The notes beneath the pieces were generated by a model, which was not told where the DNA came from, ran no database searches, and was given only the letters and a program-made list of their open reading frames with translations. 64,000 nt of DNA from Brachionus manjavacas (lineage: Eukaryota > Rotifera > Eurotatoria > Ploima > Brachionidae). Both the position numbers and the translations under genes were made by a program. Location: NCBI GenBank assembly GCA_019054805.1, contig JAHQIY010000009.1:744001-808000 (forward strand), in the 5' to 3' direction. This document shows, piece after piece, positions 1 to 64,000 of this stretch (the stretch's first letter is position 1; every line of letters starts with the position of its first letter).

Positions 1-362
1 TTCTTTAAAATAAAACGGTAATTTTTTTTGTCAAATTTCACAATTTGGATTGCTATAGTTAAATTTAATAATTATATTAAATTATATATTAATTATATTT
101 TTAAGATTAATATTTTGTAATAGATGAAATAACTAAATAATAATTCATGACAATTCAGGAAAAATCTATAAATTATTTTTCTATTTTATTTTAAATAGAC
201 TCCAATGCTTTTGAAAAAAAGCGATTAATAGACAAAATGAAATTTAAATAATATTTTTTGAAATTTTTATTAAAAAAATAATTTATTACTTGTGATTAGT
301 CAATAAAGAATAATATTATAAAAAATAATTAATGGAATAAGTGGTTTTTATTGAGTGTTCTA

Positions 363-1409
363 TTATTTGAATTCAATTTTTGCAATCACTTTATCGTTAT
401 ATTTTGGCAATACTTGAGAGTCATCAGTGATCTCTTGAAAAACAACACAATCCTCTTCTAACAAATCTGTCTTTGTTTTGAAGAAATATCTAAAATCACC
501 ACGTTTGGTGATCAAATTTTTGAACTGGGCCAAACAAAGCTTTTTTCCAGTAAAGTTAGTCAAATAAGCAAGACTCTCTCCGGGCATGTAATAAGCAACA
601 GTTGTTCTTTGTACCTCTGATACATGCTTTTCTTCTTTTGTAGCTTGACACACTGACTGGTTTGACCTTGACTTGGAAGACTTGATTCTAGACACGTGAT
701 CCAAATGGGCATCAAGTTGGTGATCGATATTTGAAGAGTTTGTGTTCAATTTTTCCAACTGAAAAGTCAAGTCATTTAAGTTAGATGCTAAATTTCTGTC
801 TTCGGTCCTCTTCACTTTTCTTAGGCTAGAATTGGTAGATTTTTTAGACCTTCTTGTCTCGAAAAGAGACTGAGTTTCGCAGTTTTTTGGTGGCTTAGCG
901 GCTTTAGTCTTGACATGGTACGGATTTGGAATTTGATTCAGACTAAGAGATGAACCAGATTTATTGCCCAAAGCACTGGAAGTCGAAGCGGAAACTGAAG
1001 AAGAAGCAGCTCGGCTTTTGTTCACGCTCCGGTCATGTTTAAGTTCGTATTTGACATATTCTCTTTCCAGAACTTTCTTTATTCTGGCATTAACTTGCTC
1101 CAAAATAGCCTCATTGTAAACGCCAGACTTTAGACTATCGCTGAGTTTGACCGATAGGTCGCCACCGAGAATTTTCTCTAATTCATGTTCGTGCTTTAGT
1201 ATGCAAGTTTTGTAGGTGGTGTCAAAGATGTGCTTGAGTCTTAGCGGATCGGTTTTGTTCTGGGTCTTGAAGCAGCGTAAGATTAGATAAAGTGTGAGCA
1301 GGTTTTGAATGGTGCTGCTGTTGGTGAGGGTTTTGATGTAGTCGAAAAACTCCCTTCGGTTAACGTCTACATGAAGAAACATGTCTAAGTCAGTGCAATT
1401 TTCAGACAT
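363..1409 (-). CDS. axin: Compact Axin-like Wnt scaffold protein (RGS + DIX)
   Basis: Intronless reading frame of 348 codons. Residues about 8-125 look like the Axin RGS domain that binds APC: a hydrophobic start (LDMFLHVDVNRREFFDYI), a helix-rich middle, and an end with ILEQVNARIKKVLEREY. Residues about 270-348 are a clear DIX domain (VAYYMPGESLAYL, FKNLITKRGDFRYFFK, VVFQEI, VLPKYNDKVIAKIE), the polymerising head shared by Axin and Dishevelled. Between them lies a Ser/Lys-rich linker. It contains LNDLTFQLEKLN near 210-221, which may be a reduced GSK3-binding helix, and LDAHLDHVSRIKSSKS near 232-247, which resembles the beta-catenin-binding helix (LDEHVxRV type). Axin family members are usually 700-900 residues, so this one is strongly shortened with domain order kept. 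Known family role: scaffold of the beta-catenin destruction complex in the cytoplasm. Family assignment is firm; the two linker motifs are inference. The start is the first ATG of the frame. Confidence 0.88.
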   Translation of the reverse strand: MSENCTDLDMFLHVDVNRREFFDYIKTLTNSSTIQNLLTLYLILRCFKTQNKTDPLRLKHIFDTTYKTCILKHEHELEKILGGDLSVKLSDSLKSGVYNEAILEQVNARIKKVLEREYVKYELKHDRSVNKSRAASSSVSASTSSALGNKSGSSLSLNQIPNPYHVKTKAAKPPKNCETQSLFETRRSKKSTNSSLRKVKRTEDRNLASNLNDLTFQLEKLNTNSSNIDHQLDAHLDHVSRIKSSKSRSNQSVCQATKEEKHVSEVQRTTVAYYMPGESLAYLTNFTGKKLCLAQFKNLITKRGDFRYFFKTKTDLLEEDCVVFQEITDDSQVLPKYNDKVIAKIEFK

Positions 1410-1503
1410 TTTTGCAAAATTATCTAGAGTTGAAAATTGTATTTTATAATTTAAATATTAGAGCTAAATGACCTTGAACTTTTATATGATGAAAATTGTT
1501 AAT

Positions 1504-1546
1504 TGGCTAAGTGGTCTCAGTTGGCCACGCCTAGCAAGTTCAAACC
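1504..1546 (+). repeat. Possible tRNA-derived (SINE-like) fragment
   Basis: A GC-richer patch with an A-box-like string (TGGCTAAGTGG, 1504-1514) and a B-box-like string (GTTCAAACC, 1538-1546). It is too short for a whole tRNA and no acceptor stem is seen. The 14-mer at 1513-1526 recurs at 25929-25942 with similar sequence after it, which hints at a dispersed repeat. The assignment is weak. Confidence 0.25.
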
Positions 1547-1954
1547 GAAAAATTATTTTGTATGCTAGCCGACTGCAGATGAAAAGAGTCGACAATCAAA
1601 GCTAAATATGCAGAAGCGGTTAAAAGTTTAAGATGAAGGGGGCTGGCCGAGGGAATTATGATGCTTAGTTTGATTGTAGAAGCGAACAGCGCGCTCTATT
1701 TTTATATCATCTTGTTTATCATTAATTGAATCTAATTTGTACATGAGTCGAACCAAATGGGATTAAAATAGCTGTGCGCAAATATTTTCTTAGTACTTGG
1801 TTGCCACTTGACACTTAGGAAAATCTGTTATTTGTATTTTTTAATTAATTCCAAGACAATTGGTTGTCAAGTGAGTGTTAACATCTTCACTTGTTTTCAA
1901 CATTCGAATTGTCACAACGAGCTATGAGTGCAAACAACTAATTTCGAAACAAAT

Positions 1955-2240
1955 CTACTATCAGGCTTTATTTAATTTTTTGAATAAACTAATTACAAAG
2001 AAGGTTTTGAATCAAGATATATTGAATACCCAACTCCAACTCCACATGAAACAATCTTTTCCAATTTATGTCTTTTCAACTTTAATTTTTTTTAGCTTAT
2101 TTACTCTATTTTGATTCTTTTTTTTTTATCTAATTTTATTAATTTTAATTTTATTTTTATTTTAATTTTTTATTTTATTTTTAATTTATTCTGAAGGAGC
2201 TTTAGCTTGGTACAGAAAACAAATAAATAAATAAAAAATA
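1955..2240 (+). mobile_element. LINE family A, 3'-end fragment
   Basis: The stretch around 1995-2050 (TTTTGAATCAAGATATATTG and the following ATACCCAACTCC) matches the end of the better preserved LINE copy at 4575-5150 (TTCGAATCAAAACGTATTG, ATACCCAACTTC). A T-rich run follows, then the family 3' signature CTGAAGGAGCTTTAGCTTGGTACAG and an AAATAAATAAA tail (2188-2236). The short frame across it has no intact product. This is a 5'-truncated insertion. Confidence 0.7.
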
Positions 2241-2339
2241 ACTAAAACCTAAAACTAAACTAAACTAAGAACTAAAACTCTCATTATCATATATCTATTT
2301 TTTATTCCAGGTTAATAACTCTTACAAACTTTGTTCATA

Positions 2340-2475
2340 TTTTTATTTTTTGATTTTATTTTACTTAACTTTTTTAATTATTAATTTTACTTAACTTAAT
2401 TTTTTATTTTTATTCTGAAGGAGCTTTAGCTCGGTACAGTTAACAAACAAATAAATAAATAAATAATAAGCAAAT
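2340..2475 (+). mobile_element. LINE family A, 3' tail copy
   Basis: A T-rich stretch followed by CTGAAGGAGCTTTAGCTCGG, TACAG and an AAATA repeat tail at 2415-2466. This is the second of four such tails within 700 bp. Only the untranslated 3' end is present. Confidence 0.65.
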
Positions 2476-2639
2476 TAAAAAATAAATTTAATAAAATTAT
2501 GTCCATTTTCTGCCTTTCAAAAACGATCTTTTCTCTTTTCTTCTTTTATTTCCTTTTCAAATTTCAATTATTTAACTATATTTCTTTAATTATTATTTTA
2601 TTCAGTAAATTTTTTTGTAATCATTTTTTAAATTTATTT

Positions 2640-2712
2640 TTTTTTCTGAAGGAGCTAACGCTTGACACAGATTTACAAATAAATAATAAATAAATAATAA
2701 TAAATAAATAAC
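2640..2712 (+). mobile_element. LINE family A, 3' tail copy
   Basis: CTGAAGGAGCTAACGCTTGA, CACAG and an AAATAATAAATAA tail. This is a diverged copy of the same 3' signature; no coding part is attached. Confidence 0.55.
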
Positions 2713-2811
2713 CTCATGTACCATTATTCATTTTTCCTTTTTATAATATTTAATTTTTTGTTCAAAACTTATTTTATCAAAACTTTTAATTTAATTCTAT
2801 TTTGCCATTTT

Positions 2812-2862
2812 TTCAAATGAAGGAGCTCGATACAGATAAACAAATAAAAATAAAGAAAATAA
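2812..2862 (+). mobile_element. LINE family A, 3' tail copy (shortened)
   Basis: ATGAAGGAGCTCGATACAG followed by an AAATAAAAATAAAG run. It is a shortened form of the family A tail, lying directly before another LINE end. Confidence 0.5.
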
Positions 2863-2875
2863 AAAAAAATTGAAT

Positions 2876-2960
2876 TTTTTAACGACACGCTTTATTTCAC
2901 ATCGTATTGATAGTGGCCCATCGGATGGCCTCTGCTTAGTAATAATAATAATAATAATTA
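2876..2960 (+). mobile_element. LINE 3' end of a different family, with TAA repeat tail
   Basis: A short stretch with an imperfect hairpin (GGCCCATC / GGATGGCC, around 2914-2929) and CTCTGCTTAG, ending in seven TAA units (2939-2958). The layout of stem plus trinucleotide tail is that of a CR1/L2-type LINE 3' end. It sits immediately in front of the next LINE fragment. Confidence 0.5.
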
Positions 2961-2965
2961 TAAAA

Positions 2966-3695
2966 AATAAAGAATTCACTTATTCTATTAATGGTAAACA
3001 GTTATCAACGTCTGAAACCGAAAGAGATCTTGGAGTTATCTTCAATACAAATCTCAAATGGAAAAACCAAGTGATAGAGGCTACAAACAAAGCAAATCAA
3101 ATGTTGGGTCGCATCAGGAAATCATTCGCTCGTTTTGATTGTAAGTTATTAAGATCATTGTATTTAACTTTTGTTCGTCCTCTTTTGGAATTTGCTGTGC
3201 CTGTATGGTCTCCATTTCTTAAGTCGGATTGTGAGAATCTTGAGAGGATTCAACGCAGAGCTACGAAATTTGTTTCTTCAATTAGAAACAAACCGTATGA
3301 AAGCAGATTGAAGGCTTTAAACATTCCAAATCTGGTGGAAAGAAGAAAAAGAGGTGATCTAATTCAATTATACAAGTTCATGCATGGAATAGAATTGGTT
3401 GAAAAAAGCAACAATTTTAATGTCACCAAAATCCAAGGAAGGGGTCACTGCTTCAAATATCACAAAGAAATTTCGAGGCTCCAACATAGAGATAACTTTT
3501 TTTTCAACAGAACCGCTAACATATGGAACTCACTGCCAAATCAATTAGTTGAAGCCCCTAATGTTAACAGCTTTAAAGCAGGCATTGATTGCTGGATGAG
3601 CAGCAATCAATCACATCAGCTGTCATAGTGTGCCTTATCAGCACACTCGCTGGCTAGCCAGCTACAGTCAAAACTACTACTACTACTATTATTAA
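2966..3695 (+). mobile_element. LINE family C, reverse transcriptase C-terminal part and 3' end
   Basis: A frame open from about 2966 to 3628 encodes the part of a jockey/CR1-type reverse transcriptase beyond the palm: ERDLGVIFNTNLKWKNQV, LYLTFVRPLLEFAVPVWSP, LERIQRRATKF and LVERRKRGDLIQLYKF are typical. The catalytic palm is missing because the copy is 5'-truncated. Downstream, 3628-3695 holds GC-rich short inverted repeats (CAGCACAC; GCTGGCTAGCCAGC) and an ACTACT/ATTATT tail, which I read as the 3' end. The frame has no internal stop over about 220 codons, so the insertion may be fairly young. Confidence 0.8.
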
Positions 3696-3717
3696 AATAT
3701 TGTCAAACAAAAAATAG

Positions 3718-4565
3718 GATCTTAATTTTTTTTTGTTTATTTAAATTTGAAATGGCTCTGAGTAATAAAACTCCTTCTGCCATTAGATAAGTAAAAAAAT
3801 AGAATTTTAAAATGAATAAAGTAAACATAAAAAATTTTTTTTTGAAAAATAAAGTACAAAAAAGAATGAAATAGTAAATTACTGTAAAAACGATAGCAAA
3901 TTTTTTTTATTTTTTTTTTATTTACACTTTTTAATGAAAGGTTGAAAATCAGAGAGAAAAACCCTTATCATCTAGCGATTCATTGAATTCATTCCATATA
4001 TTACATAATGGTGTTTTTTTCTTACAGGGTCTTGAGCTGTTAACAAAAGCACTGACATATTCTTTGATTAAATAGTAAGTGTATTTTTGAAGATAACACT
4101 ATTTTTGAGATATTTTATAAATAGTTTATTTAAACAAACTTCTATGTTATCAAGCTTTATTTCATCTAGGAAATTTATCAGAAGATCCGATGGAGTATCA
4201 TGAGGAAAATTATAACTGTACTTAATTGAAATATTATGGAGAACTTGTAGCCTAGAATGGTTGGTCTTTGAGACTAGAATAGGAATAAAGAAACTATAAT
4301 CAATAATAGGGCCAATTAATGATTTATATACATTTACCAAAGTATTGTGGTTAAGTTGCCAAGATTTTTGTGCCAGAATTTTTAAGAAGTTAATACGATC
4401 AATGCATCTTGATCTAATAAAGCCAACATGCGAGTCGAAGCTAAGGTTTTCATCGAAAGTGATGCCTAGAAATAAAGGCTTTTTTCATACGGTATTTTTT
4501 TTCCAAAAACTTTTAAAGTAAGAGATTTGTTTTTACCTGGATTTCCGGAGAAAATGGTATGACTA
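3718..4565 (-). mobile_element. LINE family B, truncated copy
   Basis: Minus-strand reverse transcriptase C-terminal region. The open part 4340-4068 reads VNVYKSLIGPIIDYSFF and SRLQVLHNISIKYSYNF. Upstream, to about 4565, are pieces such as LGITFDENLSFDSHVG, with one frame break. The 3' end on the minus strand is AATGGCAGAAGGAGTTTTAT with CAGAGCCATTT (3812-3750 region), the family B signature also found at 5791 and 49558. It lacks the RT palm. Confidence 0.78.
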
Positions 4566-4574
4566 AATTTTTCG

Positions 4575-5150
4575 GATCTTAATTTAAATACACTAGGAAA
4601 TTTATACAAATCTTTAGTCGGATCAATTTTAGACTATTCTTTTCCTTGCTTGAATTCATTTTCAGAAAATGATATCAAAAAACTTCAAGCAATTCAGAAT
4701 ACAGCAGTCTGATTTATTCTTAAGTCAAAATATGAAAATCTCTCCAACTTCGTGCAACATGAAGCTTTTAATAAACTAAAATTACTAACAGTCTCGAATC
4801 GTCTTTTTGAGTTGAGTGAGAAATATGTTGGGACAGGACTGAGTCATTCTATTCCATTAGTTGTAAGACTGGTGGAGGAAAACAAAAAAGGTTTCGAATC
4901 AAAACGTATTGAATACCCAACTTCATTGTGTAATTGCTACCGTATTATGTAATTACTATTTCCTCTTCTTTTCCCTGAAACTTGAACTATATAAACATGT
5001 GCCAAATATAACAATCAATTCTTCCTAACTTTCATTTTTTTTTCATTTTTTAAGCTTATTAACTTTAATTTGATTTTTTATTTTTATTTTATTTTTTTAA
5101 AATTTACTCTGAAGGAGCTCTAGATCTGTACTAAAAACAAATAAATAAAT
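4575..5150 (+). mobile_element. LINE family A, truncated copy with 3' end
   Basis: Starts in the RT C-terminal region (YKSLVGSILDYSFPCLNSFS, then DIKKLQAIQN), broken by a stop near 4708. It continues open as 4752-4952 (LSNFVQHEAFNKLKLLTVSN ...), then a T-rich 3' region and the tail CTGAAGGAGCTCTAGATCTG followed by AAATAAATAAAT at 5108-5150. It is the best reference in the window for what lies upstream of the family A tail. Confidence 0.75.
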
Positions 5151-5206
5151 AAATTTCTATTCTGAAGGAGCTTTAGATGCAAAAAGATAAAAAATAAACA
5201 GTGGGT
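5151..5206 (+). mobile_element. LINE family A, 3' tail copy
   Basis: A second CTGAAGGAGCTTTAGATG tail (5162-5180) directly behind the tail of the previous copy. It suggests either insertion into an existing tail or a tail duplication. Confidence 0.5.
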
Positions 5207-5329
5207 TATTACGAAAAATTATTGATTAATTAAAATTAATGTAAATAACATATATTTCTCATGAATTCAGATGACTAAAAAAATTGGCAAAGTTTCTCAT
5301 GATATTGATAACCAAACTTCAAAAAAGAT

Positions 5330-5845
5330 TGAAAAATGTAAAATGGGAAATGAAAATGGGTCCTGTAAAGTGTAGCCATGCCATTGTCTCCGGATATCCA
5401 GGTTAAAACCAATTTCTAACTTTAAATCTTTATGTAAAAAAAAATACTATGATTTCTAAGGATAACTTTCGATGAAAACCTTTGCTTTGACTCGCATGTA
5501 TACTTTATTAGATCAAGATGTATTGGTCCCATTAACATCTTATAAATTCTGGTACCAAAGTCATGGAAACTTAGCTACAATACTTTGGTAAATATATATA
5601 AAACATTAATTGGCTCTATTATTGATTATAGTTTTTTCATTTATATTTTAGTCTCATTTGAAATTAAAACAAAAAAAATCTTGCTATCTTTTTTTCCAGG
5701 AATTTACTAATTTATCCTTTTTTTGTACTTTGTTTATCAAAATTTTTATGTTTACTTTAATTATTTAAAAATTTCATTTTATTCTTAACTAATGGCCGAA
5801 GGAGTTTTATTACCCAGAGCCATTTCAATTTTAAATAAACTAGAA
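5330..5845 (+). mobile_element. LINE family B, decayed copy
   Basis: Translation in shifting frames gives the same RT C-terminal segment as the minus-strand copy at 3718-4565 (FDENLCFDSHVYFIRSRCIG; LVNIYKTLIGSIIDYSFF). The part between that and the 3' end is missing. The end at 5791-5845 is AATGGCCGAAGGAGTTTTAT, CAGAGCCATTT and TTAAATAAAC. Together with the minus-strand copy it makes an inverted pair around a family A LINE. Confidence 0.65.
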
Positions 5846-5849
5846 GAAA

Positions 5850-8800
5850 AAATAATTCTCAATACACCCGAAGCATCAAACACTTATTTCGTGTTTTTTA
5901 ATCCAAAATCTAATGAAGTAATAATTTGATCACTTTTCATTATTAGTTATAAAAAAATTAAATCAATAATACATAAAACAGCATTAGTCTTTAGCAAAAA
6001 AGGATAAATTTTTAAAATTTAAAATCACTCGTTTGGTGTCCCTAGTATCAAAAAAATCATTTTTTTGTAAAATATCATCTTTTAAAATTTTATCCAAAAA
6101 ATACATGACTTATAATATAGAATTCTAATTTTTCATTTACGATCTATATTGTTTGAAAATCACTTTTTCTTAATTTTTCCTAAATTTTAATATATATTTT
6201 TCCATTATTTTTTTTAATAATAAGAAAAGCTTATTTTTCGTAAAAATTCGTTTTTAATAAGTTTTCACATATTTCACCGTTGAAATAACCCTATTTTTGA
6301 CAAATATATTTTGTAAATGAAATAATAAAACAAAATTTGAAAATTTTTCAAAAAAAAACATTTTTTTTACCTTAATTTAATCGAATTTAATCTATAACCT
6401 TTTTAAAATTAATTCTAGCTTCCTTTTTAAATATCATTATGACCCTTATTAAATTTAAATTAAATCTAAATGTTATAGAATTCTACAAGAATACTAAGAA
6501 TTATAATTTTGAATTCCTTCAGAAAATCATATGAAATATTTTTGAAAAATAATCAGAAAGATTTTAAGAGGTTAAATAGGATTCTTGAGTAATCTTAATC
6601 TAATTTGAGTCTGATATCTTGTTAAATAATCTTTTGGTTATTATAATTACTCGATTAGGTTTTTGACTAAATCTTCTCATATAATTTTTAAGTATTAAGA
6701 TTTATAAACATTCCAATAAAATGAATGTTAAATCATTTATGCCTAAGAAATTTTTAAAATTTCATAATTTTTTTCAGAAAAAATACGAGTAAATATTATT
6801 TTGTTTTAACACATTTATCAAATCTTGTTTAATACGAATAAAGTTTTTGAAATTCTCGAATTATCAATCTTATTAGGAATTAGAAAAACTTTCTCTTTTG
6901 TAAGAGATCTTACAATATCTTATAATATACTTCATTTAAGAGTATTTGATTTTTTAATATTTATTAAATTGCTTATTTTAGATTGTATCTAATTTAAGAC
7001 TCTTTTAAACCTCAAAATTTTCATTGATTTAAACTAATTTATAAATGAACATTTCCAAACCACAAATAAATAAAATGGATGTTAAATAATTAAAATTCTA
7101 ATCATTTTAGAATCATTAGATGATTTAAATAATTCTAAGTTAATTAGGAAATTAATTTAAAGATTCTGTATTTTAAAGATTCTTAGGCATAAAAATTGAT
7201 TTAATTTTCCTAAGATTTCGTTCATTTGATTTTCTGTGTTCAATTCTTTAATTATATTTTATTTCATATCTAATAGGTTATAGCTTTCTTAACTTACCTT
7301 CTAAATCATTTCAAGTATCTTTCGAATTTAAGTAATTAAAATTTCGACTTCCAAAGAATTAAAAGATAACTAAATTGCTTTTTGAAATATAAAAAAATCC
7401 TTTTTGTTCGATTATTTTTCAATAAAAATTGAATTTGAATGTCAAAACGATTATAACCCAAACTTTTTATTATTTTAATCTTAAAATTAAAAGTTAAAAA
7501 AAATATCTTACTTAATATATTCAGAGAATTTCATAAAAATATTTTATTTATTTTAGATTTACAATCAAAAATCATTAGAAGAATTTATTAATGAGATAAA
7601 ATTTATTCGCTGAAAAATTTGACAAATATTTAAAATCAAAATCAATTACTAATGGAATGTGATGTTTTTATATTATACTTTGTTAGAATCACATGATGTG
7701 CAAACATTTTACACAAGCTCATTCTAATCTATCTGAAAAATTTTGTAGATAATTTCTCATCTTATAACTTTCTTGAAATTTAAAATATTTTAAAACTGTT
7801 TTAATTATTTTTTTATCTGAAGGTGGTTATGCTCAAACAGAAAAACAAATAAATAAAAAATAATAATATATTAAGTATTTTTCTGTTGATAATTTTAAAT
7901 ATTCTTTTCTATTGTTTTAACATCCACTCTAAATTAAAAATTTAAACCATGATCTAAATTAAATAAGTCAAACGTAAATTTTAGAATTTATAAATCTCAA
8001 TTCTTTTATCAGATTGTGGAAAATTGTTTAAGCATTAAAATGTAAGATATCTAATATTTTAAAAAGTGAGAATAACTTTTTCAATTATTCTATCAAAAGA
8101 ATTTTGAACAGATTTTTATCTTTAAAAGTTCTCTTTGTTTAATATTTTATCAGTTTTAAATTAATTAAAAAGCATCATTAAATTTAAGATAACGATTTTA
8201 ACACTTGAAGTACTTAGAAACTCATTTGGCTCGTAATCGAAGATATTTTGTCATTTAATCTTTTGAATAGACTTTATAATAAAAAATTTTTTTAATCAAG
8301 TATATCTCATTCTTTATAGAAACTTCCATTTCTTTATCCACTTCCATTATTTATCTAAATATTTACATAAGTATTACGGCCCTTTTACTCAAATTCTCAT
8401 GTTCCAAATTTAAAATTTATATTTTCAAAACCTAATCTCTAGCAATTTACTTATGAACCTGAGTTCTCAAATAAAAATTTGTATCTTTACAAAATAGCTT
8501 GATAAAAATTATAATTCGATTTATTTCAATTGTAGATAAATTATTTCTTTAAAAATGTGATTACATTTTTAAATTATTTTATTATTTGACATTATTATTT
8601 CAATCTTTAGAAGATTGATTTTTTGTCAAAATTAATCTATAGTTTTTATTTTTAATTTATTTAACCCAATTTTGCTTTTTAATTGTATTAATTTCTTATT
8701 CAACCGCTACACTGAAAAGAAGAAAATAATTGTCTTTTTTCGTTTCAACATAGATATTTGAAATAATGATTACCTTTCTTTTTAAATTTCTGTTTTATAA

Positions 8801-9160
8801 TAACTTATCTTTAAATTTAAAAGAAAAACTGACATGACTCAAGAAAATTGAAATATAGTTTAAGGAACAGCAATAATGAAGCGATGGCAAAATCAAAAAA
8901 TAATGAAAAAACATTTGAATATTTTTACCCAAGACTCATGTACTTTTTTGTGATTAAAAGAGCAATGTTGAAGTTGTCAATATTTAAGCTGTCAATTTTC
9001 AATAAAACTAACTTTATTGTTTTAGAATTTGTGCAAAAATTTGAGTCGTTTAATTTAAATGTTTTGTTGTTAAATATTTTCAAATACGATTCAAATTTTT
9101 TTATTATTGTATATTAATTTAAATTTTAAATGAATATATATAGAATTTAAATAAAATGAA
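5850..9160. other. Gene-free A+T-rich stretch
   Basis: About 3.3 kb of A+T-rich sequence dense in stops. I found no coding region, RNA gene or transposon body beyond one LINE tail at 7812-7862. An 89-codon frame at 8848-9117 has low-complexity composition and no recognisable feature. Confidence 0.6.
7812..7862 (+). mobile_element. LINE family A, 3' tail copy
   Basis: CTGAAGGTGGTTATGCTCAA followed by ACAG and an AAATAAATAAA tail. It is a diverged family A end without a coding part. Confidence 0.5.
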
Positions 9161-9164
9161 GTGT

Positions 9165-9565
9165 TAATCAGTCTTAATAAAAGGGACACTAGCCTATTTG
9201 TCTTTGTCCTCGAATGCTATTTACTGACCTTCAACCTAGCTTGAACCATCATTGATCTTTTAGTACTCAAAGATGACACCCCGCTCTCTTCGAGTTACAA
9301 GTGAAGTCAGTGCAAGTACCTCTAGTCTCTTATTGCTTGATAAGTTTCCTAAACAACTTACTAGTTTCGTAGCATTGATCTGAACTTTTTTTAAAGAATG
9401 AATATATTTTTAGTTCGTGGACACCTGTCTGCTAAAGCATACTCGAGATGTGGTCTCATAAACGCTAGATATAGAGGCCTAAAAGTTTCCACTGTCATAA
9501 CTGAGTTGAATTAAGATCATGCTTGCCTTTTTGGCTGCTAATGATGACTCCTCGATTCGAACACA
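9165..9565 (-). mobile_element. LINE (family C-like), RT C-terminal remnant
   Basis: Noticeably richer in G+C than its surroundings. On the minus strand it translates, with breaks, to FRPLYLAFMRPHLEYALADR, INATKLVSCLGNLSSNKRL and LTSLVTRRERGVIF. This parallels the C-terminal region of the copy at 2966-3695 (LYLTFVRPLLEFAVPVWSP; NLVERRKRGDLIQLYKF). It probably belongs to the same old insertion as the RT palm fragment at 10000-10520, which has the same orientation. Confidence 0.7.
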
Positions 9566-9567
9566 AG

Positions 9568-9590
9568 TTAAGGTTCGCGCGTAGCAAAAA
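9568..9590 (+). repeat. Isolated end of the 40-kb foldback element
   Basis: AAGGTTCGCGCGTAGCAAAA matches the terminal repeat of the foldback element at 40060-40737. No partner terminus is seen nearby, so it is a solo or truncated end. Confidence 0.55.
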
Positions 9591-9732
9591 TACAAGTTAA
9601 ACAAATAATTATCTATATTTGAGCTAAAATATCTCATGTTCTAATAGACATAACCTTATTAATATGTATATATTCTGAAAGCACACAGTCTCATCTACAA
9701 AATGGTGTATTAATTTAATCTTTTATTTTACC

Positions 9733-9969
9733 AATAGATCGATATTTTGGCAAAAGATGATAAAAAAATGGTATTTTTCACTATTTTTGTATCTAGTCCG
9801 CGGTTTTTTCTTAATATTTTTTGAGATGCCTAAAACACCCGAAAGAGTTTCTTAACTTTTATCAAACTCATTTGATTCAATTTTATTTTGGCTTTAAATT
9901 CAATAAATAAAAAAAGTGGTCCCAACATTTTGTTCAGAATTTTCTCTAGTTCTTTGCCAAAATATCATG
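9733..9969. repeat. Small imperfect inverted-repeat element
   Basis: GATATTTTGGCAAAAGAT (9733-9750) is mirrored by TTCTTTGCCAAAATATC near 9951-9967. The arms are short and imperfect. It sits between two pieces of a LINE, so it may be a small non-autonomous insertion that split it. Confidence 0.35.
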
Positions 9970-9999
9970 GTAACATTAATATCGAAATTTTTGTTATTT

Positions 10000-10520
10000 A
10001 TAATCACGATTTTGCACTAACCAAGTTATTAACATCCTTCTGAAGACATCATCAGGCATATCATTGATAAACATTACAAAAAACAAGGGTCCAAATACTG
10101 AGCCTTGAGGAACTCCATTCGAAATGTCAAAATACTCAGAAACCAGCTCACCCATTACCACTCTATGCCATCAGAAAGTTCTGAATTCATCTTTCATTTA
10201 TAATATCAAAGTCATATTACTTTAACTTTCTTGTCAAACGCTTTTGAAGACTCCATAAACGCCACAACTGATGTATAACCACTATTTAATGGATCTGTTA
10301 TACAATCAATCGTTTCCAAAAGGTTTGAAGCCATTTTGTTCACTTTTCACAGGATTTTTCAAAGTGCACCAACATAAAATCTTTTAGAATTGTTTTCATA
10401 ATTTTGCATGAAATTGATGTAAATGACACAAGTCTATAATTTACTAAACGATTGCCTTTTTTGAAGACAGGACATATTGTGGTTTCTTCTCAAATTGTTT
10501 TGAATAAATTGTTATATTCA
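10000..10520 (-). mobile_element. LINE reverse transcriptase palm fragment (broken)
   Basis: Minus-strand translation in several frames gives ICPVFKKGNRLVNYRLVSFT and SISCKIMKTILKDFMLVH near 10490-10375. GVPQGSVFGPLFFVMFIN followed by DMPDD lies near 10110-10045. These are RT fingers and palm motifs of jockey/CR1 LINEs (PVFKKG..NYRPVS; GVPQGSVLGPLLF..INDLP). Stops and shifts show it is dead. Confidence 0.72.
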
Positions 10521-11635
10521 TTTTTTTTTAAATTAAGATAAGAGAAGTTTTCATATTTGCTAAATTTTTGGCATAAACTGGACATAAGCCGACACAATAA
10601 GTTTAAATAAAATATAAAGAAATTTGAAACTAAAGAAAATAGTATGGCTATACCCAACTTCTTTAAAAAATTACGATTAAATAATTAAAGATCTTTCAAG
10701 TTTTAAATTTTTTTTATATATTTTATTTATATATTTTCTTCTTATTAATTATCTTCTTCGAAAAAAATGCAAAATGCAAATGATCTTAATTCATTTTTTT
10801 CTGAAATTCCTTGGGCCCTTTAAAATTAAATAACGATTTGTTTACTTGAATTTTTTTAATGAAATATTTTTTATCTGTAAAAGTTAATAAAATGAGATAA
10901 AAAAAATCAAAATAAAGTAAATAAGCTCAAAAAAATGAAAGTTTAGAAGACATAGATTGTTACATTGACAAATGTTTACCTAGTTCAGGTTTCAGGAAAC
11001 GCAAATTTTATTCCTTTTATAGATGTTTACAATCACATTATGGGAGACATCAAATTATTTTTTTTGATAAAATTTGTAAATTATCTTTTTTTTTGTATCA
11101 GCATTTTTGGTTTCCTAAATTTTTGGAACAATTTACTAATAGGCTTAGCTATAATCACTAGCGTAAATAAAAATAAATTTCATTTTGAAAAATAGATTAA
11201 TAGTGTATGTTTGATCGAGCTTGATATATTGAATTTAATATGTTCAAATTAGATAAACTTTGTGTACAATTAATCTTCCATATAAACATTTTATATGGCA
11301 AATACAATTTTGATCAAACAAAAATATACTTGTGTCTTAAATCTTTTTAATTGTTTCCTTTTTTTAATTACAACTGTACGCATTGTTTAAATGTCGATCT
11401 TTTTGAAATAATAAGAAACATATATAGCAACAAAATTTAATTAAAGCTGCCCTCGGTTTCTTAAATCTTTAAGCAATTTTCCTCAGTAAATAAAGTAATT
11501 ATCAATTATTTTTTATAACCATTATAAAAACATGAAATTTTTTTTCAATTATTGCTTGGTTTCTTGCTAAAAAAATTCTAACATTGATTTTTCAGCATTT
11601 TAAAAAATAAAAGAATCAAATTAGACCTTATTTTA
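10521..11635. other. Gene-free A+T-rich stretch
   Basis: No supported gene. A 76-codon frame at 10965-11195 is hydrophobic and low in complexity, without similarity I can recognise. I see no repeat signature. Confidence 0.55.
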
Positions 11636-12412
11636 TTAATTTATTTTATTTACAAAATTTAAAATATTTTTTAAATTAATAACGACTAAAAAGTTTGAAT
11701 TGTTTGCTACTTTTGTATAATTTGATATATCTTCTTTAGAACTAAGAAAATTGTGATCATTGGTATTAAGAGGATTTAGTTGCTTAAAATCTCTAGCAAT
11801 TAACTTTTGCCAAAATGGTATTTTTGCGTCCGAGTCAAGAAGCTTTCGAAAGTATCGACATGTTTGGCTTAGTTTAACAATCGATTTAATGTCCAAATAT
11901 TTAAGACTAAGCTCTATGATTAATTCAATCGGCAAGTCGCTTAAGCCTGTTATTATATTTAGATTGAAATTAGATTTAAGATAGATTTTAAACGGTATTA
12001 GAACTTCATTCTTGAAGTTGAGCTCCAAATCTCGTATTTTGTCAAGACTTAAGTCTGCAAAAAAATCATCCAAATTGAGCTTGAGGAATTTGGATGAAAA
12101 GGTTTTGTTTTTTAGATTCATGTCCACGAATCGCCCTGATTTTAGCAATGTTATCAAAACATTGTCTAAATTTGTAAAATTTTCTTTGTCTTGGTAATGA
12201 TTATAATAAAGTTTGGTAAAATAGATTTCATCATTTGATAGTTTTGTATCCAACTTTTGGCCATTGTCGTTCAGAAAGCAAAAATTTTCTCGCAATAATA
12301 TTAGATGAATTAGATAAGCTAATTTTTCTTTATTCGAATCAATTTCCGATAAATATGACTTATAGTCTTCAATATTCAACGAAGACTTTTTGAGTATATT
12401 TTTCATATCCAT
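11636..12412 (-). CDS. FBXO7: FBXO7-type F-box protein (SCF ubiquitin ligase adaptor)
   Basis: Intronless frame of 258 codons. Residues about 28-150 resemble the FP (PI31-N) dimerisation domain of FBXO7: LAYLIHLILLRENFCFL at the start and LELNFKNEVLIPFKIYLKS at the end. Residues about 155-208 are an F-box (LSDLPIELIIELSLKYLDI, VKLSQTCRYFRKLL) followed by FWQKLIARDFKQ. That last string parallels the conserved LWRFLYLRDF string just behind the FBXO7 F-box. The F-box binds Skp1 in SCF ligases; FP in FBXO7 binds PI31 and itself. Compared with the roughly 520-residue vertebrate protein it lacks the N-terminal ubiquitin-like domain and most of the proline-rich tail. The last 20 or so residues are hydrophobic and Asn-rich. 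The order FP then F-box is specific enough that I favour FBXO7 over other F-box proteins. Confidence 0.75.
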   Translation of the reverse strand: MDMKNILKKSSLNIEDYKSYLSEIDSNKEKLAYLIHLILLRENFCFLNDNGQKLDTKLSNDEIYFTKLYYNHYQDKENFTNLDNVLITLLKSGRFVDMNLKNKTFSSKFLKLNLDDFFADLSLDKIRDLELNFKNEVLIPFKIYLKSNFNLNIITGLSDLPIELIIELSLKYLDIKSIVKLSQTCRYFRKLLDSDAKIPFWQKLIARDFKQLNPLNTNDHNFLSSKEDISNYTKVANNSNFLVVINLKNILNFVNKIN

Positions 12413-13981
12413 TTTTTATAAATAATTTCAAAAATTTAAAGTTTTTTTCAGTTTTCAATAAATTTCAGAAAATTAACTTAACATTAGAATGGATCCCTAA
12501 TTTTACTTTGAATTATTATTTATTAAAACTAATAAAATTGGTTATATGTTCGTCCTCTAATTTTCTACTGACCACTAAATATTGTGATTATTTTTGGTCT
12601 TCCAAGTTAATTAGACTTTTTGATTTTTTTTGATTCAATTGAGTTTTTTTTTGATATTTTTTAAATGAGGTTTAATTTGGTCTTTCAGTAGAAAGGACTT
12701 AGACCAACTCCAAACAGCTTTGGACTTTTTTATAGACTAATCTTTAAATTTAAAATTTAACTTTTTTTTTTTTGTCGCAGAATCTCGCTCCACAGGTTTC
12801 CTGTTGTAGCTTATTATTATTATTATTAAAAAAAGTTCCTTAGCAATCGATTTAAAAAATAAACATGACATATTAATTTATTAGTTAGGCTTTAAACATG
12901 AAACTTAAAATTGCCTTTTTTTCAAAAGAATCTAATCACTTCAAGCTTTGGACTCCTATTTAAAAGTACCTGAATGGGTTTAAAGGGACTTAGTCGAGGT
13001 TAAAAGAACTTATTATACTTCTTTTAATAAAAATAAGATTTAAATTTTGATTCAATTCTAAATTTTAAATTAATTAAAAAGTTTTTTCTTTTTTTGTATT
13101 TAAAAAAAGTTAATGCTAAAAAAAGAATATACAAGATGAGTCCCCATTTTTCTTGCCTTAATTTTTTCGTAAAGTTCAAAGAATATGAATTTAAAAAAAG
13201 ATGATTTTTAATTATAAAAAATGATCTAAAACTTTGTTTTTGGCATTTTAGGGTACATTTTAGGTAGGTCAAAGACTTACTGCGATAGTAAAGATCACAA
13301 CAAAATTTTAATTAAAAAAGATGAGCTTTAATTTTTCTTCTAATTCAAGGATAAAATTTTGGTAAGGAAAAATGGGGTCTTATCTGGTACATTGTTGAGG
13401 TTTAGCTCCAAATTTTTAACAAAAAAACAGATTTTTATTTTATTATGTGTGTATCACCTTTCTCTGAGATGAATATTACAATCTTCAATTTTTTAATTTT
13501 AAACATTTAAATGAATAAAATTTTAGTCATTTTCTTAGTTAAAAAGATTAAAAATTTTTCCTTATTAATTTGAATGTAAAATAATCCGTATGGAAATACT
13601 CTTATTTCTAAAAATATTAAAAACATTTTAAATTGATTGTTAAATTCTCATTGATTATTATTCGAAATAGTTTTTTTTTCTTTTTTGGTTAATTTTCAGG
13701 ACAAATAAAAAAGACATCTTTGAAAAAATATAAATAAAATAATTTAAAATTATGCTTCTAATGAATCATAAAACAATAAGTAAAATAAACTAGAGCTTGT
13801 TTTAAAATATACTCTGTGTTCAGTAGATTTAATAGAATTTATGTTCTATTTATGTTTTTTAGATATTCATAAAATTTCAATTAACTTTCAAAAAAATCTA
13901 ACTTTATTGCAAAAATTATAAAATTTAATGTAATAAGAACAGCTATCAAAAACATTAAAACTGATAAATTGGGTTGAAAAT
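12413..13981. other. Intergenic, A+T-rich
   Basis: Between the F-box gene and WASP. It holds a LINE-like 3' tail at 12768-12832 and nothing else I can support. An 82-codon minus-strand frame (13024-13272) is Lys/Phe-rich and unrecognised. Confidence 0.5.
12768..12832 (+). mobile_element. Probable LINE 3' end with TTA repeat tail
   Basis: A GC-richer patch (GTCGCAGAATCTCGCTCCAC ... GTTGTAGC) followed by TTATTATTATTATTATTAAA. Layout and position of the trinucleotide tail match the other LINE ends in this window, but the body is not related to families A or B. Confidence 0.4.
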
Positions 13982-15679
13982 ATGAGCTTGGAAAAACCAA
14001 ATCGACGTCAACATGACAAAACGCTGTTAATAAATGACAGCGAATACTCTAGCTTGATTAATCTAATCGATAGAAGCAATGGAGTGGTAAGAAAAAAAAT
14101 CATATAAAAAAAGACTTGAATAAATTTGTTTCTCTCCAAAGGCTCTGGTAATGGCCACTGTTCAACTATGGTTTTCTGAAAAACCATATCACAAAGATTG
14201 GCACAAAGCTCACACAGGTATCATTTGCTTTGTAAAAGATTATTCTAAAAAGTCTTATTATTTCCGCATGTACAATTTACCGGTAAGATTGGAAAATAAA
14301 AAAAATTTAAAAAAAAATCTAAAATCTTCTTTAAATCAAAAGGCGCGACAATTGTGGGAACAAGAAATGTACACTCCATTTAGTTATGTCAAAATAAGTG
14401 ACCATTTCCATTATTTTCCAGCAGATGTAATTAAAAAATAAAATTTTTTTTTTGATTTATTCCATTTTTTTCCAATAAAAAGGACTGTAATGCTGGTTTA
14501 AATTTTGCCAAAGTTGAGGAAGCTGAAAAGTTTTTAAACACAATTTCTTCCAAAATTCACTCCAAATCTTCAAAGAAGAAAAATTCTCTTAAAAATCAAG
14601 AAAACACTATGAATGGTCTAGCTCATACTAACAGAATGATTCTTTCATCACAGCCCATTATTCTCAATACAAATCATCAAATACTGCAGACAACGCGAGA
14701 CCCAGATACCCAAAGTAAATACAACACCATAAAAGGTAAAAAGAATAAAAAAATAGACAAATCTCAAATAAGCAATCCGACTGGTTTCCGAGTGGTACAA
14801 CATGTAGGGCTTTCTACCAGCAATAATTTTGAGATAAGTCTCTCTGCTGAAGACAACTTGTCAAAAAAAATGAAGGAAATTTTGGAATCAATTAATTGCC
14901 CAGTAAACAAAAAAACAGCACAATTTGTGGATAATTACATAAAATCGCATGGTGGCATTGAGCTCTTTGACGAAGAATTAAAGAAACAAAATAAACCAGT
15001 GCCATCCAGAGAGCCGCCATCGCATCCATCTCAGCCACCCAAGGTTTATAATCAAGCCCCTTCAAGACCTCCGCCTGGATTGCCAACTAGAACACCAAAT
15101 CCAGGCAGTGCTCCACCACCTCCGCCGCCACCATTGCCACAAACACTACCACCTTCTATTCAAGTAAATTCTTCAGTCCCACCGCCTACCCCACCTTTGC
15201 CACCAACGAAAATTTCCACAAATTCAACAGTGGCTCCTCCACCACCACCGCCTTTGCCCTCTCTGCCGCCCGAAAGTCAAACAAGTCAAGCTCGAGCAGC
15301 TGTGCCTCCACCACCTCCACCACCACCTTCTTTATCAGATCTGAATCCTCAACCGATAGTAATTGAGAAAAAAAGTGCCAATAGTTTACAACAGAATCAA
15401 ACTGTTGATTCGAGAGACGAGCTACTCGAATCCATTCGAGGCTTTCAAGGATTTCAAGGCAAAAATGCACCCAAGAATAGAGTATCTGATCAAGCACCAG
15501 CTGATAATAATCCGCCGAGTGTTCTTGATCAGCTAAAAAATGAACTTATTAAACGAGCACAATTTTTGAGTAATTTTAGTTTAAATTATAATGTATTTAT
15601 TGTTTTACTGATTTGAAATTTAGATGATAGTAGTGATGAGGGAAGTGATGATGAAAGTGATTCAGAGTGGAATACCTAA
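13982..15679 (+). CDS. WAS: Wiskott-Aldrich syndrome protein (WASP/N-WASP), five exons
   Basis: Exons 13982-14086, 14142-14282, 14343-14426, 14483-15569 and 15624-15679 join in frame to 490 codons with GT-AG introns of 54-60 bp. Residues about 1-135 are a WH1/EVH1 domain (TVQLWFSEKPYHKDWHKAHT; FHYFPADDCNAGLNFAKVEE), which binds WIP-type proline ligands. Residues about 195-280 hold a basic patch (KGKKNKKIDK), a CRIB/GBD (ISNPTGFRVVQHVG) for Cdc42/Rac, and the autoinhibitory helix (KMKEILESINCP). A long polyproline region (about 285-395) serves SH3 proteins and profilin. Near 419-442 there is one WH2 motif (RDELLESIRGF), then a central helix (VLDQLKNELIKRAQFL) and an acidic end (DSSDEGSDDESDSEW) for Arp2/3. 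The final short exon supplies the acidic end with its Trp. Every WASP module is present. Family role: switching on Arp2/3 actin branching at membranes. Confidence 0.93.
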
Positions 15680-17158
15680 AAATTTGCTTGTTGGATTTGA
15701 AAATATGAAATGTTGTATAAAAATAATGATAAAAGTTTATTTTTAATCAGTTTTTTTTTCGAATATGTTAAATTATTGTTTAAAAAGCTTTTATATCTAA
15801 TTTTTATTTTATTTAATCAATAATTTAATTATTTAACAATTAGTTAAAGGTATTTAATTTTTTCTACTAAAAATTTTTAATTACTTTAAAATGTCTTAAT
15901 AAAAATTTAAATTTCTTTCAAATTTTAAAGCTTTGATTTTTAACTTAAATAATCTGAAAGCACACTAAAAAAAATTAATGCACCGGTAGTAAATTTGGCA
16001 GACCAGTTTCTTTAAAATTTATTTTTGTTTAGAAAAAATTAAATTATTCAATAGATATTATTGTTTATTTATCTGTTTATCGAGTCTAATCGCTAATAGA
16101 TGATTTATCACAAGTGCTAAGGTTCGGGAAGTGAACGTTTCATGAAAGGAAGAAGAAATTGTAGGAATAGAAAGAAAGTTTGTTTTTTATTAGTGACAAA
16201 AAAAGAAGTAATGTAAAAAAAATAAAATAAATTTATTGATTTGTTTTATAGTTTGAATTAAATACATTCGAATGCCCTCTGTAGGTTTTATTCTCAATTA
16301 AATCTGCTGTAAGCATTAATAATTAAATTTAACAAAATGAGCTTTTTAAATTTTTTTGATGAATCAGCCATATTTCATTTGATTTAACAAATAAAAATAA
16401 ATTTTAACAAAAACATCAAATATATGAATTTTTAAGTTTATGATCAATTTTAATTTTTAAATAAATTGTTATTATTTAAAATAATATTTGCAGAGGTATA
16501 TTTTTGTATTTAACATACTTTAAATAAGCTCCGACAAGCATATAAAATAGCTTTATTCAATTTGTTCACATAATCTAAAAATTGTTCGTCTAATTGAACA
16601 AAAAATTAGGTGAATCAAAAGTTCACAAAACCTGAGAACAAGAATTATTGAGGTAATAAATGAACTTTGGTTTACCTAACCGACTAGACACAGTTTTTCA
16701 ACGATTGAAAATAAAGTTTAATCTGAATGAATTATTTGTCTTTTTTTTATTTTTATTCATTTTTTATTTTATTTTATATTATTTAACTTTTTTTTAGTTT
16801 TTCGTGTTTTTTTTATTCTGAAGGAGGATTTGTTTGACAAAAAATAAATAAAAGAATTATTTAAATGTTAAAAAAGAATTTTCAATATTTTTTTTCAAAT
16901 TTCCAAATAAAAATTAAACTCATTCTATTTCACTAAAGAGTTTAATTTCAAATATGAAAATGCTTGCAAAATTAACTCAAAATTATTTTTTTGTTGAAAC
17001 CGAAAAAAATATTTGAATCATCGCACTTTTTCAATGCTATTTCAACATTTTGTAATTCTAACACAAAAAATTAAACCATATTAAGAAAGTTATAAAAAAA
17101 CGCTTGCAAAAAAGGGGAGATCTAGTGGACTAGTTACTTTAACCCAGTGTTGGACAAT
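15680..17158. other. Intergenic, A+T-rich
   Basis: No supported gene. It contains a LINE A tail at 16812-16852. A GC-richer patch at 16085-16150, whose minus strand runs into AATAAACAGATAAATAAAC, could be another LINE end but is not assignable. Confidence 0.5.
16812..16852 (+). mobile_element. LINE family A, 3' tail copy
   Basis: ATTCTGAAGGAGGATTTGTT then GACAAAAAATAAATAAA. It is a diverged family A end preceded by the usual T-rich run. Confidence 0.5.
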
Positions 17159-17159
17159 G

Positions 17160-17740
17160 TGGGCCTTTTTAGACTTGACTTCAACGTATTGTTTCTAATT
17201 TTGAATTGATTGACTGATGAAACTTCAATAATTTCAGATGTTTAATTATTCCATTCGCTTACGACTCAATTGGTGAAGAAATTGGTTCTTTGTAAGCAGT
17301 TGGTTGAAGATTTACCGGAGATTCTTTTCATGTGCCCTCCAAGAACTTCAGGTTACGAGAAAGCCTAACTCCCAGATCCTTTTCTTTCTCTACAAGGTTC
17401 AGGCCGCTTCTGTCAATAGATTCGCCCATTAACAGCTCACTTCTGTTGCAAAAACTTTACCGGATCTTGTGAAATCCATCATTTTGCATTTGTCAACATT
17501 GAATAGCATGCGCCAAGTGAGATGACTGACTACAGCGGGCAAACTCTATCGAACGCCTTAGCTAAATCAAGGAATACTGCAAGAACAGAAAAGCCATTGT
17601 TAATGCCATTACTTATAAAATCAACTGCTTCATGAATTTCGTGACAACTGATTTCTTCAGAACGAAACCATGCTGCTCAGGGGCTATAAGGTTATTGCTA
17701 TAGAGATGTTCCATCATAATGTCTATCGTCTTTGTAAAAT
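17160..17740 (-). mobile_element. LINE reverse transcriptase remnant with internal deletion
   Basis: Minus strand, from high to low position: IMMEHLYSNNLIAPEQHGF and AVFLDLAKAFDRV (RT motif A), then a jump to NVDKCKMMDFTRSGKVF and LVEKEKDLGVRLSRNLKFLE. The segment that should hold the VPQG and catalytic ADD motifs is gone (around 17510-17545). G+C is higher than in the flanks. The copy is dead; the family is CR1/jockey-like. Confidence 0.75.
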
Positions 17741-17745
17741 TTTAA

Positions 17746-17846
17746 GGTAAACTCTGCAATATCAAAATGAACATTGCAAAGTGCACACCATCTAAATGAT
17801 ACAATATTAAGTGAGTTATTTTTTGCAGACTTTTGCAGAGTTTACC
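17746..17846. repeat. 100-bp hairpin with 14-bp perfect arms
   Basis: GGTAAACTCTGCAA at 17746-17759 is the exact reverse complement of TTGCAGAGTTTACC at 17833-17846. It directly abuts the LINE remnant and could be a tiny non-autonomous transposon. Confidence 0.5.
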
Positions 17847-17979
17847 GTTAGATTTAACAAAGTATGTTAAATCAAAAAATGAAGCTCTTCACTCAATAAA
17901 TTAAAAATAACAATTTATTTCATAGTTAAAACTTGGTTTGATCATTTGAGCATTATAAATTAGTGTTGAATATGGTCAA

Positions 17980-18065
17980 GAGAAACCGGTCCAAAACACG
18001 GACGGTTTTTTGCGGTCATTTGGCCGGTAAGGCGGTCTATTTTTGGATCGCCAAAAAAACGGACA
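17980..18065 (-). repeat. GGTC-rich repeat related to the interior of the 57-kb hAT-like element
   Basis: GCGGTCATTTGGCCG here matches, on the opposite strand, the string at about 57311-57325 inside the hAT-like element (one mismatch). Both also share CGGTCCAAAA. No terminal repeats are clear here, so this is a fragment. Confidence 0.4.
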
Positions 18066-18069
18066 AAAA

Positions 18070-19160
18070 TATATTTTTTTCAATGTATTGTTTTTTAATT
18101 TCAGAATTTAATTTTTCAAATTTTTAAATTCTGTCATCACTTTTTAAATTATCTTGAATTTGGTGATTATAATTGTGAAACAAAAAAACTTGTATGTTTT
18201 AGCTGGTTTTATTTTATTATATTTTTGTATTTGATTTAATTTTATTGAACATTTTACTAAAATAAAAGATAAAAATTATCTTTCTAATGTAATTTAAGAT
18301 GATGGTTTGACATGAAACGATAATTTTTTAAAAGTCATTAATGACAGTATCAAAATATTTATTTTTTGAATTAAAATTTATCTAACAATTAAATAGAAAA
18401 TTTAAAAAAATATGAAATTTTTTTAATTTATTAAATTTTTTAAATAAAATAACTTTGCTTAAATCCAATTAAACTTGATGTATTTTTTCGTTTATTAATA
18501 AGAATTTTCTTACATTTTTGAAAACGTATGGAAAAGTTGCGATTTTTCAAAATGACTTTAAAATAATAAAATAGAGCTACTTTTCCATTCTTGTTACATT
18601 TAAATTAAATAGATTTTATTTAACATTGAATATTTGATTTTAATTTTTTAAATTTACTTTGAATTTTATATTTTATAATACAAGCAATAAAATTATTAAA
18701 AAGAAAAGAAAAAAAATTATTAGCCTAATTTTTATGATAAAAAAAATTATCAAAATAATATTTTGTATCAATAAATTCTTTAAAAATTCTATTTATTTTT
18801 TATATAAATTCTTTGCACTATCATTTAGTCTAGTTATTCAAATAGTGTCTTTGAAAACAACATCTGTTCTTAATCACAAAATTATCAAGTGTAAATGTTT
18901 AATAGTTGCTTTGAATCTTCCATTTGTTCCAGAGAAAACTTCTATTTTACTGGATCTCTTAATTAATTTTTTTATTTTTTACTTTGTTATTTCAGTAAAT
19001 GTTTAGTTTTTCAAGACATTTATTTTAACAAGATATGATTATTTTTAATACCTTTAATGAAATAAAAATTTTTTTTTGAAAGAACGGTCTGTTAATAAAC
19101 TTTGAAATTTAATATTTAAAGTCAAAATTTTTTGTTTAAAAACAAATCATTGCTGACCAG
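18070..19160. other. Gene-free A+T-rich stretch
   Basis: No supported gene. The 115-codon frame at 18659-19006 is Ile/Lys/Phe-rich with no recognisable domain and I do not call it. Confidence 0.5.
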
Positions 19161-19164
19161 GGTT

Positions 19165-20010
19165 ATCGAAGAGCCAAAGTTCGCTTTGAAGACTTTGTAC
19201 CAGGTGGCCCAGATATCAAATGGCCAAAACACTAATGGTACAGTAAAATGGAGTTCAAGCAGGCCTTCTTCAATATAGAACTTCACTTCAAGTCAAGATA
19301 TATTACCACTTTTGGTTACGGGTGAGTATTCTATAACTGTACTCGAATGCCTTTCGGACTTAGTACCCTACATCCAGCAAATGCTGCTGAACTCGGTACT
19401 AATATTAAAAAGTACAAAAAGTAAACATATGGGCATCTGGACGACCTCAAAATAGCGCATCCAGATGAAAGAAAGCTCCAAGTACTTCTCGGTGTGCTCA
19501 GAACAAAACTTAAGAATGCAGGGTGGGTGCTAAACACGAATAAGTCCGTGTTAAAACCTGTTAAAGGTCTAGGTTTTCTAAGAGCTCAACGGGACGGTTT
19601 AGGTATCTCTAAGCCTAAGGAAGCTTCTATCTTTGTAAAGGAAGTCGCAATATCACTTCTGATCTCTGATCCTAAGAAGAGGACCCTCATGAGAGTGAGA
19701 GGGTACTTCAATTACTACCTGGGTTTTGCGGGGAAAGTAGGGCTCATTATTAATTCTTTGCTCAGGATGACAGCTACCACCAGAAGAGATTATTGGTGCT
19801 ATATAAGCCTGATTCTTAAAATAGACGGGCTTATGTTTAGAAGCAAGCCCACAAACTAACATGTCTGGTTCGCTGATGCTAGTGAGTATCAGCTCGGGGC
19901 AGTAAATCGACCCGGGAAGGAAGTTCTCTATCGCAGCCCCCACAGAAGCTATACTGTTCAATGAAGCAGTGACATCGTTGTCATCCGGAACTGCGATCAC
20001 CCAGCTGTGC
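19165..20010 (+). mobile_element. LTR-type retroelement pol fragment (RT plus RNase H)
   Basis: G+C is well above its surroundings. In shifting frames, 19245-19500 gives FKQAFFNIELHFKSRYITTF, YNCTRMPFGLS and YGHLDDLKIAHPDERKLQV. The frame open at 19494-19859 gives KNAGWVLNTNKSVLKPVKGL, GFLRA and MRVRGYFNYYLGFAGKVG. These are RT palm and connection motifs of the LTR type (compare MPFGL, YLDDI, GFLG). From 19861 VWFADASEYQLGAVNRPGKE looks like the start of an RNase H. Stops at about 19322, 19422 and 19858 show that it is broken. I see no LTRs, gag or integrase. The exact clade is not clear; it is not a standard Ty1/copia sequence. Confidence 0.7.
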
Positions 20011-20403
20011 ATTTAAAGGAAAAAAATCAAATTAAGCTAAAATTAAGTTACTGTTGTGACAATTTTAAATTAGTATTCATTTTCAAACTAATTAGTCAAT
20101 ATTTGAAGTTTTAAAGAAAAAAATTTCTTTTCAATTAATTTCAAGGGTTGTTTTGCTATTTTTTAATTATGAGTTTAAATTTTGAGATAAGAAATTTTAT
20201 CAATTAAAATGATTCTATAAAATCACAAGAAAATTTTTTTTGTTTTTATTTGTAGTATCTATGGCTCAGACGATAAAACCTCAAATTATTAGTAATTTAA
20301 AACATCTTAAATTTTTATGATTTTATTCGAGTCAAAATAATTTTATTAAAGATAAATTTTACTGGGTTATAAATAGGCTTTTTTTCTAATTTTATTAAAA
20401 AAA

Positions 20404-22522
20404 ATGAATAAAATCTTAATTATTCAATTAATTTTTATCTACCTAAAAAATGCATTTTCTCAATCATCGACACCAAGACCATCAGGATGCTTGAGTAAAT
20501 ACGGTAACCCATTGCAAGGTAAATGCATGTCAGTTGACAATTGTACAGGCGCAGCTCTTGACGGAAATTGTGGTTCAGGCCTAATATGCTGTATACCAGA
20601 TAAAGCTCCTATAAATTTAGCTGAAAATAGCCTTATTCCTAAAGCTTTATTTTTTAAAATTGCCGGCAGAACTCCTAGAACCGAAGCTTTGTACGGCTAC
20701 TTTGTACAGTCACTAAAAAAGGCTGACGCTGATTCAAAAATTTACAAGGCAGCTGCTTTTTTGTCCCAATTGATCGGTGAAAGCAATTACTTTAAAAATC
20801 TTGAATCAAGAGTGATAGATTCTGACTTCAACATCAATCTAGGAAATAATGCGACTGGAGATGGTGCTTTTTATCAGGGCCGTGGAGCCATTTTACTCAG
20901 AGGAAAATCAAATTATTTCCTGGCAAATGCTATCAGTAAAGTTTTTTTTAAATATCTACATTAAAATCTAAATTTTTGAGTTAGATTTTGAATTTGATAT
21001 TGTTAAAAATCCGGAAAGAGTGGCTTTTCCTTCAATAGCTTTTCAAATAGCCGCATGGTTTTGGCGCCAAAATGCATTTGTAATAACAACAAATGCTCCG
21101 GCAAAGAAAGATGATCTGGGCATGCTAGCAGATGGAACATACCATAATTTCACACTATTAACCTATTCACTAACAAACAATCTTCAGAAGTTAAAAGATA
21201 GAACTGAGCTTTATGAATCAATAATTAAAAACGCAGGGTATGGAAGTATCAAAAGAGGCTTTGGAGTTGTTTGTGAGATTGGCCCCAATGCTGGCTATTC
21301 AGTTCCCATTTGTTTGGTGGGCGAAAACAAGCCCTATTGTGGATGCGAAGGACAATACGAAATGCGCTCCTGTCCTTATGGCTTTATATCAGAAAATAGA
21401 TGTCGTGGCTCCTCAATTCTAAAATGCTGTGTTGAAAAATGCACCAGTTCATTCGACATGGTTGTGCTGATGGACTCTTCGGGATCTATTGGACAACCAA
21501 ATTTTAAAAAAGAAAAAGATTTTGTTCTGGCTTTATTAGATAGAATTAAAATTGGTGAAAATGATACTCGAGTGTCCATTATTAACTACAATACTGATGT
21601 TTTTGATGTAGTCACATTTAACAGCACTCAATCTAAAGAATCCATCACCAATTCAGTAAATGGTATTCAGTACAATGGTGGCGGTACATATACTTTTAAT
21701 GCTTTAAAGAGAGCAAATGATGTTATTTTACAAGAAAATAATGGGATGAGATCGACCAAGACAGGCATACCAAAGGTTGTTGTTGTTATTACTGATGGAG
21801 AAAGTCAAGATCGGAATAGAACTCTATTTGAAGCGCAACGGATCAAAGAAAGAGGCTTCAATGTTCTTTCGGTTGGAGTAGGTAATATAGATAGGATAGA
21901 GCTGATCGGAATAGCATCAACTCCAGCTGATCAATATTTTGTGGATGATTTTGACAAAATTAAGCTTATTTTGTCCGGTCTTGCAAGGACAACATGTCAA
22001 CAACCTGCAACAGTTGAGCTGGAAGATGACATTACCTCTAAGATTGAAAAGAATGCTTACAAATATTACAAATACTCTATAGACCAAGCTCTTAATAACA
22101 CAAACGCATCATTGAATAGCTTTAGCATCGAACTGTCAATTTATGACGGCGATGTCAAGTTGTTCTATTCATTTGAAGAAGAAAATCCCAAAAGTGATGA
22201 GGAATTTTTGAACATTGACGATGCCGAACCTGATACAAACTTTATTGAAAAAAATAAAAAAGTCAAAAGAATGGTAATTAGAGAAAACAATGACGATGTA
22301 CTAAAAACAAAGTTGTACCAAATCGATCGGCCTCTGACTGGCAAAAATGACTTGTTGTATTTTAGTGTCAAAGGCTATCAGGATTCAAATGAATTCAAGG
22401 TGTTTGTTCATAGCAAAGTAATAAATGGAGCCAACTTTTTATGTATAACTAAACAATGGAACCTCTTAGTGATTTTTTCTTTTCTTTTTTTTTATTTTTT
22501 TGACAAATCTATCATTTCATAA
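20404..22522 (+). CDS. Secreted GH19 chitinase-like protein fused to a VWA domain
   Basis: Two exons (20404-20935, 20985-22522) join in frame across a 49-bp GT-AG intron to 689 codons. Residues 1-20 are a signal peptide. Residues 29-64 form a small Cys-rich module (CLSKYG..GKC..C..C..CC). Residues about 75-265 resemble a GH19 chitinase: AAFLSQLIGESNYF with Glu126 where the catalytic Glu of HESGG-type motifs lies, then GDGAFYQGRGAILLRGKSNY, and AFPSIAFQIAAWFW from exon 2. A second Cys-rich segment (about 274-330) leads to a VWA domain (about 334-515) with an intact metal site: DSSGS at 341-345, GGGTYT, and TDGES. After it comes an Asn-rich beta-type region and a hydrophobic end (FSFLFFYFF), which may anchor the protein. 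Family knowledge: GH19 cleaves chitin; VWA binds proteins through Mg. Whether the enzyme is active is unknown, since the usual HE pair reads GE here. Confidence 0.85.
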
Positions 22523-22859
22523 AAAAAATTCTAAATTTTTTTATAAAAAACTTTTATTTTAAGTTTTTTTTATTGTTTAAATTAAAAGTTAAAAAGATGA
22601 ATCTGTTAATTACACGTGTCTTTGATTACCAGAACTTAAATTTATTTTACCTTTTTTAAAGAGATGCAATTTTTATTTTTGAACAACTTAAACCGTTTAA
22701 ATGACATTTTTTCCTAAAAAAAATAAATTTCTTTTTTTATTATAACTAATGTAAGGCTCTTACGAACATATCTTTTAGTTTTGTTTTAAATTTTATTAGT
22801 TAAATAGACCATAGCAAACAAAGAAACGCTGATTGTTTAGAATTTAGAGTACAAATTTA

Positions 22860-23085
22860 AGATAAGTGATTTTATTAATTAAAATGGTAAGTTTGTTGAA
22901 TAAATGGCTCAGATGATAAAACATTAAAATTAGTAATTGTAAAAATATTAAATTTTATGATTTTTTTAAATCAAAATAATTAAATTGCAGATAAATTTTA
23001 TCACTTCATAATTTTTTTTATTTTTATTATTTAATAATGAAAAAAAATTAATTCATAAATTAATTTTTATTTGCCTTCCTAGTTT
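22860..23085 (+). pseudogene. Truncated tandem copy of the chitinase-VWA gene's 5' end
   Basis: The region aligns with 20185-20448, the upstream region and first codons of the chitinase-VWA gene. Shared strings include GATAAGnnATTTTATnAATTAA, ATGGCTCAGAnGATAAAAC, CAAAATAATT and, at the start codon, ATGAAnAAAATnTTAATT / CAATTAATTTTTAT-like sequence (AATTAATTTTTATTTGCC here). The copy loses similarity just after the signal-peptide region, and its reading frame stops at once. It is a relic of a tandem duplication or gene conversion. Confidence 0.65.
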
Positions 23086-23089
23086 CTTT

Positions 23090-23905
23090 TTGCCTTATAG
23101 AATTTTTGTCTATTAAATCAGTTCTGTATTATTCTCCTCTAATTCACTTTTTTGAAAAATTAATATTTAAAATCGATTATCGTCCAGATTATAATTACTA
23201 TGACAGTCTATAAAGTTGTTCTAACAAAGAAAATGAAAAAAAAGATCGAATGTCGCTCGTTATAGTAAAAAAATTAAACAAAATATTTTTACCTTTTTTT
23301 CATGATTTCAATGATTTTTCACAGATTTTTCATTTAATTTCGTTAACTGTTATTAGAATTTTGAAGGCCTTTATTATTCGAAATTTACAAAAATAATAAA
23401 AAAATTATTTTGCTTAAAATACTGAATTAGAAAAAGAAAATTACCATTAAAATTTTTAATTTCTGTATTTGAATCTTAAATCTTTAAATTCAGAAACCCC
23501 CAAATAACAATTTTTGTATTTTGTATTCATCTTTATTGAAATTCTAACATCTAAAGCGTTCAATGATGCACTTTGCCAAGTTAAAATGAAAATTCTGAAA
23601 ATTACAAAATTTTTTTAAAAAAAACTTCTTAATATGTTAGTTGATTAAATTTTTTCAAAAAAACTTTTTTATTGAAATATTCTAAATTATAAATGACTCT
23701 AAATTTTTTTATTGTATAATTAATAATTAATTAATTTGTCAGTTTCATTTTTAAAAAATTATTATTTTCATTATTGTCAATGTAAATAAAGTTGAATTAT
23801 TCCAGCAAAATTTCGAATTAAAAGACCAAATCAACCAATATACACTAATTGAATCTTTCCGAATGACAATTTTAATATTCTAGAAAATATTATATTATTA
23901 ATTAA
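23090..23905. other. Intergenic, A+T-rich
   Basis: No gene, RNA or repeat signature was found. It lies between the relic above and the 3' end of the HP1 gene. Confidence 0.5.
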
Positions 23906-23909
23906 ATTT

Positions 23910-24501
23910 TTATCTATTGAATACTAATCTTTGCTCGTAAAATTTAATTACATATTTTGAATAATGTTTGTTGGCTACACGGGACGGCACAAGGTCAGGC
24001 TCTGGCTGATTTTTCCACTTTATCAGGAATGTCAATTCTCCTGGCTCATCTGTTACTCCAAGTATTTTTTCCGGTTTTAAATTTTTACTCAACAAATTGT
24101 CAATGTACTCTTTTGTAAAAAAAACTTTAGCATTTTCACCAATTTCTTCTTCCGAGTCTGAATCGGATGAATTAGCTGTTGTGGATTTTTTTTTGATTTT
24201 TTTTTCTTCCTTGAGCTTTTTTTCGAATTTTTTGATTAGATCATGACAGTTGCAGTGCTCAACTGGCTCCCAGGTAATCTCATCGCTATGAACATTTTTT
24301 AATTAGTCAGTTTTAAAAAAATTAATGAACCTACTATCCTTTCCATTTTATTTGATAAAAAACATGACCATCGATTATCTTTTTTGCCATTACTGTCTCT
24401 ACTTCATATTCAGGCTCATCTTCTATAATTTCTGTTTCTCCCAAAGTTTGTACTTGATCGGTCTCAATTTTTTTTGATGAAGAGGACTTTCTACTCGACA
24501 T
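23910..24501 (-). CDS. CBX/HP1: Heterochromatin protein 1 (chromobox), two exons
   Basis: Exon 1 is 24501-24335 and exon 2 is 24285-23910, joined in frame across a 49-bp GT-AG intron to 180 codons, the usual HP1 size. A Ser/Lys-rich start and acidic run (EDEPEYEVETV) lead into a chromodomain at about 30-80 (YEVETVMAKKIIDGHVFYQI, KWKGYDEITWEP), the fold that reads methylated H3K9. In these proteins the aromatic cage uses Tyr/Trp/Tyr-type residues, and Y, W and a further aromatic are visible. A Lys/Ser/acidic hinge follows. Residues about 118-177 are the chromoshadow domain (LKPEKILGVTDEPGELTFLI, YVIKFYEQRL), which dimerises and recruits PxVxL partners. Family role: packaging silent chromatin. 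The intron splits the chromodomain after WKG, inside codon Tyr. Confidence 0.93.
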
Positions 24502-24799
24502 TTTTGAAGCTAATAATTTAATAGCAGCAAAAAATTATTTTATTAGCTAATTGATCCTCAGATTAAAAAAAACAAATTTTAAATTTTATTTTTAAAATTG
24601 TATGGAACACAAAGAGGGGTAAATTTGAGTTTTCTAGCAGAGATTTCTTTACAAAAATTTAAGCTAACTTATACAAACTATTAACCAAGTCGAGAATGAA
24701 TTTAAAAATAATTTTTACTTAATAATAATACCTAGCAATTTTATTTTATTTTTGGCTCACTATTCTTTTTTCATTAGTTAAGATTATCACTCTCTTTCT

Positions 24800-25150
24800 T
24801 GTAATTACAAAAGACTACTGAACACTTTTCAATTGGTATCTTCATCTTCCACTTAATAAGCCATTTCAGTAGTTTGTTGGTGTATTTATCTTATTTTCTT
24901 GGTTCCCCTTTTTGTTGTAAATGAAGAATGAAACTACTTCATCAGCGAAATGCAGAGAGTATTCATTAGTTGTTTTGTTTCTTTTAGGGATATCATTAAT
25001 ATACAAAATAGAACCTTAACTAACCACTTCATTACTTACAGTTAGTTAAGTAATAAAGTGGGTTCATTTTAATCAATTGATAAAATAAGCTTTCATGTTA
25101 AATCTTTTCAAAGGTTTTAGAAATATCAAAAAAAAGAGAAAAAACTCTTT
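24800..25150 (-). mobile_element. LINE (family B-like) RT remnant
   Basis: Minus strand: FFDISKTFEKIWHESLFYQL near 25140-25080 (RT motif A, close to FFDISQAFDKVWHSGIIYKL in the 48-kb copy). LYINDIPKRNK then SLHFADEVVSFFIYNKKGN follow near 25005-24900, where the catalytic ADD reads ADE. The segment between (VPQG motif) is deleted. The copy is dead. Confidence 0.72.
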
Positions 25151-25975
25151 TCTTTCTTTTAAATGAATTAAGGGACGAATTTAGGTAGATGTCATTCTTT
25201 TACGATCACTAATTTTTGATAATGATGAATTCATTTTTAATGGCATGTCTTTAAAAAAAATAAATTTCAAGCCTTTCTTCTCACTTACATACTTTTTATA
25301 CTGATGCGATGATTTAAATAATTTAAATGACTGACAAAAATTTTTGAATGACAAACAAAAAACTTCCCTAGACCACTTTTTATAGATTAATTGAAAAGTT
25401 TTAGGATATTTTTAAGGCATTTTTGGGTAAATTTTTAAAAATTAAGTTTGTATATATTTAAAAAGTATATTTTTTTCTATTTAATTTAAATTAACTGATA
25501 AAATTTTAATACTTAACAAGTTATCGATACTCTTAGAAAATATCGAACACAAAATTTTGTTTATTTGGAATTATTTCTGAATTAATTTTGGTCAATCTCG
25601 GGAACAATATTTTTAAGTGAAAAATGATGTGCACAAAGTCGACATGATACTATTGTTCACGAAATTGGTAAACAAGTGATGTTGAAATTGGGCATGATTT
25701 TAAAAAAGATGATATCAATTTTCCGAAGGAAAACAAAGAAAATTATCAAGTTTATTTTTAATTACAAAGTTTTTATAAAATGAATATTCAATTTTGGATC
25801 AACTTCCCTTTATCTAAATCAAATTAATATTTTTTTTTTTTGCTTAAATCTTTAAATCAGCATAATTTTTCACCCATTCCTTTATGCTCTTCTTCTTCGT
25901 CACTGATTCTCGTAGTAACTACTTGCTGGGTCTCAGTTGGCCGTCTTTAAAGTTCACTTTCTGTTTTCTTAGGAC
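25151..25975. other. Intergenic with a possible coding remnant
   Basis: Mostly A+T-rich. The minus strand of 25970-25862 has higher G+C and reads RPTETQQVVTTRISDEEEEH in one frame, which looks like former coding sequence. I cannot name it, and it ends at the neighbouring foldback element. Confidence 0.3.
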
Positions 25976-25977
25976 GA

Positions 25978-26700
25978 CTAGATTGCTATGATACCTTGAA
26001 TTCACCATATTTACCGTAAAATATGGTAATCTAAAAAAGGGTATTTTTCGTAAAATAACGATAATTATTGTAAATTACCGATAATTATTGTAAAATTCAG
26101 TGAAAAAAAAAATCCAAAATTTCTCGAAAAAAAACGATTTTCATGAAAAAAAATTTTTTTTTGAATTTTTAAAAAAAGAATTTCTATTTCCAAAATTTAC
26201 GTAAATTTCGCTCAATTTTGTAAAAAAAGGCGAAAAATGGTAAAAAATCAACAAAAGGTGCTGTTCGTAATAAAAATTGAAAGAAATGGTGGCTGCTCAA
26301 ATTATTAAATTCTGATTGTATATCTTTTTTTCAAACAGCTCTATATATATGATTTTTGATAGTTTCTGGATTTAATAAAATAATTTAATATGTTCGTACT
26401 TAAATATTTAAATATTAATTTTCATAGTTTGTTTAAAAAAAAATTGAATGTAATAATAAAAAATCCATTTTTCCTTTGTTGTTGATTTTTTACCATTTTT
26501 CGCCTTTTTTTACAAAATTTAGCGAAATTTACGTAAATTTTGGAATTTACGATAATATCGGTAATTTACGATAATTATCGTTATTTTACGAAAAATACCC
26601 TTTTTAGATTACCATATTTTACGGTAAATATGGTCAAATATCGTAAATTTACCATAATTTACGTAAAATATGGTGAATTCAAGGTATCATAGCAGCACTG
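25978..26700. mobile_element. Foldback element (MITE-like) with long inverted arms
   Basis: The left arm starts GATTGCTATGATACCTTGAA (25981) and the right arm ends TTCAAGGTATCATAGCAGCACTG (26678-26700). The arms run inward for about 230-280 bp on each side, sharing ATTCACCATATTTACCG, AAGGGTATTTTTCGTAAAAT, AACGATAATTATCG-type strings and GGCGAAAAATGGTAAAAAATC. No transposase is encoded. The right end CAGCACTG followed by TA suggests TA target choice. Repeated GATAAT/ACGTAAA motifs fill the arms. Confidence 0.8.
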
Positions 26701-27135
26701 TATAACTCAAGAATTCATAAATTGACATTTAATTGTTTTATAGTTTTTTTTGATGATTTATTTTCAATGAACTTCTGCCTTATTTGATAAAATGATTTTT
26801 TTTTAGAAATATTTTAATTTGTTTGTGCATACATTTATTAATTTTTCTTATTTTTAATTATATTAAAAAAAAATTAAATGGATACTTAGATAAGTAATTT
26901 TACCCTTATTTATTCCAATTTAGAAAAAATAAATATTTTTCGCGATTTAATAAAAATAAACCTGAATACATTTCAAGTCTTTGGTCAAAAAAACAAGTTA
27001 AATTGAACTTCTATGTATAATAATTATAAAAATCAAATATTTAATTTTATTTAGCAGGCTTAAATAAATTGGTTTTTTAAAATTGAAAAAAAAACATTAA
27101 TGCACAATTGTTTAGCAAGTAATTGCTTAGTAATA
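26701..27135. other. Intergenic, A+T-rich
   Basis: A stretch between the foldback element and the stop of the threonine ammonia-lyase gene. I see nothing else in it. Confidence 0.5.
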
Positions 27136-30100
27136 TTATTGTTTATTTATTCCATAAGGTCCCATTACTACTTTTTCATATTTTTTTATCAAAAATTCTT
27201 CGATTTCTTTTGCTTTCTCGGAATTTTCAACTTCTAAAACGGCCTGAACTTGAACTGAGAAAACATCACTTTTTAGCCATGCCCGTTCGTGTCTTGACCA
27301 AAATATTAGAAAACAACCACATCTATTAAAAAAAACTTACGCTATGTCCTTAATACTGGCTCCAAATGCGGAAACCATTTTAGTAAATTCAGCTAAACTT
27401 CCTGGTCTATCTGAAATGGTAACCCATAATTTTATAAGGCGTCCATCGGCAACCAATGCTCTTTCCAAAACTCTACCAAGTATAGTTGTATCGATATTTC
27501 CACCGCAAAGTGGTATTACAACTTTTTTATTCTTGAGCTCGGGCAATAAACCTTGAAGAACAGCTGCGAAACCGCATGCACCTGCTCCTTCTACAACTGC
27601 CTTTTCGAGCTCCAATAGTCTTAAAATGGCAATGGCAATGTATTCTTCATGAACACACACGCACTTATCAACTAGATTTTTGGCGCTCGCGAATGCATTC
27701 ACTCCAACCAGAGAAACCGCTAACCCATCTGCTAATGTTGGATCCGAAATTGTCAAAGTTGGTTCTCCATTTGCCATAGAATTGTAAAATCCAGCACAGC
27801 GATCCGATTCGGCTGCCTAGACACATAAATGTTATCATTATATTACTATTTTTAAATGATTTGAAAAAGAAAGCTTCTATGAAATTTTCAGGCTCATGCC
27901 TATTAGTGGCTCCTTACAATCGAAAGTTCACTTATTAAATTTTATATTTTTAAACGGATTAATTTGACATTCCGCGAAAAATTTGAGACCTTAATAAATA
28001 TTTAATTATTTTTTTTTAATTAAAACAGAAAAAGCCTTTTTGCTAAAAAAGTAAAATAAGATAATATTTTTTCTCATGTTTTTATCAATATTTGAAATAT
28101 TCCAGTACGGTTTCCTGGAGTTTATTTTGAATCAAAAGAGCGTTTAAAATTAAAAAAAAAAAATTGTTCATTCAAATAAATTTAGGTAATATTCTTTTAT
28201 ATTTTAAAAAAAATTATATTTAAAAAAATTAGATAAATATTTATGAACAAAATTCATAAACTAATCGATGTCAAGATTTTGTGACAAGAGTCAACTTTAT
28301 TTAAAAATAAGAAAAATAATAATTTGGATGGTTTTAATTACAATTTTAACTCTTAATAAGAGTAGTTACAATATTTATTTTCAAAAATTGACCAAAAATT
28401 CTTAAAAAAAAACAGAGATTTTGTTAAATTAGAAATATTTTAAACAAAGAACTAACGATATTTATACCATTGATGCTTATTTAGTTAATTTTTAAATAAA
28501 CTAAATATTTAGTTATTTTTTTCTCTGACTACCAATTTTTTTTACCTAATTTATGGGATATTGAAATTAATAATCAATTCAAAATATCAAATAAAAGTTT
28601 ATTTTGAAATTTTTTATTTCAAAAGGATATGTATCTAGTAGTCAAAATTAAATTTAAAAACTCAATACAAATATTAAATTCCAAATAACTAATATTCTTT
28701 TTATTTAATTTTTAATTAATTTTAAGTTTTCAAACTACTTCACGTTTTAAGATGGTAGATTATATCAAATAATAATAAAAAATTTGCTCTTGTTCTTACC
28801 ATTTAAAACAAAATATAATTTTAAGCTCTCTTATAACAGAAGTTCTGAAAATTTCAACGCCTTTTTGACTGTTGAATTTTTATCAGACTCGAATTTTTCA
28901 TAGTTAATTTTTTTTTTTAATTATTTCTTAATTTTGAATAAATATAAAAGAAATCAAACATTTTAAATTTTTTCTTTTTTTAAGACTCGACTTCGATAGA
29001 GTTTTTTTAAAGTCGGCCATCTGAAATTACAGTCGACCGGATAAAAAACATCAATATTTTTGTTATCAATCATAGAATTTTTTTTATCAAAAAAAGAAGT
29101 TTTCAAAGATAGAAGATTTTAAATCTATAATCGAAACACGGAAATTCAAAGAGTGAATTTATTAATTACTTTAAGAATATTTTGATAATATTTTTCATTT
29201 TAAATATAAATTAAATAAATAATAAAATAATTATTTAGATTCGAAATTTTTTAAATTTTTTAATTAATATATATGAATATAAAATGAATGAAAGTGAAAA
29301 TAGAAACTTGAATACTAATGAGGAATCCATCATTTTGAATGACTAACATAACATTTTAGAATGTAATTAAAATTTTGTATGTAGCCATATCACTGGTTCC
29401 ATTTTGAAAAGAAAAATAGTAAACTAGTAGATTTGGTAGTGTCAAAAATAATTTCTTAATGGTATAGTATTTTTGGTTAAAGAAGAAGTCATAGCCATAA
29501 AATATTCTAAGAATACGGTTCAAAAATTTAGTATTGCTATCATTTACTGTAAAATTTGTTGATATTTCTTTTTATTTTATTTAATCCAATTAATTTTCCT
29601 AACTTAATAAATTAATTTAACTTAAATTTAACTTTATTTTAATTTTTATGACAGATTTAGAGATTAAGTTTTTTAATCATCGAACTTACAATTATCATTA
29701 TATCTGGTTTCATAGCTTTGGCTGCGACTGCAATTCCTGCCAATAGTCCTGCACCTCCTGTTGGAATTACAATCGCGTCAACATCGGGCACTTGTTCTAT
29801 TATTTCCAAAGCCATTGTTCCCTGGCCAGCCAATATATTCGGATGATCATATCCATTAATGTACATGATATTCAGCATTTTTGATAGCTTAAGAGCATAA
29901 TTCTTTGCTTCCAACATGCTAGTACCTTCAACAATTACAATAGCACCATATGATCGACAATTGCTTATCTTCATTATTGGTGCTATTCTTTTGAAATTGA
30001 TTAAAATTTAGATTTTTTAAGCAAAATAAGTCGACATCAATTACTTTGGCATTACTACAATCACTGGAATTTTGAGCATCTTTCCATGATAGCACAACGC

Positions 30101-30710
30101 TTGGGCATGATTACCTGCCGAAGCGGCAATAACTCCACACGCTTTTTGCTCTTTGCTTAGACTCAACAAAGCGTATCTGGCACCTCTTTCTTTAAAGCTA
30201 CCTGTATACTGGAGAAAATCTTTCTTGAAAAATATTTCCATACCAGTGAGCGAAGACATGTGCGAACGCTTCAGAAAAAATTATAATTTTACTTTTATTT
30301 AGATATGAATTACAGTGCAAGGTGTTATTTCAACACCACCTTTGATTCGGTAAGCAGCAGCACTGATGTCATTAAATTTAATTTGAACAGGGTTTGCTGG
30401 ATCACAGTTTTGATCGTACAAATCCTCGCTGTTTATTTCGAGATCTGAAATACTTAATTTTTCTATTTGATTTTTGAGCTGCTCAAGTCTTTCTGAATAC
30501 ACTTGGTTTTTAAGGTCGCAATTCAAATCTTCAGCAGACTAGGAAAAAAATAAATAAATTTTTTTATTAAGACTGGTGAAATATGGTTACATTAGTGCAA
30601 CTTTTGGGCATGTGGAATTTTTGATGTCCGGTCTTTTTCGGGATTAAATACTCCTCGGAATCAGGCGATATCTGACCACAATCAGTTGAATTCAATTTAT
30701 CTCCTGCCAT
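27136..30710 (-). CDS. L-threonine ammonia-lyase (threonine dehydratase) with ACT domain, six exons
   Basis: Exons 30710-30591, 30538-30314, 30268-30045, 29987-29690, 27816-27341 and 27292-27136 join in frame to 499 codons, all GT-AG. The enzyme deaminates threonine to 2-oxobutyrate with PLP. Visible features: TPCTRSHMSSLTGMEIFFKK and GSFKERGARYAL with Lys141 as the expected PLP Schiff-base residue; ASAGNHAQAL; PTGGAGLLAGIA as the phosphate-binding glycine loop; and ESDRCAGF. The C-terminal exon pair encodes an ACT domain (LIKLWVTISDRPGSLAEFTK), the usual site of allosteric ligands. An N-terminal extension of about 90 residues is unrelated to the catalytic fold. Intron 4 (27817-29689, 1.87 kb) is far longer than the other introns (45-57 bp). 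Serine racemase/dehydratase are relatives, but the ACT domain and the TPCTRS start favour threonine ammonia-lyase. Confidence 0.92.
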
Positions 30711-33434
30711 TTGCGTAATTTTTGGTAAAATTGGAAAAGAATTTTAAAAAATAAAGCAAAAACAACGCCTATTTAAAGTAAATTTCTAGCCTTTTTTTTC
30801 GTTTGCTTTTATACACCCATTTTAAGAACGCTGTTATTTCGAAATCAGTCTAGAATTTAGAAATTATTCAATTAATTTCGGAAAAACTCCAGCTTAAAAC
30901 AGTTGCAGTTTTTATCTTACAACAAAAATTCTTAAATTAAATTTAAATTTAGAAAATTGAAATTTAAAAATTAGAATCACCTCGTCCTAATTATGAAACA
31001 ATGAGGCTTTTAATATATTTTAGAAAAGAGTATTTAAAATCGAAGTTTAATTAAAATTTTAGAAGCATTTAAATTTTTTTTTTAAATAAAGTTATTTAAA
31101 GAAATTGCGACTACGAAATAAATATTTAAGTAGTCTTATGTAACATTCTACCTTGAAATCTAGTTTAAAGGCGTGTGTATCTAAAATTATTAAAAAATCC
31201 ATAGATTGAGTCATTTTTTATGCATTAATAATATTATTCAAATTAATGCTTGGATTAAATTGGATTAAATTATATTCTTTATTTTATTCTTAGTAACTTT
31301 TATTTTAGAAAAATATGCTAAAATGAATTTGCTTAAATACTTTTGTTTTATCAAATAATCTTTTATCACCAGACTGGCTTATCAGTGTTGCGTTTATATT
31401 TTGTATTCGCAAACATCTTGAATAATTTTCTTAGTAAATTACTCAAATTATTTTTTAATAGATTTTGTTCAGTCAGGTTTTTGATTTTTATATTTTTACT
31501 TCGAAAGTTTTGATTATTCATAATTATCTTCTTTTAATTAATAAAAAAAAATGAGTCAATTTTAAAAACATTAATTAGAGATTTTTATTTAATTTAAAAT
31601 AGAGAAAACTTGAAAAAAAAACTTTTGGTTCGACTTTAGGATCAAGTGGGCTTCGATTTTTGAATAATTTTACTTATTTGATTTAATAAAATTGAAAAAC
31701 ATTATTTTTGGACATATATTTGCTAAAAGTTTTGAATTAACCTAAATAAAAAAATGTCATCAATTTTTAATTTAAAGGTTAAGTCAAGTGCTTATAAATT
31801 TATTATTAATTTTAAAAAAAAATAATTTAAAATTTTTTTTTGTTTAATTATTAAATTTATAATCGTATTTTTAAGATGTTGAAAAAATTAGCATTCTTAT
31901 ATTAAAAAAAATTTTCCATTTTTCATTCGATTTCTTACATTGATGTTTTGAACTATAGATTCAATCAGTTTCTGAGTAATTTGATCTTTAATTAATTGTT
32001 TAAAAACTGAAGCCATTTTTTTTAATATTTTTATCTTCTAAAATTTATTATTTAATTATCAAAAAGTTTAAATATTTAATCAAATGAGATTAAAATCATA
32101 ATAATTGATCTTTTTCGTATTTATCTAGCTTTTTGACTTGAAACTATTAAACAAGCAATTTTGATTTCCAAATAATTTATCAATTTCGGTTTTTAAGTCA
32201 AAATTAGTTACAGCTTAAAAAAACGTGACATCTTTGAAAATAAAATCTACATTATTAAATAAAATTTAAAAAAAAATCTAAAATAAAAAAAGTATAAAAA
32301 TGAGTTTTTAAAAACATGCTTTAATTGATTAAGTTTTGATTATAGTTATTAATAAATGCTTTGATCATTTCTTTGACACATGCATCTTTCGAATAATTAA
32401 ATGAAAATCTAAATTTTGTAATAGTTTATTTTTTAGAAAATATTTTTCGAGCATTAATTTATCAAAAAGTGATCAACTAGAATAGCAAAAGTTCTTCAGG
32501 AACCGTAACGATATCCTTTGCTAAATGCGTTCTTAACTTTGTTTTTTAATTTTTTTAATTTTTGTGAACTTAACTCTCTTTGAATAAAAAATTTAGATCT
32601 AGAAGATAAAATAAAATAAAAACCAAGAAGCTTTAAAGTAATTTTACAGATACATAGTGTAAAATTCAAAATTTATTTTATATTTTATTATTTTTATAAG
32701 AATAATTTTTATATTTTACGAGGATTTCGAGTGGAATGTGAATCTGCAAAGAAGTTTTTCTACATATTTTGAATTTAAACCAGGGATGCGTCCAGGATAC
32801 ATCTGATGTCCATTGATTTACTTTACCCTCATTAATTTTACTTTGAATAAAACTACCCAAAGGAGAACGAAATTTCTTCTCTAACATATTTCGATGACGA
32901 AATATTTTTTTGATATGATTATAAATTTTTGTTAGCCCCCTTCAATAAATAAGTATAAATACATCTCATACATGATCATATAAATACATGATTGCTACGA
33001 TTTAATACTAATTGTCAAGTTTTTTTTTATGTTCTTTAAAAACTGGTAATTGTTATAAAATATTTTATTTTCCTACAGAATGCAAATTGATCTGTAAATT
33101 TACTGATACATTGATATCAAAGTTTATTTGCCAATAGTAAAATGCTGAATAATTGCAGAAACTGGATTTTAATGGAACATTAAGTTTGTCAACTGGCGCA
33201 AAGTACACTTTGGGAAAAAAAATATTCAGTTTTTTTTTTTTTAAAGCTTTTTTGCTCTTAAATTGTTAATTTCAAAATTAATTTAAGGACATTCTTTAAC
33301 GAGATTAAACGGTACCAATAATAAAAGTCAATATTTACTAAAAATATTTATTTTAATCTACTTAAAAAAAATAGACTTGACGGCCATGCTTTAACATTTG
33401 TCAACATATAAAATCGAAAAAACATCACCAAAAT
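30711..33434. other. Gene-poor A+T-rich stretch
   Basis: 2.7 kb without a supported gene. One 69-codon minus-strand frame (32887-32678: SFIQSKINEGKVNQWTSDVS ...) has more balanced composition than its surroundings and could be an exon or a decayed gene piece. I do not recognise it. Confidence 0.45.
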
Positions 33435-34274
33435 TTAGTCCACAAAATCAGCCTCAATGATTAAAGAATGCTTCTTTTGATCGATATAGTAAACAACATT
33501 ATTTGTATTCGTACCTTTAGGTAGATTTATCTTCTTACTAAATGAAGATATCGAGCTATCTTTGACTTTGGTTGCCTCAAGGCTCAATTCAAGCTGATTG
33601 AATTTAATTCTCACATTATTTTCTTGACTTTCAGTACTGTCTTTATCAAAACTTGCTGAATTGATGCCCAATGGTAATTTTACCTCAACTCGACAAACTT
33701 TTTTACCATTGTTGCCATCGACCAACTTTATAGGTGAAAAAGTGGTCTTTGTAGCTAGATTCAGGTCCTTGATTAAATCCAATGCAAAGACTTCATCAAT
33801 TTCGGGACTTAAAGTCGAGTTGAAGGGATCTTGTATTGAACTTCTTAAATCCTCGATATTCCTCACATTTAGCAGACTTTTTGCCGCGCTTTCGATCAAG
33901 GACTCGCACGAATCATCCAGATTTACGTGCACACTCTGGTCGGAATTCGAATTAAATTCTACTATAAGATAGAGAGGGTTGTTTGGATCGATGTAGTATC
34001 GCATTGTGTCTGTTCTAATATTTGACTTTGATCTAAAAATATCCAAGAGTTTAGAATATTCCTCAGTTGTTGTGTTTTGATTGTTTGTCTTTAAGGTACG
34101 CAAAGCGCTTATTTTTACCTGAACTCGATCTTTATTCTGCTCCACAAGGCTAACTTTAACATCTTCTAGTCTAAAGCCGTTTATATTTACTTTGAGTTTG
34201 TAAAATTTTGGCTCGGAAGCAAAATTAATATTTAGCTTAATGTCACTTTTACTATCTATAAGTGTCTCAGTCAT
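33435..34274 (-). CDS. Divergent protein with two alpha-crystallin (HSP20-like) domains
   Basis: Intronless frame of 279 codons. Residues about 20-115 and 185-278 each resemble a small heat-shock protein core domain. The first has FYKLKVNINGFRLEDVKVSL, then a strand pair, ending in YYIDPNNPLYLIVEF. The second has CRVEVKLPLGI, then FSKKINLPKGTN and VVYYIDQKKHSLIIEADF. Each ends in the typical motif of strand, turn and L(x)I(x)EA/F. The linker of about 65 residues is acidic and helix-prone. Two-core small heat-shock proteins are known in several invertebrate groups; chaperone function here is inferred only from fold similarity. The p23/PIH1 (CS-domain) family shares this fold and is the main alternative. 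No C-terminal IxI motif is visible. Confidence 0.6.
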   Translation of the reverse strand: MTETLIDSKSDIKLNINFASEPKFYKLKVNINGFRLEDVKVSLVEQNKDRVQVKISALRTLKTNNQNTTTEEYSKLLDIFRSKSNIRTDTMRYYIDPNNPLYLIVEFNSNSDQSVHVNLDDSCESLIESAAKSLLNVRNIEDLRSSIQDPFNSTLSPEIDEVFALDLIKDLNLATKTTFSPIKLVDGNNGKKVCRVEVKLPLGINSASFDKDSTESQENNVRIKFNQLELSLEATKVKDSSISSFSKKINLPKGTNTNNVVYYIDQKKHSLIIEADFVD

Positions 34275-37200
34275 TCTTAGTCTAATCTAAAACAAAAACT
34301 TTAAAAAAAAATTTAATTCAATTAAAAAAATTAGATTAGGTAAGATTTATTTCAGCAATAAATTTCTTGATATTTAACAAGAAAAAATAAGCTTGTTTTT
34401 GGATTCAAGAAATAATTTGTTTTTAAAGTTTGCTCTTTTTTTCGACTAATTATTTTTTAAAATAATTATAATAAATTTTATTTGATTTTGATCATTTAAA
34501 ATCTGATTATTTTTACATAATTAAATTTAAAAAAAAGGTATACTGTTCTCTGAAGTATACTGTTGAAAATGGTTTGAATGCTAAAACATTTAAAAAGCCT
34601 TCTTTTGATAAATTCACGTTCTTACTATAAAATTAATTTGAACATAAAAATTTTATCTATTTTTTATTTTATTTGTTTCAAAAATTATAGCATTTTAGCA
34701 TGTTAAATCGAAATTCTTTAATTTCATAATACTAATTAATCTCGTTTAAAGTCATCAATGATAGATTTTTTTTTTTTTTTCAATTAAAAATGCTTTTTTT
34801 GTTTAGTCATGTTCTCTCCCTTTTTCCAGCATTTAAAAAATATTATTTGAAAGAAGCTCGACATTTTAATATTAAAATGAAATGAAAAATTTAATTATCA
34901 TTTAACAGATGTGTTAGTTTAAAAAAAACTTGTTCTTCCTTTATTTTTTCCTGAATTAAATAACATGCACAAGATACATTCTATACAATTTTTTATTTTT
35001 ACTTACCTAAATTAGCTTTATAATAAGATATTGATATTCTTTATCAAAAACTATTAAATTAAGCTGAAGAATATAATTTTTTAACCATCCAAAATTTTGT
35101 TTTTAGTATACAAGATATTCATAAAAAAGACTAATTTGATTATTCTTTTTTTATAGATTTTATTTTTTTAAGAATTATCCGATTTAATCTGCGACATAAT
35201 ATAATTTAAAAAAGGGATTAAAAATTTCCTTAATTAGAAAAAAATATCATGGATTGTTTTAAGCTAATGCAGTCACAATTTCTAACCAAAATTAAGAGCT
35301 AAAACTATCAACTTACAATTTAAAAAAATAAATTTCGAAATTTATAATATATTCAAGAATGAAAATTATTTATTAATTTTTATTTTGTTTCTCGCTTGGA
35401 AGACTGCCTGAAAGAGCTGATGCTCAGCTTTACCATTTAGAACTATTACTCAAGGATAATACTGATTAAAATTAAATGACATTTTGATCTCAACAAAAAA
35501 AAATAAACGGAGAAATTCAATTATTAAGAGCCTCTACGATTAATCTCAAAAAATAATCTTTTAAAAAACATTTGATTTAAGTTAATTTTTTAAAATAAAT
35601 CGAAAATAAAAATTAACAATATCTTTATTCTTAAAAAAATTTAAAACATTTGACGTAAACTTAAATACTTGTGTAGAATATGCATCTTAAATAAGTTTTC
35701 ACGATGCAAAATTTTAAAGTTGAGAAACAATGTAGATTGAATAAAAAATTTCAAAGAAAAATGCTTTAGCTTTTTTTAGCATTAAAATAATGTTTATAAT
35801 TTTTATTATATTCTGTGGGAATTTTAAATTCAATTTACTAATCCCTTAGTACAATCGGTGTAAAAGTAAAAATGAATTATTAATAAATATCTTGATTCAA
35901 TGCCAATTACCATTCTAAAAAAAGCTTTCTAAACTTTTTTATTAATTAAAAATTAAAAAAAAAAATTTAAATTAATTCAGATTTATAAATAAAAACAAAA
36001 AAAATATGTCAAAATTTATTACAAAAATTTTGAGTGTTAACTCAGCCTAGTAAATTTTTGATTAAAAAATCTAGTGTTGCTTATCAAGCAAATTCTACCA
36101 ATTGTATAAAATTAATAAATTAAAAAAATTAGGTTAAAGTAATCATTTATTTCTAATATTTGACTGACTGATTGGAATCGATTTAATGTTTTGATCGCAC
36201 AAAATTAATCTGAATTTTATTCGAATAGTTTTATCTACCTCATCAGGGATTTTTATCTTTCAATAAATAACAACACTTGCACATTCTTGCCTATGGCTTA
36301 TTTGTGAAATCTAATCATCAACATTAGATTACTGTTCAAAGCTCATTTAGCTTCGGGAATCAGATCTAATTTTCGATGTTGGTATCCTAAAGCCAGCTGA
36401 CTTAGCTGCCAAATTAATCTCAGGTATTTGAACTAATGTTATTTTCTAAGCACCTAAGCTTTTAAAAATCGATTTTCAACTCTCGCTTTTAAAATAAATC
36501 AAATTCATAGTTTTTTTAATAACAATTATTGATGGATCTCAGTAAAGAGATTTAGAGCCAAAGTATCGGAAAATAATTAGAAAGAATTGGTTAACAAGGC
36601 CTAAAATGATTGTAAAATTTAATGTAATTAATCTATTTGCATTCAAAATTAATATTCAAAACATGATAAAATTTGCAATTTAAAACCAAAATTTTCATTG
36701 AATAATTAGAAGTCATTCATGATGACAAGCAATCAGGAAATTTATCACGAAATAAATGACATTCAAATAACAGAAGATAAATGCGCTCTTTTGAATTAAA
36801 ATTCAATGCTAAGAAAATTTCAGCCTTGTCACCCTCTTTTTTAAATTATTTGACTTCTTCTTTTACTTTAAGGTATCTTAAATTAATTGAAAGCAAATTG
36901 AAAAATTTATCTTATTTAATGTGAAAATATTTGTGAATTAACTTTTGAATAAATAATGCCAAGCTTGATAGAAAAATTTCTCGTAGTTAAAATAAATATA
37001 TTATTTCTATGATTTAATACTAAATTGTCAAAACTTATCTAATATTGAATTAATTCAAGGCATGGTTTAGATTTTGGTTTTGATTTTTTTAAATTTCTTA
37101 AAATAAATACTCTGAAAATAAAGTTTGTAGATATTTGCAAACCAAACAAAAGTGTCGCTTAGGCTTTTTTAAGGAATTCCAGAATTTGAAATTTTGAAGA

Positions 37201-40059
37201 ATAATCCAAACAAAACACTCAAGCTTAAAAGCACTCTTCAATAAAATTTAATTATTGATAAAACTTTATCAAGTGTAATGCAGTGATTAAGCAAAAAAAT
37301 TATCTATTAAAAAATCCCTTTTTGTTTAAGTACAAATTCTACGAATAGATTATTTTTATTAATAATTTTTGCCAGTTGAAGCTAAGACTTAGAGGAAACT
37401 CGAGGCTTTTGGCTGATATACTAACTTTAATTCTGGATGCAATTAATTTTGCCGAACTATTGATTAAAATTAGAATTTAAATTTTATTTTTTAAAAAATG
37501 CTATTTGGTTATTACTTAATATTTTTAATTCCATTTTCTTGTTCATTATAATTCAGAGTAAAGCAGACACAAAATATATCTTATTTTTTCAAATAATAAT
37601 TGCTAAACAAGAAAATCAAAAGCCTTGATGGCTACGGAAAATATTGATTTTTTTAGCTTTCAGACCCCAGGGATTTTTGTTTACTTTAAGTCAAAGCTTT
37701 ACTTTAGATTAATTTTTTTAATAAATCAAATTTGTTTACTTTCACAGGGTGTTTACTTGAATGTAAACTTTTTTTAGCTTTATAATTTAAATTAAAAAAT
37801 AATAGCTACCGGAAAAGTGGCAAAAGCTAAACTGATATAAAATTATCAAAAAATTCCTGCTTGCATAGCTGATTTAACAAACTAATTTTATCAATGATTT
37901 TATTTGAAACAAAATCCATCTAATTATACAAATCAAATCTGAACTTGAATAAGAAATTTCTTTTTCACATGGGTGAAATCGAATATTTAAACTTTTGTAT
38001 TTAAGAAATTAAAAAAATTGAACTAAAATAATGAATATTGTAAATTAATTTAAATACTAGATATTTTATTTAGATCGGTAAATTACTCGTGTCAATAAAA
38101 AGAGTAACCTTCCGATTATGATGAGATATAGTTTGCCTCATTAGAATTTGCAAGTATTAAAATTTACTTTTTTCACTTCTACTCTCTATTTTGGATAGAT
38201 ATAAAACCTATTATGCAATAAATGAATATTCTTTGAGATCAAAACTTAGCATTCGTATAAACATTTCTTTTTTGTGTAGATGCTTATCTTTAAATTAAAA
38301 CAAAAACTTTATTATTTAGCATATTTAGATGAATTTTACTTTTTTTAAATAATGATAATTCGTCTAATGTTCAACCTGGTTAAAATGTTTATTTTTATTT
38401 AAGCGTTAAATTTATTTATAAAATAAGTATTATGAAAAGATCGTAGAAAATATTTATCATTAGCAAATTTTAATTTTGAGAACTAAGTATTCGAATTTAA
38501 AAAGTTTCAACACTTTACATTTACTTAAATTCACTGGCAGAACATTTCAGACTCAGGCTGTTTAATTATATCAAATATTGAAACAAATTTAAAAAAAAAT
38601 AACATCAAAATAATTGAAATTTAAAAATTTTGAATTGTATTGTTTTGACCTAAAAATTGTTTCGAAAATTTTTAATAGAAGAAATTAAGATTTTTGTTTA
38701 AGATTTCTTTTATTTAAAATACAAAAGTTGAAATTAGAATTGATTGCAATTGTCACAAAAAAAATCTGTAAATACAAATTTTATGTTTTTTCAGGTCAAA
38801 AAATTTTAACTAAAAATTTTACTAAGACTATTTGCGACCTTTAAAGTATTCAGATCTTGTTAATAAAAATTATGGAATAAATTTTATTACTTACTAACTA
38901 AAGGACTTTTTATTCACTTAATTAATATTATTTAGTGAGTAAATTAAAATTTATGTTCTTGATTATTTTCTTTGAAAAAATTCTCTACACAATTAAAACA
39001 CTTATATTCTGAACTGAAAACTTAAATATTTTCTTTTCAAATTTAGAATTTTTTATTAGATTAATTACAAAAAAAAATAATTTGCTAAACTAACACTCTA
39101 ACCAACAATGTATAGAAATTTGACTTAATTTCATTTCAAATTGGATCATGACTTTCTTAATTTCGTCATTTTATTTGCTCTTATTTAATCTATTGTATCC
39201 TTGATTCAGCTTTTAAATTAAGAAAGATTTCAAATATATTTGATATTGAATGCAAAAATAATCAAGAGCCTCATTTTTGCTAGTTTCCTTCTTCACTTAA
39301 TCATTATCTTCAAATTCATAAACAATGCATCATCATTTTTATTAAAGTTATCAGAATATATTTTTACAAATATTCTAAACTCTGCAAATTTAGCAGAAAT
39401 CAAATTTCAATATTGCAGATATTTTGCACATCATCAGTAGACTTTCACAGTTGATGCAACTTTGAATGTTTCACTATGGAACTGATTTTAAACTTTTAGG
39501 TAAAAAATTTCCAATTTATCTACATTTTGTTCAGTTCTTTTTTACTAAACTACACAAAACCACGATAGTAGGTTGGCTTTTTTGTTTCTAAAATTACTTC
39601 AAAGATGAAACGCAAAAAGAACGTAAATTTTTTGCAAATTCGTTTCTTATCAAAATTTTCAAGATATTTTAGAATAAATTAATTGATAAAATTTTTTACA
39701 ATTAAAAATTTTCTTAAACTTTAACTTAAATTCAAATTTTTAAAAATCAATTTCAATCAATTTGAAAAATTCTATTCATCAAAAATCCTGTTCGAATCTG
39801 CACTTACGTTAAAAGTATGTGAGAAGCTTATAAAAAGCGCAAGTGATCAGCAAAATTCTAGACTATTGACTTGATGACTAATTTCTAAAAGCAATTTTTA
39901 AAATGCTTAACTGCAACTAACACTTGGAAATCTTAGAAAGAATTCACAAGTAAATGAAGGTTCTGAATCAGGAATGGGTCGGCATTTTTGAAAAAACAGA
40001 GTTGTTTAAAAGTCTTTGGTCAAAGCCATGACTTCGAGTTTTAAATTTATTTATAAAAA
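34275..40059. other. Large gene-free region
   Basis: 5.8 kb of A+T-rich sequence with no supported gene on either strand. Slightly G+C-richer patches at 35395-35450 (CTGAAAGAGCTGATGCTCAG, possibly a decayed LINE A tail) and 36230-36425 show no coding signal. At 39997 the string CAGAGTTGTTTAAAAGTC resembles the end of the hAT-like elements, without a convincing partner. Confidence 0.55.
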
Positions 40060-40737
40060 GTAAGGTTCGCGCGTAGCAAAACGACAGCACTATCTTAATC
40101 GACAATTTTCGATAGCATATTCGTAATCTACGTATATGAAAACCTAGGAAAACTTGTTTCTTTAGGGGGGGAAGATTTTTGACTTGAGGGTCTTGAAGTT
40201 AGATAGTTTTTGAAAACAGTGGTTTAGGTTTTTGAAATTTTTGAGATGAGTTTTCATTCAAAAGTTACTATATCTATATATATTTCTGAAGAGTGCAAAA
40301 TTCTCTATTAAATGATATATTTTTCAAGTATTTTAAGTGGAATTAAGTTGCACTTTGAACCTAAAAAACACATTTTTTTGTGCTTTTTTCCAGTTTTTTT
40401 GATTCTCGTCGGAGTATTGACCCAAGACCCTAACTTTTTTATTTAAATCATAAAATAAGACAGAATTCTGAACAAATCCCAGGTTTCACTTTTTTATTTA
40501 AAGCTTAATTAATCCAAAAAAAAAGTCAAAATATAATTCAATTTCTAAAAAAAATCATTAAAATTTAATTTTCAAAAATTTAAAAAACCTAAACCACTGT
40601 TTTCAAAAACTATCTGAATTCAAGACCCTCTAGTCAAAATCTTTTTTTTTCCCTCCCCTAAAGAAACAAGTTACGAATATGCTATCGAAAATTTTCGATT
40701 AAGATAGTGCTGTCGTTTTGCTACGCGCGAATCTTAC
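40060..40737. mobile_element. Foldback/MITE with GTAAGnTTCGCGCG termini
   Basis: The left arm begins GTAAGGTTCGCGCGTAGCAA and the right arm, reversed, begins GTAAGATTCGCGCGTAGCAA. Identity continues through ACGACAGCACTATCTTAATC and the ACTTGTTTCTTTAGGG string. It goes on to GATAGTTTTTGAAAACAGTG and TTTAGGTTTTT, about 150-190 bp per arm. The left arm has an extra ~20 bp (CTACGTATATGAAAACCTAGG) relative to the right. There is no coding capacity. Target duplications are not clear. One terminus recurs alone at 9568. Confidence 0.82.
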
Positions 40738-41311
40738 AGGTCAAGACTTGAAAACATAATAAAAATAAAATCTTTTAATTCCAAATTTAATTTTGAGTAT
40801 TTTGGTGAAAATTTGAAGTGTTTAGCTTGAAAATTACCAAGATATGAAATTTCAAAGAACTTGACTCTTTGAAACTTTAAGACGCCACATTTCCTGGTCA
40901 TATGAAAATTAGATCTAAAAAAGTCCAAAAAGCCCAAAAAGTTCATTTTTGGGATTTCTATTCAAATTACCCCATATCTTTTGGTCAACTCTGTCAACAG
41001 GATATTTGACATTTTTTTCAAAAGAAAATTAAAAAGGTTTGAAGATTTTTTTTCTAATTCAATTGTTTAAACCAGTTCCCATTGCATTTTATAAAATGTG
41101 TTTATTAAATTCAAAACATATGCACTGAATAGTCTTCTGATTCTTCTGACCAGATAGACCCTTTAAAAAACTTAAATTGATAAAAATTCAATTAAGTTCT
41201 AAAAAATAAAAGATAAATCATTTTCATTTTATTTTTTTAAATAAGGTGACTAAAAATATGTCAAGATTTAAATTGATTTAAATTTTTTTTGGCTTGAACT
41301 ATAAATTAAAT
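40738..41311. other. Intergenic
   Basis: The sequence downstream of the foldback element up to the PDHX stop has no supported gene. A 70-codon minus-strand frame (40946-40734) runs into the repeat and is not called. Confidence 0.5.
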
Positions 41312-43250
41312 TCAAAGATCTGGTTTTTGTTGAACCAACAAATCCGGATTTGAGAGAAAATAGTTAAGGGTATTCAAAAAAGTTTGAGCTCGGTCCAAAC
41401 TACAGCATCTTTCATCATAGCTAAGAGTCATGGAGATTTCAGTTTGCCTTTCCATATTTGTATTAAACTTCAATTGAGATTTCCCGACAGCTAAAATGGC
41501 AATTTGAGGTGGATTGATTACAGCAGAAAATTCGTTTATTCCAAACATGCCCAAATTAGAGATGGTGAATGAGCCACCTTGAAATTCGTGCGGCATAAGT
41601 CTACCTTCTCTGGCTTTTTCAGCTAATAATTTAACATTTTCTGATATATCTAAAACATCAATTTTATCGGCATCCTTTACAATTGGTGTTATTAGTCCAT
41701 TATCAGTGGCAACAGCGATTGATACATCCACAGTTTTTAGCTGACTGTACTCACCGGTTTTTTCGTTCATGTTCGTATTCAATTCAGGAACTAACTAAAG
41801 AATAATTTAATTTAATTTAATTTTTAATTTTAATAATTTACTCTCAGAGCCAAAGCTACAGCTTTAGTAATAAAATCATTAATGGAAACTTTCTGTTTGT
41901 TTTTGATCATTTCTTTTCTTATGTTGATAATTTTGTCAACAGCACAATTGGCAGTGATGTAAGAGTGAGGGATAGTTGATTTCGAAAAAACCAATCTTTT
42001 GGCAATTACTTTTCTCATATTGGAAAGTTCGATGTCTTGATAATCAGGCTGAAACTCCGGGTGAGATCCGGATGGTTTTTTTACTTGAGCCTCCTTCGGT
42101 TTTGGCTCAGTTGGAATCTCTACTGGAGCAGATTCAGCCAATTTTGGCTTTAATCCATTTTTATCTATATATGCTTTCACATCAATATAATAGTGAAAAA
42201 AAATTAAGAATTAATTTAATATTCAAAAAAAAACTTTATAAAAAATATCTCTACCTTTTTAGTATAAATCCATGCGGTCCTGATGGCTGTAATTTACTTG
42301 TATCCACACCATATAAATTGACAAGGTTTCTAGCAGCTGGACCTATGCGTCTTTAATTTAATTTTTTAAGAATTAATTCAAATTTTGTTTGTATACTAAT
42401 TACAGTTTTGATTGATCTAGTGTTTTTGCGTAAATTTACGTAAAACTTCTTTTTATTTTTGCCTAAAATTTTAAAGGTAAAAACCCAAAAAAATTCGAAT
42501 AAACATTAAAAATACCGTGAATTTTATATATTTTTAAAAATTTATAAAAATTATTTTTATTCTTTTATGATTTTAATTTTTCTTTTTCACTTTTTTTAAA
42601 AAGGATTTGATGTAAAATTACGAAAGTTTAAAAGGTTATTTTACGCAAGTTTTTGCAAAAACCTTAGATCAAATCAGCACTGTAAATTAAAATGAGTTTG
42701 TATAGAATATTTAAGAGAAAAAGTTAAATTACTGTGATATTTCGTTCGAGTCATGGACTAATGGTTGCTGAGGTGTCTCAGCAGATACTTTCGGTGTTGT
42801 ACTTGATGAAACAGATTCTTGTGGTACAGCAACTGTCTTCCAATCATCCCCAGGGAGAGAGACAAGTCCAACCAAAGTTCCAACTTGAATATTTTTTGAG
42901 TCATCGGGCATTAATATTTTGGCCAACGTTCCTTCTTCTTCTATTTCGAAAGCGACTATAGCTTTATCTGTTTGAATTTCCATCAAAACATCTCCAGGAG
43001 CTACCTGGTCACCTTCTTTCTTCAGCCACTTGACTATGCTGCCCTCAGTCATTGTTGGACTTAGAGATGGCATTTTCAATTGAATCGGAGCAGCTAAAAT
43101 TTATTAATTCTTTAAATATTTTTTCATTTAGACTATTTTTTACCTACCATACAAAGTCGGACATGATTTATGAAATAAACTAGTTGAATTTTTACTGTAG
43201 AGAAAGTTTTTACTCGATAATCGAATTCGGTTTAGCAATCTAAAGCTCAT
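41312..43250 (-). CDS. PDHX: PDHX: E3-binding protein of the pyruvate dehydrogenase complex, five exons
   Basis: Exons 43250-43148, 43093-42733, 42350-42255, 42184-41842 and 41794-41312 give 461 codons. The start is a basic, acid-poor mitochondrial presequence (MSFRLLNRIRLSSKNF). A lipoyl domain follows at about 38-115 with the lipoylated Lys78 (QTDKA), then an E3-binding domain (RIGPAARNLVNLYGVD ... GPHGFILK) and the E2 core fold (IPHSYITANCAVDKI; FTISNLGMFGINEF; INPPQIAILAVG). The catalytic DHRxxDG motif of acetyltransferases reads DERCCSLD, so the active-site His is gone. This loss, together with a single lipoyl domain, marks PDHX rather than DLAT. Role: anchors dihydrolipoamide dehydrogenase to the E2 core in the matrix. 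Oddity: the intron between exons 3 and 4 starts GT but ends AT where AG is expected (see 42185). All other joins are GT-AG. Confidence 0.88.
42185..42186 (-). other. PDHX intron 3 acceptor lacking AG
   Basis: On the minus strand exon 3 ends AAAAG before GTAGAG. The frame resumes at TGATGTGAAAGCATATATAG, giving LKSDVKAYI, as expected for an E3-binding domain end. The two bases before that exon read AT instead of AG; one change (A to C at plus-strand 42185) would restore AG. The nearby AG sites give stop codons within a few codons. Confidence 0.6.
42403..42682. mobile_element. Small MITE inside PDHX intron 2, TA-flanked
   Basis: The left end CAGTTTTGATTGATCTAGTG (42403) and the reversed right end CAGTGCTGATTTGATCTAAG (from 42682) are imperfect terminal repeats. 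Both continue into GTTTTTGCGTAAA-like sequence. TA stands on either side (42401-42402, 42683-42684), as in Tc1/mariner/pogo insertions. At 280 bp it has no coding capacity and accounts for most of that intron. Confidence 0.65.
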
Positions 43251-43513
43251 TTTTAAGAATTTGAGAATTTCGAGCAAATTTTTTTCTAATTCAAGCTTTG
43301 TAGCACAAATTTAACAAACTTTCGCAATGTTTTCCCTTTAAAAAAAAGCTTTCTTTTAACTTGAACGCGTTGTTCAGATTGTTTAGATGTAATAATTCAA
43401 AATTAAATATTTTTTGCAATTTAGAACATAATTTAAAAGATTTATTTAGAAAAAAATTATGCTCATTTTTATTTAATAATTTTTAATCTAAAATAAACGT
43501 CAAAGAATATTTT
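43251..43513. promoter_or_regulatory. Head-to-head intergenic gap (PDHX and membrane protein gene)
   Basis: Only 263 bp separate the divergent start codons, so a shared promoter region is likely by position. I see no recognisable core promoter element other than A+T-rich sequence. Confidence 0.35.
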
Positions 43514-44062
43514 ATGGAAAAGCTCACATTTAATAATCTTTCAACACGCAGATCATCAGAAGAATTTTTCAAGTTGGTTTGTACTAAAACAAATTTTAAA
43601 AATAGCAGTAATAATACGTCAAAAGTTTTTTGGACAATTGGTCAATTTCCATCTTATCTTGACGAAGTGCGCGGCAATTTTTCAAGTTGGCTATTCTTTT
43701 TAATTGATTTGTCGATTTTTTATTTCGATTTATATTTTTACGAGCCATATAAATATTTATCAAATAATTATTTTCAATTTTTAATTTCAAAATTTGAATT
43801 CAAAATATTTCTGCTATTGATATTTTTGGTTTTGGTATTACTCTTGCAAATAGCTATCGCCTGGTTTTTTTCCAAAGACAAAATTGACTATTTCAACAGA
43901 AATCAAGGTAAGAAATTTTTATTCAACTTTAAAAATAATTTAAAAAAACCCGTATTAACAAAAATAACTAAAGTATCAAATAGGCGTTTAATCAATAAGA
44001 AATTAATGAAAAATTTAAAGTTTTACAACTTACAGACCTTAAAACAGAGCAAAAATCAGTAA
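43514..44062 (+). CDS. Unrecognised membrane protein with two hydrophobic helices
   Basis: Frame of 182 codons, not recognised. The N-terminal 55 residues are polar (MEKLTFNNLSTRRSSEEFFK). There are hydrophobic segments at about 59-75 (WLFFLIDLSIFYFDLYF) and 97-118 (KIFLLLIFLVLVLLLQIAIA), and then a Lys/Asn-rich basic tail. This would leave a two-helix membrane hairpin with charged ends. An alternative form is possible: GTAAG at 43908 and an AG at 43982-43983 could bound a 76-bp intron, which would give a tail of four more residues and stop. Composition, the open frame and the head-to-head placement with PDHX support a real gene; nothing in the sequence shows its function. Confidence 0.5.
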   Translation: MEKLTFNNLSTRRSSEEFFKLVCTKTNFKNSSNNTSKVFWTIGQFPSYLDEVRGNFSSWLFFLIDLSIFYFDLYFYEPYKYLSNNYFQFLISKFEFKIFLLLIFLVLVLLLQIAIAWFFSKDKIDYFNRNQGKKFLFNFKNNLKKPVLTKITKVSNRRLINKKLMKNLKFYNLQTLKQSKNQ

Positions 44063-45293
44063 TTTTTGTTATTTTGAACAAAAAAGAAAATTTTTTTAAA
44101 ATTTAAATTATTTAACAATCGATTTTTTAAGTAACGTAGAGACATAAAGAAATTATGCAAGTCGCTTTCAGAATTACAAAATATAGAATGATAACATTTA
44201 AGCGTTGTTATAAATTTTATTTTTTCATAAATTTGAACAAAATAATTTTAAAAATATTAATTTAGAATAATTTCTTTCATCGCAACTTTTTTGCCTTCAA
44301 GTATAAAATACAAAAAGTTTAAATAAATTAAATTCAAAATAAGGAAAAAATTGAGCAAAAGAAATATTAAGAGATAATTAAGTCAGAAGATTTGAAAGGT
44401 AGAATATTTTTAATTTTATATTTAAATTTAGAATTTGACTCAAACAGCAGTGCAGAATAGAAAAAAATGCGTAATTGCTCGATTTTACATATTACTTAAG
44501 GACAGTGTATTATAAATTTCTTATTTTTTTTTAATTTCAAGGCTAATGATCCATTATTCATTTATTTAATTAGGTAGTTGAAAATATGTTTCTTGGAAAA
44601 ATTAGATTTTTTATAAAAAAATTTATTGAAAATATTAAATAAAAGATTAATATTTCAAAATCAGAAAAAATCAGTTTTTTATCAAACATCAGTTAAACTA
44701 ATTTTCATCATTTGTCAATTTTTAAAAGAATGCTAATAGACTGTCCAAAATATTAGGCTAACAAAAAATTAGTTAAATCTAAAAAAATTGGTGCAAAACC
44801 CCTGAATTTTCTATACACTATATTAAATAATTTAAATAAAAGTGGTTAAAATTTAACTAATTATTTTTTCGTATTCAGTGACTTTAAGTTTATCAAAGCA
44901 TTTTTTGAACAAAATTTAAAATGGTTTTATAAAATTTTGCAACTAGATTGCTAATGACCTCACTCTTTTATTGCTAGCGTCAATAAAGACGGCGTTAATT
45001 GTCTGGAATAGCTTCAAATTTATCTGGAATATTTAATTTGATTTTTTTATCTCAATTATAATTATCATCAGAAGAAACAAGGTTAAAATTAAAAATAAAT
45101 TAAATAATATTTTATTGAATTCAAATTTTCTTTTATTCAATTTAAAAAAAAATTCTAATGTAATGAAAAATCTATCGTTACATTCAAATTAAAATTATTT
45201 AAATAAACTTTTTTTAAGATTTGTTCAAGCGACCATCACATCTAAACTTCAGAAGGCCAAAAATATCTAAATTTTAATAAACTTTTACTCAAA
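44063..45293. other. Intergenic, A+T-rich
   Basis: No supported gene or repeat. The last hundred bases serve as the upstream region of UBXN6. Confidence 0.5.
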
Positions 45294-46595
45294 ATGTCTT
45301 TTATAAAAAACTTAATTGCAAAACACAAAGAAAAAAAATATGGAAAAGGACACCGGCTCGGAGACACACCAACTCCATCAGTTACTCCCAGTTGCGCACC
45401 AGCTTCTTCGTCTCAATCAATAAGTTCATCGAAAAATGAGGCAGCTCGTCTCGCTGGGGAAGCGGCTTTACAGCGCCTTCAAAATTTGAACAAACCAGCA
45501 AATCCAAGACCAGTTACGGCTGCACCACAGTCATCCAGATCAGAAATGGAAAAGGCAATTGCTTTGAAGGATCACTACTTTGGCAAGCATGAAGTTGTGG
45601 ATAATGTATCATTAAAGTCCAAAGTAAAAATTTACTTTACATCCAGTGTTTTTCAACCAGGTGAAAGGTACCCGATTGAGGAAGTTGAGGATAAAATTGA
45701 GCAAAATTTGATTCAAAATTTGGAAATCGAACCAATTTTGATTTCAGTCACTCTACTGTTCACTGCTAATTACAAGAACAAAGAAAAATTAGAGAAATGT
45801 GTCGAAATTCTCAATAAATTTGTGGACAATATAATTAATAATCCGAGTGAGGAAAAGTACCGGAAAATTCGCTTGGAAAACGCAATATTTAAGGAAAAGG
45901 TTTATTCGTGTAAGTATGCAGATATGGTCTTGAAAAAATCTGGCTTCATTGCTCGGACTATTAAGCTAGATGATGGTAAAGATGATGATGTATTTTTTTT
46001 CGAGGGAGATGATCTGGAAAAACTAGAAAACCTAAAATCTGCTTTGAGTATTGGCGAAGAAGTGGTGCCCGAATTGGATAGAGATGTAAAAGTTTTGAGG
46101 ATAAAAGAATTGAGTCGAATGAATGATTTTAGTTTGAGTGAAGAATTTTTTAATTTAAAAATTGAAGAATTGAAAAAAGAGCAAGCATTAAGGAATGAAG
46201 CGGTTGAGAAAGCCGGAATGTTACGGACCAAAGCGATGAGGGAGCGAGATGAGCAAATTGAGTTAAGGCGATATAATTACTCGATTATTAGAGTAAAATT
46301 TCCGGATGATTTCATTCTACAAGCAATTTTTAAGTCAAAAGAAAAATATGATGCTCTTTACGAATTAGTTCAGAATAGTCTGAGTTTTGACAATATTCCG
46401 TTTGAGCTAATTGGTCACTCGATCAAGAAACCAAGTGGTAACAGCGGTTTGATGGGTTCAAATCTTGCTGAAGTTGGTCTAGTTCCGTCTGCTCTTCTTT
46501 ATTTCAAAATAAGCGACTTGATTGATCCAAATATTAAGAAAAAAATACATTTTTATCTAAAACCTGAATTGTTGGAAAAAGCAGAAAATTTCTAA
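45294..46595 (+). CDS. UBXN6: UBXN6 (UBXD1), p97/VCP cofactor
   Basis: Intronless frame of 433 codons, close to the 441 of the human protein. The N-terminus is basic (MSFIKNLIAKHKEKKYGKGH). Residues about 49-64 (EAARLAGEAALQRLQN) are the VIM helix that binds the p97 N-domain. Residues about 160-245 are the PUB domain (LEKCVEILNKFVDNIINNPS; EEKYRKIRLENAIFKEKV), which holds the p97 C-terminal tail. Then come the conserved helix FFNLKIEELKKEQALRNEAV and RTKAMRERDEQ, and a UBX domain at about 335-415 (YNYSIIRVKFPDDFILQAIF ... GLVPSALLYF). The ending LKPELLEKAE also fits the family. Role: adaptor for p97 in sorting of ubiquitylated cargo and lysosome clearance. An AATAAA hexamer overlaps the stop (46595-46600). 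Confidence 0.94.
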   Translation: MSFIKNLIAKHKEKKYGKGHRLGDTPTPSVTPSCAPASSSQSISSSKNEAARLAGEAALQRLQNLNKPANPRPVTAAPQSSRSEMEKAIALKDHYFGKHEVVDNVSLKSKVKIYFTSSVFQPGERYPIEEVEDKIEQNLIQNLEIEPILISVTLLFTANYKNKEKLEKCVEILNKFVDNIINNPSEEKYRKIRLENAIFKEKVYSCKYADMVLKKSGFIARTIKLDDGKDDDVFFFEGDDLEKLENLKSALSIGEEVVPELDRDVKVLRIKELSRMNDFSLSEEFFNLKIEELKKEQALRNEAVEKAGMLRTKAMRERDEQIELRRYNYSIIRVKFPDDFILQAIFKSKEKYDALYELVQNSLSFDNIPFELIGHSIKKPSGNSGLMGSNLAEVGLVPSALLYFKISDLIDPNIKKKIHFYLKPELLEKAENF

Positions 46596-46992
46596 ATAAA
46601 TTTGAAAACAATTTTTTTTATTCTAAAATAATTATTTATTAAAATTTATGTAATTCTTATTTAAATAAAAGTACAAATAAATATTTTGAAAATTTAATGG
46701 AATAAATCTGTTCATCAACACTTCAAAAAATGTTACTTGACCACATAAATTTTTATCTTATCTGGTGATTTTTGGTAAAAGAAAGAAAACTTTTTTTGGC
46801 TTTTTTAGAATTAGTAAAAAAATATAAAATTGTCAAAATTAAAATTTACTCCTTAAAAAATAATAAAACAAAAGAGAAGGTACAGTCACTTTCACTGATT
46901 TATGCTAGCAATTGTAATGGCTTGTGTATGAAGAATATCACAAAATTTAGAAATTTAGACTTAGTTTATTAAATTTGTTGATTTTCTAAAAT
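46596..46992. other. Intergenic, A+T-rich
   Basis: Short gap between UBXN6 and the Tigger element. A 66-codon frame at 46772-46972 lacks any recognisable feature and is not called. Confidence 0.5.
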
Positions 46993-47209
46993 TAAAGTCG
47001 TACCTCGGTAAAACGAAAGGGTCGGTTCGAAATTTTGGTATTAGTTATATCGAAATTCGTTATATCAAAATTTACATGTTAAAGGATTTAGAGAAAATTT
47101 TTTTATTCAAAGTTTATTTTGGAAAAATAATGTTTAAAAAAAAGAAAAAATAAAACAAAATAAAATGGAAAAATTAATTTTTTTTATTTGACAAGAACTC
47201 ATTCAAAGT

Positions 47210-48121
47210 AGGTTGTTTAGTAAAAGCATTATTAATCAAAAAGTTTTCCATACTAAACAAATTATTGATAAAACTAGAACAATCGCTATTATTTAAAAAA
47301 AAAATTCTTAAGTAGTTAATTTTATCTAAAGCCTCTTTTAAATTAATAGTTGGGTTTGAAATTTCTTCTATCTCTTCATCTTCGTCTGAATCAGTCGCTA
47401 TATTAAGTTGATCATCACAGCCAACTTTTTTTACATTTTCTTCGTCGCTTAATGTACCAAAAGCTGAAAGTTCTGCGTCAATAGAAACATATGGCTATTT
47501 ATCAAAATCGAGTTTTTTTTCATAATTTGAAATTTCTCGATATTCTTTTTCTTCTTCGTCGTTAGAGTCTTGACCGAATAAAAAGTCGCCGTTGAATCCA
47601 GCTTTTCTGAAACAATTTTGTATTGTTGATACTGAAACGCTGTCCCATGCACGCTTGATTTTATAAATTGCTGATAAAACGTCAATACTTAAAATTGTTG
47701 ATCCGTGCTCAATCGAATGTAGTTTTTCTCGTACAATATCGGTTCGATATTTTATTTTAAAAGAGTGAATTATATCTTGGTCTAAAGGTTGTAACACAGA
47801 CGTACAATTTGGAGGGTAAAACACGATTTTGATATTATCATTGTTATGCTTGATGACCACTGAAGTAATCCAAAAATAGCAGTACTTTTCGATTGTCATT
47901 TTTCAATTGTTTATTCCACTTTGTTAACCATTCTTTGAATATACTACTATCCATCAAAGCATTTTGATTGTGACGATGATACACAGGAAGATTTGATTTA
48001 ACGATTTTATTTGCTTTAAAGCATCTCGGATTCTCAGAATTTGTGTAAAAGATTTACGTTTTTTCGGGTCTGTATCGGATGATTTAGACGTAGAGACTTT
48101 TGAAACTGATTTTTTATTCAT
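47210..48121 (-). pseudogene. Tigger-like DDE transposase, deleted and frameshifted
   Basis: Starts MNKKSVSKVSTSKSSDTDP and KKRKSF, a typical basic lead-in to the CENP-B/pogo helix-turn-helix. It then jumps, by an internal deletion around 48030-48050, straight into ENPRCFKANKIVKSNLPVYH and EWLTKWNKQLKNDNRKVLLF. The DNA-binding domain and the first catalytic Asp are therefore missing. LLFLD and QPLDQ carry the second and third acidic residues of the DDD triad. A frameshift at about 47848 separates them. The open part 47899-47495 encodes the rest of the catalytic core (FYPPNCTSVLQPLDQDIIHS), and an acidic C-terminal part continues to about 47210 after another stop. Confidence 0.82.
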
Positions 48122-48159
48122 TTTTATTTAATGTATTTTTATGTTCAAATAATTTTCCT

Positions 48160-49640
48160 TTTTTAATTTATGTCTCGAGAATAATGATATTCCTGACAGT
48201 TGGAAAATTTCTAAGATAACGATGATTCCAAAAAAAACAATAAGCCATGATCCATCAAAGTACAGGCCAATAAGTGTTACCAGCTGTCTGGGTAAAATCC
48301 TAGAAAGGATAATTAAAACTAGACTCTATTCATTTTTGGAATCCAAAGGTTTCATTTGTAAAGAACAATCTGGTTTCCGACAACACCGTCGTACCTCAGA
48401 CAACCTTGTGTTCTTAAGCCAAAAAGTCTCTGAGACATTAATTAGGAAAAAAAAGTATGCTCCCTTTTCTTTGACATTTCTCAAGCCTTTGACAAGGTTT
48501 GGCATAGTGGTATCATTTATAAACTAAGTAAAACTGGAGTCCCACTGTATATTCTTGAGTGGGTAAAGAATTTCTTAAATAATAGAAAGCTTTTTATTAA
48601 ATTAAATAATTTTGAGTCTACTTGTGGAGAAATAGCAACTGGCGTCCCCCAGGGTGCCGTTATTAGCCCTCTTTTATTTTCAATTTTTATTAATGACGTA
48701 CCTAAACAGGACAAAAAAAACAATTCTTACTCTTTATTTTTTGCAGATGATTTAGTCACCTTCTTCATATTTAAGAAATATGGTAACATTTCCAAAGTTA
48801 TAAATAGCTACTTGAAAAAAGTCGAAACTTGGCTCTACAAATGGAGACTAAAAATGGCTCCCGATAAGTGCTGTTACTTAATTTTTTCTGGAAATTCTTC
48901 AAAAAATCAGGATCTAGTTCTTAATCTTCTTGGCAAGTAAATTCCATACTGTGATTGTCCAATTTTTTTAGTTATAAAATTTGATGAAAGCTTATGTTTT
49001 AACTTTCAAGTCGAGTTTATCCGGTCTAGGTGTCAAGATAGACTAAATATATCAAAATTCTGTCCCATAAATCATGGAAGCTCAATAATAAAACTTTAGT
49101 AGGGGTTTATAATGCTCTCATAGGTTCAATTATAGATTATAGTTTTTTTAGTATAAAACTAGTCTCAAAAACAAATATCCAGAGGTTACAAGTACTTCAA
49201 AATATCTCTATCAAGTCTATTTACCATCTCCCCTTTGACACCCCGTCGGAAATTTTTTATAACTTCCTTGAAGAAACTAAATTAGATCCAATAAAATTAA
49301 GACTAGAAAAACTGTTTATTAGATACTTAAAAAATTGTTTTGGTCACAAAAACGCTTTGATAACAAGCCTTTCGAAAGAGTACGTTGATGTCTTTGTTGA
49401 AAGCTCAAGAATACCTGACTTTAGAACTCCCTTGTCAATTGTCTCAAAGTATTTGCAGCAGTGGATAGTTCAAAGCTTGTAACTTTTCTAAAATGTATTT
49501 GTAATTTGCTCTTTCTGAAATTATTTAAACTCTAACACTATTTAAAAATTCTTCTAACAATGGTGAAAGGAGTTTAATTACTCAAAGCCATTTAAAAAAA
49601 AATTTTATTAAATAAACTATCAAAAAAAAAAAAAAAATAT
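48160..49640 (+). mobile_element. LINE family B, longest copy, nested in the Tigger element
   Basis: Covers the reverse transcriptase from the fingers to the end: IPDSWKISKITMIPKK, YRPISVTSCLGKILERII, EQSGFRQHRRTSDNL, FFDISQAFDKVW (motif A), GVPQGAVISPLLFSIFIND (motif B) and SLFFADDL (motif C with the catalytic Asp pair). The C-terminal part is LVGVYNALIGSIIDYSFF to about 49482. A frameshift near 48470 and a stop near 48938 inactivate it. The 3' end AATGGTGAAAGGAGTTTAAT, AAAGCCATTT and TTAAATAAAC, then an A run, finishes at about 49638. The endonuclease part is missing (5' truncation). It is the reference copy for the family B fragments elsewhere. Confidence 0.85.
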
Positions 49641-49775
49641 TTCGTTGCATCAAAATTTCGTTATATCAAAGTTCGTTATATCAAAAATTTTTTGTATAGA
49701 ATTTAAAATAGTTATTTCCGGTTCTTAGTTTTCATTTCGTTAAATTGAGGTTCGTAATAAGAAGGTACGACTGTA

Positions 49776-51380
49776 TTTGTGAAACTAAAATCTAATTAAG
49801 TTCCAATAAAATAAAATAAATTTTATTATTTTTGCCCTATTTCAATGAAAAAAAATAAAAAAATTTCATTAAGAAGACTTTGTTCCCCGATTTGATTTAG
49901 AGTTTTTAATTTTTAATTTAAAAGATAATTAAATTACAAATTAAAAATAAAAAAAGGGTGAGGTAGAAAAAACTTATAAAAAAATTTAACAAATTTAGCT
50001 TATATAATGAAAGAAAAAAATATGAATTATAAAAATCAAAAAAGGAAAAAAAAAGAAATTTAAAAATCAAAATGGGGCGAAAATTAGACTGGGTCTTAAT
50101 TCAATAATTTAGCAACCAAATTAACCTTAAGAAATTTATTTCCTCTTCAAATGATGCAGCCTCCGATCATTCAAGTCAAAATAACTGTGCTTAGTGTCAT
50201 ACTAATAGTGCTCATCTGATGAAAGTTTCATATTGACTGTACCCATAAAATTGTGAATTTAATATGAGTTTAATAGTTTTCTAATAGTTTTTGGTTCAAC
50301 TGACTCAAACCGAAAATTTCACCTGATAGAATTTATGCTCCCTTCACACGAACAACAAAAATATTTTGATTATTTCTGGACTCAGTTAATTTATGTTTGT
50401 AATATACTATAAATTAATACTAATGTAATCAATTATATTTCTATTGATGCTGATTTTTTTAAAACTTTTTGCAATGGCTAAAAGTCAAAGCCACCTGAAT
50501 CAAATTTAATCAAATGTTGGTTTCACTTTGAATCAAATGCAACCAAATAAAAATGTAACATTAGAATGATGGAATATTTACAAGGGCAAAAATAATCTCA
50601 AAAATTTTATTAGTTAATTTAATAAACTATTTCAATAACTGGCAATTTTTGATGTACTTCCAGGATGCTATGACGAATAGTCTTATTGAAAGTAATAAAA
50701 GTATAAAAAAAATTATTTTTACAAATCGTGTTAAATATAATATATTACCAGTTTGCGAAATTTTTGAATCGTAAATTTGAATACATTCAAGTCTTTTTCA
50801 AAATATATCTCTATTCACAAAATATTTTGTAAATAGACCCAAAGCAGGTCGAAAAGTGAAATCCTTGCTTACAATATGATCAATTAAGAAATTAAAAAAA
50901 AATTTGTTCTTTCTCTTGCATCGAAAAAATTTAAAAATTGGGATTTTTAATTCATGTTTTTTATCTTATTATTCAATTGATTATATATTTTCCCCATAAA
51001 TTAATTTAAAGAAATTAGAAGAATCTATTCATTTTGCATATATTGGAAAAAGTTTGGTATCTCTTCATTCTTGAGCTTTTGGTACATTAAATGAAAACTC
51101 TTGTCGCTAATCAGACTTCTCAATATTAGTGCTTTTTATCTTTTTATCAAAATGACTTTATGTCTTATTCTCTTTAATAAGATAAAAATTTTGCTTTTAG
51201 TTTTTTTATCTTTTTATATATTTCATTCTACCTGTCTCAAAAAATACATATAAGGGTAAACTACTTTTTTGTAAACCGTTAATTTCTTTTAAAATATTCT
51301 GTCTCTTAATGGATCTTTAATATAATTATATTCTAATAATATAAGTTAAAACTTTAATTTTAAAGAAGATAGGCCTTATC
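49776..51380. other. Intergenic; contains a CFAP65 exon fragment copy
   Basis: A+T-rich, no complete gene. The notable content is the 99-bp duplicate at 51028-51126. Confidence 0.5.
51028..51126 (-). pseudogene. 99-bp copy of a CFAP65 exon 20 fragment
   Basis: Identical to 52640-52738, within CFAP65 exon 20, except for three substitutions, in the same orientation and 1.6 kb away. The flanks are unrelated. All three changes alter the encoded residues, and there is no frame context, so it is not functional coding sequence. Confidence 0.85.
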
Positions 51381-52047
51381 GAGAGTTGTTTAAAATTCAC
51401 AAGTCTCAAGTCAAGTCCAAGTCCGGATTTTTTTTTTCTTAAAAGTCCGAGTCAAAGACTTTTATCTTATTTTTTTAAAAAAGTCCAAGTCCTCAACTGA
51501 ATATTGAGTCAAAGACTTTTATTTTGTTTGATGTAGATTAATAATTCTGGAACGGAAGATCACGAAAAATTTCGCCTAATTTTCAACTACTGTAGAAGCA
51601 TTTTTTTCATTTATTTTTTATTGCTTAACATGATCGTGAGATTTGTTTTTGCGTTCAATGAATCCGAAAACTTTTTTGCTAAAATTGCAAGAAAATTCTG
51701 AAAAATGGCAAATCTTTATTTATTAGATAACCCATTAGTAAATAAATTTTTTGATATTTAATTTTACATAAAAAATTTATTTGATTCAATGATTTTTATT
51801 TTTATAATTTTTTTTTATAAACTTTTTAAATTAAACTGAGATAAATAAATAGAATCGTCAATCAATCATCAAAATCTAGGGACAAATGAAACTTCTTGCG
51901 TTCCAAGAAGTCACTGTTGCAGTAAAATGATTTCTCCGTCACAGGTTATTATTATGGAAGCAAAGCGAATTTTTTTTTTTTTAATTTTAAAGTTCGGACT
52001 TTTTTCTTATGACTTGGACATTAATTTGGGACTTTTAGGCAATTCTG
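51381..52047. mobile_element. hAT-like non-autonomous element, copy 1
   Basis: The left end GAGAGTTGTTTAAAATTCAC (51381) and the reversed right end CAGAATTGCCTAAAAGTCCC (from 52047) are imperfect TIRs of the hAT CAGnnTTG type. The flanking octamers GCCTTATC (51373-51380) and GTCTTATT (52048-52055) differ by two transitions and fit an 8-bp target duplication. AAGTC-type strings (AAGTCCAAGTCC, AAGTCCGAGTC) crowd the left subterminal region. The 71-codon frame at 51927-52142 runs out of the element and is not a transposase. Confidence 0.72.
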
Positions 52048-52223
52048 GTCTTATTCTGACATTAAATTTTAATTTATTAAAAAAAATGATTGTTCTAAAT
52101 AACGACTTGCCTAAAATAAAAAGAAAAAAATTTACCGATTAAAAAATATTATCAATTCTGTATTTATTGAAGAATAAAATTAAAATAATTTTTATTCAAA
52201 CAAAAGTCAATATAAAGGATTAT

Positions 52224-55200
52224 TTAAGCAACATCGCCAGATATCAGTGACATTACAGGAGAACTCACTGAACTAGAATTTTTCGATCTTTCTATTGAGT
52301 TAGCTGGCATTGGAGACGCATTAAGCTTTGAATGTGAGACCTTGGGTGGAAGCGCGATCAACCGGGGTCTACTGGTCATGTTAAACTCTTGGTAAAAAGC
52401 TTCAGTTAATATGTTTGATAGTGTGTTTTCAAATATGCTCTCAATCAATGAACCGAAAATTGGCGAACTTTAAAAAAAATTAGAAATTTAATATTAATCT
52501 AATTGTTAATTTGAGTAGTTTACATTTTTATTTTTTGTAAATATTCGGTAGATTTTTCATTCTTTTTAATTTTCTCTTTTTTTTTGGGACTAATTGGACT
52601 CTTTTGTTCATCATTTTCATCTTTTTTTTCATCTTGCTCTTCATTTTGCATATATTGGAAAAAGTATGGTATCTCTTCATTCTTGAGCTTTTGGCACATT
52701 GAATGAAAACTCTTGTCGCTAATCAGACTTCTCAATATATCAGAAAATATATAATCAAGTAAATTGTTTTCTTCTTGATTGCAGGCTATTTTAAAGTCCT
52801 GGGCGATGTTTTGGTTTATTGGTACATTTTTTTGCTTCGAAATTATGCCAAGCACTGGATCGACGAATTTAGTAGAACTATTTTTAATTGAATTAGATAG
52901 CTCTAAATATTCATCATAAACTTGAGTTCGTGCAAGAACATTTAAATTTAGCAAAAATGGACTAGGTGGAATAGGCTTTTTCCAAAGTTTTTTTTCGGCT
53001 CGTTCCCTGCGTACTCTATCCAAATTTGACTCTTCCAAATTGTTGTATTTTATTATTGGTGGTATAGTCTTATACCGATGCGTTCCCAACTGACTATTGC
53101 TTTTATTCGTTTTGCCTCTCAAATCTTGATAATCTATTCTAGATGAATTGTCATTTATAGTTTCAATTCCTTTCTAATAAAAAAATTCAAAATATCAAAA
53201 GTTATTGCATTAGAAAATTAATTACTAGGCGCTCATACAGCTCTGGTTCTTCTATCAAAAATTCTTCGAATTGTCTTTTTTGTTCTTGCTTCCAAAGCTC
53301 TAAATCATATCTATATTTTTCCATCTCGGTCTCATTTTTTATCTTAAAAAAATACATTTAAATAATTTCGGGAAAAATTTTTGAATTTTACCTCACAAAT
53401 TAAATTTATATTATAAAAAGCTGCTTTGTCCATTGAAATAAATGTGACTTTACATAGTTTACTCTGGTTTGTATCTATTAAACCACGAGATGGGTTAATT
53501 CGAATAAACTAAATTTACTGATAGAATAAATTTTTATTGTTTTTTTAAAAAAATGTTACTCGTATGTGATCAGGATTGGTAACATGCCACGTAAATGAAA
53601 TTCTATGCTCCGGAGAATTATTTTTGACAAAAAGAAATTTTCTTTCTCTTGAAAAAAGAGGCACTTCGCCCAACAAAAGACGATCAAAAGATAATGTTGC
53701 CAACTGTTGAAATAAAGTTTTTTAAAACTTAATTTATTTTTATTTAAGGTACTTGATTAGACAAAGTGAATGGTTGTTTCTCTGGAATTGAGTCACTTTT
53801 GTTATCTATTTTCATATTGTTCAACTTTCTTTTGTCATATCCAATACATTTAAAGGTGACTATGTTATAAAAAGCACTATTCACTTTGAATATGACTTCA
53901 GCCTTTGAAAAAAAAAATTATTTTAGTCAAAAAATCAATCTTAAAATATGGACTGTTGAAAATTTTATCATATAAATTGTATTCTATTTAAAAATAAAAA
54001 TTAAATCAGTCAAAAATATTTTTTAAAATGCAACATATAAAAATTTTACTCAATTCGTTCTTAATTTTTTTAGTATTGTTTATTTTAATTTCTGTGTTTT
54101 TTCCAATTTTTGAATTTAAATCTAGAAGACTAGAAGATAAAAAAATACTTAAGAACCCAATTATTTGTGATATTCAAGAATAAAATTGCTATAAAACTCA
54201 AAATCATTTTAAATGAAAATAAAAATTTTCTAAAAATTATTGTGATTTTTGATACTAAAAACTATTTTTTCCCTTTTCATAATTCTGGATAAGCAGTTTT
54301 CTTTCTATGTATAAATCAAATCTTCAAAACTTTAACGCTTTAATCCTAAACGAGGAAAAACTATCATCAAAAGTCTTCTTTTATGTAAAAATTATATGAA
54401 AATAAAAAATTCCAATTTGAGCTTGCGCTGAGTTGATTGAGTTGGTGAGTTGACAATGATACTAATACAAAACCAAAATCTTATCACTCTCACAAATATT
54501 CTAAAATGAATTAAACAATATTTTTCTAAAAAAACTCAAAATTGCTTAATATTTAAAATTGAGCTTAGAGATAAATTCATCCTTCGTATTATCATAATCT
54601 CTATCTAAAATTTTTGGAATATCGAATTTCTTGAATTTTTTAAAATAAATACGTATTTTCGATACTTATTCAACCATTAATAAGGTTAGACTTTTTTATA
54701 CCAATATTAAATAGATTCGATTTTCCAAAAAAAATTTTTAAATTTTAAAATCGAGAATTAGATCACACAAATGATAAAATTTTGTGACAAATAGTTTTTC
54801 ACTTAACGTGAATTTTTCGTGAATTTAGAATTTGAATATTTAAAAAGGCCTTTTTTTATTTCAATATCTATAGATCTCTTAACACTGAATGAAATTTTTT
54901 TTTGTTAATTAAAATGCAGCATAAAACCCTTATTTTTTATGAATTACATGACTAAATTGTTCACAAAATAAGACAACTAAAAATTAATATTCACATTTTA
55001 AGGAAGAACAAACTTTTAATTCTTTCATTCATTCTTTTAAAACCTTTTTATGATTATCTTAATTTTTAGCATCTACAAATATATTTGCATCCAAATTATT
55101 TAATAAAATTTGAAATTAATTAACAAAATTAAAAGAAAGCATTGGATTTAAAACACATTTCTGCAGAACTTTTAGTTCCAGTTTCATAAATAGTCCATAT

Positions 55201-58200
55201 TTCCCTCATTAATAAATATTTACTCGATGAGTTTTTGCTTCGATCGGAGAAAATTTCCATTTAGTCTCAAAGGCAACGCCAGGAGGAATAGTGATTATTG
55301 AATTGCTTAAGCATTTAAGAATTGATGAAGCATAGTTTTCTTGGTTCATTTCATCAACAAGTGAAGTATCAATTTCAACTCTTGCTGGAACATCACCCGC
55401 ATTATAGAGATCAAAAGTTTGAATTGGAAAATCAGTAAGTCCAATTTCAACTGGTTCAAATTCAAATTTGTTGGAAGGGAAATAGACATAAGGCTCTCCT
55501 TTTTGAATTGTAGTACCAATTAAATTAAGCATTATTTCACGGCCTTTGGCAATTTTCATCAAGATCGGCAGTCTATTTTGTCCAGTAAACAAATGTCTAT
55601 AGGTAATTGTTACTCGAACCATTTCACCTGGTTTTAGTTTTCCTTTATTAGGTTCAATGCTAAAAAGCTTATTGTCTTGAACTTTCATCTATAAAATCAT
55701 TAAATAATCATCAATTTATGTTCAATTTTTTTACTTCTTCAAGCTCTTCTAAAGTGTATTCTCCGTTTTGAGCCCAATATTCTAGCTCCAGTAATAAATC
55801 TTTTGGAAATAGTAAGGCCCTAAGAATGTAAAATTAGAGAAAAAAAATTAAAATATCAATTAGCTTTGTCAATTTAAAGACAAAAAAATAAAAAAAAATT
55901 TGATTTTTTCTGATCTAATCTAAATACGAACATATTCACAAAAGTTGTGAGCGAATTTTACCTTACTTGTTTTTTTGTAACTCCGTTCACAAAATTTCAA
56001 CAAAGTCATTTCAAGATCAAAATTTATCATCAAAGGTTAATCTTTTTCACAAAAAAAAATTTTAATCACTTTATTCTTTTTTATATTAATTAATTTTTTT
56101 TATATTTTATAATGATTATTTCAAAATTAGACATTTTAATTGTTCAATTAAATATAAAAATTTATTTATACAAATGTTGTTATGATTGATTTAGTATATT
56201 TTTTTAGCATATTTAATTTGAAAATATTGAGACCAACACCACTTTGCTCAGTTGATGACCAAGGAAAAATGTGACCAATTTTAGATCACAAAATAAGGAC
56301 GCTGGTCACCAAATTAGAGTTAATTTCAAAAAGATAAGAGAAGTAAAATTTTTCAGGCACTCTCTAGGATTATATAACAATATATAAATAAAATGATGTT
56401 CAGAATACTATAGCCAAAAATGACCAAAAATTTTAATTAAATAAATAATTTCTAAAACACTAATTATTTTTATTCTCAAAGAAATTATTACAAAAATTTT
56501 GAGTAAGAAAATCGGCCAAAAATTAAATGTTTGATTAAAAAATTAAAAAAAATGATTAATTTTCCAATCCAAGTCTAGTTGAAATTTTTTAAAATCAACA
56601 AAAAAATTAAACATAATAATCATTTCGTCAATAATCAATGTATCTTTGGAGTAGACAAATTTTCATAAAGAGAAAGAAGAAAAGATTTTTATTTCAAATT
56701 TTCCTCTTTCTAATCAAATTTTAGTCTTTTCAGCTCTAAATTCGGTCATTTAAACTTTCTTAATTATGACTATTCTATTTATCATATTTAAGAATATTAA
56801 ATTTAAATATTATGTTTAATGATACATAAAATAAAAATATATGATTAAAAAATCACAATTAAATTAAATAAATGTCTTTAGGTAAATTATAATATAAAAA
56901 TGTTTGAATTGTTGTTTAATATCAGTACCATTTAACTTGAATATATATATAAAGTTTTATACAGAGTTGTTTTTAAGTCACAAGTCTTAAGTCAAGTCAA
57001 TGACTTAAAAATTTTTTTTTTTTTTAAGTCAAGTCAATGACTTAAAATTTTTTTTTTTTTTTAAGTCAAGTCAATGACTTAAAATTTTTTTTTTTTTTAA
57101 GTCAAAGTCATGACTTAAATTTTTTTTTTTTTTTAAGTCAAGTCAATGACCGTTGGTATTTTTTTATTTTTTTCTAATTAAAATTAAATGGGTTTTTTTT
57201 TTTTAATTAATAAACATATTTAATTATATTAACTTTTTAATTTTTTTTTGATATTTAACCTCTTTTTTTCAGCGCGGCAGTCCAAAACTCTGGCCGCCAT
57301 ACTGAACGGCTAAATGACCGCCCGCCACAACGTTGACCGTATCTTTGACTGCCCGTTTTTTTTACCGATTTTTTAAACGGTCCAAAATTTTGACCGTCAA
57401 GCTGACCGGCTTGACTTAAATTTTTGTGACTTAAACTTAAAACTGTGACTTAAAAACAAGTCTGGTTTAATATATATATCACATATCGTGGGAGACACAA
57501 AATTTTTAACAATAGACTCTCTAACTTTTTCCATTAATTCATATAATGTTTTTTTTCTTTCGTCCACGAAATCACATTATAGAAATTATGTGAACGGAGT
57601 GTTCATAAATCAAGTAAGGTAAAAATCGCTCAAAATTTTTGCAGTTGTTTGTTTAAATTTTAGGTGATATTTGTTCTGTAAAATGTGGCAAACTTTATGA
57701 ACTGTATTTTCGATATTTTGTAACAGCATAAACTCTGCAATTTTTTTTTTCATGTAAATATATTTTTTTTAATCTTTGCAGAATTTGTGCCGAGATTAAA
57801 TTGAAAAAAAATTTTGAAACATTTTTCAGTTCTAGTGAATTCAAAATGATTCTAAATTTTTTGTACCTATTTTCATAATACCAAAATTAGTTTACCATTC
57901 AGTTGTAACAGATCCAGTATTTTCAAAAAACAACACAACTTGGGCATCTTCACTGTTAATTGGCGATGCATTAAAATTCATTTCTATTAAAGGAATGCTT
58001 TGTTGATTAACTGGTCTGCGGTTTATTTCTTGTCTGGTTGCTATTGAATATATCAGTTCGTTTGGATTTGGTTCAAGACTCATTGAAGTATTTAATCTTT
58101 GAAATTAAAATAAAATGAATATTTAATAAATAATGTATCAAATTTATTAAATTATAAGCTATTTTATTTAAAAAATAAAATTTGACTAAAATTTTTTTTA

Positions 58201-61200
58201 TTCTTTTTTTTATTTGGATTTATTCATTATACTTAAATACTTATCCTCATTTTATTTTCAATAATCGTTAATAAGATAATGATGTAAATTTAAATTAAAA
58301 CATGATAAGAATTTAAATCAAAAAAACAATTATTTATAATATTAGAACACAAGAAGCAAAAAGTGAAGATGATTTAATTTAATCAATTTTTAATTTTTAG
58401 AAAATTTTGACGGCTCAAAAATTTAACAAACATACAAATCATGTAAAAAAGGTATTTGAAAAAACTGTTTGATAAATTTTTTCAAAAGGTAATTACGGTC
58501 GTAATTCAAAAAATGGAGACTGGTCTAACCATTTATTTAAAAAAAGCATCAAAAGCATTTGAAAAAATTTTTTAATTTTTTTTACAAATTTATACAAAAA
58601 TTTTCCAAATTTTACCGTTTCAAAATTCGCTTCTTATTTAAATTTACAAAAATTTTTCGGGAATTTTTCCTCAAAATTTTTTTTAATTTGTTGAATTTAC
58701 TGAAAAAGTTAAAAATGTGATTTTTTTGCAAAATTTTTTTAGAAATTTTCCTAATTTTTCTTATATATCTTATTTATGAAAATTTACCTAAAAAATCGTA
58801 AAAACACTTAATAAAAAGTCAGCACTGTACGATTTTTTCAATAAAAATTACAAAATTCTAATATAAAAAAAATTCAAACTTACTCATTTACGGATATTAA
58901 CTTCCATAAATAATCCTTACTGATGTTGGACACTGAGCCGAGACCTTTTATGTCTTTTATAGCCATTTTGGGATAAACTCCATTAGCTGTCATGTAGCAT
59001 AGTATCTCTTTCATGCTTTTTGGGGTATCGCTTTCGGCTTTTAAAAATTCAGAGCTTTCATTAGGATAAATAATTCTGTATTCAATGGTAAATTGATAAT
59101 TCACAAGTCTAACTGGTCTAAATCGGCATCTTACGGTCTTTTTTGACCTTGCCTCAACATGCCCTATTGATTGTTCCAACTCTAGCACACAAATGTTATC
59201 ATTAGGTTTATTGCCGATGGCATCATCAGTACTTTGTTTGACATAAAGTTCGAAATCTAGCCGACAATCATTGTTATTCATTACAACAATTTCATTGCTA
59301 ACCGAGCTACCAATGATGACACTTCCGAAATCTTTGTACATATCTGCGACTTGCAGCGACCCATGTGTACACGAACCAAGCATACGCACACTATAAGATT
59401 TTAATGTTTGCCTGTGACCATCAATCCAAGCAACAAGGCTTACTTTATGGTTATATTTGTCAATTTTGTAAGGCGAAAATGTCCATATGGATTTTTTTCT
59501 TTCATGAGGGTTCAGGATGCATTCAACTTGATCTACTGAAAACAAATTTCTGGAATCATAGGGAATCTTCCACTCGTAGCCTATTTTGCTATGAGTCAAA
59601 TTAACCAATTCGTATTCACAAGTAGTTGAGTTATTTCTGCAAGTAGGTGGGAAATAAATTAGACCATCATTTTCCAGACTTATTTCTGGTATTGTCCCTC
59701 CACCCAAAACTCCAACGCTTACCATAAAGCTAGGCATGTAGTTTAAGAGAAAATTGCATCTTTCAAAGTTTAATTTATCAGTCCTGGGAACGTATTTTAT
59801 GACAAAAATTTGATGCTCATTTGTTTTAATCAGACCTTTGTGAGGCTTAATTGACCAAGGACTAAAATTTGAAAAGAATTAGCTTACAAAAAATTCAGTT
59901 AGCTTATCTACTTGGTATCATTGTTTTGGACATCAAAAATTAAGGAACAGTCAGGGTTTGTATTTTTTAAAAGAAATGTCCGAAATATTTCTTGATCCCG
60001 AACGCCAGCTGGAAAAATAATGCTATCTGTATCAAGCGAATATCTGGGTGGAAAAAAAGTTTCACTAGAAGGATGGAAAGTGTGTCCTAAAAAGATTAAA
60101 TTATTTTTATATTCCAATTTTTCTTAATTTAGATACCTATACAATTTAAATTCAAGCACCATGAAGGAAGAATGAATCTTTGGTCAGCAACGGTATAGTC
60201 TGATAGTGACTTGAAGAATGCATAACCCTCAAGCTTGTTATTGTAAAATTTGTCTACGCTTTTCTAAATAAATTAATTTAAGTTGATTTTAATTTAATTA
60301 TTTATGACAACCTGGGGCTGTGTTTAGAAAGATCAATCGAGTAGAAAAAGAATTTTTCAATTTGAAAATATTTTAAAGTAATTATGGTTTACTTACTGGC
60401 AAAAATTTGACTCTAAATGAGTATGTTTTCAAAGCGGGTATTTCGCAAGTTGGTGGAAAAATCGAGAAAGGCCTTTCCTCGTTTGAATTCCAACAAACAA
60501 TCAGTTTTCCGCGTGTATGATTAGTAAATGTTATAGATTTTTCATATGATTCATCTAAATTGTTTGCTTGAGCGTATCCAAAATCAACATAATGTGTATC
60601 AGTGGTTACACATTTTTCAATACTTTTTTGATATTTATCTTTAAATGAATGAATATCATCATTTGTATATTCTTCATTTGAATTTGTCACTAAAGAATAA
60701 TCATTAGACTTGAGAACTTCGTCTAATGTGATATCATCAAAAATTTTTTTCTGTTCCATCAATTCAATCAAACCCTAAAGACAAATAAATTTTTGAAAAA
60801 TAAAATTTTATTTCTTTTTTTTTAAAACCTCTGGTGAATTTCCGAGAAGATTATTCGATTTAAGATAATAGAATAAATTAAGATTCTTTCGTTCTATCTC
60901 CGGTGGCTTCATTAGTTCCGAATGGCATGTTCCTATAAGCTCAATAAATAAAATTTCCTTTTAAAAAACAAGCATTAGAACATTTTTAGAGTACTTCTTT
61001 ATTTTCTAGTTACATGATTTTGAACAAGACAAGGTACTTTTTTGTAATAAATCGCCGCATTTTGAGGAATAAACACAACTTGTATTAACTTTGTCTCATT
61101 TGGTTGAAGGGTACCATTTGTGACATTTATTTTAAACGAACCAAATTCATTATCATTGTCAAATTGAAAGTCCAACACACAACTGCAATTGTTTTTAATT

Positions 61201-62559
61201 TGAAAAGTCTTATAGTTTTTTTCGCTAGTCTTCACAGTTCCAAAATTCAGTAAATTTTTGTCCAAAAAAACTTCGGGAACTATTTATTCAAAATTTAGCC
61301 TAAAATTTTATTATTTAAATTTTTTTTATTTTACGCTTATTGGAAGCAAAACATGTTATTCTATTTTTGCATAGTTTTCCTGAACTGTATACATTTAAAT
61401 AGGAAAAGACATGGTCTGAGCTCGGATAATTTGGAGAATAAGTTATCTAGAAAATTAAATTTTTAAACAAGACAAATAAAGAATTTTTTCGGTAATTTAC
61501 AGCTATCTTCTGTTTTTCATAAGGTAAAAGGGTGCCAATATGTTGAGAGCAATTGAAGGCTCTGTCAAACGGTGTCAATTCGATTTCTCTTTCAATGAAG
61601 AAATCGGTTTGGACCTTAAAAGAAAAATATTCAGCAAAAAATTCATTTAAATTTTTAATTCACCTCAGTCATGTTGATAATGGTGAAAAATTTAGTCAAA
61701 TTTTGTCCGATCAAAACATTGTCAAAGTGAAGTTCGATCTCAGAGCTTGTTTTGTCATCCGCTTGGACCAATAAATGTGGATACTTTCCAATACCGTATA
61801 AATTAATTTTTTTGAAAAGATTCAAGTTGTCAGCTGAACCATATTTAACTATTGCCGATCCCTCACAAACTAGCGCACTCTATTAAATTTATAATTATTT
61901 TAGACTATCAACACTTGAAGTAATTACTTTAGGACTGAAAAAAAAAATCAATTCAATGGATGATTTGGGCTCAATTTCACCATTTAACACCGAAACACTA
62001 AATGGTTCTTTGATATCTATTTCAAAAGATGTTTCCATATCACTAGTTTTAAAGGCTTATTTTACACCAAGTTTCAATTTTTATTTACCTTAAATTTGTT
62101 AATCTAAGTGGGCTTGAGACCGATTCGTAAACACTGCATGGTCCTAAGTTTAAACTATCTGAAATAGTTATCTTGTATTGCGGTAATTTGGCAATTAGTG
62201 GAATTTTTAAGCTTTTTTGGAAGTCAAGAATTTCAACTTCAATCGAGTCGTTATATTCGACTTTTTCAAGTGGGCGAAATGTAATTGGAATTGTCAGCGA
62301 TGTGCCAGGACTGAGAGAATTTATTTTTGGCAATAAAGTAGTAAAATTTTTTGTGCGAGGAATCCTTTAGAAAAAAAATGTGTATAATCTAACTAATAAT
62401 TGAAAAATATTACTTGTAAATTATCTTGACACTGCGAGTATTTAAATTTTTAATACTTAAGTTTTTGGTATACTCGAAGCCAGCTTTCCAATCATTAAAT
62501 GACAATTGAGTTGTTATTTCAAGTCCATTTAGATAATTGAATTTTGATTTTTTGGTCAT
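52224..62559 (-). CDS. CFAP65: CFAP65 (CCDC108), cilia- and flagella-associated protein, 21 exons
   Basis: Exons on the minus strand: 62559-62414, 62364-62089, 62042-61928, 61879-61664, 61614-61501, 61446-61335, 61279-61014, 60957-60829, 60774-60397, 60263-60137, 60086-59912, 59861-58884, 58096-57896, 55819-55735, 55688-55224, 53902-53753, 53703-53560, 53508-53392, 53342-53226, 53173-52524 and 52467-52224. All 20 introns are GT-AG and the frame holds for 1,734 codons. The start matches CFAP65 (WKAGFEYTKNLSIKN; INSLSPGTSLTIPITFRPLE; GIGKYPHLL). The centre consists of repeated ASH/MSP-type beta-sandwich domains (for example NFGTVKTSEKNYKTFQIKNN, FGSVIIGSSVSNEIVVMNN). Exons 14-15 match the family strings LELEYWAQNGEYT and KVQDNKLFSIEPNKGKLKPG. 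Exons 19-20 form a charged coil. Role: central-pair apparatus of motile cilia and sperm tails. Introns 12 (787 bp), 13 (2,076 bp) and 15 (1,321 bp) are long, and intron 13 holds nested transposons. Confidence 0.93.
56962..57464. mobile_element. hAT-like non-autonomous element, copy 2
   Basis: The left TIR CAGAGTTGTTTTTAAGTCAC (56962) and the reversed right TIR CAGACTTGTTTTTAAGTCAC (from 57464) differ at one position. GTTTTATA (56954-56961) and GTTTAATA (57465-57472) match at 7 of 8 bases, a target duplication of the hAT length. The interior holds a tandem array and a GC-rich block rich in GACCG/CGGTC. No transposase is present. Confidence 0.85.
56988..57150 (+). repeat. Tandem repeat of about 37 bp, five units
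   Basis: The unit is AAGTCAAGTCAATGACTTAA followed by a run of about 14-17 T. The last units diverge (AAAGTCATGACTT; AAGTCAATGACCG). AAGTCAnTGACTT is itself palindromic. The array makes up a third of the hAT-like element. Confidence 0.9.
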
Positions 62560-64000
62560 TTTATTCACAAAAATATTTTAGGATAATTAAATTAATTTAT
62601 TGTTGATTTTTTTCAAATCAATTTTTTATTAGTATAAGGTTTATATCTTTTACTGGTAGAAAATAAAGTGTTGCTTGGTAACAAAAACATGGATAGAATT
62701 TGTTCTAAAACTTGTCTTAATATCAATTTAGTGTTAACCAGATTTAAAAATTATATTTTGATTTTTTTTAGTTAACTTAGTAAACATTTCATTTTTTTTT
62801 AGATTTTATCAAATTTATTTATTCTTGTTTTAATTTTTTTAGCAAAATAAAATATTTATTAAGTGAATTTTAGTTGTAAATAATTTAAATATTTCAATTA
62901 CCCAAAAATTTCCCCGAAAATTTTTCTTTTTATTTATGACGTTTGACACTTAATTTTAAAATAATGATTTTATCTCAAATTATCTTTTGACTATTTGGAA
63001 AAAAATTTAAAAGGGCTTTTCGGGACGATGATTTCGCGAGATCTCAAAAAGCTAAATTTTCTAGCCGATCTGGTTATTTTAAATTTCAATCAATCTAATA
63101 AAAGACACTATCTGCTTTCGATTTTTCAACATGATCAACTGATCGATAAATTTTGAAAATTGACTTTAATCGTAAATGATAGATCAAGCGTATTGTTTTT
63201 ATGTGACTTTAAAATGCAAAAAAATTCTTAATTTTCAATATTTCAGGTAAATTTTTTCTCCAAAAGTCATTTTGGATGTTAATTTTTAATATTTTTTATA
63301 AAATGGAGACAAGAAAATCACTTAAAGACATTTTAAAATAAGAGAGTAAAACGATTATAAAAACCGAATTTTGCTAGAAGGACAAAATTGATCAAATAAT
63401 AAAATTACTAAATATCTTTATTAATATCGACTTAGTGATGTATATGTGAAAGTAATTTATTATATTTTTTTTTCAATTTGACACCATATTGGTATTTAAA
63501 AGCAAAATTTAAAAAGCTTTTTTTCCTTGATAAACTTTAATTAAAATTAAAATTTAAAGTATTTCAAATGAAAAAAATTAGATGGATTCTATTTTGAATT
63601 AAATGTTAAATTTAAAAAAAAATGTAAAGGAATGCTTTTTTTGCTTTTTATCAAAAGAAGCTCTCTAAAATGATTAAATCAGACAATAAATTTAAGTAAT
63701 GCAAAAAAGACCAGAAATTATAGTTTGTAAAAGAAAGGCAGAGTAAAAAACGGTGTCTAATTTTTGGGTTACGAAAAATTTAACAAAGAAAATATTGTAT
63801 GATAATACAATATTTTCTTTAATATATTGATAATACAATATTATTGAAGAAAATATTAAAATTTGTATGATATATTCGTATTCAGATTCAATTTTGGATT
63901 AAATTTTATAATGGGATTTTTAAAGGTTTCAAGAAAAAATAAAAAATTTCTTTAAATTAATGTGCACTTGAGTGATGTAAGTAAATATGTAGGCACAATC
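62560..64000. other. Upstream region of CFAP65 and window end
   Basis: A+T-rich, without a supported gene. Position suggests it carries the CFAP65 promoter, but I recognise no cilia-gene regulatory motif (no clear X-box pair). The hairpin at 63785-63820 is the only clear structure. Confidence 0.45.
63785..63820. repeat. Perfect 16-bp hairpin with degenerate repeats after it
   Basis: AAAGAAAATATTGTAT (63785-63800), the 4-base loop GATA, then the exact reverse complement (63805-63820). Two further GATAATACAATATT-like strings follow to about 63860. Confidence 0.7.

Follow-up and report, generated by a model that had tools for sequence, protein, structure and literature searches.

Endolysin-type GH19 domains joined to a VWA domain in a predicted secreted protein family of the rotifer Brachionus manjavacas, with two probably non-catalytic members

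The gene at 20404-22522 (+) of the analyzed window, a stretch of 64,000 nucleotides (C9:744001-808000) of the 114-Mb genome of Brachionus manjavacas (61 contigs), encodes a protein that combines a GH19 domain with a VWA domain. It belongs to a family of five in the same genome, the others being designated C16, C1a, C1b and C2. To judge from the sequences, these proteins are probably peptidoglycan hydrolases of the endolysin type that were laterally acquired and fused to a VWA domain, two copies, the window gene and C16, having turned into non-cutting binders. The family is apparently an animal case of endolysin-type GH19: five genes join the domain to an adhesion domain, and intact and dead-looking copies occur side by side; because both kinds of copy coexist, the step from enzyme to receptor is directly testable in one organism. 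The first-pass annotation had placed the gene correctly, and the pairing of GH19 with VWA that it described is present in all five paralogs.

Domain organization and the five-member family

The protein consists, in order, of a signal peptide, a six-Cys module, the GH19 domain, a second Cys module, a VWA domain with intact MIDAS, an unnamed C-terminal domain and a hydrophobic tail. The likely signal peptide (about residues 1-20; 20404..20463, +) is judged by hydropathy alone (best 12-mer Kyte-Doolittle 2.33; 2.00 to 2.88 across the five paralogs), and the secretion predicted earlier is likely. The first Cys module (C29-C63; 20488..20592, +) has the spacing Cx11Cx5Cx8Cx5CC, which is common to four of the five paralogs, the last gap being x8 in C1b. 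Rusticalin repeats have the spacing Cx6Cx6-7Cx8Cx7CC; both patterns have six Cys ending in CC and share one gap (x8), with no overlap in the other gaps. The module resembles those repeats by spacing, not by a profile match. The GH19 domain is divided by an intron into a first part (from about residue 67; 20602..20935, +), recognized by PDB, PF00182, family-profile and PHROG matches, and a second part (to about residue 262; 20985..21238, +), placed by the family profile and the alignment and containing Thr241 at position N187 of the endolysins. The second Cys-rich module (C274-C330; 21272..21442, +) has eight Cys that are invariant in the five paralogs (C274, C287, C296, C298, C317, C325, C326 and C330).

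The VWA domain (residues 335-504; 21455..21964, +) is certain from its match to PF00092 (E 1.9e-39; 136.1 bits, over the cut-off). The MIDAS motif of VWA domains consists of DxSxS, Thr and Asp. It is represented here by DSSGS at 341-345, Thr412 and Asp448, and D341, S343, S345, T412 and D448 are invariant in all five paralogs, which bears out the intact metal site noted before. The conserved C-terminal domain (about residues 511-650; 21983..22402, +) aligns in the five paralogs and gave no match in Pfam and a best E of 0.33 in a PDB search. A hydrophobic stretch at the C-terminus (22460..22501, +; best 16-mer 1.75) is a possible membrane or GPI anchor signal; by hydropathy alone a hydrophobic end is present in four of the five paralogs (best 16-mer 1.71 to 2.71), in keeping with the possible anchor suggested at first. 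In C1b (best 16-mer 1.09) the tail is replaced by two Cys-rich stretches (L021:3943-4868), which we take to resemble ShK repeats. Only VWA-containing families were matched in NCBIfam, and nothing in the window reached the gathering score in Rfam. Modelling the structure of residues 330-650 from a single sequence gave nothing usable (mean pLDDT 34).

The four further loci were found with the Cys-GH19-Cys part of the window protein as query. After splicing, the five proteins measure 648 to 735 aa, share one domain order and can be aligned up to and including the C-terminal domain. The window protein and C16 are 66.7% identical; C1a, C1b and C2 are 44 to 50% identical among themselves and 30 to 34% identical to the window/C16 pair. 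Comparison of the window copy with C16 by the Nei-Gojobori method gives dN/dS values of 0.216/1.78 (about 0.12) for GH19 and 0.169/1.49 for VWA, which are only rough because dS, at 1.2 to 1.8, is near saturation. On these values the dead-looking GH19 domain appears constrained to the same degree as VWA.

Affinities of the GH19 domain

The GH19 assignment is real, if weak in the window copy. PF00182 covers residues 149-205 only (E 2e-4; 21.7 bits, below the cut-off of 25.5); among the exons of the paralogs, C1a (41.3 bits), C2 (34.5) and C1b (28.7) lie above the cut-off and C16 (15.1) below it, and all five are matched at E <= 1 (best 5.3e-11). The family membership put forward in the first-pass annotation is supported by GH19 matches in the PDB of up to 8.8e-8; the Pfam score falls short. 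GH19 comprises both chitinases and endolysins that cut peptidoglycan (PMC8547705), and by sequence affinity the domain sides with the endolysins. The PDB search with residues 1-296 of the window copy gave the PWe2 endolysin (9ms7) as the best match at 8.8e-8, followed by a putative bacteriophage protein and the SPN1S endolysin (4ok7), the first named chitinase appearing at 1.6e-5. A family profile built from the five members matched 41 PDB sequences at 0.001; the PWe2 endolysin was again best (1.3e-23), the first five were endolysins (three), a putative bacteriophage protein and a putative lytic enzyme, and no entry named chitinase did better than 6.3e-13. PHROG 181, an endolysin family, matches all five members and is the top family for C1a (1.4e-37), for which a phage 'chitinase' family ranks fourth (7.2e-17). 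A phage tblastn search with C1a returned 1,352 records, the best being the Myxococcus phage Mx1 endolysin with 39.6% identity over 98% of the query.

Bacterial genomes were searched with C1a and six phage endolysins; at least 522 of 589 pattern matches were confirmed and the best 80 were taken, among which Myxococcota account for six of the ten first rows. In an earlier search of genome contigs with the Cys-GH19 alignment none of 38 pattern matches was confirmed, nor was any of 73 in viral contigs searched with the full-length alignment. In 91 bacterial, phage and plasmid loci, searched at E 0.01 together with flanks mostly of up to 1.5 kb (100 to 500 bases where the locus was from a phage or plasmid), neither a VWA domain nor the C-terminal domain nor the first Cys module turned up. 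In a tree of 96 rows the five members group as a single clade (89/85) with the endolysins; across a branch of 100/98 support lie three Streptomyces plasmid chitinases together with one chitinase-type GH19 from this genome. The tree contains four chitinase rows only, its endolysin rows were fetched with the family itself, long branches meet, composition is odd in four of the five family rows and the bootstrap is unsettled, so it speaks for the endolysin side and not for a donor.

Position-specific residues were compared with Table 2 of PMC8547705, which gives I33, R109, G118 and L173 for endolysins and C97 and C105 for the chitinase subfamily. C97 and C105 are absent, there being no Cys at residues 64-273 of the window copy. 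By eye, G118, which also occurs in the chitinase row of this genome, and a Leu near 173 are present, position 33 is not Ile and position 109 is not placeable. The label 'chitinase' given to the domain at first finds no support in the PDB, family-profile, PHROG and phage searches or in the tree, and was set aside on the endolysin affinity and the missing cysteines.

A domain that cuts or binds chitin in the cuticle, jaws or eggshell is rather unlikely when endolysins rank first in every one of these searches, the tree parts the family from its four chitinase rows and the chitinase cysteines are lacking, for all that GH19 includes chitinases, that the Pfam model is named 'Chitinase class I', that PDB chitinase chains do match, at weaker scores, and that lectins with a dead chitinase-like domain, mostly from plants and chitin-binding, are known (PMC8878817). 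Roles in cuticle, trophi or eggshell, as first imagined, become less likely, since they lose their main support when the domain sides with the peptidoglycan-cutting endolysins.

The same genome has a second, chitinase-type GH19 set of four genes or gene parts, at L022 (C2:7022009), L023 (C1:8434341 and 8436431) and L127 (C5:5588953); by eye, the frames of the stretches read have no VWA. Two short GH19-like frames, L125:2126-2641 (C12) and L126:1891-2400 (C6), have a changed GRG...Q-T core and no obvious signal peptide, and the former reaches 23.9 bits in Pfam, under the cut-off. From these changes they are possibly further dead GH19 proteins.

Active-site residues

In an alignment with 80 bacterial and six phage rows, E49, E58, Q128, T130 and N187 occur in 86 of 86 rows and H48 in 80; the bacterial rows are the best 80 of at least 522, fetched with an alignment led by an intact paralog. 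The conservation of N187 and G188 is inflated because both lie inside a row-fetching pattern, outside of which E49, E58, Q128 and T130 are situated. Comparable frequencies are given for endolysins in PMC8547705: E49, E58 and T130 99% each, N187 97%, H48 93% and Q128 92%. Glu126 of the window copy (20779..20781, +) is E49, the proton donor, by the alignment and Table 1 of the same paper. Ser135 (20806..20808, +) takes the place of E58, the catalytic base, and Leu164 and Arg166 (20893..20901, +) those of Q128 and T130. Gly125 stands at H48 and Thr241 at N187, and the endolysin residues E49, N134, Y135 and R196 are kept. C16 has D, E, S, L, R and T at H48, E49, E58, Q128, T130 and N187. C1a is canonical throughout (H48, E49, E58, Q128, T130, N134, N187 and R196), C1b deviates at Q128 (His) and G188 (Lys), and C2 at H48 (Tyr), Q128 (Phe) and N187 (Ser). 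All of C1a, C1b and C2 have E49, E58 and T130, of which the window copy and C16 keep only E49.

These replacements indicate that the window copy and C16 are probably no longer catalytic. That activity depends on these Glu residues is known from published mutants: no activity could be observed for PaGH19Lys E60Q at 1 nM, though some was left in another condition (PMC12329726), and a Trichomonas GH19 E202Q mutant was inactive (PMC12612818). The view of the first-pass annotation that the domain binds rather than cleaves is borne out, as a prediction from residues, by the loss at the E58, T130, Q128 and N187 positions; GESNY, from which it was argued, is not decisive, since that motif retains the catalytic Glu126, even though catalysis is likely lost. 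Glu126 is indeed the first catalytic Glu, and Ser135 stands at the place of the second. Since C1b and C2 deviate as well, activity on peptidoglycan is safely predicted from sequence for C1a only.

An enzyme that is still active with a rearranged site, Glu134 standing in for the lost base, would account for the retention of Glu126, the invariance of Glu134 in the five paralogs and the apparent constraint on the domain. It is nevertheless quite improbable. Glu134 is one residue too early for E58, an offset that is firm because the alignment is gap-free between E49 and E58; the residues found there, at +8 from Glu126, in the six phage rows are E, T, R, R, R and K, and Thr130, Gln128 and Asn187 are gone too.

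Proposed origin and function

On the preferred reading, that of captured endolysin-type hydrolases with two non-cutting members, the GH19 part would be a bacterial or phage muramidase, most likely gained by horizontal transfer into the rotifer lineage. Characterized GH19 endolysins cut bacterial peptidoglycan (PMC8547705, PMC12329726). It would have been fused with a secreted VWA protein such as the genome still contains by itself. Two frames of this kind have VWA and most of the C-terminal domain but no GH19 in frame: a 321-aa frame on C3 with MIDAS DSSGS, and a likely secreted 334-aa frame on C23 (L039:3695-4702, C23:125797) in which the MIDAS is lost (DTATD, LTNG). Their existence suggests that such a protein became attached to a Cys-GH19-Cys unit. 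In eukaryotes, Cys-rich repeats are found next to domains transferred from bacteria or phages, often ones that lyse cell walls, according to the accessible text of PMC7379824 and PMC12855814.

C1a, with its intact residues, is expected to cut peptidoglycan. In the window copy and C16 the catalytic machinery would have been lost while the domain was retained by selection, and for this reason the domain most likely binds glycan. Its cleft, with E49, N134, Y135 and R196 kept, most likely continues to accommodate an uncut beta-1,4 amino-sugar strand, the presumed ligand being glycan strands, peptidoglycan first and chitin second. The metal-dependent VWA would bind a protein partner via its metal site and would place the binder on the cell surface or in a secretion of the gut or body wall. 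More tentatively, intact copies may release muropeptides and dead copies may act as peptidoglycan lectins that signal contact via VWA, so that a captured phage-type muramidase would have given rise to a surface or secreted pattern-recognition family. If true, this would be a form of bacterial recognition unlike PGRPs or known animal lysozymes.

Comparison with known systems

The closest known proteins are the GH19 endolysins (subfamily ELYS of PMC8547705; 9ms7, 4ok7 and 9eoi, the last being PaGH19Lys), with which the family shares sequence affinity, the GRG core and the first catalytic Glu. In contrast to them it is eukaryotic, spliced, predicted to be secreted and fused to Cys modules and VWA, and the window copy has no E58, Q128, T130 or N187. 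PMC8547705 (2021) describes endolysin-type GH19 as having stayed within phages and the bacteria they infect. PaGH19Lys does not cut chitin (PMC12329726, as far as its available text goes), and a myxobacterial endolysin-like GH19 is a lysozyme (PMC9098779).

The GH19 muramidases of the protist Trichomonas are also eukaryotic, with a signal peptide and a bacterial origin; those tested, which were laterally acquired, cut peptidoglycan and not chitin (PMC12612818, 2025). Compared by their description in the available part of that paper, they occur with SH3b or no known domain, never with VWA, and keep the catalytic Glu. Rusticalin-like proteins, Cys-rich-repeat proteins and the placozoan PLys (PMC6339383, PMC7379824, PMC12855814) are likewise secreted and carry Cys-rich repeats beside a transferred lytic domain, but the catalytic domains are others (MD peptidase, GH25, peptidase M15, GH23); 'von Willebrand' is absent from the main texts of these three papers. 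Plants, too, have GH19 chitinase-like proteins and lectins that are catalytically dead (CHIT 3 and 4, PMC8547705) and keep GH19 after loss of a catalytic Glu. These proteins belong to the chitinase subfamily, and the Glu is deleted or changed to Lys or Ala, probably the first one by Table 1 of that paper, whereas it is the second that is replaced, by Ser, in the window copy. A search of open papers turned up, among those listed, neither a GH19-VWA protein nor an animal endolysin-type GH19. Such proteins could have escaped a survey of rotifer lectins because, in its available text, lectins with dead chitinase-like domains were omitted as uncommon in animals (PMC8878817).

Gene structure and genomic setting

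Two open frames, 20377-20964 and 20972-22522, are spliced into 689 codons by a 49-bp intron (20936..20984, +) with GT-AG borders (GTAAAG...GAGTTAG). Twenty-one GT/GC..AG choices keep the frame open; 689 aa result from the one at 20936-20984. An intron of 53 bp occurs at identical place and phase in C16; in C1a, C1b and C2 the GH19 domain is interrupted elsewhere, immediately ahead of the GRG motif, by an intron of 55-62 bp, to which C1b adds another inside VWA. The 49-bp intron is thus supported by paralog introns, and the single spliced gene of the first-pass annotation is upheld by the open frame and the intron of C16. That two adjacent genes, or a pseudogene, were misread as a fusion is very improbable, for although the intron is assumed from sequence, the second exon joins half of GH19 to VWA in a single open frame, dN/dS is low, and domain order, open frames and GT-AG introns recur in five of five copies, on which ground a gene-boundary artefact was also rejected.

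Neighboring genes in the window encode chromo shadow and PUB domain proteins, a 2-oxoacid dehydrogenase acyltransferase and a PALP enzyme, and the G+C content is 23 to 29%. These neighbors, the G+C content and the introns in all five copies argue strongly against bacterial contamination. PMC1925144 found no trans-spliced leader in Brachionus plicatilis. Frames resembling pieces of retrotransposon reverse transcriptase were noted by eye in the window at 2840-3628 (+), 4068-4484 (-), 19425-19859 (+) and 48153-49482 (+), the third of which ends about 0.5 kb upstream of the gene.
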